The position numbers and the translations under genes were made by a program. A stretch of 64,000 nucleotides of DNA from Limnohabitans sp. 2KL-17 (GTDB taxonomy: Bacteria > Pseudomonadota > Gammaproteobacteria > Burkholderiales > Burkholderiaceae_C). Positions 1-64,000 of this stretch are shown here, in pieces. Positions within the stretch are counted from its first letter, which is position 1. The number at the start of each line of letters is the position of its first letter. The stretch covers positions 1 through 64,000 of the forward strand of contig NZ_NESK01000016.1 of the NCBI RefSeq assembly GCF_003063415.1, written 5' to 3'. The notes below the pieces were generated by a model. It worked only from the letters and a program-made list of their open reading frames with translations, did not search any database and was not told the DNA's origin.

Positions 1-110
1 CCATACTCCTGGGCGATTTGATTGATGGTCTTCATCCCGCCGAGCGCCTCCAGCCCCACCTTGGCCTTGAACTCCGGCGGATGAACTCTGCGTTTTTTTG
101 ATTCAGTCAT
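1..110 (-). CDS. IS3-family transposase OrfA, N-terminal part, cut by the window edge
   Basis: The first 36 codons read on the minus strand begin MTESKKRRVHPPEF and continue with KAKVGLEALGG. This is the usual start of the helix-turn-helix OrfA of IS3-family elements (IS2/IS51-like group). OrfA binds the element ends and is normally joined to the OrfB integrase by frameshifting. The rest of OrfA and all of OrfB lie outside the window, so it cannot be told whether the element is intact. The ATG is at 110-108, and about 60 bases upstream there is a possible element end. Family assignment rests on the N-terminus only. Confidence 0.7.
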   Translation of the reverse strand, partial: MTESKKRRVHPPEFKAKVGLEALGGMKTINQIAQEY

Positions 111-150
111 TGGTAACCCGTTTTTTTTGGATAGTGTCCCACTTAAACAC

Positions 151-173
151 CTGTCCCAAATTCGGGGTCCACT
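151..173 (-). repeat. Probable terminal end of the IS3-type element
   Basis: Read on the minus strand this stretch starts TGGACCCCGAATTTGGGACA and lies 60 bases before the OrfA start. IS3-family ends begin with TG, and this distance from orfA is typical. The opposite end is not in the window, so the inverted repeat cannot be checked. It abuts the 3' end of the IS66 tnpC, only 15 bases after its stop codon. Confidence 0.4.
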
Positions 174-187
174 TCAGGGGGTGGCGA

Positions 188-1783
188 TCAGGCGCTGATG
201 CCCGCTGGCATCCAGTGCTGCGGCAGCAGCTCGTCGATGCGGCTGTTGGGCCAGGTCGGCAGCTTGTCCATCACGTCCTTGAGGTAGGCGTGGGGATCGT
301 GGCCATTGAGCTTGGCCGACTGGATCAGGCTCATCACCGCGGCAGCGCGCTGGCCGGCGCGCAGTGAGCCTGCGAACAGCCAGTTCTTGCGGCCCAGGGC
401 GACTGGCCGGATTTGGTTCTCGATCCAGTTGTTGTCGATCGGTAATTGCCCATCGTCCAGGAAGCGCGTGAGCGCCTGCCAGCGCCGAAGGCTGTAGTCC
501 ATCGCTTTGGCCGTGGCCGAGCCCTCGGGCACCTTGGCGCGGTGCTCGGTCAGCCAGTTGTAGAGCTTGTCAATGACGGGCCGGCTTTGCTGCTGGCGTA
601 TGCGCAACCTCTCATCGGCACTTGCGCTGTGCCCCTGCCGTTCGATTTCGTAGAGCTGCCCGATGAGCAGCAGCGCTTGTTCGGCAATCTGGCTCTTGCT
701 GGCCGCGCGCAGTTCGAAGAATTTGCGCCTGGCGTGGGCCCAGCAGCCTGCCTCGGTGATGCGCTCACCCATCAGTTGCTTGTAGCCGGAGTAGTCGTCG
801 ACCACCAGCGTGCCTTGCCAGTCCTCAAGGAAGGCCTTGGCGTGACTGCCGGCGCGGCTTTCGCAGAAGTTGTAGACCACCGCCTTGAGCTCTTCGTGCT
901 GGCTGGGCGTGTAGGCCCACAGGTAAGCCCGATGGGTCTTGCCGTTGCGCTGGCTGGCCGGCTTGAGCATTTGCGCCGGCGTCTCGTCGGCATGGATGAC
1001 GCGGTGGCCAAGTACCGCCAGGCGCAGCGCATCGACCAGCGGCTGCAACTGCACGCCGCAGTTGCCCACCCACTGCGCCAGCGTCGAGCGCAGGATCGGC
1101 ACCCCGGCGCGGGCGTAGATGCCCTCTTGGCGGTACAGGGGCAGGTGATCGGCGTACTTGGCCACCAATACTTGGGCCAACAAACCGGTGGTGGCCAGGC
1201 CTTTGTCGATGATGTGCGCATCGACCGGCTGTTGCTTGAGTGTGCTGCAGCAGGCGCAGACCCATTTGCCGCGCACATGGCGGTGTACCGTGAACACGCC
1301 GGGCTGATAGTCGAGCTTCTCGCTGGCTTCCTCGCCCATGCGGGTCATGGGCTGGCCGCAGCACTCGGTGTTCTCGAGCTCGTGCACAAACTCCTGGCGC
1401 GGCAGATGCTCTGGCAGCGGCAGGCGTTTGGGCTGGCGCTTCTCGGTGCCCTCGGCGCGTTCGGCCGGCGCTCGCAGCTGCTCGATCTCTTGACCTACCG
1501 CTTGCAGGTCTTCCTCCAGCGATTCTTGAAGCAGGCTGCGCTGCTCGGCGTTCAGTGCCTCGGTCTTGGCGGCAAACTTCAGCCGCTTGAGAACGGCCAT
1601 CTCGTAGGTGAGCTTGTCCAGCAGGGCCGTCTTGTGTTTGAGCTCGCGGGCCTGGCGCTCCAGGACGATGGCCTGCTGCTGCGCCAGCGCAGTCTGTTGC
1701 GCGAGCCTCTCAAGCAGCTCCTGCACCACTTGACGCGCTGTGGCGTCCAGGTTGTGCAGATCGAGCGATTCAGACATTGCCAT
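188..1783 (-). CDS. tnpC: IS66-family transposase TnpC (DDE transposase)
   Basis: A 531-residue protein, full length for IS66 transposases. The N-terminal 110 residues are Gln/Leu-rich and likely coiled coil. A Cys-rich zinc-binding stretch follows around residues 135-190 (ECCGQPM and later CACC). The catalytic core shows the acidic residues expected for a DDE enzyme: HADETP near residue 265, VVDDYSGYK near 330 and NWIENQIRP near 450. It would catalyse the strand-transfer steps of transposition with TnpA and TnpB. The ATG at 1783 is followed two codons later by a second ATG, and either may be used. The gene appears intact, but the missing right end and the damaged tnpA argue against activity. 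Confidence 0.93.
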   Translation of the reverse strand: MAMSESLDLHNLDATARQVVQELLERLAQQTALAQQQAIVLERQARELKHKTALLDKLTYEMAVLKRLKFAAKTEALNAEQRSLLQESLEEDLQAVGQEIEQLRAPAERAEGTEKRQPKRLPLPEHLPRQEFVHELENTECCGQPMTRMGEEASEKLDYQPGVFTVHRHVRGKWVCACCSTLKQQPVDAHIIDKGLATTGLLAQVLVAKYADHLPLYRQEGIYARAGVPILRSTLAQWVGNCGVQLQPLVDALRLAVLGHRVIHADETPAQMLKPASQRNGKTHRAYLWAYTPSQHEELKAVVYNFCESRAGSHAKAFLEDWQGTLVVDDYSGYKQLMGERITEAGCWAHARRKFFELRAASKSQIAEQALLLIGQLYEIERQGHSASADERLRIRQQQSRPVIDKLYNWLTEHRAKVPEGSATAKAMDYSLRRWQALTRFLDDGQLPIDNNWIENQIRPVALGRKNWLFAGSLRAGQRAAAVMSLIQSAKLNGHDPHAYLKDVMDKLPTWPNSRIDELLPQHWMPAGISA

Positions 1784-1858
1784 GATCGTCGCTCATCGCC
1801 GCGCTCTTGCCCATTGGCGCATTCACGCATTGAACAGCCGTGCGTGCGCCTTCAAGAT

Positions 1859-2194
1859 TCACACCATGGTGATCACTGCGCTCGGCCCCAGCCCTTGCCA
1901 GGGCAGGCCGATGAGCAGCGCCTGCAGCTGCTCGGCGCTCAGTGTGGCCCGCGCGCCGTGCGTTGAGTCACCCCAGGCAAAGCGACCCCGGTTGAGCCGC
2001 CGGGCCGCCAGCCACAGGCCAAAGCCAGCGTGCACCAGCACCTTCATGCGGTTGCTGCGGGCGTTGGCAAACAAGTAGGCGTGGTGGGGGTGAGCCGCGC
2101 CAAAGACCTGCACCACCCGCGCCAGGGCTTTGTCAAAGCCCGCGCGCAAGTCCAGCGGCTCGGTGGACATCCAGATCGCGTCAATGCGAATCAC
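1859..2194 (-). CDS. tnpB: IS66-family accessory protein TnpB (Orf2)
   Basis: A 111-residue protein of the IS66 Orf2 family, recognisable from DLRAGFDKALARV, the YLFANARSNRMKVL stretch and the WLAARRLNRGRFAW stretch. It is an accessory protein needed for transposition of IS66-type elements, with no assigned enzymatic activity. It starts with GTG at 2194, and that GTG overlaps the TGA of tnpA (GTGA), a typical translational coupling within these elements. With an amber codon upstream in tnpA, translation of tnpB by coupling may be reduced. Confidence 0.9.
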   Translation of the reverse strand: MIRIDAIWMSTEPLDLRAGFDKALARVVQVFGAAHPHHAYLFANARSNRMKVLVHAGFGLWLAARRLNRGRFAWGDSTHGARATLSAEQLQALLIGLPWQGLGPSAVITMV

Positions 2195-2571
2195 CGCAGT
2201 AGCTCACGCAGCAGGGCCGCACACTCAGGCGCCGGGCACCGAAAGTTGACCACCCAGTCCGCACGCTCAAGTCGGATTTGCAGCAGCGTCTGCGCGCCAC
2301 CAGCCTGGTCGCCCGCAGTGCCTACCGGCAGCGGTACTGCAACAAATGCGGCTGGCTCGCCCTAGCTGACGCTGAGCCTGAAAGCCTGGTCCTGCCGCGC
2401 CTCCCGAATCCAGCGATGCACCATGTTCGAGTGCAGCCCATGGGCCAAAGCAACACCGCCGACGCTGGCGCCAGGCTGCATGCACTGAGCGACAACCTGC
2501 GCCTTCAAAGGCTTGCTGCACTCACGCCGGCGAGGCCGGCCATCGTTTGAAAACTGTTCCATCGTCTCCAC
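2191..2571 (-). pseudogene. tnpA: IS66-family TnpA (Orf1) interrupted by an in-frame amber codon
   Basis: Reading from GTG 2571 (preceded by GGAGG), the frame gives a typical TnpA start with a helix-turn-helix-like stretch (VAQCMQPGASVGGVALAHG, then NMVHRWIREAR). It then meets TAG at 2364-2362, codon 70. The same frame continues open for another 56 codons, still with IS66 Orf1 character (LLQIRLERADWVV, then CAALLRELLR), and ends at TGA 2193-2191, overlapping tnpB. A single C-to-T change of a CAG codon explains this. It is therefore a nonsense-mutated gene rather than two genes. A sequencing error is possible. Confidence 0.8.
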
Positions 2572-2994
2572 GATCCTCCAATCATGTACACGATGCCCGC
2601 TTCATCGGGTGGGCTCAAGATGGGTTCGCCGGACGGATACGTTTCAGCATCGATCTAAGGGCAATCAAACGTTCGAAATACTGTACAAGGGACAAAGGAG
2701 TCCCTGCCCTGGATTTGGGGGTGGGGGTGGGGGTACGGTGGAGTCAGCCTGGGCTGGAAATTCGGAAGGCGCCGGTTGAGCATCCAAGTCCAGCACTCGC
2801 TATAGCTAACCCATGCTTCCCAAGTAGAGCGTCAGCCCATGAGGAGGCCACAGCACTCAATCCTCAAAAATCTCTGAAGAGCCCCAAAACAGTTGGGGGC
2901 AAGGAACTTCAAATCTGGCGTTTTCACCACCGTAAAAGTGAAACCTTTTGGAGATCCGAAATCAGGCGTTTAGGACACTTTTAGGACACCACAA
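2572..2994. other. Gene-free stretch between the IS66 element and tRNA-Val; possible mobile remnant
   Basis: No coding region here has family resemblance or a convincing start site. It should contain the left end of the IS66 element, which I cannot define. Visible structure: three five-G runs separated by single T (2717-2733), a weak inverted repeat around 2918-2942, and two copies of TTTAGGACAC at 2969-2978 and 2980-2989, just downstream of the tRNA terminator. The 3' side of a tRNA gene is a common integration site, so this may be the scar of an old integrated element. That last point is inference. Confidence 0.4.
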
Positions 2995-3028
2995 AGAAAA
3001 AAGCACCTTGAGTTTCCTCTAAGTGCTT
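2995..3028 (-). terminator. Rho-independent terminator of tRNA-Val
   Basis: On the minus strand, 20 bases after the tRNA CCA end, a 12-position stem (AAGCACTTAGAG paired with CTCAAGGTGCTT, one wobble and one mismatch) is closed by a GAAA tetraloop and followed by a run of T. Position and shape fit a terminator for the tRNA transcript. Confidence 0.8.
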
Positions 3029-3047
3029 GATTTCATTGGGAATTTTG

Positions 3048-3123
3048 TGGTGGGCGATGCAAGTTTCGAACTTGCGACCCCTGCAGTGTGAATGCAGTGC
3101 TCTACCCCTGAGCTAATCGCCCA
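3048..3123 (-). tRNA. tRNA-Val (anticodon CAC)
   Basis: The minus strand reads as a 76-base cloverleaf with encoded CCA. The acceptor stem TGGGCGA pairs with TCGCCCA, the D arm has AGCTCAGGGGTAGAGC, and the T arm has GCAAGTTCGAAACTTGC. The anticodon stem CTGCA/TGCAG closes the loop TTCACAC, which puts CAC at positions 34-36 and so decodes GTG valine codons. It is encoded alone, on the same strand as dnaQ, with its own terminator. Confidence 0.95.
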
Positions 3124-3199
3124 ACGCCTCTCAGCGAAGACCAACATTATTGCATGAAAAATATGAATAACTGGCGCCTGGCAAGCAAGAATTGACGCC

Positions 3200-3916
3200 T
3201 CAAGCTGACGCAACTTGGGTTTGGCGCCAGACAGTTTGCCCACCGCTGGATTTGTCGAGTTGGGTCAAAACATCTTCATGGACAGCAAGTTCTTGCGCGT
3301 TGGCCAAAATGATCGGCAAGGTGAATTGGCTCAGGTCAACTTGGACCGTCACAGTTTGCGAATCGCTGGGGGCGTCGCCCGCGTCAATCAGCAGGGCTTC
3401 CTGGCCGCGCGTCATGTTGATGTACACATCGGCCAGCAACTCGGCATCCAACAATGCGCCGTGCAGGGTGCGACCCGAGTTGTCGACCTCCAGACGATCA
3501 CACAGAGCATCCAGGCTGTTGCGCTTGCCTGGGAACATTTCCTTGGCCATGGCCAAGGTGTCAATCACGTTGTCCACATAAGCCTTAAGCGGCTTCTTGC
3601 CTACTCGCTCGAGTTCCTTGTTCAGAAAACCGATGTCAAACGCAGCGTTGTGGATGATGATTTCGGCGTCACTGAGGTAGTTCAAAATTTCTTCAGTCAG
3701 CTCGGAAAATTTGGGTTTATCACGCAAAAATTCATTGCTGATACCGTGCACCTTGAGGGCATCTTCGTGGCTGTCGCGCTCTGGGTTGAAGTAAAAATGC
3801 AGGTTATTACCCGTGAGCTTGCGGGCATACAGTTCAACGCAACCGAGTTCGATGATGCGGTCGCCACCTTCGGCTGACAGGCCTGTGGTTTCGGTATCTA
3901 AAACGATTTGACGCAT
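3200..3916 (-). CDS. dnaQ: DNA polymerase III epsilon subunit (3'-5' proofreading exonuclease)
   Basis: A 238-residue protein starting MRQIVLDTETTGL. The DxE pair of the Exo I motif is at residues 7 and 9. Exo II is in the stretch IIHNAAFDIGFLNKEL (about residues 88-103), and Exo III is in LHGALLDAELLADVY (about 150-166) with the expected His and Asp. The enzyme removes mispaired nucleotides in the replicative polymerase core. It starts 19 bases after the fdx stop and on the same strand, so it is probably transcribed as the last gene of the isc operon. The C-terminal 60 residues, which in the family bind the alpha subunit, are present. Confidence 0.95.
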   Translation of the reverse strand: MRQIVLDTETTGLSAEGGDRIIELGCVELYARKLTGNNLHFYFNPERDSHEDALKVHGISNEFLRDKPKFSELTEEILNYLSDAEIIIHNAAFDIGFLNKELERVGKKPLKAYVDNVIDTLAMAKEMFPGKRNSLDALCDRLEVDNSGRTLHGALLDAELLADVYINMTRGQEALLIDAGDAPSDSQTVTVQVDLSQFTLPIILANAQELAVHEDVLTQLDKSSGGQTVWRQTQVASA

Positions 3917-3935
3917 GGTCTTATTGCTTCGCAGT

Positions 3936-4274
3936 TCAGTGAAGTTCTTTGGCGTGGTTGATGGTGTAACGCGGAATCTCGATCACCAGATCCTGCTTGG
4001 CCACAAAGGCCTGGCAACTCAGGCGAGAGTTGGGCTCAAGGCCCCACGCACGGTCAAGCAGGTCTTCTTCTGTCTCTTGCATTTCGTTCAGGCTTTTGAA
4101 GCCCTCGCGCACGACCACATGGCAAGTGGTGCAAGCCGCGCTCATGTCGCAGGCGTGCTCAATGTTTATTTTGTTGTCCAGCAGTGCTTCGCAAATGCTG
4201 GTGCCTGCAGGCGCGGTAATTTCTGCACCGCTGGGGCAGTATTCTGGGTGAGGAAGAATTTTGATAACGGGCAT
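3936..4274 (-). CDS. fdx: ISC-system [2Fe-2S] ferredoxin
   Basis: A 112-residue adrenodoxin-type ferredoxin. Cluster cysteines are visible in EHACDMSAACTTCHV (C-x5-C-x2-C) and in SRLSCQAF near residue 87. It supplies electrons for cluster assembly on IscU or for sulfur reduction, together with IscS. It lies 33 bases downstream of hscA, the usual place in proteobacterial isc operons. Confidence 0.96.
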   Translation of the reverse strand: MPVIKILPHPEYCPSGAEITAPAGTSICEALLDNKINIEHACDMSAACTTCHVVVREGFKSLNEMQETEEDLLDRAWGLEPNSRLSCQAFVAKQDLVIEIPRYTINHAKELH

Positions 4275-4307
4275 AGATGTCTTTTGAAATCGAGTCAGGT
4301 CAGGCTT

Positions 4308-6173
4308 TTACAAGGCCTGGATATTTTGGCCAGCCAAAGCTTTTCGGATGCCGTGGTTCATGCGCTCTGCGGCAAAGGCTTCTGTGCCTTTGGCCAAGGC
4401 CTGGGTGAGGTCTTCCAAAGCTTGGGCGTCTTGCTCGATTTGTACCGCGGCTTGCAAAGTGGCCATCAGGGCGTCAATGGCGCTGCGCTCATCGGCTTGC
4501 AGCAAGTGGCCATCTGATTGGAGAGCGCTGCGCGAGGCCAGCAGCATGCGGTCGGCGTCCACCCGCGCCTCAACCAACGCTCTGGCCTTCATGTCGGCTT
4601 GTGCTGTGGTGAAGCTTTCTTGCAGCATGGTGGCGATCTGATCGTCGCTCAAGCCATAGGAGGGCTTGACATCGATGTGCGCTTCCACGCCACTGAGTTG
4701 CTCTTTGGCGCCCACGCTCAACAGACCGTCAGCGTCCACCGTGAAGGTCACGCGGATACGGGCGGCGCCAGCGGCCATGGGCGGAATGCCACGCAACTCA
4801 AAACGGGCCAGACTGCGGCAGTCTTGCACCAGATCGCGCTCCCCTTGCACCACATGCAGGGCCAGCGCGGTCTGACCGTCCTGGTAGGTGGTGAAGTCTT
4901 GCGCCATGGCGGTGGGGATGGTCTGGTTGCGCGGGATGATGCGCTCGACCAGTCCACCCATGGTCTCGATGCCCAGTGACAACGGGATCACATCCAACAA
5001 AAGCATTTCGCCAGCAGCGTTGTTGCCTGCCAACTGGTTGGCCTGGATGGCAGCGCCCAGGGCCACGACTTCGTCGGGGTTGAGGTTGTTCAGCGGGGCC
5101 TGGCCAAAAAAGTTGGCTACAGCCTGCTGAATTTGCGGCATGCGTGTGGAGCCGCCAACCATGACCACGCCTTGAATTTCTTCTTTGGTCAGTTGGGCAT
5201 CACGCAGCGCTTTTCGCACAGCGGTGATGCAGCGGGCCGTGAGGGATTGTGTCGCTAACTCGAAGTCTGCTCGGCTCATGTGCACAGACAACTTGCCTGC
5301 CGACAAGGGCACATCCAGCGAAGCCGCATCGGCGTTTGTCAAAGCCTCTTTGGTCGCACGAGAAGCCGCCTTAAGCAGCGTTTTATCTTCTGCAGTCACT
5401 GCCAACAATCCAGGCTGAAGCGCCAGCGCAGCATCGGCCAGAGCTTGATCGTAGTCGTCACCACCCAAAGCAGAATCGCCGCCCGTGGCCAGCACCTCGA
5501 ACACGCCTTGTGTGAGGCGCAAAACGGAGATGTCGAACGTGCCACCACCCAGGTCGAACACGGCGTAAACGCCTTCGCTTGCATTGTCCAGACCGTATGC
5601 AATGGCAGCGGCAGTGGGCTCGTTGATGAGGCGCAAGACATTCAGGCCCGCGAGTTGAGCGGCGTCTTTAGTGGCTTGGCGCTGGGCGTCGTCAAAGTAA
5701 GCGGGGACGGTGATGACCGCGCCGTAAAGGTCGTCGTTGAACGTGTCTTCGGCACGGTAGCGTAAGGTGGCCAGAATTTCGGCGCTGACTTCCACTGGTG
5801 ATTTGGGACCTTGCACGGTCTGTATGCTCAGCATGCCCGTATCACTGTCTGTGAACTGGTAGGGTAATTTGCTGCGGTCTGCGATATCCTTGAGGCCACG
5901 CCCCATGAAGCGCTTGACAGAAGCGATGGTATTGACCGGGTCGGTGGCTGCGGCCTGCACCGCATCGAACCCGATCTGTCGGCCCTGTCCGGGCATGAAG
6001 CGCACGACCGAAGGCAGGATCACACGGCCATCGTCGTCCGGCAAACACTCGGCCACCCCACTGCGCACCGAGGCCACCAAGGAATGCGTGGTGCCAAGAT
6101 CAATGCCCACGGCAATGCGGCGTTGATGAGGATCGGGCGACTGGCCCGGTTCGGAAATTTGCAATAACGCCAT
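4308..6173 (-). CDS. hscA: Fe-S cluster assembly chaperone HscA (Hsp70 family)
   Basis: A 621-residue Hsp70. The ATPase domain begins with [12 protein letters not shown] (about residues 23-34) and contains [14 protein letters not shown] (about 205) and the [14 protein letters not shown] stretch (about 340). The substrate-binding domain and lid follow. HscA binds the LPPVK motif of IscU and drives cluster transfer with its co-chaperone HscB. It lies between hscB and fdx. Length matches HscA rather than the 640-residue DnaK, and the N-terminal 20-residue extension before the ATPase domain is also typical of HscA. Confidence 0.97.
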
Positions 6174-6189
6174 GTTCTGTCGGTTCAGG

Positions 6190-6708
6190 TCAATTCAATC
6201 GGTCAAGTTTATCGTTCACTTCATGCATGAAACGGTCAATGAACATCAGTGCCCTCACCTGCCCCACGGCCAGTTCGGGTTTTTTGGCCTGGTCAAGCAG
6301 GTCGGCCAGTTCCAGCTCAACCCGGTGCTGCTCGGCGCTGACCTGATCCGCCAGGGCTTCCAAACCCTCCGCACTTTCGGTGTCTTCCAGGTCTTCACGC
6401 CAAGCCATTTGCTGCATCAAAAAAGCAGCTGGCATGGCGGTATTGTTTTCAGCCTGCACAGGAGCGCCTTGCAGCTCGCACAAATAAGCTGCGCGTTTGA
6501 GCGGATCTTTCAGTCTCTGGTAAGCCTCATTGATGCGCACCGACCACTGCATGGCCACACGCTGGGCGGCAGCGCCTTCGGCGGCAAAGCGGTCAGGGTG
6601 GGCTTCACGCTGAAGCAGCTTCCAGCGGGTATCAAGCAGTGCCCGATCCTGGGCAAACTGCACAGGCACATCAAACAGCTCGAAATCGTTGGCTTGCAGG
6701 CTGATCAC
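6190..6708 (-). CDS. hscB: Fe-S cluster assembly co-chaperone HscB (J-domain)
   Basis: A J-protein of 172 residues if started at GTG 6708, which overlaps the iscA stop (GTGA) and gives the length usual for HscB. A TTG seven codons upstream is the alternative. The N-terminal J domain contains the HPD tripeptide in REAHPDRFA (about residues 36-44). The C-terminal helical part binds IscU. It stimulates the ATPase of HscA, encoded immediately downstream. No clear Shine-Dalgarno is seen, which fits translation coupled to iscA. Confidence 0.95.
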
Positions 6709-7028
6709 ACGCGAAACGATTCGCCGCAACCACAGCGGTCACGTTCGTTGGGGTTGTTGAAGCGAAACCCCTCATTCAAGCCTTCACGCACGAAGTCGAG
6801 TTCGGTGCCATCGATGTAGGCCAAACTTTTCGGGTCGACCAGCACCTTGACGCCATGGCCTTCAAAGACCACGTCTTCAGGGGCGATGTCGTCCACATAC
6901 TCCAGCTTGTAAGCCAGTCCAGAGCACCCAGTGGTCTTGACCCCAAGGCGCACACCGACACCCGAGCCACGCTTGGCAAGGTAGCGGGTCACATGCCGGG
7001 CTGCGGCAGCAGACAGTGAGATGGCCAT
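6705..7028 (-). CDS. iscA: A-type Fe-S carrier IscA
   Basis: A 107-residue HesB/IscA-type protein with the three conserved cysteines: Cys35 in [10 protein letters not shown], and Cys99 and Cys101 in the terminal [10 protein letters not shown]. It holds and delivers iron or [Fe-S] clusters to apo-proteins. The ATG at 7028 follows the iscU stop after one base, and the gene overlaps hscB by four bases, so the three are translationally linked. Confidence 0.96.
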
Positions 7029-7029
7029 G

Positions 7030-7416
7030 TCAGTTCAGGTGTTTCTTTTTGTAGTCATCCACAGCGGCCTTGATGGCATCTTCGGCCAGGATGGAGCAGT
7101 GGATCTTGACGGGCGGCAGTGCCAGCTCTTCGGCGATCTGGCTGTTTTTGAGAGCCGCCGCTTCGTCGAGGGTCTTGCCCTTGACCCATTCAGTGACCAG
7201 CGAGCTGGACGCAATGGCCGAGCCGCAGCCGTAGGTCTTGAAACGAGCATCTTCGATCACGCCGGTTTGCGGGTTGACCTTGATCTGCAGCTTCATCACG
7301 TCGCCGCATGCGGGCGCACCGACCATGCCCGTGCCGACGCTGTCGTCGCCCTTATCAAAAGAGCCGACATTGCGGGGGTTTTCGTAGTGATCAACCACTT
7401 TTTCAGAATATGCCAT
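7030..7416 (-). CDS. iscU: Fe-S cluster scaffold IscU
   Basis: A 128-residue scaffold on which IscS-derived sulfur and iron are built into clusters. The conserved ligands are present: Cys37 with Asp39 (APACGDV), Cys64 (YGCGSA), and His106/Cys107 (KIHCSIL). The HscA-recognition motif LPPVK is at residues 100-104. The start is preceded by AAGGAGAAAACACC. It lies between iscS and iscA, as in the standard operon. Confidence 0.98.
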
Positions 7417-7478
7417 GGTGTTTTCTCCTTAAGTCAGATGGGAACAGCGTCAAAAATCTGTCCCGCAAAGTCGTCCAT

Positions 7479-8696
7479 TCAATGGGCTGCCCACTGAATG
7501 GTGCTCAAATCGATGCCGTCCTGGTGCATTTCCCACAAAGGGCTCAGCTCGCGCAGTTTGGCTACGTTCTCGCGGATGGTTTTGATCGCGTAGTCGATGT
7601 CTTCTTCGGAAGTCCATCGGCCAATCGTCATGCGCAAGCTGCTGTGCGCCAACTCATCGCTGCGGCCCAAGGCGCGCAGCACATAGCTTGGCTCGAGGCT
7701 GGCCGAGGTACAGGCCGAACCCGACGACACAGCCAGACCCTTGATGCCCATGATCAGCGACTCGCCCTCGACGAAATTGAAGCTCATGTTGACGTTGTGC
7801 GGCACACGCTGGGTGGCGTGACCGTTCAGAAACACCTGCTCCATGTCACTCAGTCCGTTGATCAGTCGGTCATGCAAGGCGCGGGCCTTGGCGTTGTCCT
7901 GGGCCATTTCCAGCTTGGCAATGCGAAAGGCCTCGCCCATGCCCACGCACTGGTGTGTAGGCAGGGTGCCCGAGCGCATGCCGCGCTCATGGCCTCCACC
8001 GTGCATTTGCGCTTCCAGGCGCACACGGGGCTTGCGGCGCACGTACAGCGCGCCAATGCCTTTGGGGCCATAGGTTTTGTGCGAGGCCAGGCTCATCAGG
8101 TCGATGGGCAACTGGGTCATGTCGATCTCGATCTTGCCCGTGGCTTGCGCGGCATCGACGTGAAAAATGATGCCTTTTTCACGGCACAGATTGCCAATAG
8201 CGGTCACATCCTGAATCACGCCGATTTCATTGTTCACGAACATCACGCTGATCAAAATGGTGTCCGGGCGAATCGCCGCCTTGAGCGCGTCCATATTGAG
8301 CAGACCATCGGCCTGCACATCCATGTAGGTGACTTCAAAGCCTTGGCGCTCCAGCTCTCGCATGGTGTCGAGCACAGCCTTGTGCTCGGTCTTGACGGTG
8401 ATCAGGTGTTTGCCGCGTGATTTGTAAAAATGCGCTGCGCCCTTGATGGCCAAATTGTTGGACTCGGTGGCACCGCTGGTCCAGACAATTTCACGGGAAT
8501 CGGCACCGATCAGCTCAGCCACGTTTTCACGGGCTTTTTCGACGGCTGCTTCGGCCTCCCAGCCCCAGGCGTGGGTGCGTGATGCGGGGTTGCCAAAGTG
8601 TTCCCGCAACCAAGGAACGATGGCGTCCACTACCCGAGGGTCGCAGGGGTTGGTGGCGCCGTAATCAAGATAAATGGGGAAGTGAGGAGTGGTCAT
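7479..8696 (-). CDS. iscS: Cysteine desulfurase IscS
   Basis: A PLP-dependent class V aminotransferase-fold enzyme that converts cysteine to alanine and hands persulfide sulfur to IscU and other acceptors. The PLP lysine is in [12 protein letters not shown] and the catalytic cysteine is in [15 protein letters not shown] use ATG 8696 (405 residues, as in the family, N-terminus [20 protein letters not shown]). A longer frame from a TTG adds 11 unconserved residues. It follows iscR by 19 bases. Confidence 0.97.
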
Positions 8697-8715
8697 GGTA
8701 AGTACTGCTTTTGAA

Positions 8716-9252
8716 TCAGGATTTGGCAAACACGTTGCCCAGGTCGAACACTGAATTGGGGCCTGTCAGGCGTATGGGCTTGCTGATCGGCATGGGGGAG
8801 ATGGCGCGGCGCAAGCTGGGCTTTTGCTCGACCACCAGGCCTTTGGCCAGTTGGTCATCCACCAGCTTTTGCAGCGAAACCGAGTCAAGAAATTCCACCA
8901 TTTTGGAATTGAGCGAAGCCCACAAGTCATGTGTCATGCAACGACCTTCGCCGCCATGACAGTTTTCCTTGCCGCCGCAATGGGTGGCGTCAATGGGCTC
9001 GTCCACCGACAAGATGATGTCAGCAACGGTGATCTCGGTGGATTTGCGGCCCAAGGTATAGCCACCGCCAGGGCCTCGGGTGGACTCGACCAGGTTGTGG
9101 CGACGAAGCTTACCGAACAGCTGCTCGAGGTAAGACAATGAAATCTGTTGGCGCTGGCTGATGGCGGCCAATGTCACTGGACCCGCGTCCTGGCGCAAAG
9201 CCAGGTCGATCATGGCGGTAACGGCGAAACGGCCTTTGGTGGTTAAACGCAT
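8716..9252 (-). CDS. iscR: Rrf2-family [2Fe-2S] regulator IscR
   Basis: A 178-residue transcription factor with an N-terminal winged helix ([14 protein letters not shown], with the recognition region [21 protein letters not shown]). The cluster-binding residues are Cys92, Cys98, Cys105 and His108 in the [17 protein letters not shown] stretch, one residue longer between the second and third Cys than in E. coli. With its cluster it represses its own operon; without it the operon is induced. Two matching operator-like sequences lie upstream. The last 40 residues form a variable tail. Confidence 0.97.
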
Positions 9253-9302
9253 GGCAGACTCCTGAAGTAGATGAAACTTGATCGTTCACCTGCTTGAACA
9301 GG

Positions 9303-9324
9303 TTCCCGACTAAACAACTCAAGT
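9303..9324 (-). promoter_or_regulatory. IscR type-1-like operator, promoter-proximal copy
   Basis: The minus strand reads ACTTGAGTTGTTTAGTCGGG and then AA. It resembles the type-1 IscR site of E. coli (TTGAC, AT-rich centre, AGTCGGG half). It starts at the -10 region and covers the start-point region of the iscR promoter, so bound IscR would block initiation. The match was made by eye. Confidence 0.6.
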
Positions 9325-9352
9325 ATAAATCAATCCCGATTAAATCAGTCAA
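9322..9352 (-). promoter_or_regulatory. iscR operon promoter
   Basis: On the minus strand TTGACT (9352-9347) is followed by TATACT (9327-9322) at 19-bp spacing, or by TTATAC at 18 bp. It is the only good promoter-like pair between uvrB and iscR, and both operator-like sites overlap it. The start point would be near 9315. Confidence 0.6.
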
Positions 9353-9354
9353 GT
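9332..9354 (-). promoter_or_regulatory. IscR type-1-like operator, promoter-distal copy
   Basis: The minus strand reads ACTTGACTGATTTAATCGGG and then ATT, a second copy of the same motif as at 9303-9324, offset by 29-30 bp. It overlaps the -35 hexamer. Two tandem sites across the iscR promoter also occur in E. coli. Confidence 0.6.
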
Positions 9355-9365
9355 AAAGGGGTTAT

Positions 9366-11492
9366 TCAGGCCCGGATCAAGGGCACGATGTTGTCGCCCC
9401 CAACAGCACCGAAAGCCTGCTCTTTCAAGATTCCCAGTTGGTCGCGCACCTGAGCGGCTTTTTCAAATTCCAGATTGCGGGCGTGCTCCATCATTTGCTT
9501 TTCAAGTTGCTTGATGGCCCTGGCGATGTCTTTTTCGCTCATGTCCTCTATCTTGGCCTTTTGCAGGGCAGCCTGCTCCAGGCGTTCGGCCTCATTGCCA
9601 GACTTTTCGCTGTAAACACCGTCAATCAAATCCTTGACCTTTTTGACGATGCTTTTCGGCGTGATGCCGTGTAGCTTGTTGTGCTCGATTTGCTTGATGC
9701 GGCGACGTTCGGTCTCACCCATGGCTTTTTTCATCGACTCGGTGATGCGATCAGCGTACAAAATGGCACGGCCATTGATGTTCCGAGCCGCCCGGCCGAT
9801 GGTCTGGATCAGGCTGCGCTCGGCGCGCAAAAACCCCTCTTTGTCGGCATCCAGAATCGCCACCAGCGAGACCTCGGGAATATCCAGGCCTTCTCTTAAC
9901 AAGTTGATGCCCACCAGCACATCGAAAGCGCCCAAGCGCAGATCGCGCAAAATTTCAACCCGCTCGACCGTGTCGATGTCGCTGTGCAAATAGCGAACCT
10001 TGACGCCGTTGTCACTCAGGTAATCGGTCAGCTGTTCGGCCATGCGCTTGGTCAGGGTGGTGATCAGCACACGCTCGTGTTTCTCGGCGCGGATGCGGAT
10101 TTCCTGCAGCACATCGTCCACCTGGTGCGTGGCCGGACGAACCTCAACCTGCGGATCGACCAGCCCCGTGGGGCGCACCACCTGCTCGACGACTTTGCCG
10201 GAATGGGTCTTTTCGTAATCGGCAGGCGTGGCAGACACAAAAATGCACTGGCGCATGCGCTTTTCAAACTCTTCAAATTTGAGCGGGCGGTTGTCGAGCG
10301 CGCTGGGCAGCCTGAAGCCGTACTCCACCAGCGTGGTTTTGCGCGCCTTGTCGCCGTTGTACATGGCATTGAGCTGGCCAATCATCTGGTGGCTCTCGTC
10401 CAAAAACATGATGGCGTCTGCAGGCATGTAATCGGTCAGCGTGCTGGGCGGATCGCCTGGTGCCGCGCCCGACAGATGGCGGGTGTAGTTTTCAATGCCC
10501 TTGCAGTGACCCACTTCGGAGAGCATTTCCAAATCAAACCGCGTGCGCTGCTCCAGGCGCTGAGCCTCCACGAGCTTGCCCATGCCCACCAGCTCTTTCA
10601 GGCGCTGAGCCAGTTCCAACTTGATGGTTTCAACCGCAGCCAGCACCTTGTCTCGCGGGGTGACATAATGGCTGGACGGGTAGATCGTAAAGCGAGGGAT
10701 TTTCTGGCGGATGCGCCCGGTGAGTGGGTCGAACAGTTGCAGACTTTCGATTTCGTCGTCAAACAGTTCAATGCGGATCGCCAGTTCGGAGTGCTCTGCC
10801 GGGAAAACATCGATCGTGTCACCCCGCACCCGGAATTTTCCGCGGCTGAACTCCATGTCGTTGCGCTGATACTGCATTCGGATCAGCTGTGTGATCACAT
10901 CGCGTTGGCCCAGCTTGTCGCCGGTGCGCAGCGTCATGATCATGCGGTGGTAACTTTCGGGCTCACCAATACCGTAAATGGCCGACACTGTGGCCACGAT
11001 CACCACGTCACGGCGCTCCATGATGCTTTTGGTGCAACTCAAGCGCATCTGTTCAATGTGCTCGTTGATAGCGCTGTCTTTTTCAATGAACAGATCGCGC
11101 TGGGGTACATAGGCCTCAGGCTGGTAATAGTCGTAGTAACTGACGAAATATTCGACCGCATTCTTGGGGAAAAACTCCCGAAATTCGCTGTACAGCTGGG
11201 CGGCAAGCGTCTTGTTGGGTGCAAAAACAATGGCGGGGCGCCCCAGACGGGCAATCACATTGGCCATGGTGAATGTCTTGCCCGAACCAGTCACACCCAA
11301 CAGGGTTTGAAACACCTCGCCGTCGTGAACGCCTTCCACCAGTTGATCGATGGCCGCCGGCTGGTCGCCCGCTGGCGGGTAGGGCTGAAACAGCTCGAAT
11401 GGCGAATCGGGATAGCTTAAAAACTGTCCCTCGGCATATGGATCAGCTTCAGACACAGATTCAACAACTGAGACTTTGGACACATTGGACAT
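9366..11492 (-). CDS. uvrB: UvrABC excinuclease subunit B
   Basis: A 708-residue helicase-like protein of nucleotide excision repair. It loads onto damage with UvrA and then positions UvrC. Walker A is in [16 protein letters not shown], the beta-hairpin stretch is in [15 protein letters not shown], the DEAD-like box is DESHQM, and helicase motif VI is QTIGRAARN. The C-terminal UVR domain that contacts UvrC is present ([18 protein letters not shown]). I chose ATG 11492; the longer frame starts at TTG and adds 19 residues. I looked for a LexA box upstream and did not find a convincing one. Confidence 0.97.
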
Positions 11493-11609
11493 CTTGGGTA
11501 AACAACCTCTGGTCAAACCCGGCGGGCAGACCGTTAAAATCAGGGACAACCCGAAAGCCTAACCGAGGATCGGGATTCCTGCCACCCATGAACAATCCGA
11601 GGACTTTCC

Positions 11610-12806
11610 ATGTCTCTGTTTTCCGCCGTCGAAATGGCCCCACGCGATCCGATTTTGGGCCTGAACGAACAGTTCAACGCCGACACCAACCCCAAAAAAG
11701 TGAATCTGGGCGTGGGCGTTTACTACGACGACAACGGCAAACTGCCTTTGCTGGAATGCGTGCAAACCGCAGAAAAAGCCATGATGGCCAGCCCCTCTGC
11801 GCGTGGCTACCTGCCGATCGACGGCATCGTGGCTTATGACAACGCTGTCAAGGCGCTGGTGTTTGGTGCCGAATCCGACGTGGTCAAGTCCGGTCGCGTG
11901 TCCACCGTGCAGGCCATTGGCGGAACTGGTGGCCTGAAGGTTGGCGCCGACTTCCTGAAAAAAATCAGCCCCAACGCCACGGTCCTGATTTCTGACCCAA
12001 GCTGGGAAAACCACCGCGCCATTTTCATGAATGCCGGTTTCAAAGTGGACACCTATGCCTACTACGATGCCGCCAAGCGCGGCGTGAACTTCGAGGGCAT
12101 GCTGGCCAGCCTGAGTGCCGCAGCCCCGGGCACCATCGTCGTGCTGCACGCCTGCTGCCACAACCCGACCGGTTACGACATCACCGATGCGCAGTGGGAC
12201 CAGGTCATTGCCGTGGTCAAAGACCGTAACCTGACCCCTTTTCTGGACATGGCCTACCAGGGCTTCGGGCATGGCATTGCCGAAGACGGCGCCGTGATCG
12301 GCAAATTTGTGGCTGCGGGGCTGAACATTTTTGTCTCTACCTCGTTTTCCAAGAGCTTCAGCCTGTACGGTGAGCGCGTAGGCGCCCTTTCAGTGGTCGC
12401 CTCTGACAAGGAAGAGGCTTCCCGCGTGCTGTCGCAGCTCAAAATTGCGATTCGCACCAACTACTCCAACCCGCCCATCCACGGTGGCGCAGTGGTCGCC
12501 GCCGTGCTGACCAACCCCGAATTGCGTGCACTTTGGGAAAAAGAACTGGGCGAGATGCGTGTTCGCATCAAGGCCATGCGCCAAAAGCTCGTGGACGGCC
12601 TCAAAGCCGCTGGCGTGACGCAGGACATGGGTTTCATCACCCGCCAGATCGGCATGTTCAGCTATTCCGGCCTCACCAAAGACCAGATGGTGCGTCTGCG
12701 CAACGAATTCGGTGTGTATGGCACCGACTCAGGCCGCATGTGCGTGGCTGCGCTGAACAGCAAAAACATTGACTACGTCTGCGCCTCGATTGCCAAAGTG
12801 GTTTGA
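11610..12806 (+). CDS. Aromatic/aspartate-type amino acid aminotransferase (class I, PLP)
   Basis: A 398-residue aminotransferase of the AspC/TyrB group. The PLP lysine is in STSFSKSFSLYGERVGAL (about residue 247), preceded by the PLP-contacting stretch HACCHNPTGYDITDAQW. The C-terminal substrate-carboxylate Arg lies in TDSGRMCVAAL. It transfers amino groups between aspartate, tyrosine or phenylalanine and 2-oxoglutarate. The sequence alone does not decide the preferred substrate, so no symbol is given. It is divergent from uvrB across about 117 bp, has GAGGA nine bases before the ATG, and is followed by a strong terminator. Confidence 0.92.
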   Translation: MSLFSAVEMAPRDPILGLNEQFNADTNPKKVNLGVGVYYDDNGKLPLLECVQTAEKAMMASPSARGYLPIDGIVAYDNAVKALVFGAESDVVKSGRVSTVQAIGGTGGLKVGADFLKKISPNATVLISDPSWENHRAIFMNAGFKVDTYAYYDAAKRGVNFEGMLASLSAAAPGTIVVLHACCHNPTGYDITDAQWDQVIAVVKDRNLTPFLDMAYQGFGHGIAEDGAVIGKFVAAGLNIFVSTSFSKSFSLYGERVGALSVVASDKEEASRVLSQLKIAIRTNYSNPPIHGGAVVAAVLTNPELRALWEKELGEMRVRIKAMRQKLVDGLKAAGVTQDMGFITRQIGMFSYSGLTKDQMVRLRNEFGVYGTDSGRMCVAALNSKNIDYVCASIAKVV

Positions 12807-12828
12807 CTTGACTGACATCAAGCTTGCA

Positions 12829-12856
12829 GCCGCCCCAAACGGGGCGGTTTCTTTTT
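12829..12856 (+). terminator. Rho-independent terminator after the aminotransferase gene
   Basis: CCGCCCC and GGGGCGG (12830-12847) form a perfect 7-bp stem around AAAC, followed by TTTCTTTTT. It lies 23 bases after the aminotransferase stop codon. Confidence 0.9.
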
Positions 12857-12965
12857 GGTCGGTCCGGAATGTGACTCCCGATTAGGGTTGGTACTCCAAA
12901 AATAAGCACTTGAGTCCTGTAGTATTGCTGCACCGCACCATATTGCACCCCACGGAAACTGCCAC

Positions 12966-14474
12966 ATGCTTTACCAGATCTTCGAAACACAACGCTCGAT
13001 CATGGAACCTTTTTCCGATCTGGCACAGGCTGCGGCCAAGCTGTACAGCAACCCCCTGAACCCCATCGCTCAAACGCCTTTGGCGCAACGTGTATCCGCC
13101 GGGTACGCCCTGATGCACCGCCTGGGCAAAGACTATGTCAAACCAGAGTTCGGCATTCGGACCGTCAAGATCAACAAGACCGACGTGGCGATTCACGAGC
13201 GCATAGAGATTGACAAGCCCTTTTGCGAACTGCGCCGCTTCAAGCGTTTTTCGGACGATTCGGCCACCCTGACCCTGCTCAAGGCCCAGCCTGTCGTGCT
13301 CATCGTTGCCCCCCTGTCAGGTCACTACGCCACCTTGTTGCGCGACACCGTCAAAACCATGCTGCAAGACCACAAGGTCTACATCACCGACTGGAAAAAT
13401 GCCCGCTTGGTTCCCATGTCCGAAGGTGAATTTCACCTGGACGACTACATCAACTACGTACAAGAATTCATCCGCCACCTGCAGGCCACTTATGGCCAAT
13501 GTCATGTGGTGAGCGTTTGCCAGCCCACCGTGCCCGTACTGGCTGCAGTGTCTCTGATGGCCGGCCGTGGCGAAAAGACCCCGCTGACCATGACCATGAT
13601 GGGTGGTCCGATCGATGCGCGCAAATCGCCCACCTCGGTGAACAACCTGGCCACCAACAAAAGCTTTTCCTGGTTTGAAAACAATGTGATCTACCGAGTA
13701 CCGGCCAATTTTCCGGGTGCAGGGCGTCGCGTTTACCCTGGCTTCTTGCAGTACACCGGCTTTGTGGCCATGAACCCCGACCGCCACGCCACCAGCCATT
13801 ACGACTACTTCAAAGACCTGATCAAGGGCGACGACGCCAGCACCGAAGCCCACCGCAAGTTCTACGATGAGTACAACGCTGTGCTCGACATGGACGCCGA
13901 TTACTACCTGGAAACCATCCAGACCGTGTTCCAGGACTTCAAGCTGGTCAACGGCACCTGGGACGTCAAGGGTGTGGATGGCCGCGTGGAGCGTGTGCGC
14001 CCCCAAGACATCAAGCACACAGCCTTGCTGACCGTCGAAGGTGAGCTGGACGACATCTCAGGCTCTGGCCAGACACGTGCTGCCCAAGACCTGTGCAGTA
14101 GCGTGCCGGCCAGCGAACGCCAACACTTGGAAGTGGAAGGCTCTGGCCACTACGGCATCTTCAGCGGACGTCGCTGGCGCGATATTGTGTACCCCCAACT
14201 GGTCAAGTTCATCAAGAGCCATGAAGCCCAACCGTCGCGCAAAACAGCCTCGATTGTCAAGTTGACACCGGTTGCAGCACCCAAGTCTGCGGCCCTGAAG
14301 ACCACCAAATCAGCGCAAGCAGCAAGCACACCAGCGGCCAAGGCCAGCAAAAAGCCCGCCGCCAAAGCGGTTGTGGTCAAAGTCCCTGCAAAGGCCGCCA
14401 GCAAGGTCACTGCAGCGAGCAAGCCCAAGGCATCGGTCAAGACCACTTGGATCGAGCCGAAGAAAAAAGCCTGA
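12966..14474 (+). CDS. phaZ: Intracellular polyhydroxybutyrate depolymerase with Lys/Ala-rich tail
   Basis: A 502-residue protein. Residues 1-420 match intracellular PHB depolymerases of the Ralstonia PhaZa1 type. The nucleophile is a cysteine in VVSVCQPTVP (Cys185), with candidate acid Asp362 or Asp363 (VEGELDD) and His395 (GSGHYGIF). It hydrolyses stored PHB in the cytoplasm to 3-hydroxybutyrate units. The last 80 residues are very different: low complexity, rich in Lys, Ala and Pro, with repeats such as KAASK and AAKA. Such tails occur in the DNA-contacting granule proteins PhaF and PhaM, so binding to DNA or the granule surface is possible (inference). A start at Met13 (13002) is the alternative. 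The phaCAB synthesis genes are 14 kb away. Confidence 0.93.
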   Translation: MLYQIFETQRSIMEPFSDLAQAAAKLYSNPLNPIAQTPLAQRVSAGYALMHRLGKDYVKPEFGIRTVKINKTDVAIHERIEIDKPFCELRRFKRFSDDSATLTLLKAQPVVLIVAPLSGHYATLLRDTVKTMLQDHKVYITDWKNARLVPMSEGEFHLDDYINYVQEFIRHLQATYGQCHVVSVCQPTVPVLAAVSLMAGRGEKTPLTMTMMGGPIDARKSPTSVNNLATNKSFSWFENNVIYRVPANFPGAGRRVYPGFLQYTGFVAMNPDRHATSHYDYFKDLIKGDDASTEAHRKFYDEYNAVLDMDADYYLETIQTVFQDFKLVNGTWDVKGVDGRVERVRPQDIKHTALLTVEGELDDISGSGQTRAAQDLCSSVPASERQHLEVEGSGHYGIFSGRRWRDIVYPQLVKFIKSHEAQPSRKTASIVKLTPVAAPKSAALKTTKSAQAASTPAAKASKKPAAKAVVVKVPAKAASKVTAASKPKASVKTTWIEPKKKA

Positions 14475-14479
14475 GGTTC

Positions 14480-15178
14480 ATGCCCGCTTCGACAAGATCA
14501 GCGCCTGAAACCCGGGCGCTTTTTCTATTGCTCAACGACGCACTGCCTCAGACGCAGTGCACACGTTGCGGCTTCCCTGACTGCGCCAGTTACGCCCTCG
14601 CCATGGCGGAAGGGCAAGCTTCCATCAACCAATGCCCACCCGGCGGCCAAACGGGCATTGAGCGGCTTGCAGCGCTGACGGGTCACCCGGTCATCCCCCT
14701 CAATTCCGAACACGGCACCGAAGGCCCGCGCCGGATGGCCATCATCGACGAGGCTTGGTGCATCGGTTGCACGCTGTGCATCAAGGCCTGCCCGACCGAC
14801 GCGATATTAGGTGCCAACAAGCTGATGCACACCGTGATCGAGCCTTGGTGCACAGGTTGCGAGCTGTGCATCCCGGTATGCCCGGTAGACTGCATTTCAT
14901 TGGAAAACGTGACCGGCAAAAGCACAGGCTGGGCAGCCTGGTCTCCAGCAGAAGCCGAAACGGCCCGCCAGCGCTACCAAGACCGCAAATCGCGCATGCA
15001 AACTGAGCTGCAGGCGCACAACGCACACCAGCAGGCCCAGGTCGAAATGAAACTGGCCGATCTGCCCACCCACACCAAGATCGACTCAGGACCAGGCGCC
15101 CAAACCGAAATCGACCGCAAGCGCGCAATCCTCGAAGCCGCGCTGGCCAAAGCCAAGGCACGCAAGGGCCCGGCCTGA
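14480..15178 (+). CDS. rnfB: RnfB-like ferredoxin (electron transport complex subunit B family), orphan
   Basis: A 232-residue iron-sulfur protein. Near the N-terminus a four-Cys Fes domain (CTRCGFPDC, later NQCPPGG) is followed by two 4Fe-4S motifs, CIGCTLCIKACP and CTGCELCIPVCP. This order is that of RnfB. Unlike classical RnfB there is no N-terminal membrane anchor, and the last 70 residues are charged and Gln/Ala-rich, probably helical. No rnfA, C, D, G or E is nearby, so it may act as a soluble polyferredoxin. The ATG at 14480 lies just after the phaZ stop with GAGG three bases before it; a TTG at 14447 inside phaZ is less likely. Confidence 0.85.
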   Translation: MPASTRSAPETRALFLLLNDALPQTQCTRCGFPDCASYALAMAEGQASINQCPPGGQTGIERLAALTGHPVIPLNSEHGTEGPRRMAIIDEAWCIGCTLCIKACPTDAILGANKLMHTVIEPWCTGCELCIPVCPVDCISLENVTGKSTGWAAWSPAEAETARQRYQDRKSRMQTELQAHNAHQQAQVEMKLADLPTHTKIDSGPGAQTEIDRKRAILEAALAKAKARKGPA

Positions 15179-15243
15179 GTGCCAGCACCAAGGGCAATGG
15201 GGTGCCATACCTTCGTCGTCCTTTGCGGGACTGATCGCAAGGC

Positions 15244-17019
15244 TTATGGCTTGACCGATCCCCGTCCGGATGGGCGGGCCACTTTGGCAATGACGGCAGC
15301 CAAACCCTCCATGCTGATGGGCTTGGCCAAATAAGCGTCTGCGCCGGCTGCGATCATCTTTTCTGCATCCCCCAGCATCGCGTGCGCTGTCACCATCACG
15401 ATGGGGGTATGGCCGCCTTGAAGGCGCTCATGCTCGCGCCACTGGGCCAACACGTCCAAACCATCCTTGCCTGGCATCATCACATCCAAAAGGATGATGT
15501 CAAAAGTTTCGCTCTGCATCCTGTCCAGTGCAATCTGACCGTCACTGGCCATCACGACTTGGTGCCCTAACTTGTTGAGCATCAGGCGCATGACTTGCTG
15601 GTTCACCGGATGATCTTCAGCCACCAAAATGTGCAATGCGCTGCTGACCGGTGGCCTTGAAGCATCCACCTGCATGACCTGCAGCTTATCGGTGACCACC
15701 TGCAGCGGCAAAGTCACTGTGAAACAAGCCCCTTTGCCAGGGTTCCCTGCGGCCTGTATGTTTCCTCCCAGCAATAAAACCAGGCTGCGGGTGATGGCCA
15801 AACCCAAACCCACACCGCCGTGCGTTCGGGTCGAAGAGTTGTCAGCCTGCACAAAAGGCGAAAAAAGCGACTCAGCCAACTCAGGCGCAAATCCTTCACC
15901 CGAATCACGAACCTCTATTTGCAAAGATCCATCGCTACCCCCAGCATACAGTGGCACCCAAAGGGTGCACCGAACCCCTCCTTGCTGTGTATATTTCAAT
16001 GCGTTGTTGATCAGGTTGATGCAAATTTGGCGCACGCGTGTGGAATCCGTCAGGATCAAGGCAGGCACAGAGTCATCGCACACCACGTCCAATTGCAACT
16101 GCCGCTTGAGTGCCAAGGGATGGAATGTCGCTCGCAATGAAAAGCACATCTGCCTAAGGTCAAAAGGTTCAGACGTCAGTTCCAGCGAGCCTGACTCGAT
16201 TTTCGAAAAATCCAGGATATCGTTGAGCAGCAACAGTAAATGCTCGGATGACTCTTGAGCCACACTCAGGTACTGCCTCTGCTCTGGCGTTATCGCTGTG
16301 CCCAGAGCCAACTGAATCATCCCTCCCACCCCGTTCAGGGGCGTTCGGATCTCATGACTCATATTGGCCAGAAACTGACTCTTAAGACGATTGGCCACCT
16401 CGGACCGATCAGTCGCATCCCTCAGAGCCTGCTCTTTTTCGAGACCTTTTTGAATGATGCGCTGCTGCTCTACGCCCTCTTTTTTGAGCCAAATTGACAG
16501 AAAGCCCATCATGCTCACGAACGGTAAAAAATACGCCACATGCAGCCAAAACGTCGACCAGAACTGAGGGGTGTCAAACACATAAATCGGAAACCCGAGC
16601 GTCTGTGCATAGCCACCCACCAGATGCTGCAAGTAAATGAACAAGGTCGCCACGGCAATGGTCCGCCAATCCCTGTAGTAAAGCAGCACACCAATCAGGC
16701 CAAAAGCGGAAAAATGCGCCTCAATGTCACCCTCAGATTGATGGATGAGCAAACTTGTGTAGACCATGAAGGCACAAGCCATGTACAAACGGGTCAGCAA
16801 TTGGCCAGGCTGAATCCGCCACAAGACATACGACAAAAGCGAGGTGGGGACACCAACCAGCAAAAATGCTGCCCATGAGCCACTGACGGCGGCCAAGCCA
16901 AGACATACCAAGGTCATGAACAGGTTGGTCCAGACCATGATCAGGTCAGCCGTTTCCCGATAGGGCTTCAGGTAGGCATCCTCCTGGCCCTCAGTAAACA
17001 CGCTTGCGAACCGGCTCAT
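15244..17019 (-). CDS. Membrane-bound hybrid sensor histidine kinase with receiver domain
   Basis: A 591-residue protein from ATG 17019. The first 190 residues hold about six hydrophobic segments and include [17 protein letters not shown], a pattern also seen in membrane sensor domains of betaproteobacterial chemoreceptors and kinases. A short coiled-coil linker follows, then the HisKA domain with the phospho-accepting His in [11 protein letters not shown], an ATPase domain (N box [12 protein letters not shown] boxes GEGFAPE and GGVGLGLAI), and a C-terminal receiver domain with Asp in [13 protein letters not shown] and Lys in AYLAKPIS. There is no separate response regulator nearby. The ATG overlaps the stop of the small ORF upstream (ATGA). 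Signal and output are unknown. Confidence 0.9.
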
Positions 17020-17231
17020 GGCACAGCCCGGCACACATCCAGCAGGGTAGGCGACCCATGTGCAAACAGCCCCAACCAGAATGTGACGTAAGTAGCCCAA
17101 GCCCAGACCATGCCCAGCGCCCACCGGTGGCTACGCACCGAAGAACCTGCATCGGTTGGCTGGCTGATGGTTTGCGTGATACGTACGGTCCGCACGCTCA
17201 AAGTGAATGCATCCAAGGACAATAAAGGCAT
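17016..17231 (-). CDS. Hypothetical small membrane protein coupled to the hybrid kinase
   Basis: A possible 71-residue protein from ATG 17231. It has a polar N-terminal half and one likely membrane helix ([20 protein letters not shown]). Its TGA overlaps the ATG of the kinase gene (ATGA), the arrangement of translationally coupled genes, which is the main support. I do not recognise the family. There is no clear Shine-Dalgarno before the ATG. It could be an accessory of the kinase, an artefact, or part of a once longer kinase N-terminus. Confidence 0.4.
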
Positions 17232-17367
17232 GCGCTGACCTGTCAAAATTGGCTGGAACACAAAATAAGTCCACTTCGAAGCCAGGCAGATCATACGCAT
17301 TAATTTTTTTAGTATAAAAATGCATGCCCTGTTGGTGCAGCCCGCGTCCACTCCCATTGAATTGACA

Positions 17368-17844
17368 TCAACCCTGGCTCAGCTTCTCGAAAGCACTGAC
17401 AACTTCAGGCGGCGCTTGCACCAACTCAACCAGCACGCCTTCGCCACCAATCGGAAACTCCTCGTTCGCTTTGGGGTGCAAAAACGTGATGTCGAAACCG
17501 GCGGCCCCCTTGCGAATGCCTCCCGGTGCAAAGCGCACGCCTTGTGCTGTGAGCCATTCCACGGCCACAGGCAAATCATCGATCCACAAGCCGATGTGAT
17601 TCAGCGGCGTGGTGTGCACGGCGGGCTTTTTTTCTGGGTCCAGCGGTTGCATCAGATCGACTTCGACCTTGAACGGGCCGCTACCAAGGGCGCAAATGTC
17701 TTCGTCCACATTTTCGCGTTCACTTTTGTAGGTGCCGGTCACTTGCAGTCCGAACATGTCGACCCAGAGCTTTTGCAGACGGCCCTTGTCAGGGCCACCA
17801 ATGGCGATTTGCTGAACACCCAAAACCTTGAAGGGACGTGTCAT
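17368..17844 (-). CDS. VOC (glyoxalase-fold) protein, candidate methylmalonyl-CoA epimerase
   Basis: A 158-residue vicinal-oxygen-chelate protein with two beta-alpha-beta-beta-beta modules. Its ATG directly follows the TAA of pccA with no base between, so it is almost certainly in the propionyl-CoA operon. The pathway needs an epimerase to turn (S)-methylmalonyl-CoA into the (R) form used by the mutase, and none other is present here. Metal ligands seen are His in [10 protein letters not shown] and Glu in VLVELVQ near the C-terminus. The first-strand ligand, His in known epimerases, reads Gln here (GVQQIAIGG), so the activity needs testing. Lactoylglutathione lyase is a weaker alternative. 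Confidence 0.75.
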
Positions 17845-19893
17845 TTATTCAAACTCCACAATCATCTGGTCTACTGTGAGCGATTCGCCTTGGACGGCGA
17901 CCACATTTTTGACCACCCCGTCTTGCGTGGCGAAGAGAACATTTTCCATCTTCATGGCTTCAATCACGGCCACACGCTCACCGGCTTGCACTTTTTGGCC
18001 CGGCTGCACCGACACCTCAACCAACAGGCCGGGCATGGGTGACAACACAAAGCGGCTCAGGTCAGGCGGGGCCTTGTAGGGCATGAGCTTGTGCAACTCA
18101 GCCATGCGAGGCGACATCACCAGGGCTTCAATGCGGGTTCCGTTGTGCTGGACCTGCAGCGCCAGCGGGTTCTTCAGAGTGCCGCGCTCTATCTGTGCCG
18201 TGAAATGCTTGCCGTTACAAGTGCCTTCAATGCGGATGTCGTTCAAGCGGGAGTTGCTTTCAATGGCGTAGGTTTTGCCGTTGACTGTGATTTGCGCCAC
18301 ACCGGGCTTGCCCGTGAATTCGTCCACATGCACTTGCACGTAACGGTTTTGCCCACCCTGCCCCAGTTCGACCACAGCATAGTCCTGGCCGATTTTGACG
18401 TCGTACCCCGGCAACTGACCGCTCAGGTTGGCGGCGCGCTGGCGTGACTTACGGCGCACAAAAGCAGCCAGTGCAGCCAAGAAGTCGTGGTCGTCATGTG
18501 GTACATCTTCAGCACGGAAACCCTTGCTGTATTGCTCGGCGATGAACCCGGTGTTGAAGTCACCCGATACAAAGCGGGGGTGCGCCAGCAAGGCGGCCTG
18601 GAAAGGGATGTTGGAGCTGATGCCCCGAATGACAAATCCATTCAGCGCTTCGCGCATCTTGGCAATCGCGTCGTTGCGGTCTTTGCCGTGCACGATCAAT
18701 TTGGCGATCATCGAGTCATAGAACATCGGAATTTCACCGCCATCCTGCACCCCGGTATCGACACGCACGCCATACAGGTCAACGGTGTTGCCCTGAAACA
18801 TGGTTTGCTTGGGCGGCTGAAAGCGGACCAAACGGCCGGTGGACGGCAAAAAGCTGCGGAACGGATCTTCTGCGTTGATTCGGCACTCGATGGCCCAGCC
18901 ATTGCGCTGAACGTCTTTTTGCGCGATAGGCAATTTCTCGCCAGCGGCCACACGGATCATCAACTCGACCAAATCGAGGCCCGTGATGGCTTCGGTGACC
19001 GGGTGCTCCACCTGCAATCGGGTGTTCATCTCCAGAAAGTAAAAACTTTGGTCTTTTCCGACCACAAACTCCACCGTACCGGCCGATTGGTATTTCACGG
19101 CCTTGGCCAATTGAACGGCCTGCTCACCCATGGCTTTGCGGGTGGCTTCGGAGATGAAAGGCGATGGCGCCTCTTCGATCACCTTTTGATGGCGACGCTG
19201 GATCGAGCACTCGCGCTCGTTCAAATAAATCACGTTGCCATGGCTGTCGCCCAGCACCTGAATTTCGATGTGTCGAGGCTCTTCGACGAACTTTTCAATG
19301 AACACGCGGTCGTCGCCAAAGCTGTTGCGCGCTTCGTTGCGGCAAGAAGTGAAACCTTCAAAGGCCTCCTTGTCATTGAAGGCCACGCGCAGGCCTTTGC
19401 CCCCGCCACCAGCCGATGCCTTGATCATCACGGGGTAGCCAATGCTCTGGGCAATTTCGACAGCTTTTTCTGCGGTTTGAATGGCATCGTTGACACCGGG
19501 AATGCAGTTCACGCCGGCAGCACCCGCCAGCTTTTTGGATTCGATCTTGTCGCCCATGGCGGCAATCGAGAAGTGGCGCGGACCAATGAAGGCAATGCCC
19601 TCGTCTTCGCAGCGCTTGGAGAACTCGGCGTTCTCGCTCAGAAAACCATAGCCGGGGTGAATCGCTTGCGCGCCGGTAGCCTTGGCTGCGGCGATGATTT
19701 TGTCAGCGACCAGATACGACTCGCGCGATGCGGCAGGCCCAATCAGTACAGCTTCATCGGCCAGCAGAACGTGCCGTGCTTCCTTGTCGGCTTCAGAGTA
19801 AACGGCCACAGTTTTGATGCCCATTTTTTGGGCGGTGGCGATCACGCGGCAAGCGATTTCGCCACGGTTGGCAATCAGGATTTTGGTAAACAT
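17845..19893 (-). CDS. pccA: Propionyl-CoA carboxylase alpha subunit (biotin carboxylase and biotin carrier)
   Basis: A 682-residue protein. The biotin carboxylase half starts MFTKILIANRGEIACRV and has the ATP-grasp Gly-rich loop KASAGGGGKGLR (about residues 155-170). A linker domain follows, then the biotinyl domain with the carrier Lys in VIEAMKMENV near the C-terminus. It carboxylates biotin with ATP and bicarbonate; PccB then transfers the carboxyl group to propionyl-CoA. I chose ATG 19893, preceded by AAGGAG; the longer frame adds 17 residues. pccB lies 20 bases upstream and the VOC gene directly downstream. Confidence 0.94.
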   Translation of the reverse strand: MFTKILIANRGEIACRVIATAQKMGIKTVAVYSEADKEARHVLLADEAVLIGPAASRESYLVADKIIAAAKATGAQAIHPGYGFLSENAEFSKRCEDEGIAFIGPRHFSIAAMGDKIESKKLAGAAGVNCIPGVNDAIQTAEKAVEIAQSIGYPVMIKASAGGGGKGLRVAFNDKEAFEGFTSCRNEARNSFGDDRVFIEKFVEEPRHIEIQVLGDSHGNVIYLNERECSIQRRHQKVIEEAPSPFISEATRKAMGEQAVQLAKAVKYQSAGTVEFVVGKDQSFYFLEMNTRLQVEHPVTEAITGLDLVELMIRVAAGEKLPIAQKDVQRNGWAIECRINAEDPFRSFLPSTGRLVRFQPPKQTMFQGNTVDLYGVRVDTGVQDGGEIPMFYDSMIAKLIVHGKDRNDAIAKMREALNGFVIRGISSNIPFQAALLAHPRFVSGDFNTGFIAEQYSKGFRAEDVPHDDHDFLAALAAFVRRKSRQRAANLSGQLPGYDVKIGQDYAVVELGQGGQNRYVQVHVDEFTGKPGVAQITVNGKTYAIESNSRLNDIRIEGTCNGKHFTAQIERGTLKNPLALQVQHNGTRIEALVMSPRMAELHKLMPYKAPPDLSRFVLSPMPGLLVEVSVQPGQKVQAGERVAVIEAMKMENVLFATQDGVVKNVVAVQGESLTVDQMIVEFE

Positions 19894-19913
19894 CTTGTTC
19901 TTCTCCTTGGCAA

Positions 19914-21446
19914 TCACAGTGGAATGTTCCCGTGCTTGCGCCATGGGTTTTCAATTTTCTTGTCTTTCAACATGACCAGCGAACGGCAAATGCGTTTGCG
20001 TGTTTCGTGCGGCTGGATCACATCGTCGATAAACCCGCGTGCGCCCGCCACAAAGGGGTTGGCAAAGCGGGCTTTGTATTCGGCTTCTTTGGCGGCCAGT
20101 TTTTCCGGGTCGCCCTTGTCTTCACGGAAGATGATCTCAACAGCGCCCTTGGCACCCATGACCGCGATTTCGGCGTTGGGCCAGGCGAAGTTCACATCAC
20201 CGCGCAAATGCTTGGAGGCCATCACGTCGTAGGCGCCGCCGTAGGCCTTGCGTGTGATGACGGTGATTTTCGGCACGGTGCACTCGGCGAACGCATACAG
20301 CAGCTTGGCACCGTGCTTGATGATGCCGCCGAATTCTTGAGAAGTGCCAGGCATGAAACCAGGCACGTCCACGAAAGTGATGACGGGAATGTTGAACGCA
20401 TCGCAAAAGCGTACAAAGCGGGCCGCCTTGATGGAGCTTTTGATGTCCAGACAACCGGCCAGCACCAAGGGTTGGTTGGCCACGATACCGACCGTCTGGC
20501 CTTCCATGCGTGCGAAACCGATGAGGATGTTCTTGGCGTAGTCGGGTTGCAGTTCAAAGAAATCGCCATCGTCCACGGTTTTGACGATGAGTTCCCTCAT
20601 GTCGTACGCTTTGTTGGGGTTCTCGGGCACCAGGGTGTCCAGGCTCATGTCCAGACGGCCCGCCGGGTCACCACTGGGGCGCACAGGTGCTTTTTCGCGG
20701 TTGTTAAGCGGCAGGTAGTTGTACAGGCGCCGCAACATCAGCAAAGCTTCGACGTCGTTCTCAAACGCCATGTCAGCGACACCGCTCTTGGTGGTGTGCG
20801 TGAGGGCGCCACCCAATTCTTCGGCTGTGACTTCTTCATGGGTCACGGTCTTGACCACTTCGGGGCCCGTCACAAACATGTAGGACGTGTCCTTGACCAT
20901 GAAGATGAAGTCGGTCAACGCGGGGGAATAAACGGCGCCACCAGCGGATGGCCCCATGATCATGCTGATCTGCGGCACGACACCACTGGCCATGACATTG
21001 CGCTGGAAAACGTCGGCATAACCGCCAAGAGAGGCCACACCTTCCTGAATGCGGGCGCCACCTGAATCGTTCAGGCCAATCACCGGCGCGCCGACCTTCA
21101 TGGCCTGGTCCATGATCTTGCAGATCTTCTCGGCATGCGTTTCAGACAATGCGCCACCGTAAACGGTGAAGTCCTGGCTGAACACAAACACAAGACGGCC
21201 ATTGATCATGCCGTAGCCGGTTACCACGCCGTCGCCAGGAATCTTGTTGTCCTGCATACCGAAGTCGGTGCAACGGTGCTCCACGAACATGTCCCACTCT
21301 TCAAAAGTGCCTTCGTCCAGCAAGACCTCAATGCGCTCGCGTGCCGTGAGTTTGCCTTTGGCGTGCTGCGCGTCAATGCGCTTTTGTCCGCCGCCCAAGC
21401 GGGCCGCAGCGCGCTTTTTTTCCAATTGTTCGTTGATGTCTTGCAT
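19914..21446 (-). CDS. pccB: Propionyl-CoA carboxylase beta subunit (carboxyltransferase)
   Basis: A 510-residue acyl-CoA carboxyltransferase. The N-terminal acyl-CoA binding part includes [14 protein letters not shown] and [16 protein letters not shown]. The C-terminal carboxybiotin part includes [14 protein letters not shown] and [13 protein letters not shown]. It makes methylmalonyl-CoA with PccA. ATG 21446 gives the usual family length; an upstream ATG at 21479, directly after the meaB stop, would add 11 residues. Propionyl-CoA as substrate is inferred from the mutase and MeaB in the same operon. Confidence 0.94.
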
Positions 21447-21479
21447 GGTGGCTCTCTTTTCTCCAGGAAGATTGTTCAT

Positions 21480-22501
21480 TCACTCTGCGCTTTGACTTTT
21501 CGTTTCATAGGCGCTGAGCAATTTACGGGCAGCCGTCGAAGCGGCCAATTGGCCTGCTGCAACTTGTTGGCTGAGTTGGGGCAGCAACGCTTGCACTCGC
21601 GCTTGCGTCCGAAAGTTTTGTTTGAGGCCCGCGTCGATGCGCTCCCACATCCACGACAAGGCTTGATTTTGGCGGCGAAGGGCAAATCGGCCATTGCGGG
21701 TTTGCAGGTCCTTGAACTCACTGACGGCAGCCCAGAAATTGTCGACGCCCTGATTCAGCAAGGCGCTCAACTGCACCACCTTGGGGTGCCACAGCGTGGT
21801 GTCAGCATGTGCGTGACCCGAGCCGCCATGCATGCCCAGCAATTGCAAGGCGCTGGTGATCTGCAGTTGGGCACGGGTGGCAGCGATCGCATCGATGTCG
21901 GCCTTGTTGATGACGACCAGATCGGCCAACTCCATCACGCCTTTTTTGATGGCTTGCAGGTCATCGCCCGCATTGGGCAGCTGCATCAGCACAAACATGT
22001 CGGTCATGTTGGCCACAGCCGTCTCTGACTGGCCCACACCCACCGTCTCGACAATCACGATGTTATAGCCGGCGGCTTCGCACACCAGCATGGATTCACG
22101 GGTTTTTTCGGCCACGCCACCCAAGGTGCCGCTGCTTGGGCTGGGGCGAATGTAGGCTTGGCTCTGCACGCTGAGCAACTCCATGCGGGTCTTGTCGCCC
22201 AGAATGGATCCGCCAGATACGGTGCTCGACGGGTCCACCGCCAGCACCGCCACGCGGTGTCCTTGGCCAATCAAGAACAAGCCCAGCGCTTCAATGAAAG
22301 TCGATTTGCCAACACCTGGCACCCCACTGATGCCGAGACGAAAGGATTTCCCGGTGTGCGGCAGCATGGCCGTGAGCAGTTCATCGGCCAGCGCACGGTG
22401 GTCCAAGCGGGTGGATTCAAGCAGCGTGATGGCTTTGGCCATGGCACGACGCTGCTCGGCAGCGTTGCCGTGCAGCAAGCCATCAAGCAAGTGCACAGGG
22501 T

Positions 22502-22505
<4 letters not shown>
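21480..22505 (-). CDS. meaB: Methylmalonyl-CoA mutase-associated GTPase MeaB
   Basis: A 341-residue G3E-type GTPase. Walker A is in [18 protein letters not shown] (about residues 58-75), Walker B is in [13 protein letters not shown], and the base-recognition motif is [11 protein letters not shown]. It guards B12 loading and reactivation of methylmalonyl-CoA mutase. It starts with GTG 22505 overlapping the mutase stop (GTGA), so the two are translationally coupled. The C-terminal dimerisation arm is present. Confidence 0.95.
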
Positions 22506-24679
<2,174 letters not shown>

Positions 24680-24737
24680 GGCGCGGGCTTTCGAGACAAA
24701 AATGACCGATTCAGATTTTGGCAGCTTGTGTCTGCTG

Positions 24738-24798
24738 ACCGGCTTACAAATGCTGTGATTTATAATTATTGATGCAGAATATTTTAACCGGCTTACAA
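24738..24798. promoter_or_regulatory. Direct repeat ACCGGCTTACAA, candidate operator of the GntR regulator
   Basis: ACCGGCTTACAA occurs at 24738-24749 and again at 24787-24798, 49 bp apart (start to start), with an AT-rich segment between. Both copies lie in the 188-bp region between the mutase operon and the gntR gene. A TTGATG (24769-24774) and a -10-like TACAAT (24794-24799, inside the second copy) could form the gntR promoter, which would allow autoregulation. That the GntR protein binds here is inference. Confidence 0.5.
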
Positions 24799-24867
24799 TT
24801 CAGCATCTGAAACGCCTGAAAAACCGCTCGGCCACGCCCAAACAGCAGCCCCCCTCTTAAACAGCCC

Positions 24868-25503
24868 ATGTCCGCCTTGTCACTCGCCCCCCGCGCCCTT
24901 TACGAAGAAGTTGCCGAACTCTTGCGGCAGCGTATCTTTGCGCGCGAGCTAGAGCCCGGCAGCTGGATCGACGAGTTGCGCATCGCTGAAGCGCTCGGCA
25001 TCAGCCGAACCCCCATGCGGGAAGCTCTGAAAGTTCTGGCTGCAGAAGGCCTGGTCACGATGAAGGTCCGCCGCGGCGCTTATGTGACTGAAGTCAGCGA
25101 AAAAGACCTGCGCGACGTCTACCACCTGTTGGCCTTGCTGGAATCTGATGCCGCGCGGGTGGTCGCCCAAACTGCCAGCGCCGAGCAAATGGCCAAGGTC
25201 AGCGCTTTGCACCAGGACCTGGAAAAAGCCATACATGACCGTGACCACTTCTTCCAGATCAACGAGGCCTTTCACATGCTCCTGCTGGAATTGGCCGACA
25301 ACCGCTGGCGCGACCAAATGGTGGCCGATCTGCGCAAGGTGATGAAGCTGAACCGCCACAGCTCACTGCTCAAAGAGGGGCGCATTGAGCAATCCCTGGC
25401 CGAACACCGGGCCATTGTGCAGGCCCTGACCAAACGCCAGCCCGAGCAAGCGGCCGAGCGCATGACCGCGCACTTCATGAATGGCTTGCAAGCGGCGCAA
25501 TGA
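24868..25503 (+). CDS. GntR-family transcriptional regulator (FadR/FCD type)
   Basis: A 211-residue regulator. The N-terminal winged helix includes LYEEVAELLRQRIF and the recognition helix region IAEALGISRTPMREALKVL (about residues 38-56), ending in the wing RRGAYVTEV. The C-terminal part is an all-helical FCD ligand domain with conserved Asp/His positions (for example NEAFHMLLLELADNRW). It is divergent from the methylmalonyl-CoA mutase operon with a paired repeat between, so it likely controls that operon in response to a CoA ester or organic acid (inference). Confidence 0.9.
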   Translation: MSALSLAPRALYEEVAELLRQRIFARELEPGSWIDELRIAEALGISRTPMREALKVLAAEGLVTMKVRRGAYVTEVSEKDLRDVYHLLALLESDAARVVAQTASAEQMAKVSALHQDLEKAIHDRDHFFQINEAFHMLLLELADNRWRDQMVADLRKVMKLNRHSSLLKEGRIEQSLAEHRAIVQALTKRQPEQAAERMTAHFMNGLQAAQ

Positions 25504-25549
25504 GCGCCAACCGAAGCACTGCTTTAGACGCTTTGGACAATTGCCCCCT

Positions 25550-26551
25550 TTAATCGGTCACCACGGCGCCCCGCGCCAGCGCTGACCTTGCCTGCAGCCA
25601 GACTTCTCGTGGCGCCAGCGGCTTGAGCTTGTGGTCGCTCCAGACCTGACGCCACAAACGCCCACCGCGTTGCCCGTGGTACAGGCCCAGCATGTGGCGG
25701 GCAATGGCATACCAAGGGCATCCGTCTTCAGCATGGGCCCGCTCCATGTAAGCGACCATGGCCTCTTCCACAGTTTCACGGCTGGGCACATCATGGGCAT
25801 CGCCATAAAACGTAGCGTCCCAAGTGCCCAACAGCCAGGGGTTGTAATAGGCCTCACGTCCGACCATCACCCCATCGGCATGCAGCAAATGCGCAGCGAT
25901 CTCTTCATTGGTCTTGATGCCACCGTTCACCGAAATGACCAGCCCCGGGAAGTCCTTTTTGAGCTGGTAAGCCAACTCATAACGCAACGGGGGGATCTCG
26001 CGGTTTTCTTTCGGACTCAAGCCATCGAGCCAAGCATTGCGGGCATGCACCGTGAACACTTTGCAACCAGCTTCGCTGACAGTGCCCACAAAATCGCGCA
26101 CAAAGTCATAGCTTTCAATCCTGTCTATGCCAATGCGGTGCTTCACCGTCACCGGCACATCGACCACATCCAGCATCGCCTTGACGCCATCGGCCACGGT
26201 GCGCGGCTCGTTCATGAGGCAGGCGCCAAACGCACCGCGCTGCACCCGGTCTGAAGGGCAGCCGCAGTTCAAATTGATTTCGTCGTAACCCCAGTCCTGC
26301 CCCAGCTTGGCGGCATGGGCCAGATCGGCCGCATCACTGCCCCCCAGTTGCAAGGCCACGGGATGCTCTTCGGCATTGAAGCGCAGGTGCCGCTGCACAC
26401 TGCCGTGGCGCAAGGCACCGGTGGTCACCATCTCGGAATAAAGCAAGGTGTGGCGGGTCAGTAGGCGGTGGAAAAATCGGCAATGCCGGTCAGTCCAATC
26501 CATCATGGGGGCGACCGACAAGCGCCAGCGTTGGGGTTCTGGGAAATGCAT
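25550..26551 (-). CDS. dusA: tRNA-dihydrouridine synthase A
   Basis: A 333-residue flavin enzyme with a TIM barrel. It starts with the family pattern RLSVAPMMDWTDRHCR. The active-site cysteine is in INLNCGCPSDRVQRG (about residue 101), and FMN/tRNA-contacting residues are in VNGGIKT and GVMVGREAYYNPW. It reduces uridines in the D-loop of tRNA with NADPH. The length and the sequence after the Cys fit DusA rather than DusB or DusC. It is convergent with the gntR gene; no terminator is evident in the 46 bp between them. Confidence 0.95.
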   Translation of the reverse strand: MHFPEPQRWRLSVAPMMDWTDRHCRFFHRLLTRHTLLYSEMVTTGALRHGSVQRHLRFNAEEHPVALQLGGSDAADLAHAAKLGQDWGYDEINLNCGCPSDRVQRGAFGACLMNEPRTVADGVKAMLDVVDVPVTVKHRIGIDRIESYDFVRDFVGTVSEAGCKVFTVHARNAWLDGLSPKENREIPPLRYELAYQLKKDFPGLVISVNGGIKTNEEIAAHLLHADGVMVGREAYYNPWLLGTWDATFYGDAHDVPSRETVEEAMVAYMERAHAEDGCPWYAIARHMLGLYHGQRGGRLWRQVWSDHKLKPLAPREVWLQARSALARGAVVTD

Positions 26552-26663
26552 GGGGGCTGATTATCCTTGGCTTGGAGCGGACTTGACCATGACTCTGGAT
26601 GGACGGCGTATAAAGACAGAAGTTCAAACCCGACAATGCGGGGGGCAAGCTGCAGGAGGCGAA

Positions 26664-27083
26664 ATGAGCAATGCAACGATGTGGTGGGTGCTGACCGGCG
26701 CGCTGGTGGCACTGGAGTTGGTGACGGGCACTTTTTACCTGCTGATGCTGGGTCTCGGGTCTGTAGCGGCGGCGCTGGCCGCATTGGCCGGCTATGGCCT
26801 GATCACCCAACTGGTGGCTGCGGCCATTGTCGGCGGCCTGGGGGCTGTGCTGCTGGCCCAATGGCGCAAGCGCCAACCCACCACCCGACAAGAAGCGCAA
26901 GACCAACACCTGGACCTGGGCGCCACGGTGCAGGTCGAGGTGTGGGATGCCCAAGGAACCGCTCAAGTCAAACACCGGGGCGCAGCCTGGACCGCGGTGC
27001 TGGCCCCGGGCCAAACCGCCACACCGGGCGTTTACCGCATTCAAGCCATGGCGGGCAACCGCTTGGTCCTCGAGAAAATCTGA
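26664..27083 (+). CDS. NfeD-like membrane protein
   Basis: A 139-residue protein with two N-terminal membrane helices (about residues 5-30 and 40-62, including ELVTGTFYLLMLGLG) and a C-terminal OB-fold domain of about 65 residues (from DLGATVQVEVWDAQ). This is the short NfeD type that accompanies SPFH proteins. AGGAGG lies four bases before ATG 26664, which fixes the start. It is followed by qmcA after 36 bp and probably helps assemble or anchor that protein in the inner membrane. Confidence 0.88.
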   Translation: MSNATMWWVLTGALVALELVTGTFYLLMLGLGSVAAALAALAGYGLITQLVAAAIVGGLGAVLLAQWRKRQPTTRQEAQDQHLDLGATVQVEVWDAQGTAQVKHRGAAWTAVLAPGQTATPGVYRIQAMAGNRLVLEKI

Positions 27084-27119
27084 GCACACCGCTCGAAACA
27101 CCGAAAAGGGAGAAAAACC

Positions 27120-28040
27120 ATGGAAGTCGCTGCCATCCTCGTGATCATCGCGATCCTGTTCATCGTCAAGACCGTCAAAGTCGTGCCACAACAAGAGGCC
27201 TGGGTGGTCGAAAGGCTGGGCAAATTCCACGCCAGTCTGGCCCCGGGCCTGAACTTTGTGGTGCCCTTTGTGGACAACGTGATACAAAAGCACAGCCTGA
27301 AAGAAATCCCGCTCGATGTGCCCAGCCAGATTTGCATCACGCGCGATAACACGCAGCTGCAGGTCGACGGCATTTTGTACTTTCAAGTCACCGACCCCAA
27401 GCTGGCCAGCTATGGCTCGTCCAACTACATCATTGCCGTGACACAGCTGGCCCAAACCAGCTTGCGCAGCGTGATCGGCAAACTGGAGTTGGACAAAACC
27501 TTTGAAGAGCGCACCATCATCAACGCGCAAGTGGTGGCAGCCATCGATGAGGCAGCGCTCAACTGGGGCGTGAAAGTGTTGCGTTACGAGATCAAAGACT
27601 TGACGCCACCCAAAGAAATTTTGCTAGCCATGCAATCACAGATTACCGCTGAGCGTGAAAAACGTGCACTGATCGCGGCATCTGAGGGCCGCCGCCAGGA
27701 GCAGATCAACATCGCCACCGGCGAGCGGGAGGCCTTCATTGCCCGCTCGGAGGGTGAAAAGCAAGCGGCCATCAACAAGGCACAAGGCGATGCGGCCGCC
27801 ATCACCGAAATGGCCAATGCCACGGCCCAAGCCATCGAGCGTATCGCCAGCGCCATCCGTCAGCCCGGGGGCGAACAAGCCGTGCAACTCAAAGTGGCCG
27901 AACAAGCCGTGCAGGCCTATGCCAAGGTGGCGCAAGACGCCAAGACCACGCTGATCGTGCCTGGCAACATGACCGAAGTCTCAGGCCTGATCGCATCGGC
28001 CATGCAAATGTTGTCCACGGGCAAGCAAGCGAGTAGTTGA
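27120..28040 (+). CDS. qmcA: SPFH/stomatin-family membrane protein (QmcA/paraslipin type)
   Basis: A 306-residue protein. An N-terminal membrane helix (AAILVIIAILFIVKTV) is followed by the SPFH domain (from VPQQEAWVVERLGKFH to about residue 170), then an Ala/Glu/Arg-rich coiled coil (EREKRALIAASEGRRQ onward). SPFH proteins form large membrane rings that organise proteases or microdomains. An AAGGGAG site precedes the ATG. It forms an operon with the NfeD gene and ends at a strong bidirectional terminator. Confidence 0.93.
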   Translation: MEVAAILVIIAILFIVKTVKVVPQQEAWVVERLGKFHASLAPGLNFVVPFVDNVIQKHSLKEIPLDVPSQICITRDNTQLQVDGILYFQVTDPKLASYGSSNYIIAVTQLAQTSLRSVIGKLELDKTFEERTIINAQVVAAIDEAALNWGVKVLRYEIKDLTPPKEILLAMQSQITAEREKRALIAASEGRRQEQINIATGEREAFIARSEGEKQAAINKAQGDAAAITEMANATAQAIERIASAIRQPGGEQAVQLKVAEQAVQAYAKVAQDAKTTLIVPGNMTEVSGLIASAMQMLSTGKQASS

Positions 28041-28058
28041 ACGCCTGTTGGCTGACGC

Positions 28059-28086
28059 AAAAAAACCCGCCGAGGCGGGTTTTTTT
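28059..28086. terminator. Bidirectional Rho-independent terminator between qmcA and phaB
   Basis: CCCGCC and GGCGGG (28066-28079) with a GA loop are flanked by A-runs on the left and T-runs on the right, so the hairpin can stop qmcA transcription from the left and phaB transcription from the right. Confidence 0.9.
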
Positions 28087-28148
28087 GTGGGTGCTGCTCG
28101 CTTGACCTTACCCAGCTTGGTATTTCCAAGCCAGGAAAGACAAGTGCA

Positions 28149-28886
28149 TCAACCCATGTGCAGACCACCATTCACCGAGAAGTCAGCGCCGGTGGCATAA
28201 CCGCCCTCTTCGCTGGCCAGCCAGGCGATGATGGAGGCGATTTCGCTGGGCTTGCCCAAGCGCTTGACCGGGACGGTGGCCACGATCTTTTCCAGCACAT
28301 CCGGACGGATGGCGTTGACCATGTCGGTGCCGATGTAACCGGGGCTCACGGTGTTGACCGTGACGCCTTTGGTGGCCAGCTCTTGCGCCAATGCCATCGA
28401 AAACCCATGCATTCCGGCTTTGGCGGCCGAGTAGTTGGTCTGGCCAGCCTGGCCTTTTTCACCGTTCACAGAACTGATGTTGATGATGCGGCCCCAGCCT
28501 TTTTCCACCATGTCGGCGACCACTTGCTTGGTCACGTTGAACATGGAGTCCAGGTTGGTGTTCATCACGGCGTCCCAGTCATCTCGGGACATCTTCAGGA
28601 ACATGCGGTCCTTGGTGATGCCGGCGTTGTTGACCAGCACATCAATGTTGCCATGCTGTGCCTTGGTCTTGGTGAAAGCTTCCACCGTGGAGTCCCAATC
28701 GCCCACGTTACCAACGCTGGCATGGAAGGTGTAGCCCAGGGCTTTTTGCTCATCCAGCCATTTGTTGAAGTCACGGGTCGGACCACAGCCCGCAATGACT
28801 TTGAAGCCTTCCTGATGAAGGCGCTGGCAGATAGCGGTACCAATACCGCCCATGCCCCCTGTGACGTAAGCTACTTTTTGACTCAT
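28149..28886 (-). CDS. phaB: Acetoacetyl-CoA reductase (NADPH)
   Basis: A 245-residue short-chain dehydrogenase. The cofactor motif is TGGMGGIG near the N-terminus, NNAGITKD follows at about residue 87, and the catalytic Tyr and Lys are in YSAAKAGMHG (about 150). It reduces acetoacetyl-CoA to (R)-3-hydroxybutyryl-CoA for PHB synthesis. It is the last gene of phaC-phaA-phaB. The 119 bp between phaA and phaB are longer than inside most operons and contain a small stem (CTGCTC/GAGCAG). GGAG precedes the start. Confidence 0.95.
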   Translation of the reverse strand: MSQKVAYVTGGMGGIGTAICQRLHQEGFKVIAGCGPTRDFNKWLDEQKALGYTFHASVGNVGDWDSTVEAFTKTKAQHGNIDVLVNNAGITKDRMFLKMSRDDWDAVMNTNLDSMFNVTKQVVADMVEKGWGRIINISSVNGEKGQAGQTNYSAAKAGMHGFSMALAQELATKGVTVNTVSPGYIGTDMVNAIRPDVLEKIVATVPVKRLGKPSEIASIIAWLASEEGGYATGADFSVNGGLHMG

Positions 28887-29005
28887 GTTTGTCTCCTTTG
28901 TTATGAGTGAGGTGAAATCATCGAAGTCCGATCAAACTGCCATGGTTGTCTGCTCTTATCAATTGAGCAGTGTGCCAACCCACGCAACCTGATCGGCGCA
29001 GGGAT

Positions 29006-30187
29006 TCAATAGCGTTCAATGGCCAGGGACACGCCCATGCCGCCGCCGATGCACAGTGCAGCCAAACCCTTTTTCGCCTGAGTGCGTTGCATTTCATGCA
29101 GCAAAGTCACCAGAATGCGGCAGCCGGACGCGCCGATGGGGTGACCAATGGCGATCGCGCCACCGTTGACGTTGACCTTGGCCGGATCGATGTCCAGCGC
29201 CTGGTTGACAGCGCAAGCTTGTGCAGCAAAAGCTTCATTCAGCTCGAACAGGTCCACATCGGCTGCTTTCCAGCCAGCGCGGGCCAGTGCTTTTTGCGAT
29301 GCAGGCACAGGGCCCATGCCCATGTGGGCTGGGTCAAGACCGCTGGTGCCAAAGGCCGCAATACGGGCCAAGGGCTTGAGGCCCAAAGCAGCAGCCTTCT
29401 TGGCGGTCATGACCACCACCGCAGCGGCGCCATCATTGATGCCTGAAGCGTTGCCCGCAGTGACACTGCCGGCCTTGTCAAAGGCTGGGCGCAAACCGGC
29501 CAACACTTCGGCACTCGTTTTCTTGTTGATGAACTCGTCGGTGTTGAACACCAGCGTGTCACCCTTGCGCTGGGGAATCAACACATCCACGATTTCGTCT
29601 TTGAACTTGCCCGCCTCTTGCGCGGCGGCTGCCTTGCTCTGACTGCCTGCCGCCAGGGCATCCTGCATTTCACGGGTGATGCCATGGGCCTTGGCCACGT
29701 TCTCTGCGGTGATGCCCATGTGGTACTGGTTGTAAACGTCCCAAAGGCCGTCCACGATCATGGTGTCGGTCATCTTCCAGTCGCCCATGCGCTGGCCATC
29801 ACGGCTGCCGTTGAGCACGTGCGGGCTGGCGCTCATGTTTTCCTGACCACCAGCGATCACGATTTCGCTGTCGCCCCAAGCCACGGCTTGCGCGGCCAGC
29901 ATCACGGCTTTCAGGCCAGAGCCGCACACGGCATTGATGGTGAGCGCGGGGGTTTCCTTGGCCACGCCGGCTTTCATCATGGCTTGGCGGGCCGGGTTCT
30001 GGCCCACACCTGCGGCCAGAACCTGGCCCATGATGACTTCGCCAATGGCATCAACGGGCAAGCCGCTGCGCTCGAGCAAAGCCTTGATGACAATGCTGCC
30101 CAGCTCGGTAGCGGGTGTCTTGGCAAGGGATCCGCCAAATTTACCCACGGCTGTGCGGGCGGCTGCAACGATAACGATATCTTCCAT
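29006..30187 (-). CDS. phaA: Acetyl-CoA acetyltransferase (beta-ketothiolase)
   Basis: A 393-residue thiolase. The nucleophilic Cys is in NAVCGSGLKAV (about residue 88), the catalytic His in AIGHPIGASGCR (about 350), and the second Cys in ALCIGGGMG (about 380). It condenses two acetyl-CoA to acetoacetyl-CoA, the first step of PHB synthesis. It lies 25 bases after phaC and is followed by phaB. Confidence 0.96.
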   Translation of the reverse strand: MEDIVIVAAARTAVGKFGGSLAKTPATELGSIVIKALLERSGLPVDAIGEVIMGQVLAAGVGQNPARQAMMKAGVAKETPALTINAVCGSGLKAVMLAAQAVAWGDSEIVIAGGQENMSASPHVLNGSRDGQRMGDWKMTDTMIVDGLWDVYNQYHMGITAENVAKAHGITREMQDALAAGSQSKAAAAQEAGKFKDEIVDVLIPQRKGDTLVFNTDEFINKKTSAEVLAGLRPAFDKAGSVTAGNASGINDGAAAVVVMTAKKAAALGLKPLARIAAFGTSGLDPAHMGMGPVPASQKALARAGWKAADVDLFELNEAFAAQACAVNQALDIDPAKVNVNGGAIAIGHPIGASGCRILVTLLHEMQRTQAKKGLAALCIGGGMGVSLAIERY

Positions 30188-30212
30188 TTAGGAGTCTCCA
30201 GTCGATTGAAAA

Positions 30213-31931
30213 TCAGGCTTTGGCTTTGACATAGCGGCCTGGAGCCGCCTCGATGGCTTTGAATTGGCTGCCTTTGCCATAGGTTTTGGGGGCAGCGATT
30301 GGCTTACCTGCATGGCTCTTGAGCCAGTCCGACCAATCAGTCCACCAACTGCCGGGAGTTTCTTTAGCGCCCGCCATCCAATCATTGACATCTGCGGGAA
30401 ATTTGCCATCTTCGCGCAACCAATGGTTGCGCTTTTTGGCGGCTGGCGGGTTGATCACGCCGGCAATGTGCCCCGAAGCCCCCATCACAAAACGCTTTTT
30501 GCCCGGCAGCACTTTGGTGCTGGCATAGGCGCCCCCTATTGGCACGATGTGGTCTTCCCGTGAGCCGTAAATATAAACAGGCAAGTCCACTTTGCCCAAG
30601 TCGATGCTTTCCCCGCACACGGTCACTTTGCCGGGTTTGACCAAGTTGTTTTCCAGGTAGGTGTTGCGCAGGTACCAGGCGTAAAAAGGCCCGGGCAAAT
30701 TGGTCGAGTCGCTGTTCCAGTAGAGCAGGTCAAATGGCGGCGGCGTTTCGCCCTTGAGGTAGTTGCCCACCACATAGTTCCAGACCAGGTCATTGGGACG
30801 CAGAAAGCTGAAGGTGGATGCCAGGTCCTGGCCCTTGAGCAGACCCCCTTGACCCATTTGCATTTCACGGTACTTGACGAAGTTGTCGTCGATGAAGACA
30901 TCCAGAATACCGGTGTCGGTGAAGTTGATCAGCGTGGTCAGGAAGGTGGCACTGGCCACCGGCTTTTCGCCCCGTGCAGCCAGCACAGCCAATGCCGTGG
31001 ACAAGATGGTGCCGCCCACACAAAAACCCAGCGCATTGATCTTGGGGGCACCCGTGATGGCTTGCACTGTGCTGATCGCCTTGACGGCAGCATTTTCGAT
31101 GTAGTCGTCCCAGGTTTTCTGAGCCATGGACTCGTCGGGATTGCGCCAGCTGACCACGAAGGTGCGGTGGCCTTGGCTGACCGCGTAGCGAATAAAGGAG
31201 TTCTCGGGTTGCAAGTCGAGAATGTAAAACTTGTTGATACAAGGTGGGATCAACAAAAAAGGCTTTTCGAAGACTTTGGCGGTCAGGGGTTTGTATTCAA
31301 TCAGCTGGAAAAACTCGTTTTCAAAGACCACGGCGCCTTCGGTGGTGGCCACATTTTTGCCCACCTCAAACAGGCTCTCGTCGGTCATCGACACATGGCC
31401 CTGCTGCATATCGTGCATGAGGTTTTTCACGCCCTTGGCAATGCTTTCTCCTTGGGTGTCGATGGCTTTCTTTTGCGCCTCTGCATTGAAGGCCAAAAAG
31501 TTGCTTGGAGCGGCAGCCGCGACCCATTGCTCGATGGCAAAACGGATGCGGGTGCGGGTTTTTTCATCGGCATCTACGGCATCGGCCAGACCCATGAGGG
31601 TGCGGGCATTGAGCAAATAAGTGGCCGCATTGAAGGTGGCGGCCGGATTGCTTGCCCATGCATCGCCCGAAAATCGGCGGTCCTTGACCTGCAGGCTTTT
31701 TTGCAGACTTTGATTCCACAGATCAGAGGCGTCTTTGAAATACTGTCCCTGAAGCGTTTGCAGCTTTTCGGGTGAGAATTTAAGTTGTGGCACAGCCGCA
31801 TCAGGGCCCGACTTGAGACCCCCCAAGTCGATGGTCTGAAAATGCTGCATCGCCTGCCCCCAGCTTTTGGACAGGTTTTGCTGAAAACCCTCGCTCATTT
31901 GGGTCCAAAATTCCGGCGTGGATGCACTCAT
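30213..31931 (-). CDS. phaC: Class I poly(3-hydroxyalkanoate) synthase
   Basis: A 572-residue PHA synthase. The N-terminal 200 residues are the family-specific part. The alpha/beta-hydrolase core holds the lipase-like box GFCVGGT with the nucleophile Cys at about residue 305, and the acid and His partners in REDHIVPIGGA and GASGHIAGVINP. It polymerises 3-hydroxybutyryl-CoA on granules. Size and box indicate class I, acting as a homodimer without PhaE or PhaR. It has GGAG before the ATG and leads the phaC-phaA-phaB operon. Confidence 0.97.
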   Translation of the reverse strand: MSASTPEFWTQMSEGFQQNLSKSWGQAMQHFQTIDLGGLKSGPDAAVPQLKFSPEKLQTLQGQYFKDASDLWNQSLQKSLQVKDRRFSGDAWASNPAATFNAATYLLNARTLMGLADAVDADEKTRTRIRFAIEQWVAAAAPSNFLAFNAEAQKKAIDTQGESIAKGVKNLMHDMQQGHVSMTDESLFEVGKNVATTEGAVVFENEFFQLIEYKPLTAKVFEKPFLLIPPCINKFYILDLQPENSFIRYAVSQGHRTFVVSWRNPDESMAQKTWDDYIENAAVKAISTVQAITGAPKINALGFCVGGTILSTALAVLAARGEKPVASATFLTTLINFTDTGILDVFIDDNFVKYREMQMGQGGLLKGQDLASTFSFLRPNDLVWNYVVGNYLKGETPPPFDLLYWNSDSTNLPGPFYAWYLRNTYLENNLVKPGKVTVCGESIDLGKVDLPVYIYGSREDHIVPIGGAYASTKVLPGKKRFVMGASGHIAGVINPPAAKKRNHWLREDGKFPADVNDWMAGAKETPGSWWTDWSDWLKSHAGKPIAAPKTYGKGSQFKAIEAAPGRYVKAKA

Positions 31932-32019
31932 GCCTTGTCTCCTGAAGAATCGTTTTTTTGATGCCTGACTATTTGAGTATCTGTCAATTTGTTGTCACCT
32001 AAATTACAAAGACAAAATA

Positions 32020-32322
32020 ATGTACCTGATCGTTATTGCCTGGCTCTATGTCATCTTGCTTATGGGCCTGGCTGAAGCCTTTAGTACCCAAGGAAGTATA
32101 CTGGGCGCCATCATCACTTTCCTTTTGTATGGCGCACTGCCCATGGCTTTGGTGGTGTACATCATGGGAACGCCTATGCGCCGCAAAGCCAGGCTGCAAG
32201 CTTTGGAACAAGCGCCAAAGCAGCCAGCGGTTCAGGCGTCAGGCGTCGAGCCAAACGCAAGCGACCATGCGGCCGGATTGCCCGAGGACGCGGCTGTCAC
32301 GCCGGTGCGAAAAGAACTTTGA
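32020..32322 (+). CDS. Small membrane protein of unknown function
   Basis: A 100-residue protein with two hydrophobic segments (about residues 3-19 and 27-48) followed by a basic stretch (MRRKARLQ) and a polar, Pro/Ala/Glu-rich tail. I do not recognise a family. It is divergent from phaC across 88 bp, and its last 84 bases overlap the 3' end of pgeF on the other strand. A start at ATG 32020 is supported by the hydrophobic N-terminus, though no strong Shine-Dalgarno is visible. Confidence 0.6.
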   Translation: MYLIVIAWLYVILLMGLAEAFSTQGSILGAIITFLLYGALPMALVVYIMGTPMRRKARLQALEQAPKQPAVQASGVEPNASDHAAGLPEDAAVTPVRKEL

Positions 32323-33039
32323 GGCCTGGGTGAAGGTGCACCAAGCAGGCTGGCTGTCATTGCCAAAAACACGGCTCACCCCTCTGCGCTGTAACCGCAA
32401 CCGGGCCAGTCCTGCCAAATCAGCCAGCCACTTTTCATCAGTCCAAGGCTTGAAAAATACGGCCGCAGCGGGATCGACGGCACAAAAAGCGGCCTTCACA
32501 TCGGCCCCCACTTCAAAAGCCTCTGGGCCAATACAGGGACCAAGCCACACCAAAATGTTTTCGGGCAGCGTGCCGCGCAGGGCGCAAGCGTCCAGCAAGG
32601 CCTCCAGCACCCCGACGCCTTCATCGCCGGCAAGCCCCCGCCAGCCCGCGTGCGCAGCCGCCACCCAGCGCCCATCGGTGTCGCACATCAACACCGGCAA
32701 ACAATCGGCCACCATGATGGTGCACGCCACACCGGCCTCACCGGTCATGCAGGCATCAGCTTCTGTGCCATCCCTGCTGGACGCATCCAGCACCACGGCA
32801 TCGACACCATGAACTTGCTTTAAGAAAACTGGCCGCGTGCCCATGCTCTCTTGCAAGCGCTGCCGATTGACTTGCGTGCAGTTCAGCGAGTCCCCCACAT
32901 GGTCACCCAGATTCATGCTGTCCCAGGGCGCAACAGACACACCACCATGCCGATCGGTCATCAGGGCGCGGACATGCTCTGGCGCTGGCCAGTCAGGTCG
33001 CAGCCAATTGTCAGAAAAAGAGGTCATGGGAAGTGGCAT
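32239..33039 (-). CDS. pgeF: Peptidoglycan editing factor PgeF (YfiH, laccase-domain multicopper-like family)
   Basis: A 266-residue protein of the YfiH family. The zinc-site residues are in LKQVHGVDAV (His), MVADCLPVLMCD (Cys) and AAHAGWRGLAGD (His), with GPCIGPEAFEVG downstream. Members have been shown to remove misplaced L-Ser from muropeptide precursors and to act on purine nucleosides; which applies here cannot be decided. ATG 33039 or 33027 are both possible starts. The 3' end overlaps the small membrane-protein gene. It lies upstream of phaC on the same strand. Confidence 0.92.
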   Translation of the reverse strand: MPLPMTSFSDNWLRPDWPAPEHVRALMTDRHGGVSVAPWDSMNLGDHVGDSLNCTQVNRQRLQESMGTRPVFLKQVHGVDAVVLDASSRDGTEADACMTGEAGVACTIMVADCLPVLMCDTDGRWVAAAHAGWRGLAGDEGVGVLEALLDACALRGTLPENILVWLGPCIGPEAFEVGADVKAAFCAVDPAAAVFFKPWTDEKWLADLAGLARLRLQRRGVSRVFGNDSQPAWCTFTQASKFFSHRRDSRVLGQSGRMVACVWLDA

Positions 33040-33163
33040 TCGCCTTCAAAGAACGCTGAAGAAAAGTGGCGTCAATGTCATGCGGTAGAGGATAAACCGA
33101 AAAAATACAAGCTGACAACTGATTGCGACATGTCAAATGGGTCTTTTATTGTGTAATCAACCC

Positions 33164-33931
33164 ATGCCACGAGCCGCCCAAACGCCTGAATTAAGCTGGA
33201 TTGAAGTTGATGAAGCATTGCCCCAGCCACAGCTTGCCTGGGGTGCAGAATCGCTCGCCCCCGGCTTACTGGCTGCCAGCCGCGACCTGTCGGCAGCAAG
33301 GCTTATGGAGTCTTACAGCCAGGGCGTTTTTCCATGGTTCAGTGCCGGTCAACCCGTGCTGTGGTGGAGCCCGGATCCCAGGATGGTGCTGCGTGTTGAA
33401 AATTTCCGGTTCAGCCGATCCCTTCGTCAAACATTGAAACACTGGCTGCTTCACCCCGGCTTTGAACTGACTTTTGACCGTGACTTCAGCCAAGTCATTC
33501 AACGGTGCAGTTCAGCACCCAGAGCGGGACAAAACGGAACCTGGATCGTTCCAGCCATGGTGGCGGCATATGTAGATCTGCACCGCGAGGGGTTTGCACA
33601 CAGCGCCGAAGTCTGGCTCGACGGTGAGCTCGTCGCTGGCCTTTACTTTGTGGCCTTGGGCCATGCTGTGTTCGGGGAGTCCATGTTCACAACGGTAAAC
33701 GATGGCTCCAAAATGGCCTTGGCCAGTCTGGTCAGCGTTTGCCGCACCCACGGCGTTTCGGCCATCGATTGTCAACAAAACACCCGGCATTTGGCCTCAT
33801 TGGGCGCACAAGAAATGCCCCGTGATGACTTTCTCGCGCTGGTCCAGCACGGACGCCAAAAGCCCCCCATCGACTGGCGCACGCAAACTTTATACTGGCA
33901 TGCATTGACGTCCATGGACACCCAGTCGTGA
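33164..33931 (+). CDS. aat: Leucyl/phenylalanyl-tRNA-protein transferase
   Basis: A 255-residue protein from ATG 33164 (an in-frame ATG at 33137 would add nine residues). Family patterns include [12 protein letters not shown], the [10 protein letters not shown] stretch, [12 protein letters not shown] and [14 protein letters not shown]. It attaches Leu or Phe to proteins with N-terminal Lys or Arg, marking them for ClpS/ClpAP degradation. Its stop overlaps the GTG start of bpt, placing both N-degron transferases in one operon. Confidence 0.94.
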
Positions 33932-34665
33932 CCCATCTCAAAGAACTTCCCATCCAGGCTTTGCAGTTTTATGCCACTGCGCCTTATGCATGCAGTTATC
34001 TGGCTGATCGTTCTGCACGCTCTCAAGTTGCGACACCCAGCCATCTGATTCAGAACGAGGTGTACTCCGACTTGGTGGAACAGGGCTTTCGCCGCAGTGG
34101 CATGTTCACCTACCGCCCCTACTGCGACGGTTGTCAGGCTTGTCAACCCCTGCGTGTGCTGGTCAAAGATTTCAAGCCAGACCGCAGCCAACGCAGAGCC
34201 TGGCGCACCCACCAGAACCTGCAAGTAAGGGTGCTCGACTTGCAGTTCGATCCCGACCACTACGCCTTGTATTTGCGCTACCAAACAAGCCGTCATCCAG
34301 GCGGTGGCATGGACCATGACAGCGTGGACCAATACAACCAGTTTTTGCTTCAAAGCAGGGTCAACTCACGCATTGTCGAGTTCAGAATGCCTGCTGAAAC
34401 AGGCTCTTTGGGCCTTCTGAAAATGATCTGCATCGTGGATGTCCTGAACCACGGCATGTCGGCTGTCTACACTTTTTATGAACCCGAAGACCGCGCGAGC
34501 TACGGCACTTACGGGGTGTTGTGGCAAATTGATCAAGCAGCACAACTTCAGTTGCCCTATGTCTACTTGGGATACTGGATCGAGAGCAGCCCCAAAATGA
34601 ACTACAAATCCCAATACAGGCCGTGCGAAATTAGGGTTCAGGGGGAATGGCAGGCTTTGAGGTGA
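33928..34665 (+). CDS. bpt: Aspartate/glutamate leucyltransferase Bpt
   Basis: A 245-residue protein of the bacterial ATE1-like group that transfers Leu from tRNA to N-terminal Asp or Glu. The conserved Cys cluster is in [13 protein letters not shown] (about residues 69-81). Other family patterns are TYRPYCDG and the C-terminal YVYLGYWI. It begins with GTG 33928 in a GTGA overlap with aat. Together with aat it covers basic and acidic N-terminal residues in the bacterial N-degron pathway. Confidence 0.94.
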
Positions 34666-34714
34666 ACGCCGGTATTTTTCACAGTGTAAGATTCAAATAC
34701 TGTAACGAAGCACC

Positions 34715-35494
34715 ATGAAAAAAGACCCCACCCTCACGCCGACACCTACGGTCCAGGTCATTGAGCGCATGTTTTCGCTGATCGATGTTCTGGCCTCCCG
34801 CGAGGAAGCGATCTCCCTGAAAGAAATCAGTGAAAAAACGGGTTTGCACCCATCCACAGCACACCGCATCCTGAACGACTTGGCCACAGGCCGATTTGTA
34901 GACCGGCCCGAAGCCGGCAATTACCGCTTGGGCATGCGGCTTTTGGAACTGGGCAACTTGGTCAAAGGCCGTCTGAACGTGCGTGATGCCGCGCTGACCC
35001 CCATGCGGGAACTGCACAAACTCATCCAGCAGCCCGTGAACCTCAGCATGCGACAAGGCGATGAGATCGTTTACATCGAACGTGCTTACAGCGAACGTTC
35101 GGGCATGCAAGTGGTTCGAGCCATTGGCGGGAGGGCGCCATTGCACTTGACATCGGTAGGCAAGCTGTTTTTGGCTGCTGATGACCCTTTGCGCGTTCGG
35201 TCTTATGCCACCCGCACCGGGTTGCTGGGTCAGACACGCAACAGCATCACGCAGTTGCAGGTTCTTGAAAGAGAGTTGGCACGTGTCAACCAATACGGCA
35301 TTGCCAGAGACAATGAAGAACTGGAAATGGGTGTGCGCTGCATTGCTGCAGGCATCTACGATGATCAAGGTAAATTGTTGGCGGGCTTGTCCATTTCAGC
35401 ACCTGCCGACCGCCTTGACGAGGGCTGGCTGCCCAAGCTTCAGGCCACGGCAAACAGCATCTCGCGCACTCTAGGCCATCACGGCAATCCATAA
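34715..35494 (+). CDS. IclR-family transcriptional regulator
   Basis: A 259-residue regulator. The N-terminal winged helix covers about residues 10-75 (VIERMFSLIDVL, then ISLKEISEKTGLHPSTAHRI). The C-terminal ligand-binding domain includes HLTSVGKLFLA and the EEL/GVRCIAAGIYD stretch of the family. Ligand and targets are unknown, since neither neighbour (bpt upstream, a penicillin-binding peptidase downstream) is an obvious catabolic gene. It ends at a clear terminator. Confidence 0.9.
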   Translation: MKKDPTLTPTPTVQVIERMFSLIDVLASREEAISLKEISEKTGLHPSTAHRILNDLATGRFVDRPEAGNYRLGMRLLELGNLVKGRLNVRDAALTPMRELHKLIQQPVNLSMRQGDEIVYIERAYSERSGMQVVRAIGGRAPLHLTSVGKLFLAADDPLRVRSYATRTGLLGQTRNSITQLQVLERELARVNQYGIARDNEELEMGVRCIAAGIYDDQGKLLAGLSISAPADRLDEGWLPKLQATANSISRTLGHHGNP

Positions 35495-35510
35495 AAGACA
35501 GTGCCCAGAA

Positions 35511-35535
35511 AAAAAGGCCTCAAAGAGGCCTTTTT
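35511..35535. terminator. Bidirectional terminator between the IclR gene and the S11 peptidase gene
   Basis: GGCCTC and GAGGCC (35516-35530) around AAA, flanked by A5 on the left and T5 on the right. It sits between convergent genes and can serve both. Confidence 0.9.
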
Positions 35536-35550
35536 GACGTTGGCAGCAAA

Positions 35551-36657
35551 TTAACCGGGCAGATTTTCCACCAAAGCGGAATGCCGAATGCCGGTGGAAC
35601 CCGATGATTTCTCAAGCCAACGCCGGACACGCTCTGCGTCAGCAATGCGGCTGAGTTTGCCCGTAGAGTCCAAAAATACCATGATCAATTTGCGCCCAGC
35701 CACTTGGGCCTGCATGACAAGGCATTGACCGGCTTCAGAGATGTAGCCCGTTTTTTGCAAACCAATATCCCACTTCGCACTTTTCACCAACCGGTTGGTG
35801 TTGTTGTATTGCAAGGTACGGTGTCCCACTTCAATCTCGCGACCATGTGAAGTTGACAACTCGCGCAAGGCTGGCTCCTTGTAGGCAGCGCCAACCAGAA
35901 CAGCCAAATCACTGGCACTGGATTGATTGCGACTGGACAAGCCTGTTGGCTCCACGTAGCGCGTGTCAGACATGCCCAGAGCTTTCGCCCGCGCATTCAT
36001 GCGCGACACAAAAGTTTCAACGCCACCGGGAAAGCTGCGCCCCAAAGCATGTGCAGCGCGGTTCTCGCTGGACATCATGGCCAAATGAAGCAAATCTCCG
36101 CGACTGAGGACTGTGCCCACAGCCAAGCGGGATGAACTGCCTTTTTCAGTGTCCACATCCGCCTGGGTAATGGCGATCAATTCGGCCATGGGCAATTGGG
36201 CCTCAGAGATCACCAAACCAGTCATCAACTTCGTCAACGAAGCGATGGGCAGCACGGCATGGTCATTTTTACGAAACAGTACTTCACGGGTTTCCTGGTC
36301 AATAACAAGGGCCACACTGGAGTTCAAATCCAAGGGGTCAGATGCGGCGTGAAGACCCGCTTTTTGCCCGAACGATGCACGCACAACGCCCATTTTTCGG
36401 GCGGATGCGTCCGGCCGTTTCTTGGCTTTATTGGCTTTATTGGCTTTATTGGCGCTGGCAGCAGGCTTTTTATTGACTTTTTGGGCCACCGCCACTGGAC
36501 GCTTCTTGTCTGTTCCTTTTTTCTCCTGCGCCAGCGTCACCGTGGGCAGGGTGGCCAACACGACCAAAACCGCGGTCATGAAAGCTGTCGCCAGTCCTTG
36601 CGCCCATCGGCCGGAGACATGCAGGGATATCGGTGAAATGAATCGCATCAGGAACAT
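35551..36657 (-). CDS. Periplasmic S11 peptidase (D-Ala-D-Ala endo/carboxypeptidase, PbpG-like)
   Basis: A 368-residue protein. An N-terminal hydrophobic segment (about residues 20-43, ending TLAQ) acts as a signal peptide. A Lys/Ala/Asn-rich linker follows, including a three-fold Ala-Asn-Lys repeat. The serine peptidase domain has the three penicillin-binding motifs: SLTK (about residue 142), SSEN (about 197) and KTG (about 308). It trims or cuts D-Ala cross-links in peptidoglycan. The absence of the extra C-terminal domain of PBP5/6 points to the PBP7 type. The start may be ATG 36657 or 36648. Confidence 0.9.
   Translation of the reverse strand: MFLMRFISPISLHVSGRWAQGLATAFMTAVLVVLATLPTVTLAQEKKGTDKKRPVAVAQKVNKKPAASANKANKANKAKKRPDASARKMGVVRASFGQKAGLHAASDPLDLNSSVALVIDQETREVLFRKNDHAVLPIASLTKLMTGLVISEAQLPMAELIAITQADVDTEKGSSSRLAVGTVLSRGDLLHLAMMSSENRAAHALGRSFPGGVETFVSRMNARAKALGMSDTRYVEPTGLSSRNQSSASDLAVLVGAAYKEPALRELSTSHGREIEVGHRTLQYNNTNRLVKSAKWDIGLQKTGYISEAGQCLVMQAQVAGRKLIMVFLDSTGKLSRIADAERVRRWLEKSSGSTGIRHSALVENLPG
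36422..36453. repeat. 9-bp tandem repeat inside the S11 peptidase gene
   Basis: TTGGCTTTA is repeated three times at 36422-36448 and followed by a partial fourth unit. On the coding strand it encodes Asn-Lys-Ala units in the linker after the signal peptide. The unit is a multiple of three, so copy-number change would alter linker length without a frameshift. Confidence 0.85.
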
Positions 36658-36699
36658 CTTGAATCAATGAATTAGCTAATTGTCGCCGAGTGTACTCAA

Positions 36700-36739
36700 A
36701 TAAAAAAAGTCAGGCAAGAACAAAGACTTGCGTGACTTT
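36700..36739 (-). terminator. Rho-independent terminator after leuA
   Basis: On the minus strand AAAGTCACGCAAG and CTTGCCTGACTTT form a 13-position stem with one C-C mismatch and an 8-base loop, followed by a T-run. It lies about 35 bases after the leuA stop. Confidence 0.85.
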
Positions 36740-36773
36740 ATTGAAGCCAGATAATACCTCTAAAGGGTTATTT

Positions 36774-38312
36774 TTAACCCTGCGCAGCGACCCGATCGGC
36801 TTTGCTTTGTAATTTATTGAGTGCGCTGAGGTAGGCCTTGGCAGAGGCCACCACAATATCCGGGTCCGAACCGACGCCATTGACCACGCGGCCACTGTTT
36901 TGCAAACGCACGGTGACTTCGGCCTGACTTTCCGTCGAACCGCTGATGGCATTGACCGAATAAAGCACCATTTCGGCGCCACTCTTGACGTGCGACTCAA
37001 TGGCCTTCAATGAAGCATCCACAGGGCCATTGCCATCTGACTCTGCATGGACTTCCTTGCCTTGCACCGTGAAGACCACTGAAGCATGGGGTCGTTCGCC
37101 AGTCTCACTGTGTTGAGCCATGGAAACAAAACCGTATTGCTCCTTCTCAGCGGTGACGCTCTCATCGCCCACCAAGGCCAAGATGTCTTCGTCAAAAATT
37201 TCACTCTTTCGGTCGGCCAGTTCCTTGAACTTGGCAAACGCGTTGTTGATTTCGGTTTCGCTGTCCAAGGTCACGCCCAAATCATTCAAGCGCTGCTTGA
37301 AGGCGTTCCGGCCACTGAGTTTGCCCAAAACAATCTTGTTGGTGGTCCAACCCACGTCTTCAGCGCGCATGATTTCGTAAGTGTCCCGCGCCTTGAGCAC
37401 GCCATCCTGGTGAATGCCCGAGGCATGTGCAAAGGCGTTGGCCCCGACCACCGCCTTGTTGGGCTGAACCACAAAACCAGTGGTCTGGCTGACCATGCGA
37501 CTGGCGGCCACGATGTGGCTGGTGTCAATGCCGATGTCCAGACCGAAATAGTCGCGCCGTGTCTTGACGGCCATGACCACCTCTTCCAGCGAGCAGTTAC
37601 CCGCCCGTTCACCCAGGCCGTTGATCGTGCACTCGACCTGGCGGGCACCACCGATCTTGACCCCTGCCAAGGAATTGGCCACCGCCATACCTAGGTCGTT
37701 ATGGCAATGCACTGACCAGATGGCCTTGTCGGAGTTGGGGATGCGCTCACGCAAGGTGCGGATGAATTCGCCATACAACTCGGGCACGGCGTAGCCCACC
37801 GTGTCGGGCACGTTGATGGTGGTGGCGCCTTCAGTGATCACGGCCTCAAGGACGCGACACAGAAAGTCCATATCGCTTCGATAGCCGTCTTCGGGACTGA
37901 ACTCAACGTCCCCCACCAGATTACGGGCAAAACGGACCGATTGCTTGGCCTGCTCGAATACCTGGTCCGGCGTCATGCGAAGCTTCTTTTCCATGTGCAA
38001 CGGGGACGTAGCGATGAAGGTATGAATGCGCCCGCTGTTAGCCCCTTTCAGGGCTTCGGCCGCACGTGAAATGTCACGGTCATTGGCGCGTGACAAAGAG
38101 CAAATGGTGGATTCTCTGATCGAATCAGCGATGGTTTTGACTGCTTCAAAATCACCATTCGAACTGGCCGCAAAACCGGCTTCGATCACATCCACGCGCA
38201 GACGCTCCAGTTGCCGTGCAATGCGCAGCTTCTCATCACGTGTCATGGAGGCGCCGGGCGATTGCTCGCCATCGCGCAAGGTGGTGTCGAAAATTATCAG
38301 TTTGTCAGCCAT
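36774..38312 (-). CDS. leuA: 2-isopropylmalate synthase
   Basis: A 512-residue enzyme that condenses acetyl-CoA with 2-oxoisovalerate, the first committed step to leucine. The N-terminal HMGL domain begins with [18 protein letters not shown], and the metal-binding His residues are in [16 protein letters not shown] (about residue 203). The C-terminal LeuA regulatory domain (from about 390) gives Leu feedback inhibition. I chose ATG 38312, with AGGAG seven bases before it. It is preceded by a Leu-rich leader peptide and an attenuator and followed by a terminator, so it forms its own transcription unit downstream of pssA. Confidence 0.97.
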
Positions 38313-38345
38313 GTTCACTCCTGGTCAATAACCCGCAAGTCCAAG

Positions 38346-38388
38346 AAAAAATGCAAAAGGCCCGTTGCGGATGGCATACGGGCCTTTT
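38346..38388 (-). terminator. leuA attenuator (leader terminator with competing antiterminator)
   Basis: On the minus strand AAAAGGCCCGT and ACGGGCCTTTT form a perfect 11-bp stem with a 12-base loop, followed after GCA by six T. It lies between the leader peptide and leuA, where a constitutive terminator would make no sense. The 5' arm contains GCCCGTA (38383-38377), complementary over 7 bases to TACGGGC in the leader peptide codons (38425-38419), giving a competing antiterminator. That same leader stretch can instead pair locally (CTGCCC with GGGCGG, 38431-38417). Confidence 0.85.
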
Positions 38389-38407
38389 GGGAAAATGTTT
38401 GCGTGCG

Positions 38408-38461
38408 CTACACATCCCGCCCGTAGGGCAGTAGCAGTAGAGCATGCAGAGAAAAATTCAT
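38408..38461 (-). CDS. leuL: leuA leader peptide (17 residues, four consecutive Leu codons)
   Basis: The minus strand reads ATG at 38461 to TAG at 38408 and encodes MNFSLHALLLLPYGRDV. The run CTA CTG CTA CTG is the sensing stretch: ribosomes stalled there for lack of charged tRNA-Leu would leave the next codons (TAC GGG CGG) free to pair with the terminator arm and let transcription reach leuA. With leucine present the ribosome reaches the stop, covers that stretch, and the terminator forms. The Shine-Dalgarno is weak. I could not settle the promoter; a TAAAGT at 38473-38468 is too close to the ATG for a normal leader. Confidence 0.8.
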   Translation of the reverse strand: MNFSLHALLLLPYGRDV

Positions 38462-38510
38462 GAGATGACTTTAGCACAGTTCAAAAAGCCGGACTGTCTT
38501 GCAGTTGACA

Positions 38511-39326
38511 TCATTGGTGCAATCCACGCTCTTCAGGCTCATCGGTCGAGGTGCTGATCATGCTCGTGGGTTGCCCTTTGGCCTTGCGCCAGATATAGAT
38601 CACATACCCACTCAGACCATAGCCCACAAACAAGGCAAACAAGACTGTGGGCGGATCGATGTTGACGACCGCAATGCCCAAGGCCACCAACACCAGGGTT
38701 GCAAAGGGCACGCTCTTTTTCATGTGCATGTCCTTGAAACTGTAAAACGGCACATTGGTTACCATGGTCAGGCCTGAGAACAAGCACACCGCAAACATGC
38801 CCCAGGCCACCGTTTTCGCAGGCACAGCGTTTTCAAACATGATCCACACGAAGCCCATCACCAACGCCGCAGCCGCTGGCGATGGCAGTCCCTGAAAGTA
38901 ACGCTTGTCCACCACGCCGGTGTTGACGTTGAAGCGGGCCAGGCGCAAAGCGGCACAAGCGCAATAAACGAAAGCTGCAATCCAGCCCCAACGACCCAGC
39001 TCTTTCAGGGTCCAGACATAAGCGATCAGCGCAGGCGCAGCACCAAAGGACACCATGTCGGAAAGAGAGTCCATCTGCTCACCAAAAGCGCTTTGGGTGT
39101 TCGTCATGCGTGCGACACGCCCATCCAGGCTGTCCAGCACCATGGCACTGAATATGCCCACCGTGGCAAGGTCAAAGCGGCCGTTGATCGCCATGACCAC
39201 CGCATAAAAACCCGCAAACAAGGCAGCCAGGGTGATCATATTGGGCAGCATGTAGATGCCTTTGGAAGGCTTGCGTGCTGGCGCTGGCGATTCCGTTTCT
39301 TCGGATTTATCAGTACGGTTGTTCAT
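38511..39326 (-). CDS. pssA: CDP-diacylglycerol-serine O-phosphatidyltransferase
   Basis: A 271-residue integral membrane enzyme with about seven hydrophobic segments. The CDP-alcohol phosphotransferase signature is present as DSLDGRVARM followed by FGEQMDSLSD (D-G-x2-A-R, then G-x3-D-x3-D). It makes phosphatidylserine, the precursor of phosphatidylethanolamine. The N-terminal 25 residues and the C-terminal tail are polar and variable. It sits between ilvC and leuA, separated from ilvC by a terminator, an order known from other Burkholderiales. Confidence 0.94.
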   Translation of the reverse strand: MNNRTDKSEETESPAPARKPSKGIYMLPNMITLAALFAGFYAVVMAINGRFDLATVGIFSAMVLDSLDGRVARMTNTQSAFGEQMDSLSDMVSFGAAPALIAYVWTLKELGRWGWIAAFVYCACAALRLARFNVNTGVVDKRYFQGLPSPAAAALVMGFVWIMFENAVPAKTVAWGMFAVCLFSGLTMVTNVPFYSFKDMHMKKSVPFATLVLVALGIAVVNIDPPTVLFALFVGYGLSGYVIYIWRKAKGQPTSMISTSTDEPEERGLHQ

Positions 39327-39399
39327 TGTCTGTTCCTGTAAGGGGTTTCAATGATCCAACCCCGTGTGTACAAGTTTAAGCCACCATGATTGCCCATTG

Positions 39400-39424
39400 A
39401 AAAAGGCCACCGCAGTGGCCTTTT
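39400..39424. terminator. Terminator after ilvC
   Basis: GGCCAC and GTGGCC (39405-39420) around CGCA, with A5 on the left and T4 on the right. On the minus strand it lies 22 bases after the ilvC stop and ends in TTTTTC. Confidence 0.88.
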
Positions 39425-39446
39425 CAAAATCGACTTTCAGACAAGA

Positions 39447-40502
<1,056 letters not shown>

Positions 40503-40994
40503 TTAAACGCGCAGGATGCGCTCGCCTCGCCCGATACCGCATGCACCCGTGCGCACGGTCTCCAAAATAGCGCTGCGGTCGATCGCCTCCAGAAAGGCGT
40601 CGTTCTTGGTCTGGTCACCGGTCAGCTCAATGGTGTAGCTCTTGTCGGTGACATCGATCACACGGCCACGAAATATATCGGCCATGCGTTTCATTTCTTC
40701 GCGCTCCTTGCCCACGGCACGTACCTTGACGAGCATCAACTCGCGTTCGGTATAAGAGCCTTCGGTCAGGTCCACAACCTTCACCACCTCAATCAGGCGA
40801 TTCAGGTGCTTGGTGATCTGCTCGATCACATCGTCAGAACCAGCCGTCTGGATGGTCATGCGCGAAAGACTGGGGTCTTCAGTGGGGGCAACAGTCAGGG
40901 ACTCGATGTTGTAGCCACGGGCAGAAAACAGCCCCACCACGCGGGACAAAGCCCCCGCTTCGTTTTCAATCAGTACAGCAATGATGTGTTTCAT
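40503..40994 (-). CDS. ilvH: Acetolactate synthase small (regulatory) subunit
   Basis: A 163-residue protein with an N-terminal ACT domain (MKHIIAVLIENEAGALSRVVGLFSARGYNI region) and the C-terminal ALS_ss domain. It activates the large subunit and mediates valine feedback. The Gly and Asn residues of the ACT ligand site (ENEAGALSR) are present. It starts two bases after the ilvI stop. Confidence 0.96.
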   Translation of the reverse strand: MKHIIAVLIENEAGALSRVVGLFSARGYNIESLTVAPTEDPSLSRMTIQTAGSDDVIEQITKHLNRLIEVVKVVDLTEGSYTERELMLVKVRAVGKEREEMKRMADIFRGRVIDVTDKSYTIELTGDQTKNDAFLEAIDRSAILETVRTGACGIGRGERILRV

Positions 40995-40996
40995 GA

Positions 40997-42760
40997 TTAC
41001 AAATCCTCCACACCCATGAGCATTTCGGTAATGCCCTTGCCAGCCTGCACCATGGGGAACACGTTTTCGGTGGGGTCCGTGCGGAAATCCATGAACACCG
41101 TACGGTCCTTGAGCCTGCGCGCTTCGCGCAACGCAGGTTCAACATCTTCTGGCCGCTCAATGAGCATGCCCACGTGCCCATAAGCTTCAGCCAGTTTCAC
41201 AAAATCAGGCAGCGCATCCATATAGCTGTGGCTGTAACGCCCCGAATACTCGATCTCCTGCCATTGGCGAACCATGCCCAGATAGCGGTTGTTCAAAGCC
41301 ACGATCTTGATGGGCGTGTTGTACTGCAGGCAGGTTGACAGTTCCTGAATGCACATCTGTACCGAACCCTCGCCCGTCACGCAAAAAACTTCACTGTCCG
41401 GCTTGGCCAGTTTGATGCCCATGGCGTAGGGGATGCCCACGCCCATGGTGCCCAGCCCGCCAGAGTTGATCCAGCGGCGTGGTTCGTTGAACTTGTAGTA
41501 CTGGGCCGCCCACATCTGGTGCTGGCCGACATCGGAAGTGATGTAAGCATCCACATCCTTGGTCATGTCCCACAAGGTCTCAATGACCTTTTGCGGTTTG
41601 ATGACCTCAGAATTGCTGTTGTCATACTTCATGCAATCGCGGCTGCGCCAGCCTTCGATGGTCTCCCACCATTGCCCCAAGGCCTGCGGATCAGGCTTGA
41701 GGCCAGATTCACGGATCATGCCCATCAGTTCGGTCAAAACGTCTTTCACGTCGCCGACGATCGGCACATCCACCTTGACGCGCTTGGAAATGCTCGACGG
41801 ATCGATGTCGATGTGAATGATTTTGCGGTCTACCGAAGCAAAGTGCTTGGGGTTGCCTATCACCCGATCATCGAAACGGGCGCCGACTGCAAGCAACACA
41901 TCGCAGTTTTGCATGGCATTGTTGGCCTCTAGCGTGCCGTGCATACCCAACATGCCGAGAAAACGGCGGTCGGTGGCGGGGAAAGCACCCAAGCCCATCA
42001 AGGTGTTCGTGACGGGCACATTGAGCATGTCCACCAAAGCGCGCAATTCAGGACTGGCGTTGCTTAGCAGGACGCCGCCGCCCGTGTAGATGTAAGGGCG
42101 TTTGGCCGACATCAACAGTTGCAAAGCCTTGCGGATCTGGCCGCCATGGCCTTTACGCACGGGGTTGTAAGAACGCATTGAAATCGAATCGGGATAGCCC
42201 GAAAAAAGCGCCTTGTTGAATGACACATCTTTGGGCACATCCACGACCACAGGGCCGGGGCGGCCGCTGCGAGCAATGTGAAAGGCCTTTTTCATGATGT
42301 CAGCCATGTCTTTGGCGTCTTTGACCAGAAAATTGTGCTTGACGATAGGACGTGTGATGCCCACCGTGTCGCATTCCTGAAATGCATCCAAGCCGATGGC
42401 GGCAGTAGGAACTTGCCCACTGATGATCACCATGGGGATGCTGTCCATGTAAGCGGTGGCAATGCCGGTGACCGCGTTGGTCAGGCCTGGCCCCGAAGTG
42501 ACCAGTGCCACACCCACTTCCCCCGTTGCCCGGGCAAAGCCATCGGCAGCGTGTACCGCTGCTTGCTCGTGCCGCACCAGCACGTGCTGAATGGTGTCTT
42601 GCTTGTAAAAAGCGTCATAAATGTGAAGCACCGCACCGCCGGGGTAACCCCAAACGTACTGTACGTTTTCGGCCTGAAGAGCCTTGACGAGAATTTCTGC
42701 GCCACGCAATTCCTGAGCCCCAGCGGAACCCGTTGCCTTTTCGGCTTTGTTCATTTCCAT
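40997..42760 (-). CDS. ilvI: Acetolactate synthase large (catalytic) subunit
   Basis: A 587-residue thiamine diphosphate enzyme that condenses two pyruvate, or pyruvate with 2-oxobutyrate. The catalytic Glu is in LVRHEQAAVHAADG (about residue 64). The TPP/Mg motif begins VTGEGSVQMC and ends near VALNNRYLGM. The first 15 residues are variable, and ATG 42760 or 42754 may be the start. It is the first gene of ilvI-ilvH-ilvC. The 150-nt leader before it holds a promoter and a possible attenuation structure. Confidence 0.96.
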   Translation of the reverse strand: MEMNKAEKATGSAGAQELRGAEILVKALQAENVQYVWGYPGGAVLHIYDAFYKQDTIQHVLVRHEQAAVHAADGFARATGEVGVALVTSGPGLTNAVTGIATAYMDSIPMVIISGQVPTAAIGLDAFQECDTVGITRPIVKHNFLVKDAKDMADIMKKAFHIARSGRPGPVVVDVPKDVSFNKALFSGYPDSISMRSYNPVRKGHGGQIRKALQLLMSAKRPYIYTGGGVLLSNASPELRALVDMLNVPVTNTLMGLGAFPATDRRFLGMLGMHGTLEANNAMQNCDVLLAVGARFDDRVIGNPKHFASVDRKIIHIDIDPSSISKRVKVDVPIVGDVKDVLTELMGMIRESGLKPDPQALGQWWETIEGWRSRDCMKYDNSNSEVIKPQKVIETLWDMTKDVDAYITSDVGQHQMWAAQYYKFNEPRRWINSGGLGTMGVGIPYAMGIKLAKPDSEVFCVTGEGSVQMCIQELSTCLQYNTPIKIVALNNRYLGMVRQWQEIEYSGRYSHSYMDALPDFVKLAEAYGHVGMLIERPEDVEPALREARRLKDRTVFMDFRTDPTENVFPMVQAGKGITEMLMGVEDL

Positions 42761-42783
42761 ACATTCAACCTTTGTGAATTTCT

Positions 42784-42862
42784 CTAACGAAAAACCTTGG
42801 GTGCCCCTGGGCTCGACTCTTTTGAAGTGGCTTTGGGACTTAAGACCACAGACATGGGCACC
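42784..42862 (-). promoter_or_regulatory. Possible attenuation leader of the ilvIHC operon
   Basis: On the minus strand a short frame from ATG 42855 to TAG 42784 would encode a 23-residue peptide starting MSVVLSP, with three consecutive branched-chain codons (GTG GTC TTA). GGTGCCC just before and at that ATG (42862-42856) is complementary to GGGCACC (42806-42800), after which comes AAGGTTTTT. The long-range hairpin could act as a terminator whose formation depends on translation. The U-run is short and there is no Shine-Dalgarno, so this is much weaker than the leuA case. Confidence 0.3.
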
Positions 42863-42918
42863 AAACTGTAAAAGTGCCGGACGGTGATCCGTTTGCTTTT
42901 TTTCAATTGCAATCTTTC

Positions 42919-42946
42919 ATTATCGCATTTTGAAAGGCACTTCCAA
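42919..42946 (-). promoter_or_regulatory. Candidate promoter of ilvIHC
   Basis: On the minus strand TTGGAA (42946-42941) and GATAAT (42924-42919) are 16 bp apart. The start would be near 42912, giving a leader of about 150 nt before ilvI. The 313-bp stretch between ilvI and the sigma-factor gene holds no other gene; it must also contain the promoter of the sigma-factor gene. Confidence 0.5.
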
Positions 42947-43073
42947 AAATCAAGTCCGGGCATTTTGCTGGTGCCATAATCCAATCCCCACAGACTCAAT
43001 ACGACTGGCTGGAAAGTGCGCCCCCCTTTTTCAACATCATCAAAAGCATCGTTGACGCGATCGCTGAAAAAAG

Positions 43074-43640
43074 TTGGCATCTGACTCTGAACTCTCGGAA
43101 TTTCTGAAAAACATGGAAAAAAAGGCGTTTAAACGCGCCTACTACCATGTCAGAAATGAGGATGCGGCCCTGGATATTCTGCAAGACAGCATGATCAAGC
43201 TGTGTACCAACTACGCAGACAAACCTGTAGCTGAACTTCCATTGCTGTTTCAGCGCATCCTTTCCAACACCATGCTGGACTGGTTTAGACGACAAAAAAC
43301 CAAAAACGCTCTATTTACCAACCTGAGCGATTTCGGTTCTGGCAATGACGATGGCGAGTTTGACCTGCTGGAAGTGGCTGGCAACGCTGCGGACAAGTCG
43401 AGCTCAGAAAGTGCAGAGGAATGGGTGGGCCGCCTTCAGACCCTTGAGCAAATCGAAACAGCTGTTATGGCTTTGCCTGCGCGTCAACGAGAAGCCTTCC
43501 TGCTGCGTTACTGGGAAGAGCTGGATGTTGCAGAGACAGCTGCAGTGATGGGCTGCTCAGAAGGCAGCGTCAAAACCCATTGTTCTCGGGCCATTCAAGC
43601 CTTGAGCAAAAACTTGGGAACACAAGGAATCAGACCATGA
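43074..43640 (+). CDS. ECF-type RNA polymerase sigma factor
   Basis: A 188-residue sigma factor with region 2 (about residues 18-75, with DILQDSMIKL and ILSNTMLDWFRRQK) and region 4 (about 125-180, with ALPARQREAFLLRYWEELDV and the helix-turn-helix AAVMGCSEGSVKTHCSRAI). I start it at TTG 43074, since the resulting MASDSELSEFLKN resembles the conserved N-terminus of this betaproteobacterial group; ATG 43113 would cut into it. It heads a tight operon with DUF3619, DUF3106 and RDD genes. No typical anti-sigma gene is present, so the DUF3619 membrane protein is a candidate regulator (inference). Confidence 0.88.
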   Translation: MASDSELSEFLKNMEKKAFKRAYYHVRNEDAALDILQDSMIKLCTNYADKPVAELPLLFQRILSNTMLDWFRRQKTKNALFTNLSDFGSGNDDGEFDLLEVAGNAADKSSSESAEEWVGRLQTLEQIETAVMALPARQREAFLLRYWEELDVAETAAVMGCSEGSVKTHCSRAIQALSKNLGTQGIRP

Positions 43641-44083
43641 AGAACACCAATCCAACCATTTCTCAAGATATCGATCGCCAAGGTCAGTATTTTTCGCATC
43701 AATTGACACTGGCCACCTCGGACTTATCCCACGACATTTCCGAACGACTGCGGGTCGCGCGCCAACTGGCATTGGCCCAACGCAAGCCCATGGTGTTGTC
43801 ACGACTGTCCCAAATAGCCCAGTTAAACAGCAACAGCACACTGACCGGCCCCGCTGATGACGGCCTGAATTTATTGAATATCCTGGCATCGTCGCTGCCC
43901 ATATTGGCTCTGGTTTTCGGTTTGATGGCAATCCAGTGGGTCCAACAAGACAGCATCATCTCTGAAATCGCTGCAACCGATTCGGCCTTGCTCACCGACG
44001 AATTGCCGCCGGATGCCTACACCGACGCAGGTTTTTCGCAGTTTTTGAAGCTGGGTCTCAGCGCCAACACCAAGGACAATTAA
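43637..44083 (+). CDS. DUF3619 family membrane protein
   Basis: A 148-residue protein. The N-terminal 75 residues are polar and helical (including ISERLRVARQLALAQRK), followed by one membrane helix (about residues 82-101, SSLPILALVFGLMAIQWV) and a short acidic C-terminal part (DELPPDAYTDAGF). The layout, a cytoplasmic part, one membrane span and a short outer part, is that of a small anti-sigma-like protein, but the function is unproven. The ATG overlaps the sigma-factor stop (ATGA). Confidence 0.82.
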   Translation: MKNTNPTISQDIDRQGQYFSHQLTLATSDLSHDISERLRVARQLALAQRKPMVLSRLSQIAQLNSNSTLTGPADDGLNLLNILASSLPILALVFGLMAIQWVQQDSIISEIAATDSALLTDELPPDAYTDAGFSQFLKLGLSANTKDN

Positions 44084-44086
44084 AAA

Positions 44087-44803
44087 ATGGCAATCCGCTG
44101 TCAATCCTGTTCAACCGTGGCCCTGAAAATGGCCTGCGGATGGCTACTGACGGTCTTATTAGCCTCCATTGGTGCCCAAACACTCCCGCCCGAAGCCTCC
44201 AAGCATGCACAGACCGTCGTCAGCACCTCTGATGGTCAATCGGTACCGCCGTCGAAAGCATGGCAGCAACTGACCCCCAAACAAAAACAAGCCTTGGCCC
44301 CACTCGGTGCCCAATGGGGCGCCCTGACGTCGCAGCAGCAAAACAAATGGTTGGCAATTTCCACAAATTTCACCCAACTACCTGTGTCCGACCAAGTCAC
44401 GATGCACGCCCGAATGGCTAACTGGGTGAGCCTGAGTCCGCAGCAGCGAAATCTGGCGCGATTGAACTTCAATAAGCTGCAAAATCTGCCAAAAGAAGAT
44501 AAAAAAGCCAAATGGGAGGCTTATCAAGCCCTTTCCACAGAGGAAAGACGTTTGCTTACCGCTGGATCCGCCCCCCTTACCAACAGTGCAGCCCCCACGG
44601 CAAAGCCTCTGGATGCTCATCGTCAAGTCCAGACGCCATCTCGGCCTGCCTCTGGTCAGCAGAACTTGCCCACATCCATTGATCGCAAAACCCTTTTGCC
44701 TCGCCCGCCTGCCTTGGCTACCCCAACACTCACGCCGCCAACCCCGACGCAACCGGGATCCCCGGACACAGCACGTCAAGCCACAGAAACCGCTCCTTCA
44801 TGA
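44087..44803 (+). CDS. DUF3106 family protein, probably exported
   Basis: A 238-residue protein. The N-terminus has a hydrophobic segment (about residues 9-30, ALKMACGWLLTVLLASIG) that looks like a signal peptide. Residues 55-165 carry repeated Trp/Leu motifs typical of DUF3106 (LTPKQKQALAPL, WVSLSPQQRNLARL and KWEAYQALSTEER), resembling the heptad-like pattern of periplasmic stress-sensing proteins. The last 75 residues are Pro/Thr/Ala-rich. It follows the DUF3619 gene by three bases and overlaps the RDD gene by four. Confidence 0.82.
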   Translation: MAIRCQSCSTVALKMACGWLLTVLLASIGAQTLPPEASKHAQTVVSTSDGQSVPPSKAWQQLTPKQKQALAPLGAQWGALTSQQQNKWLAISTNFTQLPVSDQVTMHARMANWVSLSPQQRNLARLNFNKLQNLPKEDKKAKWEAYQALSTEERRLLTAGSAPLTNSAAPTAKPLDAHRQVQTPSRPASGQQNLPTSIDRKTLLPRPPALATPTLTPPTPTQPGSPDTARQATETAPS

Positions 44804-45336
44804 CGACAACAGGCAAGGGCATTTCAGCCTCCCCGGATCTCTGCGCCCCCTCATTGAATCGCCGCATGGCTTGCTGGCTTTACGAAGGGATGCTCCTGTT
44901 CGGGGTGATGGTTTCATCCGGACTGGCCTATTTCATAGCCGCTTATTGGCTGACAGGCTTGGCGCCCGGCGACATGAATATCCATCCACAACTGAAGTCT
45001 GGCCTGCAAGCCATCAGTTTTTTTGTGCTGGGCTTGTATTTCACCTGGATGTGGCACCGCGGACAAACACTGGCCATGAAAACCTGGCGCATCGGCATCG
45101 TGGACAAAGAGGGGCGCCCCATCAGTCGCAAGATCGCATTCAAGCGCTACGTGGCCAGCTGGCTGTGGTTTATCCCTCCTTTCGCGGCCTCTGCGGCGCT
45201 GCACCCGTCAGCCATTGAGCTCTCCATGCTGACCCTGGGCTGGGTGGCCGTTTGGGCCCTGCTCAGTCGCCTCCATCCGCAAAAGCAGTTTTTGCATGAT
45301 GTTTTGGCCGGAACACGGCTGATTTCAATGCGCTGA
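44800..45336 (+). CDS. RDD family membrane protein
   Basis: A 178-residue membrane protein with about four hydrophobic segments. The RDD-domain signature residues are in LNRRMACWLYEGMLLFG (Arg near the start), MKTWRIGIVDKEGRPIS and the C-terminal LHDVLAGTRL. RDD proteins are thought to be transporters or membrane assembly factors. It begins with ATG 44800 overlapping the DUF3106 stop, so the four genes form one coupled unit. Confidence 0.87.
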   Translation: MTTTGKGISASPDLCAPSLNRRMACWLYEGMLLFGVMVSSGLAYFIAAYWLTGLAPGDMNIHPQLKSGLQAISFFVLGLYFTWMWHRGQTLAMKTWRIGIVDKEGRPISRKIAFKRYVASWLWFIPPFAASAALHPSAIELSMLTLGWVAVWALLSRLHPQKQFLHDVLAGTRLISMR

Positions 45337-45358
45337 CCCCCCACCCGATCGCGCCAAC

Positions 45359-45763
45359 ATGCAAAACCAGCCCCAACAAGAACCCCCGGAAGTCAACCCG
45401 CAAAAATCGCGCAAAGGCCTGGACCGCATCCTGCATGCGGGCGGGTACTCCATCGAAGGCCTGCGCGCGGGCTGGCACGAAACTGCCTTTCGCCAAGAGG
45501 CCATCCTGGCAACTTTTCTGGTGCCATTGTCATTTTGGCTGGGTCAGAACTGGGTTGAAACCGCCTTGCTGGCCGGTTCGGTCTTGATGGTCATGGTCGT
45601 CGAACTGCTCAACACCTCTGTGGAATCGGCCATCGACCGCATCGGCCCCGAGTGGCACGACTTGTCCAAGCGTGCCAAGGACATGGGCAGTGCTGCTGTG
45701 CTGCTCAGTTTGCTGCTGTGCGCCGGAATTTGGCTAAGCGCCGTCTGGCATCGATTCGCCTGA
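45359..45763 (+). CDS. dgkA: Diacylglycerol kinase (prokaryotic DgkA type)
   Basis: A 134-residue membrane enzyme with three hydrophobic helices. The active-site region VVELLNTSVESAIDRIG (about residues 79-95) carries the conserved Glu and Asn residues, and ETAFRQEA (about 40-47) the N-terminal ones. It recycles diacylglycerol to phosphatidic acid. The first 30 residues are a polar extension. Its TGA overlaps the ATG of the next gene. Confidence 0.93.
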   Translation: MQNQPQQEPPEVNPQKSRKGLDRILHAGGYSIEGLRAGWHETAFRQEAILATFLVPLSFWLGQNWVETALLAGSVLMVMVVELLNTSVESAIDRIGPEWHDLSKRAKDMGSAAVLLSLLLCAGIWLSAVWHRFA

Positions 45764-46368
45764 TGGACATGCGCTCAGAAAAATCTGCCCCAGCGTTTTC
45801 GATCTGCGTCTACTGCGGCTCCAAACCCGGCAACAAGCCAGAATTTGCCCAACTTGCCCTGCAGGTTGGCACCTGGATCGGCTCACACGGTGGCCAGCTG
45901 GTTTATGGCGGTGGTCGCAATGGCCTGATGGGTCTGGTGGCCGAAGCCACCATGGCAGCCGGAGGCACGGTGGTGGGCATCATCCCCAAAGCCCTGGTTG
46001 AAAAAGAATGGGCAAACCATGGCTGCACTGAACTGCATGTGGTGGACACCATGCATGAACGCAAGCAAATGATGGCCGAAAAAGCCGATGCGTTTTTGGC
46101 CTTACCCGGGGGCATCGGCACCTTTGAAGAGTTGTTCGAAGTCTGGACCTGGCGCCAACTGGGTTATCACGACAAGCCTGTCGGCATCCTCAACAGCCAA
46201 GGCTACTACGATGGCCTGATGGCTTTCATTGGCCAAGTGGTTCAAGCAGGGTTCATGGCCGATTGGCAAACCGAACTGGTCGTTGTAGGTGACGAACCGG
46301 AACCTCTATTGCAGCGCTTGGTGGAAACAGCGGGCTTTGCACCGGCCGCCAAGGTGGATTTGCTCTGA
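45763..46368 (+). CDS. LOG family protein (cytokinin riboside 5'-monophosphate phosphoribohydrolase-like)
   Basis: A 201-residue Rossmann-like protein. The family motif PGGIGTFEELFEVWTW is at about residues 109-124, and GGRNGLMG (about 48-55) forms the phosphate-binding part. Plant LOG enzymes release cytokinin bases, while bacterial members hydrolyse AMP or related nucleotides at the N-glycosidic bond; the substrate here is unknown. ATG 45763 overlaps the dgkA stop (TGATG). Confidence 0.9.
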   Translation: MDMRSEKSAPAFSICVYCGSKPGNKPEFAQLALQVGTWIGSHGGQLVYGGGRNGLMGLVAEATMAAGGTVVGIIPKALVEKEWANHGCTELHVVDTMHERKQMMAEKADAFLALPGGIGTFEELFEVWTWRQLGYHDKPVGILNSQGYYDGLMAFIGQVVQAGFMADWQTELVVVGDEPEPLLQRLVETAGFAPAAKVDLL

Positions 46369-46370
46369 CT

Positions 46371-46410
46371 GGCACCCACAGGGTGCGGTTTGGCCAGTCA
46401 AGGCCAAACC
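46371..46410. terminator. Two hairpins between the convergent LOG and glnB genes
   Basis: GCACCC/GGGTGC (46372-46386) and GGTTTGGCC/GGCCAAACC (46387-46410) are adjacent perfect stems just after the LOG gene stop. Neither is followed by a T-run on either strand, so they may be Rho-dependent end structures or mRNA-stabilising hairpins rather than intrinsic terminators. Confidence 0.4.
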
Positions 46411-46422
46411 AATGGACAGTAC

Positions 46423-46764
<342 letters not shown>

Positions 46765-46796
46765 TTAAATCCTCAAAAGATGATGGCGCGCCAAAT

Positions 46797-48470
46797 TCAG
46801 GCGCGAAATTTGTTGGTCATAGGATAACGCCAATCCTTGCCAAAACTGCGGTGGGTCACGCGAATGCCCACTGGGGATTGCCGGCGTTTGTACTCGTTGA
46901 GCTTGATCTGACGGGTCACCTTCTCCACATCGGCCCGCTCAAAGCCGTCAGCGATCAAGGCTTCGACGCCTTCGTCGTTTTCCATGTAGCGGGCAATGAT
47001 CGCGTCCAGCACCTCGTATTCAGGCAAGCTGTCCTGGTCTTTCTGGTCGGGTCGCAACTCGGCACTGGGAGGTCGGGTGATGATGCGTTCGGGAATCGGC
47101 TGCTTGCCCGTGCCATAAGGGTCATTCAGATTGCGCCAGCGTGTCAAATCAAAAACCCGGGTTTTGACCACATCTTTGATGACCGCGAAACCGCCCGCCA
47201 TGTCACCATACAGCGTGCAATAGCCGGTGGCCATTTCGCTCTTATTGCCCGTTGTCAAAACAATGGCGCCGGTCTTGTTGGACAGCGCCATCAGCAGCGT
47301 GCCGCGAATGCGGGCCTGGATGTTCTCTTCGGTCGCGTCCTCTTTCAGGCCGGCAAACTGGCTTGACAAGGCTTGCCTGAAGCCATCGAACAGCGGGGCG
47401 ATGGCGATTTCGTCGTAGCGGACATTCAAACGTTTGACCATGTCCCGCGAATCGATCCAACTGATGTCGGCCGTATAGGGCGATGGCATCATCACCGCGT
47501 GGATTTTGTCGGCGCCGATCGCGTCCACCGCGATGGCCAGCACCAAGGCAGAGTCAATGCCGCCCGACAAACCCAAAATGGCCTGCTTGAAGCCGTTTTT
47601 ACCCAAATAATCGCGCACCCCCAGTACCAAAGCGTCCCACAACTCGGCATCGGCAGTGGCCAAAGGCACCAAGGCATCGCCCGCAGCGGTCAAATCCACG
47701 CCACTCGGGCCGCTCTGAGCCTGCACACTGAGGCGTGCTTCGCGAAAACCTTCTGCCCTGGCCACCACTTGCCCTTGGGAGCTCAAGGCAAAAGACCGGC
47801 CTTCAAAAATCACCTCGTCTTGCCCACCCACCAAGTGCGCGTAAATCAGCGGCAACCCGCAGTCGGCCACGCGCTCGCGCATGCGCTGTTCACGCTCAGC
47901 GCCTTTGCCCGCATGGAAAGGCGAGGCATTCAGCACCGCCAGCAACTGCGCCCCAGCGTCGCGCACAAGACGGGCAGGCTCTTCAAACCAGGCATCTTCA
48001 CAAATCAGCAAGCCAACCTGGACACCTTCGACCTCGAAGACACCCACGCCTTCGCCGGGTGTGAAGTAGCGGCGCTCGTCAAACACCTGGTAATTGGGCA
48101 GCTCACGTTTGTCGTAATGGGCCACCACCTGCCCTTCGCACAACACCGAAGCACGGTTGTGGCGACGGGTCACCGCCACACTGCGGGTGCGCAGGCCACC
48201 ACCTTCGGGGTGCCCCACCACCACGTGCAAGCCTTTTAACCCAGCCAGTTCTCGGGCCACTGTTTTCAAGGCATCATCACAGGCGTCAATGAAGGCAGGG
48301 CGCAGCAACAAGTCTTCGGCCGCATAGCCGCAAATGGACAACTCTGGCGTGATCACCAGGCGCGCACCCTCGGCATAGGCCTGAGCGGCGGCATCGATGA
48401 TTTTGCGGGCATTGCCCGGCATGTCGCCGACGACGAAATTGAGCTGGGCCACACAAATTTGGAGAGTCAT
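46797..48470 (-). CDS. nadE: Glutamine-dependent NAD+ synthetase
   Basis: A 557-residue two-domain enzyme. The N-terminal nitrilase-type glutaminase has the Glu-Lys-Cys triad in TPELSICGY, YDKRELPNY and LLICEDAWFE. The C-terminal synthetase has the ATP pyrophosphatase loop LGLSGGIDSALVL (about residues 285-297). It amidates deamido-NAD+ in the last step of NAD synthesis. Only four bases separate its ATG from the GTG of the divergent gene. glnB follows on the same strand. Confidence 0.95.
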   Translation of the reverse strand: MTLQICVAQLNFVVGDMPGNARKIIDAAAQAYAEGARLVITPELSICGYAAEDLLLRPAFIDACDDALKTVARELAGLKGLHVVVGHPEGGGLRTRSVAVTRRHNRASVLCEGQVVAHYDKRELPNYQVFDERRYFTPGEGVGVFEVEGVQVGLLICEDAWFEEPARLVRDAGAQLLAVLNASPFHAGKGAEREQRMRERVADCGLPLIYAHLVGGQDEVIFEGRSFALSSQGQVVARAEGFREARLSVQAQSGPSGVDLTAAGDALVPLATADAELWDALVLGVRDYLGKNGFKQAILGLSGGIDSALVLAIAVDAIGADKIHAVMMPSPYTADISWIDSRDMVKRLNVRYDEIAIAPLFDGFRQALSSQFAGLKEDATEENIQARIRGTLLMALSNKTGAIVLTTGNKSEMATGYCTLYGDMAGGFAVIKDVVKTRVFDLTRWRNLNDPYGTGKQPIPERIITRPPSAELRPDQKDQDSLPEYEVLDAIIARYMENDEGVEALIADGFERADVEKVTRQIKLNEYKRRQSPVGIRVTHRSFGKDWRYPMTNKFRA

Positions 48471-48474
48471 ACAG

Positions 48475-49674
48475 GTGCAAGAAAATGTGAGCGTTGATTA
48501 TGTCACCCGGGTGCTGGATGACCTGAGTGCCATCGAGCCCAAAGCCTGGGACGATCTGCTCGCGAGGCAGGATGCGCCATCCCCCTTCATGCAGCATGCC
48601 TATTTGTCGGCCATGCAGACCAGCGGATCGGCTGCGCCCGAGACCGGATGGACCTTGCAGGTGGTCAGCTTGTGGCGGGGCACCCCCGAGGGCCCGACTC
48701 TGGCGGCAGCCTGCCCCTTGTACATCAAGACCAATTCACGCGGCGAATACGTGTTTGACCACGCCTGGGCCGATGCCTATGAGCGCCATGGTCTGGCCTA
48801 TTACCCCAAGGCCCTGGTGGCCTCGCCCTTCACCCCAGTGCCCGGCAGCCGCTTGCTGGCCGAATCTCACGCGGCACGGCAAGCCCTGCTGGAAAATTTG
48901 CTGGCGCTTTGCCAGACGGAAGAAATTCCCTCTCTGCACATTCTGTTTGCCAGTCCGCAAGACCTGCAAGCCTGCGAACAGGCGGGCCTACAGCAGCGCA
49001 GCCAGGTGCAGTTCCACTGGCAAAACCAGGGATGGCGCGACTTCGATGATTTTTTGGGCAGCCTGACCCAGGAAAAACGCAAAAAAATCCGCCAAGAGCG
49101 CCGCAAGGTGCACGAAGCAGGCGTCACGTTTCGCGCCGTTCGAGGCACCGACATGACCGACGAAGACTGGGCCCTGCTGTTGCGCTGCTACCAGCAAACC
49201 TATTGGGAACACGGCAACGCGCCCTACCTGACGCCGGCGTTTTTTAACGCCATGCGCATGGGCATGCCGGGCAACTGGTTGCTCTTTGTGGCCGAACGCG
49301 AGGGCCAGCCCATCGCCATCAGCCTGATCGGCTTGCACCTTGACGCCCAAGGCCAGCCCGAAGTGGCTTATGGCCGTTACTGGGGGGCGCTTGAACGGGT
49401 GGATTGCCTGCACTTTGAAGCCTGCTACTACCAGCCGATTGAATGGTGCATTCAACATGGCCTGAAACGTTTTGAAGGTGGCGCGCAGGGCGAGCACAAA
49501 ATGGCCCGGGCTTTGCTGCCCACACCCACGCACAGTGCCCATTGGCTGGCACACCCGGCTTTTTCAGAAGCCGTGGCCCGGTTTCTTGAGCGTGAAAAGG
49601 CAGGTGTTGACAACTACCTTGAAGCGCTGCACCAGCACTCCCCCTTGAAAACCCCTCACACATCAGCGCCCTGA
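48475..49674 (+). CDS. FemAB-like GNAT-fold protein (DUF482 / PF04339 group)
   Basis: A 399-residue protein with the double acetyltransferase fold of the DUF482 group. Recognisable stretches are SPFMQHAYLSAM near the N-terminus, the FLGSLTQEKRKKIRQERRKV stretch in the middle, and FEGGAQGEHKMARALLP towards the end. These proteins resemble Fem peptidyltransferases, but their substrate is not established. I use GTG 48475, with GGAG 10 bases before it; this Shine-Dalgarno lies inside the start of nadE on the other strand. Confidence 0.85.
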   Translation: MQENVSVDYVTRVLDDLSAIEPKAWDDLLARQDAPSPFMQHAYLSAMQTSGSAAPETGWTLQVVSLWRGTPEGPTLAAACPLYIKTNSRGEYVFDHAWADAYERHGLAYYPKALVASPFTPVPGSRLLAESHAARQALLENLLALCQTEEIPSLHILFASPQDLQACEQAGLQQRSQVQFHWQNQGWRDFDDFLGSLTQEKRKKIRQERRKVHEAGVTFRAVRGTDMTDEDWALLLRCYQQTYWEHGNAPYLTPAFFNAMRMGMPGNWLLFVAEREGQPIAISLIGLHLDAQGQPEVAYGRYWGALERVDCLHFEACYYQPIEWCIQHGLKRFEGGAQGEHKMARALLPTPTHSAHWLAHPAFSEAVARFLEREKAGVDNYLEALHQHSPLKTPHTSAP

Positions 49675-49710
49675 ACAAAAACGCCTGTCTGGCGCAAACC
49701 AGGCAGGCGT
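49675..49710 (-). terminator. Rho-independent terminator downstream of ppa
   Basis: On the minus strand ACGCCTGCCTGG and CCAGACAGGCGT form a 12-bp stem (one G-T wobble) around TTTGCG, followed by TTTT. It is about 95 bases past the ppa stop and just after the end of the convergent FemAB-like gene. Confidence 0.8.
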
Positions 49711-49803
49711 GTCGTTGCCTCAAAAACCCTGTCAGTGGGCGCTGTTGCTTTGCAAATGTCTTGGCATTTGCGTCGGGCTGGTCTGTGCGACCTGCCCGGG
49801 AAG

Positions 49804-50340
49804 TCAGGCCTTGGCTTCGTTGTATTTGGCGATGCCGTCCAGAATTTCCTTGTGCGCAGCGTCCTTGCCCTCCCAACCCACAATCTTGACCCATTTGCCG
49901 GGCTCAAGGTCTTTGTAGTGCTCAAAAAAGTGGGCGATCTGCGACAGGCGCAACTTGTTCATGTCTTCAGGTTTTTGCCAGTGGGTGTAGATCGGCAGGA
50001 TCTTGTCGATCGGCACAGCCAGCACTTTGCCGTCTTGCCCGCCCTCGTCTTCCATCAGCAAGATGCCAATGGCGCGGCAGGGTACAACGACCCCTGGAAT
50101 CAATGGGAACGGCGTGATCACCAGCACATCCACAGGGTCGCCATCGCCGGCGATGGTTTTGGGCACATACCCGTAGTTGGTGGGGTAATGCATGGCGGTG
50201 CCCATGAATCGGTCGACAAAAATGGCACCGGTTTCCTTGTCCACTTCGTACTTGATCGGGTCGGCATTCATCGGGATCTCAATGATCACGTTGAAGGATT
50301 CGGGCACTTTCTTGCCTGGGGTGACGTTGTCGAGGGACAT
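49804..50340 (-). CDS. ppa: Soluble inorganic pyrophosphatase
   Basis: A 178-residue family I enzyme. The metal-binding acidic residues are in DGDPVDVLVI (about residues 66-75), and further active-site residues are in LMEDEGGQDGKVLAVP (about 95-110). It hydrolyses PPi from biosynthesis in the cytosol. It is divergent from hppA across about 216 bp, so soluble and membrane-bound PPi hydrolysis are encoded back to back. Confidence 0.96.
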   Translation of the reverse strand: MSLDNVTPGKKVPESFNVIIEIPMNADPIKYEVDKETGAIFVDRFMGTAMHYPTNYGYVPKTIAGDGDPVDVLVITPFPLIPGVVVPCRAIGILLMEDEGGQDGKVLAVPIDKILPIYTHWQKPEDMNKLRLSQIAHFFEHYKDLEPGKWVKIVGWEGKDAAHKEILDGIAKYNEAKA

Positions 50341-50498
50341 CTTTCGGGTCTCTTTGTAAAAAGTTAAGAAAATCGCAAATTGCTAGGGATTAACCCCGAT
50401 TTTACTTTCACAGGCCTTGCGCATGGCCCGGCTCTGCCCCTTTAATGAACGGTTGGCCAATCGTTCTCCGGTTTCGGCGGTCGAGGAAGCAACGCCGT

Positions 50499-50526
50499 GG
50501 AGGTGCCTCCAGCGCGTTGCACCTCT
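50499..50526 (+). promoter_or_regulatory. Hairpin in the hppA 5' untranslated region
   Basis: GAGGTGC (50500-50506) pairs with GCACCTC (50519-50525) around a 12-base loop, about 30 bases before the hppA start. A shorter alternative, GGAGG with CCTCC, uses the same 5' arm. It has no T-run. It could affect translation or message stability; this is inference. Confidence 0.3.
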
Positions 50527-50556
50527 GTTCAGCGACAACCATCGAGGAGTTCAACG

Positions 50557-52626
50557 ATGACAGGAAATTCTGCGCTTATTCTGGCGCTCGTCTGTGGTCT
50601 GATTGCCGTGGCTTACGGCATTTGGGCCCGAGGGTGGATCCTTTCCCAAGATGCCGGCAATGCCCGGATGCAGGAAATCTCAGCCGCCATCCAGGCAGGT
50701 GCCGCCGCTTATTTGGCCCGCCAGTACAAAACCATCGCCATCGTCGGCGTGGTACTGACCATTCTCATGGGGCTTTTTCTGGATGGCATCACTGCCGTCG
50801 GTTTTGTGATTGGCGCCGTCCTATCGGGCGCTTGCGGTTTCATCGGCATGAACGTGTCTGTGCGGGCCAACGTGCGCACCGCGCAAGCTGCAACAAAGGG
50901 CATTGGCCCGGCGCTGGATGTGGCCTTTAGGGGTGGCGCCATCACCGGCATGCTGGTGGTCGGACTGGGCCTTTTGGGAGTCTCCGGTTTTTACTGGTTT
51001 TTGGTGGGCAATGGCAATCTGACACCCGACAAAAATCTCGCTACCTTGCTCAACCCCTTGATTGGTTTTGCTTTTGGCTCGTCACTGATATCGATCTTTG
51101 CGCGTCTGGGCGGCGGCATTTTCACCAAAGGTGCCGACGTGGGTGCCGACCTGGTGGGCAAGGTAGAGGCAGGCATCCCTGAAGACGACCCGCGCAACCC
51201 TGCCGTGATCGCCGACAACGTGGGCGACAACGTGGGCGACTGCGCCGGCATGGCGGCCGACTTGTTCGAGACCTATGCCGTGACCCTGATCGCCACCATG
51301 GTGCTGGGCGCCCTGCTGATCTCGGCGGCTCCGGGCCAAGCCGTGCTGTACCCGCTGGCTCTGGGCGCGGTGTCCATCATTGCCTCCATCATTGGCTGTT
51401 TCTTTGTCAAAGCCTCGCCCGGCATGACCAACGTCATGCCCGCACTTTACAAAGGCCTGGCCATCGCGGGCGCGCTCTCACTGGTCGCGTTTTACTTTGT
51501 CACCACTTGGCTCATGCCCGACAACGCCCTGGGCGGAACGGGCGCACAAATGAAGCTGTTTGGTGCCTGCGCCGTCGGTCTGGTGCTCACCGCTGCCCTG
51601 GTCTGGATCACCGAGTTCTACACCGGCACGCAGTACGCCCCGGTGCAGCACATCGCCCAAGCCTCCACCACCGGTCATGGCACCAACATCATTGCCGGCC
51701 TGGGCGTGTCCATGCGCTCCACCGCCTGGCCCGTGATGTTCGTGTGCCTGGCCATCTGGACAGCGTATGCACTGGCAGGTTTGTACGGGATCGCTGTGGC
51801 GGCCACGTCCATGCTGTCCATGGCAGGCATTGTGGTGGCCTTGGACGCCTATGGCCCCATCACCGACAACGCCGGCGGCATTGCCGAAATGGCCGAACTG
51901 CCCAGCAGTGTGCGCGCCATCACCGACCCACTGGACGCGGTGGGCAACACCACCAAGGCCGTGACCAAGGGCTATGCCATCGGTTCGGCCGGCCTGGCCT
52001 CTCTGGTGCTGTTTGCCGACTACACCCACAAGCTGGAGTCGTATGGCAAAGCCATCAGCTTTGACCTGTCCGACCCGCTGGTGATCATCGGCCTGTTCAT
52101 TGGCGGCCTGATTCCTTACCTGTTCGGCGCCATGGCCATGGAAGCCGTGGGCCGCGCTGCAGGCAGCGTGGTGGTCGAGGTGCGTCGCCAGTTCAAGGAG
52201 ATCCCCGGCATCATGGAAGGCACCGCCAAGCCCGAATACGGCAAGGCTGTGGACATGCTGACCAGCGCCGCCATCAAGGAAATGATCATCCCGAGCTTGC
52301 TGCCGGTCGTCGTCCCTGTATTGGTCGGCTTGATTCTCGGCCCCAAGGCGCTGGGCGGTTTGCTGATGGGCACCATCATCACCGGCTTGTTTGTGGCCAT
52401 CTCGATGTGTACCGGTGGCGGTGCTTGGGACAACGCCAAAAAGTACATCGAAGACGGCCACCACGGTGGCAAAGGCTCCGAGGCGCACAAAGCGGCTGTG
52501 ACCGGTGACACCGTGGGAGACCCCTACAAGGACACTGCAGGCCCGGCCATCAACCCGCTGATCAAGATCATCAACATCGTGGCGCTTTTGATCGTTCCGC
52601 TGGTGATGAAGTTTCACGGGGGATAA
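50557..52626 (+). CDS. hppA: Membrane-bound proton-translocating pyrophosphatase, K+-independent type
   Basis: A 689-residue protein with about 16 membrane segments. The PPi-binding signature is present ([16 protein letters not shown], then [19 protein letters not shown], about residues 190-235). The stretch [18 protein letters not shown] (about 466) carries Lys where K+-dependent pumps have Ala, which marks the K+-independent H+-pumping subfamily. It couples PPi hydrolysis to proton export. ATG 50557 has GAGGAG seven bases before it. A strong terminator follows. Confidence 0.95.
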
Positions 52627-52642
52627 ACCGAACCAACCCTTC

Positions 52643-52668
52643 TAAGGCCCGCAACTGCGGGCCTTTTT
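52643..52668 (+). terminator. Rho-independent terminator after hppA
   Basis: AAGGCCCGC and GCGGGCCTT (52644-52665) around AACT, followed by T-rich sequence ending TTTTTCG, 17 bases after the hppA stop. Confidence 0.92.
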
Positions 52669-52756
52669 CGTGGTGCTTGGCCAATTTGGGATGCATGACA
52701 CCAACCCATGTCCCATGGGTGATTTTCAAAATGTGCCACAGGTTCACAATGGCGCC

Positions 52757-54190
52757 ATGCAACAGAATTTCATCGCCAACCTCTCCGTTCCCGCCCTGGC
52801 TGGGCAAACCATTGATGTGCTTGACCCTTCAGATGGTCAGGTGTTTGATCAGATTCCTCGCAGCCAAGCTGCCGACATCGACCAGGCCGTTCAAGCCGCC
52901 CGCGCCGCCTTCAATGGCCCTTGGGGCAAGCTCAGCGCCATGGAACGTGGGCGTCTCTTGATGAAGTTGTCGCAAAAAGTGGGGGAGCACGCAGCTGAAC
53001 TGGCAGCACTGGAACAACGCGACTGCGGCAAACCCACCAAGCAGGCGGCTGCAGACTCGGTCGCGCTGGCGCGGTATTTCGAGTTTTATGCCGGCTCATG
53101 CGACAAACTGCACGGCGAAACCCTGCCCTACCAAAACGGCTACAGCGTGCTGACCTGGCGTGAGCCGCACGGCGTGACGGGCCATGTAATTCCCTGGAAC
53201 TACCCGATGCAGATTTTCGGGCGCAGCGTGGGGGGTGCCTTGGCTGCAGGCAATGCCTGCGTGGTCAAACCGGCCGAGGACGCTTGCCTTTCACTGATCC
53301 GGGTGGCACAACTGGCCGCCGAAGTGGGCTTTCCGCCCGGGGCCATCAACATCGTCACCGGTTATGGCCACGAAGTGGGCGATGCGCTGGCGCGGCACCC
53401 CGGCATTGACCACATCAGCTTCACGGGTAGCCCACGTGTGGGCACCCTGATCCAGCAAGTGGCGGCCGAGCGACATTGCCCCGTCACACTGGAGTTGGGG
53501 GGCAAAAGCCCGCAGATCATTTTTGAAGACGCCGATCTGGACGCCGCCATTCCAGTGGTGGTCAACGCCATCGTGCAGAACTCGGGCCAGACCTGCAGCG
53601 CAGGTTCGCGCGTGCTGATCCAGCAGGCCATTTACGAGCCGCTTTTGAAGCGTCTGGGCGAGGCGTTCAGCCGCCTGCAAGCCGGCTCGGCCAGCATGAA
53701 CCTGGATCTGGGTCCGCTGATTCGCGCCAGCCAGCTCGAGCGCGTCAGCGGTTTTCTGGACCAAGCCAAAGCCGATGGCATCGCCACTGTCGCGCAGGGC
53801 CAGATTGCCAAGGGCGTGCCTGCGGGTGGCTTTTACCAGGCCCCCACCTTGCTGCGCGATGTGCCCGTGATGCACCGCCTGGCACAAGAAGAAGTGTTTG
53901 GTCCGGTCCTGTCGGCCATGGCCTTCAAAGACGAAGACCATGCGGTCGAGTTGGCCAACGCCACCGAGTTTGGCTTGGTGGCAGGGATCTGGACACGCGA
54001 TGGCGGACGCCAATTCCGCATGGCCAAACGGGTGCGCAGCGGCCAGGTGTTCATCAACAACTACGGCGCAGGCGGCGGCGTGGAGTTGCCATTTGGCGGC
54101 GTCAAATCTTCCGGCTACGGACGTGAAAAAGGCTTTGAAGCCCTGCTGGGCTTCACCACCCTCAAAACCGTGGCCATTGCCCACGGTTGA
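52757..54190 (+). CDS. NAD(P)-dependent aldehyde dehydrogenase (betaine-aldehyde-dehydrogenase-like)
   Basis: A 477-residue ALDH-superfamily enzyme. The active-site Glu is in TLELGGKSPQIIFED (about residue 250) and the catalytic Cys in QNSGQTCSAGSRVLI (about 284). The cofactor region has IPWNYPMQIF and FTGSPRVG. It oxidises an aldehyde to the acid. The substrate cannot be told from the motifs, and the neighbours (hppA, moaA) give no clue. I start at ATG 52757, which gives the usual length; longer frames extend through the hppA terminator. Confidence 0.9.
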   Translation: MQQNFIANLSVPALAGQTIDVLDPSDGQVFDQIPRSQAADIDQAVQAARAAFNGPWGKLSAMERGRLLMKLSQKVGEHAAELAALEQRDCGKPTKQAAADSVALARYFEFYAGSCDKLHGETLPYQNGYSVLTWREPHGVTGHVIPWNYPMQIFGRSVGGALAAGNACVVKPAEDACLSLIRVAQLAAEVGFPPGAINIVTGYGHEVGDALARHPGIDHISFTGSPRVGTLIQQVAAERHCPVTLELGGKSPQIIFEDADLDAAIPVVVNAIVQNSGQTCSAGSRVLIQQAIYEPLLKRLGEAFSRLQAGSASMNLDLGPLIRASQLERVSGFLDQAKADGIATVAQGQIAKGVPAGGFYQAPTLLRDVPVMHRLAQEEVFGPVLSAMAFKDEDHAVELANATEFGLVAGIWTRDGGRQFRMAKRVRSGQVFINNYGAGGGVELPFGGVKSSGYGREKGFEALLGFTTLKTVAIAHG

Positions 54191-54277
54191 AACTGTCAAA
54201 TCGGCCACCTGGCTTGCAGCCTTCAAACTTGACCCTGCTGCGCCAGAGGCGTGATGGCTCGGGCACAATCGATCCCC

Positions 54278-55420
54278 ATGTCTGAACGCGTCATTCCGCT
54301 GGTTGACCAGCGCCATCCAAGCCTTCCCTTGCCTTCGACGGCCCAGGGGCAAGACCTGAGCGCATTGCCGTTGGATGGCCTGCACCGCCCGCTCACCGAT
54401 TTGCGCATCAGCGTGACCGACCGGTGCAACTTCCGATGCAGCTACTGCATGCCCAAGGAGGTCTTTGACAAGGACTACGCCTACCTGCCCCACAGCCACT
54501 TGCTGAGCTTTGAGGAAATCACCCGCACTGCCCGTGTCTTCGTGGGCCGCGGGGTGCGCAAGATACGCCTGACCGGGGGCGAGCCGCTGCTGCGCAAAAA
54601 CATTGAGATCCTCATCGAACAACTGGCCGCCCTGCGCACGCCGGACGGCCAGCCGCTCGATTTGACGCTGACCACCAATGGCTCGCTACTGGCCCGCAAG
54701 GCCCAGAGCCTGAAAGATGCTGGCCTGCAACGCATCACGGTAAGCCTGGACGGGCTGGACGATGCTGTATTCCGGCAAATGAACGATGTGGACTTTCCCG
54801 TCGCGGATGTGCTGGCCGGCATCGAAGCGGCCCGAGCAGTGGGCCTGGGACCGATCAAGGTCAACATGGTGGTCAAGCGCGGCACCAACGAACATGAAAT
54901 ATTGCCCATGGCCCGGCATTTCCGGGGCACCGGCATCGTGCTGCGCTTCATCGAATACATGGACGTGGGTGCCACCAACGGCTGGTGCATGGACGAGGTC
55001 ATGCCCAGCGCCGAGGTGATCCGCCTGTTGCAAAACGAGTTGCCGCTGGTGCAACTCACCCCTTCCGCCCCGGGTGAAACGGCCGAGCGGTGGGGCTACG
55101 CCAATGCCCAGGGGATGCATGACCCGGCTTTGGGCGAAGTCGGCGTGATCAGCAGCGTGACCCAAGCCTTTTGCGGCGACTGCAACCGGGCCCGTCTGTC
55201 TACCGAAGGGCGCCTGTACCTTTGCCTGTTTGCCAGCCAGGGCTACGACTTGCGACAGCTGTTGCGCGACCCCAGCCAAACCGACACCACGCTGGCCGCC
55301 ACCGTGGACGCCATCTGGCGGGGACGAACCGACCAATACTCGGTGCTGCGCAGCCTGCGCGGCCCGGACACCCCCAGTGGCCCTGGCCGCCGGGTGGAAA
55401 TGAGCTACATCGGAGGCTGA
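54278..55420 (+). CDS. moaA: GTP 3',8-cyclase (molybdenum cofactor synthesis)
   Basis: A 380-residue radical SAM enzyme. The N-terminal cluster motif is [13 protein letters not shown] (Cys-x3-Cys-x2-Cys). The C-terminal second cluster is in [11 protein letters not shown] with a further Cys in LYLCLF, and the protein ends in the conserved double glycine (SYIGG). With MoaC it turns GTP into cyclic pyranopterin monophosphate. The first 40 residues are a variable extension; ATG 54278 is preferred over GTG/ATG at 54251-54254. mobA follows after five bases. Confidence 0.95.
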
Positions 55421-55425
55421 ACGCC

Positions 55426-56049
55426 ATGAACATCAACGCAGTAGGGATCACCGGTTTGATTTTGGCGGGTGGGCGTGGTTCCCGCATGGGTGGCGTCGAC
55501 AAAGGCCTGCAAAATTTTCGCGGCCTGCCTCTGGCGCTGCAAACCCTGATGCGCCTGCAATTGCAAAGCCTGCCGCTGCAAGAAGTGCTGATCAACGCCA
55601 ACCGCAACCTGTCCGCCTACGAAGCGCTAGGCGCGCCCGTCTGGCCCGACAGCATCGATGGCTTTGCCGGACCGCTGGCCGGCTTTCTCACGGGCCTTGA
55701 ACGCTGCGAAACGCCCTTGCTGATGACGGTGCCATGCGACACCCCCCTGTTTCCACTCGACCTGGTGCAGCGTCTGTACGAAGCCATGAGCGCGCAAGAC
55801 GCCGACATGGCCATGGCCGCAGCACCCGAAGCCGATGGTGCGGTGCGCCCGCAACCCGTGTTTTGTCTGCTCAAAATCGACTTGCTCGAAAGCCTGGTGA
55901 AGTTCACACAAACCGGAGGCCGAAAGATCGATGCCTGGACCAGCCAGCACCGCTGCGTCATCGTGCCCTTTGACCAGCCCGGCGACAGCGCCCATGCTTT
56001 CGCCAACGCCAATACGCTGACCGAACTTCAGCAACTCGAAGCGCTCTGA
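55426..56049 (+). CDS. mobA: Molybdenum cofactor guanylyltransferase
   Basis: A 207-residue nucleotidyltransferase. The GTP-binding signature is [18 protein letters not shown] (about residues 11-28), and the metal-binding Asp is in [10 protein letters not shown] (about 105). It attaches GMP to molybdopterin to make the bis-MGD form used by DMSO-reductase-type enzymes. A GGAGG inside the last codons of moaA lies nine bases before ATG 55426, indicating coupled translation. moeA follows. Confidence 0.94.
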
Positions 56050-56102
56050 TTCCCGCTGCCCCTCTCTTGACCTCCCCTTGCCAATCTCTGGCAGCTCAGA
56101 CC

Positions 56103-57401
56103 ATGACCACGCCCATGTCTCCAAAGCTTTCCCTTGACGAGATCGCCGAGCGCCTGCAAGGCTACGACCCGCAGGCTTTGTCGGCCCAACTTGTGAACGA
56201 CTTTCTGGCCCAACTGGTTCAGCCGGTGCGCGAGCACGAAATCGTGCCCCTGATGCAGGCTCATGGCCGCATCCTGGCGCAAGACGTGGTCTCGCCCATC
56301 AGCGTGCCAGCGCACGACAACTCGGCCATGGACGGCTATGCACTGCGCGGCTCTGACCTGCTGGCCAATGAACCCACCACGCTGAAATCAGTGGGGACAG
56401 CTTTTGCGGGTGCAGCTTGGCAGGGCCATGTACAAAGCGGCGAATGTGTGCGCATCATGACCGGAGCCATCATGCCTGCCGGGCTGGACACCGTAGCCCC
56501 CCAAGAGCTTGTCCAGGTGAATGGCGAAACCTTGCAGATACCCCCTGGCTTGCTGAAGACCGGTGACAACCGACGTCTGTTGGGCGAAGACCTGATGGCC
56601 GGCCAGCCCGCCTTGCAGGGCGGCACCCGCCTGAGCCCTGCAGCCTGCGGCCTGCTGGCCAGCCTGGGGCTGCCCACCGTGCCGGTCTGGCGCCGTCCGA
56701 AAGTGGCCTATTTTTCGACCGGTGACGAAATTTTGAGTCTGGGAGAAGCCCCTCGTGAGGGCGCCGTGTACGACAGCAACCGCTACACCGTGGCCGGCAT
56801 GGTGCAAGCCCTGGGTTGCGAGCTGATCGACATGGGCGTTGTGCGCGACGAACCAGCAGCCCTGGAACAAGCCTTCAAAGAGGCCGCCGCGCAGGCCGAC
56901 GCCATCATCACCAGCGGTGGCGTGAGCGTGGGCGAGGCCGATTACACCAAAGCCATGATGAAAAAGCTGGGTGACGTGGCCTTTTGGCGCATCGCCATGC
57001 GACCCGGCCGGCCCATGGCCGTGGGACGCATTCGCCAAGGTGATCGCTCAGCGGTGCTGTTTGGTTTGCCAGGCAACCCTGTGGCCGTGATGGTGACCTT
57101 TGCCGCTTTTGTGCGCCCGGCCCTGCAGCAGCTCATGGGCTGGCGAGCGCCTGCCCTGCCGATGCTCAAAGCCAAAAGCACTGAAGCCCTGCGCAAAAAA
57201 CCCGGCCGCACCGAATACCAGCGGGGCATCGTCAGCACCAACGCATTGGGTGAACTGCAAGTCAGCATCACTGGCAACCAGGGTTCCGGCGTGCTCAGCT
57301 CGATGGTGCAGGCCAACGGCCTGATCGTGTTGGGCCACGCCCAGGGCAACGTGGCCGTGGGGGACGCGGTGGACGTGATGATGTTTGACGGGCATCTGTG
57401 A
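56103..57401 (+). CDS. moeA: Molybdopterin molybdenumtransferase
   Basis: A 432-residue MoeA protein. Its four-domain layout is marked by the DNSAMDGYAL stretch (about residue 70), RIMTGAIMPAGLDTV (about 115), YFSTGDEI (about 204), TSGGVSVGEADYTK (about 270) and FGLPGNPVAV (about 320). It inserts molybdate into adenylylated molybdopterin. It closes moaA-mobA-moeA. I use ATG 56103; the longer frame starts with TTG. A long perfect hairpin follows the stop codon. Confidence 0.94.
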   Translation: MTTPMSPKLSLDEIAERLQGYDPQALSAQLVNDFLAQLVQPVREHEIVPLMQAHGRILAQDVVSPISVPAHDNSAMDGYALRGSDLLANEPTTLKSVGTAFAGAAWQGHVQSGECVRIMTGAIMPAGLDTVAPQELVQVNGETLQIPPGLLKTGDNRRLLGEDLMAGQPALQGGTRLSPAACGLLASLGLPTVPVWRRPKVAYFSTGDEILSLGEAPREGAVYDSNRYTVAGMVQALGCELIDMGVVRDEPAALEQAFKEAAAQADAIITSGGVSVGEADYTKAMMKKLGDVAFWRIAMRPGRPMAVGRIRQGDRSAVLFGLPGNPVAVMVTFAAFVRPALQQLMGWRAPALPMLKAKSTEALRKKPGRTEYQRGIVSTNALGELQVSITGNQGSGVLSSMVQANGLIVLGHAQGNVAVGDAVDVMMFDGHL

Positions 57402-57421
57402 AACACAAGCCTCTCCAACTT

Positions 57422-57457
57422 CCACGAAAAAAGCGGCATCAGCCGCTTTTTTCGTGG
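57422..57457. terminator. Bidirectional terminator between moeA and the RND permease gene
   Basis: A perfect 16-bp inverted repeat (CCACGAAAAAAGCGGC and its complement) around ATCA contains internal A6 and T6 tracts, so the GCGGC/GCCGC core acts as a terminator stem in either direction between these convergent genes. Confidence 0.9.
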
Positions 57458-57490
57458 TGAGGCCCAACGATGTGGCACTCAATGGGTCAA

Positions 57491-60400
57491 TCAGTGACTC
57501 ACAGCTGAAGGATCTTCCAGCGCAATAGCCTTGTTCGGGCCGGGCACCGCCTTGCGGGCCAACAGCGAGTACATGGTGGGCACTACAAAGATGGCCAGCA
57601 AAGTGCCCAGACTCATCCCGCCCACAATCACCCAGCCGATTTGCGTGCGGCTCTCAGCCCCCGCCCCGGTGGCCAGCGCCAGCGGCACCGCCCCCAGCAC
57701 CATGGCACCCGTGGTCATCAGGATCGGGCGCAAACGCTGGCCCGAAGCCTTGATCAATGCGTCTTGCGTGGCCAGTCCCTGCTCGCGCAACTGGTTGGTG
57801 AACTCGACGATCAGAATGCCGTGCTTGGTGATCAGGCCTACCAGGGTGATCAAGCCGATTTGCGAATACACATTGAGCGATCCGCCTGTGAACTTGAGCG
57901 CCAGCAAGGCCCCGATCATGGACAAGGGCACCGACAACATGATCACCAAGGGGTCAATGAAACTTTCAAACTGAGCGGCCAACACCAAAAAGATGAAGAA
58001 CAGCGCCAGTACAAAGACGATCACCAAAGCGCCTTGAGAGTTCTTGAATTCCCGCGAGGTGCCATTCAGCTCGGTTGTGTAACCGGGCTTGAGGATCTTT
58101 GCAGCGGTTTCGTCCATGAATTTGAGGGCTTCACCCAAAGAATAGTCGGGGGCCAAGTTGGCAGTGATGGACACCGAGCGACGCTGACCGAAGTGGTTCA
58201 ACTCCCGGGGAGACACACTTTCACGGACTTTGACCAGGCTCGACAGCGGAATCATGGTGTCGTTGCGGCCGCGTACCTGGATCACGTCGATGTCGTCAGG
58301 CGTGTTGCGGGCTGAAGCCAGGGTTTGCACAATCACGTCGTACTGCTCGGCATCGCGCTTGTAGCGCGTCACCACGCGACCGCCCAGCATGGTTTCGATG
58401 GTTTTAGCCACCACCTCGACGCTCACCCCCAACTCGGCGGCCTTGACGCGGTCCACCTCCACACGCAGTTCGGGCTTGTTCAAACGCAAGTCCACATCGG
58501 GCGACAAGATGCCCGGGTTCTTGGCGATTTCATCCATCATCTGCCGGGTCAGCAGGTTCAAATTCTGGTAACTGTCCGAGGTCTGGATAACGAAGTTCAA
58601 GGGGCGCTCACGGAAACCTTGACCCAGAGATGGCGGGGTGATCGGAAAAGCATTCACGCCCGGCAAGCTGTTGAACTTGGCGCCCAGTTCGCGGGCAATT
58701 TCGAGCGTGGTGCGCTTGCGCTCATCCCAGTCCACGGCCCGGTAGACCACCGTGCCCTGCCCCACTGTGGGGTTGCCCATGTTGGCAAAAATACGGTCGA
58801 ATTCCGGGTAGGCTTGGCCAAATTTTTCCAGCGACCGGGCATAGCGGTCGGTGTATTCCAATGTGGAGCCATCGGGCGCATTGACCGTGGCCAAAATTGT
58901 GCCCCGATCCTCCAGCGGAGCGAGTTCTTGCTTCATGGTGGGGTAAATCAGCGCAATGCCCACACCCGAACCGAGCATGACCAGCACCACTGCCCAGCGG
59001 GCACGGGTCAAAATCAGGCGCAACAAGTTTTCATAGCCACTGGCCAGCGCTGTGAGCCAGCGCTCCATGCTGCGGTCAAACCAACCGGGGTTGGGGTTGT
59101 GGCGCAAGAGCTTTGAACTGAGCATGGGCGACAAGGTCAGCGCGACAAAACCTGAAACCACCACAGCCCCGGCCAGCGCCAGAGCGAACTCGCCAAACAG
59201 CTTGCCCGTGCGCCCGGGGGTGAAGGCCAGGGGCGCGAACACGGCCGCCAGTGTCATGGTCATGGCGACCACCGCGAAACTGATTTCACGCACCCCTTTG
59301 ATGGCGGCAGAAAACGGGTCGAGGCCTTCTTCGATGTGGCGGTAGATGTTCTCCAGCACCACGATCGCATCGTCGACCACCAGACCAATGGCCAGCACCA
59401 GCGCCAGCAAGGTCAGGGTGTTGATGGTGAAGCCCGCCAAAGCCATCATGGCAAAAGCGCCAATCAGGCTGACGGGGATGGTGATGATCGGAATGATCGA
59501 GGCTCGAATGGTGCGCAAAAAGACAAAAATCACCAAGGCCACCAGCGCCACGGCCTCGATGATGGTTTGAAACACGTTCTTGATGGAGCGGTCAATGAAC
59601 ACCGAGTTGTCATTGGCCACATTGATCTCCATGTCACCCGGCAAATCGGCTTTCAGGCGAGGAATCATCTCCCGTACACCCTTGGACAACTCCAGCGGGT
59701 TGGCCGTGGCCTGACGGATCACGCCCGCAGAAATCGCGGGCTGCCCATTCAGGCGCACCATGCTGCGGTCATTGGCAGCATCTTCCTTGATTTGGGCCAC
59801 ATCGCGCAGCTTGACGGGAAAACCATTCACTGTTCGGATCACGATCTCACCAAATTGCGACGGACGGGTCAGGTCGGTCTGCGATGAAACGCTGAACTCG
59901 CGGGTGCGGGATTCGATGCGGCCAGCAGGCAATTCCAGGTTGCTGCGCCTGATGGCGTCTTCAACGTCTTGCGGTGTGAGTTTGAAGGACGACAAGCGTG
60001 CGTGGTCCAGGGAGACCAACATGGCGTATTTGCGCTCACCAAAAATTCGCACATCGGCCACACCGGTCACGGTTTGGAGCCGGGGCTTGACCACCCGATT
60101 GACCAGGTCGTTGATCTGCAAGGGATTCAAGGTATCGCTGGAAAAAGCCAGCCAGATCACTGGAAAGGCATCGGCTTCGACCTTGGCGATGACCGGCTCT
60201 TCAATGGCCTGAGGCAGACGGTTGCGCACGCGAGAGGTGCGGTCACGCACTTCTGCAGCCGCTGTATCGGCGTCTTTTTCAAGGCGAAACCGCACCGTGA
60301 TCTGCGACTGCTCGGCACGGCTGATCGAGGTGATCACATCCACTGCGTCAATGCCCGCAATTGAGTCTTCCAGGGGTTTGGTGACCTGTGATTCGATCAC

Positions 60401-60571
60401 CTCAGCTGATGCGCCTACGTAGCGGGTGGTCACCGTGACGGTCGGCTCATCGATCTTGGGGTATTCGCGAAGTGACAGGCTTTTGAAGCTGACCGCGCCA
60501 ATGAGCAAAATCAGCAAGGACATGACGACGGCCAGGACTGGCCGGCGAATGGAAACTTCAGCGAGTTGCAT
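57491..60571 (-). CDS. RND efflux transporter permease (HAE1 family)
   Basis: A 1026-residue inner-membrane pump with 12 membrane helices and two large periplasmic loops. The proton-relay acidic pair is in LVVDDAIVVLENIYRHIEEG (about residue 405), and the typical N-terminus is AEVSIRRPVLAVVMSLLILL. It exports hydrophobic compounds with the adaptor encoded upstream and an outer-membrane channel encoded elsewhere. ATG 60571 lies inside the 3' end of the adaptor gene; a GTG two codons earlier is also possible. Substrate is unknown, and no TetR-type regulator is adjacent. Confidence 0.94.
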   Translation of the reverse strand: MQLAEVSIRRPVLAVVMSLLILLIGAVSFKSLSLREYPKIDEPTVTVTTRYVGASAEVIESQVTKPLEDSIAGIDAVDVITSISRAEQSQITVRFRLEKDADTAAAEVRDRTSRVRNRLPQAIEEPVIAKVEADAFPVIWLAFSSDTLNPLQINDLVNRVVKPRLQTVTGVADVRIFGERKYAMLVSLDHARLSSFKLTPQDVEDAIRRSNLELPAGRIESRTREFSVSSQTDLTRPSQFGEIVIRTVNGFPVKLRDVAQIKEDAANDRSMVRLNGQPAISAGVIRQATANPLELSKGVREMIPRLKADLPGDMEINVANDNSVFIDRSIKNVFQTIIEAVALVALVIFVFLRTIRASIIPIITIPVSLIGAFAMMALAGFTINTLTLLALVLAIGLVVDDAIVVLENIYRHIEEGLDPFSAAIKGVREISFAVVAMTMTLAAVFAPLAFTPGRTGKLFGEFALALAGAVVVSGFVALTLSPMLSSKLLRHNPNPGWFDRSMERWLTALASGYENLLRLILTRARWAVVLVMLGSGVGIALIYPTMKQELAPLEDRGTILATVNAPDGSTLEYTDRYARSLEKFGQAYPEFDRIFANMGNPTVGQGTVVYRAVDWDERKRTTLEIARELGAKFNSLPGVNAFPITPPSLGQGFRERPLNFVIQTSDSYQNLNLLTRQMMDEIAKNPGILSPDVDLRLNKPELRVEVDRVKAAELGVSVEVVAKTIETMLGGRVVTRYKRDAEQYDVIVQTLASARNTPDDIDVIQVRGRNDTMIPLSSLVKVRESVSPRELNHFGQRRSVSITANLAPDYSLGEALKFMDETAAKILKPGYTTELNGTSREFKNSQGALVIVFVLALFFIFLVLAAQFESFIDPLVIMLSVPLSMIGALLALKFTGGSLNVYSQIGLITLVGLITKHGILIVEFTNQLREQGLATQDALIKASGQRLRPILMTTGAMVLGAVPLALATGAGAESRTQIGWVIVGGMSLGTLLAIFVVPTMYSLLARKAVPGPNKAIALEDPSAVSH

Positions 60572-61889
60572 CTGCACCCCTCAGGCAAGGGTTGGGCCCC
60601 GACATGGCCACTTTGCCCGCGGGAGCGCCTTGTCCTGGTTTGGACTTTCCAGCGGCTTCTTGGGCACCCTGAGGCCCTGCGGCAGGCGTGGGCGCTGCCC
60701 CGCCTGCGGCAGCGGCCCCTGGTGCTGGTGCACCCGCAACGCCTGGACCTGCAGCAGGCTTTCCGCCACCACCGGGCTGAGACAGGTCCACCACGCGCAC
60801 GGCCGTCCCGTCTTTTTGCAAACGCTGATGGCCGGCGGTGTCCACGGTGTCCCCTGCGGCAAGACCTTCAATAATTTCCACCTTGCCGGGCTGGCGCAAG
60901 CCGACTTTCACGGCCACACGCTCGGAAACCAGGGTGTCGGGTTTGTCACCCGCAACCACCTTGACCACAAAGGCACGCCCACCCTGCGGGATGATGGCCT
61001 CTTCAGGGATCACCAAGGCGTTTTCACGCGCCCCGAACACGGCATTGACACGTGCAAACATACCCGGGCGCAGTTGTTGTTGGCGGTTGTCGATGCAGCC
61101 ACGCACCCCCACCGATCGGCCACTGGCCTCGATCAGCGGGTCTACCGCTTGCACGATGGCGGTGAACGGGCGGCCCGGCAAAGCGTCGACTGTCAGTTGT
61201 GCTTTTTGTCCGGCGCGAATCTTGGCCTGGAAGCGCTCAGGCAAACGGAAATCCAGCAATACAGCGTCCATGTCTTCCACGTTGACCATGTCCGCACCGT
61301 CTTTGAGGTAGTCGCCCACATTGACCTGTCTGAGGCCTGTGATGCCATCGAAAGGCGCCAGCACTTTCAGGCGCTGCAAAGTGGCATCGGCCAAGGCCAG
61401 TTTGGCACGCGAGACCTCAAGGGCTGCGCCACTTTCGTCCAGCGAACGTTTGCTGATGAAGTTTTGCGTCACCAATTCCTGGTTGCGCTTGTGATTGGCC
61501 TCTGAAATCGACAGCTCGGCCTTGGCCTGAGACAACTGGGCCACCTGCAGCTGGTCTTCAAACTGGACCATCACCTGACCCTTGCGCACCCGCTGGCCAT
61601 CATTGAAGAAAATTTGCTTGACCCGTCCGCCCACTTCAGGCCGAAGCATCACACCCTGAAGAGACCGCAGGCTGCCCACGGCCTGGGTTTCATCCACCAG
61701 CGTCATGGTTTCAACTTTGGCCACCTCGACGGCGGGGGCTTTGCCTGCCCCAGCCCCAGTGGGCGCCGAAACAGCGGGTTTGGTGGCATCACCCGATGCG
61801 CTGGTTTTGTTTTGAAGCCACCACGCCACACCGGATGCGACGCAAATACCCACCAATGCCATCACGGCATATTTTTTCTTGTAAGCCAT
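60558..61889 (-). CDS. RND efflux periplasmic adaptor (membrane fusion protein)
   Basis: A 443-residue adaptor. An N-terminal membrane anchor (about residues 7-25, YAVMALVGICVASGVAWW) is followed by the lipoyl, hairpin and beta-barrel domains (for example GGRVKQIFFNDGQRVRKGQ and LAPFDGITGLRQVNVGDYL). After about residue 370 comes an unusual tail of 70 residues rich in Gly, Ala and Pro (GGGGKPAAGPGVAGA and similar). It links the permease to an outer-membrane channel. The last bases overlap the permease gene, indicating one operon. Confidence 0.93.
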   Translation of the reverse strand: MAYKKKYAVMALVGICVASGVAWWLQNKTSASGDATKPAVSAPTGAGAGKAPAVEVAKVETMTLVDETQAVGSLRSLQGVMLRPEVGGRVKQIFFNDGQRVRKGQVMVQFEDQLQVAQLSQAKAELSISEANHKRNQELVTQNFISKRSLDESGAALEVSRAKLALADATLQRLKVLAPFDGITGLRQVNVGDYLKDGADMVNVEDMDAVLLDFRLPERFQAKIRAGQKAQLTVDALPGRPFTAIVQAVDPLIEASGRSVGVRGCIDNRQQQLRPGMFARVNAVFGARENALVIPEEAIIPQGGRAFVVKVVAGDKPDTLVSERVAVKVGLRQPGKVEIIEGLAAGDTVDTAGHQRLQKDGTAVRVVDLSQPGGGGKPAAGPGVAGAPAPGAAAAGGAAPTPAAGPQGAQEAAGKSKPGQGAPAGKVAMSGPNPCLRGADATR

Positions 61890-62044
61890 TCAAAGATCTC
61901 TCGCAGGTTGAATTCACCAAGACTGACAGAATGTAACAGCGCTGTCCGATTTGCCCAATGGGTCAAGCCAGGGTGCGTTTCTGCCCTTTTGGGTGTATTT
62001 GGTGGCGCTGGCCAGTCCAATTTGCTTGCTGGCGCAGGTGGGCA

Positions 62045-62506
62045 TCAGCGTCCCAGGGCTTTGTCCACGCCTTGATTGGCCAGCGCATCGGCCCGCTCAT
62101 TGCCCGGATCGCCGTTGTGCCCCTTGACCCAGCGCCAATCGATCTGATGTCCCGAAGTGGACACCACGGCGTCGAGTTTTTGCCACAAATCGGCATTTTT
62201 GACGGGTTGCTTGGCGGCAGTGCGCCATCCCCGGACTTTCCAGCCATGAATCCACTCGGTGATCCCTTTGCGCACGTACTCGCTGTCCAGATAGAGGGTG
62301 ACCTGACAGGGGCGCTTCAGGGCCATCAAGCCCTCGATGACGGCCGTCATCTCCATCCGGTTGTTGGTGGTGTTGAGCTCTCCACCAAACAGTTCCTGCA
62401 CATGCTGGCCCGATTGCAGGCGAACGCCCCAGCCGCCTGGCCCGGGATTGCCTTTGCAAGCGCCATCGGTGTGAATTTCAACGTGGTTCAACAATGTCTT
62501 TTGCAT
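62045..62506 (-). CDS. rnhA: Ribonuclease HI
   Basis: A 153-residue enzyme that cuts RNA in RNA/DNA hybrids. The four catalytic acidic residues are in [12 protein letters not shown] (Asp), NNRMEMTA (Glu), LYLDSEYV (Asp) and [10 protein letters not shown] (Asp). ATG 62506 gives the usual length; the upstream methyltransferase gene overlaps it by 29 bases, so the two are probably co-transcribed. Confidence 0.96.
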
Positions 62507-63317
62507 CAGGCTGTTGGCCCATGAAGGTTTCGGAGCGGGCAGCAGGAACTGTCGCGGGAGCGGTTGATCGTACCGTGCGCCAGCGCCGGCCATCGATCAG
62601 GCGTCCAGCAGGCACTCTTTTGGTGGCCATCAGAAGGTAAACACCCCCCAGGATGGGCCACCAGCGCCCCCCCAGTGTGTCCATCCAGCCAAGGCGCTGC
62701 ATCCAGCGCTCACTGCCCAAGGCGGGGGTCCAGCCCGCGAACCGACTGACTTGGACCTCAAAACCCAGCAAGCGCAACCAGTCCCGCAAACGGCGATAGC
62801 CAATCAAGGCCGCAGAGGTGTTGTCCATCCGAACCTTGCTCTGCTGACCCCGGGCTTGTTGCCACCCCCACCAACTCCAGGGGTTCAGCCCGGTAATCAA
62901 GACCTGGCCCTCCGGAATCAGCACGCGCTCGACCTCTCGCAAACAGGCATGGGGATCGGCTGATCGCTCCAACGCGTGGGGCAAAACCACCAGATCCAGG
63001 CTGTCTGCAGGCCAAGGCCAAGCCTGGCTGTCCAGACACAAATCGGGCAGCCCCCCCGCAGTCAGGTCGGGCGTTGTGAAACAGGTTTCAAATTCAGCCT
63101 GCGCCAGCCAGCGGTGAGGCATTCGGTTGCTGCGCAAGGCCTGCAGATCGGGCCAGCCCAGTTGTACAGCATGGTAGCCAAACACGTCGGCCAGCAGCGC
63201 ATCGGCCTGCTGCTGCTCCCAAGCCAGCAAGCGTGACGCCACCGGCTGGCCCAAATCTGCCAGCCAGGTATCTCCTGAACGCTTGCTTTCTATAATCTGA
63301 CTCTCCATGAAACTCAT
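62478..63317 (-). CDS. SAM-dependent methyltransferase-like protein (class I, motif I degenerate)
   Basis: A 279-residue protein from ATG 63317 (AGAAGG lies upstream); ATG 63308 is the alternative. The later class I methyltransferase motifs are visible: [20 protein letters not shown] and [20 protein letters not shown] (about residues 108-146). The usual glycine-rich SAM loop near the start of the domain is not obvious, so activity is not assured. It lies between gloB (divergent, overlapping start) and rnhA (overlapping end), a gene order found in other Burkholderiales. Substrate unknown. Confidence 0.8.
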
Positions 63318-64000
63318 TGCATTGCCCGCCTTCTCTGACAACTACATCTGGTTGTTGCACGATGACCACCACGCACTGGTGGTGGACCCCGGTGACAGTG
63401 CGCCTGTATTGACCTGGTTGCAGCAACACCCTAGTGTGCAACTGGACATGATTCTAGTCACGCACCACCACGCAGACCACACAGGCGGCCTGACCGACCT
63501 GGTGGACCGCACCGGTGCTCGGGTGGTGGGCCCGGCGATGGAAAAAATGCCCGTCGAGGCACAAGGCCTGGTGCAAGGCGACCGGCTGGACTGGCATGGC
63601 TTGCGCTTTGAGGTGCACGAGGTGCCCGGTCACACCCTGGGCCACATCGCTTTTTGGGCACAAGCTGTTAACCAAGCCCCTGTTCTTTTTTGCGGCGACA
63701 CCCTCTTTTCAGCGGGTTGCGGTCGGCTCTTTGAAGGTACGCCAGCACAAATGCTCAGCTCGCTGGACCGTTTGGCCGCCCTGCCAGATGACACCCGTGT
63801 TTGCTGCGCCCACGAATACACCCTGTCAAATTTGAAATTCGCCCTAGCAGTCGATCCGGACAACCAGTCCCTTCGCAGCTACGCCAAGATCTGTGCCGAT
63901 CTTCGCCAGCACAATCAACCCACCCTGCCCGTGCCCTTGGCGACCGAGCGAGCAATCAACCCTTTTTTACGAAGCCGCAGCGCCGCAGTCAGCAACGCCG
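63307..64000 (+). CDS. gloB: Hydroxyacylglutathione hydrolase (glyoxalase II), 3' end outside the window
   Basis: The first 231 residues of a metallo-beta-lactamase-fold enzyme, open to the window end. The metal-binding motif THHHADHTGG is at about residues 52-61, followed by GHTLGHIAF, GDTLFSAGCGR and CAHEYT, all in the glyoxalase II order. The C-terminal glutathione-binding helices have begun (NLKFALAVDP). It hydrolyses S-lactoylglutathione to lactate. The ATG at 63307 shares its bases with the start region of the divergent methyltransferase gene. Confidence 0.95.
   Translation, partial: MKLIALPAFSDNYIWLLHDDHHALVVDPGDSAPVLTWLQQHPSVQLDMILVTHHHADHTGGLTDLVDRTGARVVGPAMEKMPVEAQGLVQGDRLDWHGLRFEVHEVPGHTLGHIAFWAQAVNQAPVLFCGDTLFSAGCGRLFEGTPAQMLSSLDRLAALPDDTRVCCAHEYTLSNLKFALAVDPDNQSLRSYAKICADLRQHNQPTLPVPLATERAINPFLRSRSAAVSNA

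Follow-up and report, generated by a model that had tools for sequence, protein, structure and literature searches.

In the window, the whole 64,000-nucleotide stretch of Limnohabitans sp. 2KL-17 DNA analysed here, the 2-isopropylmalate synthase gene leuA lies behind pssA, and both genes, as well as ilvC, ilvH and ilvI, score above cut-off against NCBIfam models. Between pssA and leuA, an earlier note on this DNA had described a leucine attenuator; every part of it lies on the minus strand, a point that the note had left unsaid (Table 1). The 17-codon, leucine-rich frame with the run CTA CTG CTA CTG is present (38461-38411, with its stop at 38410-38408), 49 nt after the pssA stop codon, and the proposed layout, a leader directly behind pssA and before leuA, holds. 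An intrinsic terminator lies between the leader and leuA: its perfect stem (38389-38378 with 38365-38354), claimed as 11 bp, reaches 12 bp when the outer C-G pair is included, the window fold adds three inner pairs, and six T residues (38351-38346) begin two bases past the stem. Within codons 13-15, ACGGGC is able to pair with GCCCGT of the terminator 5' arm. The hairpin CTGCCC/GGGCGG (38431-38417), said to shield this stretch, occurs in the predicted fold, where it caps a longer stem closed by CTAC, at the run's first Leu codon, pairing with GTAG at the stop codon.

Table 1. Features of the leuA leader region in the window.
Feature	Coordinates	Strand	Basis
Leader peptide gene, proposed name leuL, MNFSLHALLLLPYGRDV followed by stop codon TAG	38408..38461	-	ORF reading; similar leaders in relatives
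Regulatory Leu codons CTA CTG CTA CTG (codons 8-11)	38429..38440	-	CTA excess and position
Protector (1:2) hairpin	38408..38440	-	Predicted fold; named-pair counts; shuffled-flank control
Antiterminator 5' arm TACGGGC (codons 13-15)	38419..38425	-	Complementarity; folding
Antiterminator 3' arm GCCCGTA, overlapping the terminator 5' arm	38377..38383	-	Complementarity
Intrinsic terminator (stem of 12 bp, loop of 12, T6 after a CA)	38346..38389	-	Sequence; covariation
Extended -10 element TGTGC-TAAAGT, spaced 6 nt from the leader ATG; -35 unrecognisable	38468..38478	-	Comparison with relatives
Probable transcription start, A of the leader ATG	38461..38461	-	Inferred from -10 spacing and SD-like motif in 0 of 59 leaders
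leuA, 2-isopropylmalate synthase, start MADKL at 38312	36774..38312	-	NF002087 and TIGR00973 above cut-off
pssA, gene upstream of the leader	38511..39326	-	TIGR00473 above cut-off

The leader is widely conserved at leuA loci. The best 80 of 587 LeuA relatives were kept for comparison, by their titles mostly from Comamonadaceae and other Burkholderiales, the first being that of Limnohabitans sp. Rim8 (96% protein identity). A leader frame with a Leu run is found in 59 of the 81 sequences (80 loci and the window), frames having been chosen by a Leu-run rule with exceptions made on reading (L031, L063 and L080 added, the start of L046 shifted). The four parts of the attenuator, which the earlier note had placed in the right order, recur in that order in the relatives, so the arrangement is beyond chance. 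The gene upstream is recognisable as pssA for 52 of the 59 leaders, and the median gap between its stop codon and the leader ATG is 42 nt. In the peptide, the tail (HGR or NGR) is conserved and the N-terminal half varies; conservation of the tail can be attributed to the base pairing of CACGGGCG.

At 22 of the 80 loci, leuA is not directly preceded by a leader: a contig end truncates two (L010 and L071), nine carry the leader ahead of a tandem pair of synthase genes, and eleven gave no match. In the remaining 20, the frame upstream of leuA is the C-terminus of a second synthase (18 loci) or pssA (L030 and L037). A Leu leader exists in nine of these 20 genomes, and in all nine it lies about 1.9 kb upstream, overlapping the fetched locus, before the first of two tandem synthases; no Leu leader was found in the other eleven genomes by the pattern used. 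The first synthase of the pair is of another type (NF002991 above cut-off in the two that were scored, L095 and L089), and in the nine tandem genomes the attenuator seems to have stayed where the transcription unit begins. leuA is the second synthase gene in L025, L033, L034, L039, L047, L048, L068, L073 and L079.

Codon choice sets the leaders apart from the genes behind them. CTA makes up 51% of Leu codons in the leaders (136 of 268) and 0.5% in the leuA genes (11 of 2210), an enrichment of about 100 times, and TAG is the stop codon of 46 of 59 leaders as against 9 of 59 leuA genes, although the loci are mutually related and Fisher tests on this usage overstate their independence. CTA is complementary to TAG, so that pairing and rare-codon sensitivity may both favour it. 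It is hardly credible, then, that the element simply terminates pssA transcription and that the Leu-rich frame is a chance ORF: a good terminator 49 nt behind pssA would suit that role, but it would leave unexplained the frame and Leu run kept in 59 of 81 sequences, the roughly hundredfold excess of CTA, and the nine genomes in which the leader precedes a different 2-isopropylmalate synthase. In the leu attenuator of Salmonella, the leader contains CUA, and its change to CUG reportedly reduces sensitivity, according to an excerpt of the source (PMC1183508).

A structural alignment of 54 leaders (L052, L057, L063, L078 and L084 being left out of the 59) bears on the competing RNA structures. 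In the terminator, two pairs outside the antiterminator overlap covary and are never broken (A-U/C-G in 38 and 16 leaders, G-C/A-U in 40 and 14), and the outermost four pairs of the window stem, its outer A-T pairs included, are unpaired in 11 to 36 of the 54 relatives. The antiterminator core GGGC pairs in all 54 and is nearly invariant; among these aligned leaders no covariation of the antiterminator was found (187 of 500 shuffles reach its score), possibly because one stretch serves three pairings. Of the comparison with relatives that the earlier note had proposed, the conserved Leu runs and complementary stretches and the two covarying terminator pairs came out as expected, but covariation in the antiterminator did not. 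The 7-base antiterminator of the note is complementary as described (TACGGGC with GCCCGTA), but the seventh pair, T-A in the window, is standard in only 12 of 53 leaders. A terminator scan with a loop limit of 8 lists one site inside pssA, and the leader terminator is absent from that list because its loop of 12 exceeds the limit.

Evidence for the protector comes from the counts of named pairs with their controls and from folds of single sequences, because RNAalifold predicts only the terminator from the whole alignment and no consensus hairpin from its 5' part. Protector cells are paired in 77.6% of cases, compared with 73.2% in shuffles and 35-52% in slid versions. When no ribosome is modelled, 42 of 54 leaders show less antiterminator pairing than their shuffled-flank controls do (median 0.04 versus 0.46), and in the window leader it is 0.21 versus 0.47. 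The bases following the leader stop codon (38407-38400, minus strand, about GCGCACGC; columns 104-111 of alignment A1) are strongly conserved, more so than the named protector pairs need, as might be the case if they make polymerase pause or if the outer stem extends further.

Folding, which the earlier note had proposed as a check, was done in three states, with a ribosome footprint assumed to cover 15 nt on either side of the P-site start, and scored for 56 leaders (all but L052, L078 and L084). The antiterminator has a probability above 0.5 in 13 of 56 leaders with no ribosome and in 55 of 56 with a ribosome stalled at the first Leu codon of the run; with the ribosome at the stop codon it does so in 1 of 56, a result that is no evidence by itself because the assumed footprint masks the arm by construction. 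A mutually exclusive antiterminator is thus predicted by folding to be freed by a stall. With the stall position expressed as the offset of the A site from the GGG codon in 54 leaders, the mean antiterminator probability is 0.94-0.98 at -9 to -5, 0.54 at -4 and 0.02 at -3. Stalls further upstream also free it (0.90 at -10, 0.73 at -11, 0.64 at -12, and 0.49-0.73 across -13 to -11); therefore, the geometry sets a sharp downstream limit and no sharp upstream one. From offset -9 to -4 the Leu codon counts are 29, 27, 24, 47, 46 and 42, and at -3 the count is 4, so that the Leu codons sit where a stalled ribosome, in this model, leaves the antiterminator free.

Upstream of the leaders, 6 or 7 nt separate the end of the motif TGnTAnnnT from the start codon in 57 of 59 cases and 8 nt do so in L028, and L083 has a leader without this -10 box. 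In relatives the box resembles TRTGnTACATT, and over 57 aligned upstream stretches it is nearly invariant; no -35 signal was found in these stretches, positions -48 to -18 from the end of the box holding at most 0.17 bits each. A scan of positions 38200-39600 for sigma-70 -35/-10 promoters found none, as expected of an extended -10 element without a -35. SD-like motifs precede none of the 59 leader starts and 52 of the 59 leuA starts. Because 58 of 59 leaders have the extended -10 at 6-8 nt, and both a -35 signal and an SD-like motif are lacking, the leader mRNA is probably leaderless: the -10 element would place the transcription start on the start codon, and in the window, where the gap is 6 nt, on the A of the AUG. 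The average distance from -10 hexamer to start in Streptomyces lividans is given as 6.3 nt in an excerpt of PMC8079986.

The same build recurs before a gene of another pathway. A pattern built from this start matches three places in the genome to which the window belongs: the leuA leader, a 25-aa frame and a 94-aa frame. The second leader (G000:C79:18243-18262, minus strand; L087/L128) consists of an extended -10 element, 6 nt, ATG and the 25-aa MSLCSAFFYFFYFWFSVPGGREASA, rich in Phe, Tyr and Trp, with a terminator-like repeat and then a DAHP synthase gene downstream. A pattern made for this aromatic leader matches in 33 of 150 family genomes; among the 30 aromatic loci fetched, the start motif of DAHP synthase follows in 28 and, with one residue changed, in L111, and locus L118 is cut. 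The four downstream DAHP synthases that were scored are above cut-off for TIGR00034 and just below it for the AroG model NF006723. Rfam searched with the aromatic leader L087 gave matches below gathering score only. One architecture is common to the Leu leader and the aromatic, DAHP synthase leader in this family. The third place in the genome (G000:C54:8367-8386, minus strand; L086) opens its 94-aa frame without obvious leader features.

These observations also bear on an ordinary leu attenuator with a 5' untranslated region, in which transcription would start further upstream, the leader would be translated without an SD, and the box would be a protein-binding or other signal. Initiation without an SD sequence exists, and the extended -10 element is the sole mark of a promoter here, the -35/-10 scan having found nothing. 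Such an arrangement is nevertheless improbable, given that 58 of 59 leaders keep the box 6-8 nt away from the start codon despite unconserved sequence upstream, that the box and its spacing also precede the unrelated aromatic leader, that the window otherwise has fewer TGnTAnnnT sites than expected (8 versus 31), and that the median distance from pssA to the leader ATG is 42 nt (52 of 59).

Across 150 family genomes, a start pattern blind to peptide and gene (TGTGNTANANT, 6-7 nt, ATG, and TTTT 90-120 nt further on) matches in 69, and the reversed pattern gives four matches in all; one place may count repeatedly in these matches, as the TTTT end varies. Among the matches listed there are 71 distinct places, judged by eye to be 47 Leu leaders, 22 aromatic leaders and two others (G095:C3 and G135:C34). 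When the spacing was left free between 0 and 20 nt in 100 family genomes, 54 of the 63 rows among the matches listed fell at 6-8 nt (counted by eye: 11 at 6 nt, 32 at 7, 11 at 8, 3 at 9 and 6 elsewhere). A stricter start pattern matched in 6 of 300 genomes order-wide, one of them outside family f1 (G332), and because only five of the nine f1 genomes in this draw matched, the pattern loses true sites and its absence elsewhere says little. The displayed sequence of the G332 match does not resemble a leader.

With E values up to 0.01 accepted, covariance model R1 has a match in 132 of the 150 family genomes and none in the other 18. Some of its matches are the aromatic leader, which in G019 and G089 is the sole place among the matches listed. 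Order-wide, R1 matches in 16 of 250 genomes, ten of them outside f1: two strong matches (G178 and G309, family f10) are Leu leaders before the start of a 2-isopropylmalate synthase (partial frames, NF002991 best), and the other eight have E values of about 0.001-0.01. A divergent set was made up of 20 weaker in-family R1 matches and the two from f10. The extended -10 element was found by script at 6-9 nt in 20 of these 22 leaders, at 9 nt in four; it is at 8 nt by eye in L143, where the script had used an upstream in-frame ATG, and L155 has TAATAT at 7 nt with the exact TGn absent. The script found an SD-like motif in none of the 22, and the tails often read EPRVR or PRAR in place of HGR.

The existence of the element described in the earlier note is confirmed, and its interpretation as a leucine attenuator is supported; the note had missed the promoter with its leaderless-looking start, the pairing of CTA with UAG, and the second leader before DAHP synthase. 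We consider it likely, with a probability of about 0.87, that transcription of leuA is governed by ribosome-mediated attenuation in response to charged tRNA-Leu, with a leader mRNA that is leaderless. From the computed parts, conservation, geometry and fixed promoter spacing, we infer the start site, translation of the leader and its dependence on leucine as follows. RNA polymerase probably starts from the extended -10 element, without a -35, at the A of the leader AUG or no more than one or two bases away from it, so that the AUG would stand bare at the 5' end for a ribosome to load on. When leucine is short, the ribosome would wait on the CUA and CUG codons 8-11 and open the CUAC:GUAG protector stem; ACGGGC, left free, would pair with GCCCGU, the terminator would be blocked and leuA would be transcribed. 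When leucine is plentiful, the ribosome would reach UAG and cover ACGGGC, and without translation the protector would hold ACGGGC; in both cases the terminator would form. A leaderless start, if true, changes the first step, ribosome loading, on which the race with RNA polymerase depends.

A more tentative possibility, which we regard as rather doubtful, is that the attenuator is gated by the 5' end of the RNA, such that only RNAs from its own promoter present a loadable AUG and hence can be antiterminated, whereas read-through from pssA is always terminated. In read-through RNA the AUG would be internal and without an SD, the leader would stay untranslated and the protector would be kept. The no-ribosome fold, with antiterminator probability at or below 0.5 in 43 of 56 modelled leaders, and the position right behind pssA would fit such gating, which predicts that the leader's own transcripts and upstream read-through are treated differently. 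If true, a single element would sense leucine on behalf of its own promoter and at the same time insulate against transcription arriving from upstream.

Enteric leuL genes have an SD sequence and a 5' untranslated region. The leader described here resembles leuL of Salmonella and E. coli (RF00512, Leu_leader) in its Leu-rich peptide, CUA regulatory codon and competing antiterminator and terminator, but probably starts at the 5' end of its mRNA and has no SD. RF00512 has no match up to E 10 in 37000-40500, and no Rfam leader family reaches its gathering score in the window. Thr_leader was rejected at both of its matches, since such scores are mostly chance and the peptide contains no Thr: on the minus strand over the leader it scores 28.1 bits against a gathering score of 55, and on the plus strand at the terminator region 22.6 bits, also below gathering. 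A 2004 survey of proteobacterial attenuators by Vitreschak and others is said to name gamma- and alpha-proteobacteria in its abstract.

Excerpts of a study of S. lividans describe two short, Leu-rich leader peptides, LeuL1 before leuA and LeuL2 before leuS, that are transcribed leaderless (PMC8079986). The Limnohabitans leader is similar in being a short, Leu-rich and probably leaderless peptide, but belongs to another phylum, and LeuL1 is described in the same excerpts as lacking a typical intrinsic terminator (PMC8079986). Most actinobacterial leuA operons carry the LEU pseudoknot element, according to part of another report (PMC1262725). Closer by lineage is trpL/rnTrpL of Sinorhizobium meliloti, also a proteobacterial attenuator RNA that begins with the leader AUG, as far as portions of two reports describe it (PMC7298713, PMC10117765); it differs in sensing Trp rather than Leu and in its host, one of the Alphaproteobacteria. 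By analogy with this RNA, which a portion of PMC7298713 describes as leaderless and trans-acting, the short terminated leuA leader RNA or the 17-aa peptide could also act in trans. We think this very improbable, as the HGR/NGR tail is explained by the pairing of CACGGGCG and the peptide is variable in its N-terminal half. Leaderless leader peptides have been described before, as has attenuation, and the combined architecture shared by the two leaders looks undescribed: searches of titles and abstracts, which covered few subscription papers, returned no account of such a leader for betaproteobacterial leuA or DAHP synthase.

The pattern of extended -10 element, 6-9 nt, ATG, short frame and terminator recovers leader genes without knowledge of their peptides, and can be used to annotate small leader genes that Rfam missed in the two places tested. 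In the window, a scan for TGnTAnnnT followed by 6-7 nt and ATG or GTG matches the leuA leader alone, and a candidate ilvI leader of the same build was dropped on this finding. TGNTANNNT (TGnTAnnnT) occurs eight times on both strands of the window compared with a mean of 31 in dinucleotide shuffles, an approximately fourfold depletion, such as selection against unwanted extended -10 boxes might produce. A further extended -10-like site, TGTTACATT, lies at 61930-61938 on the minus strand.
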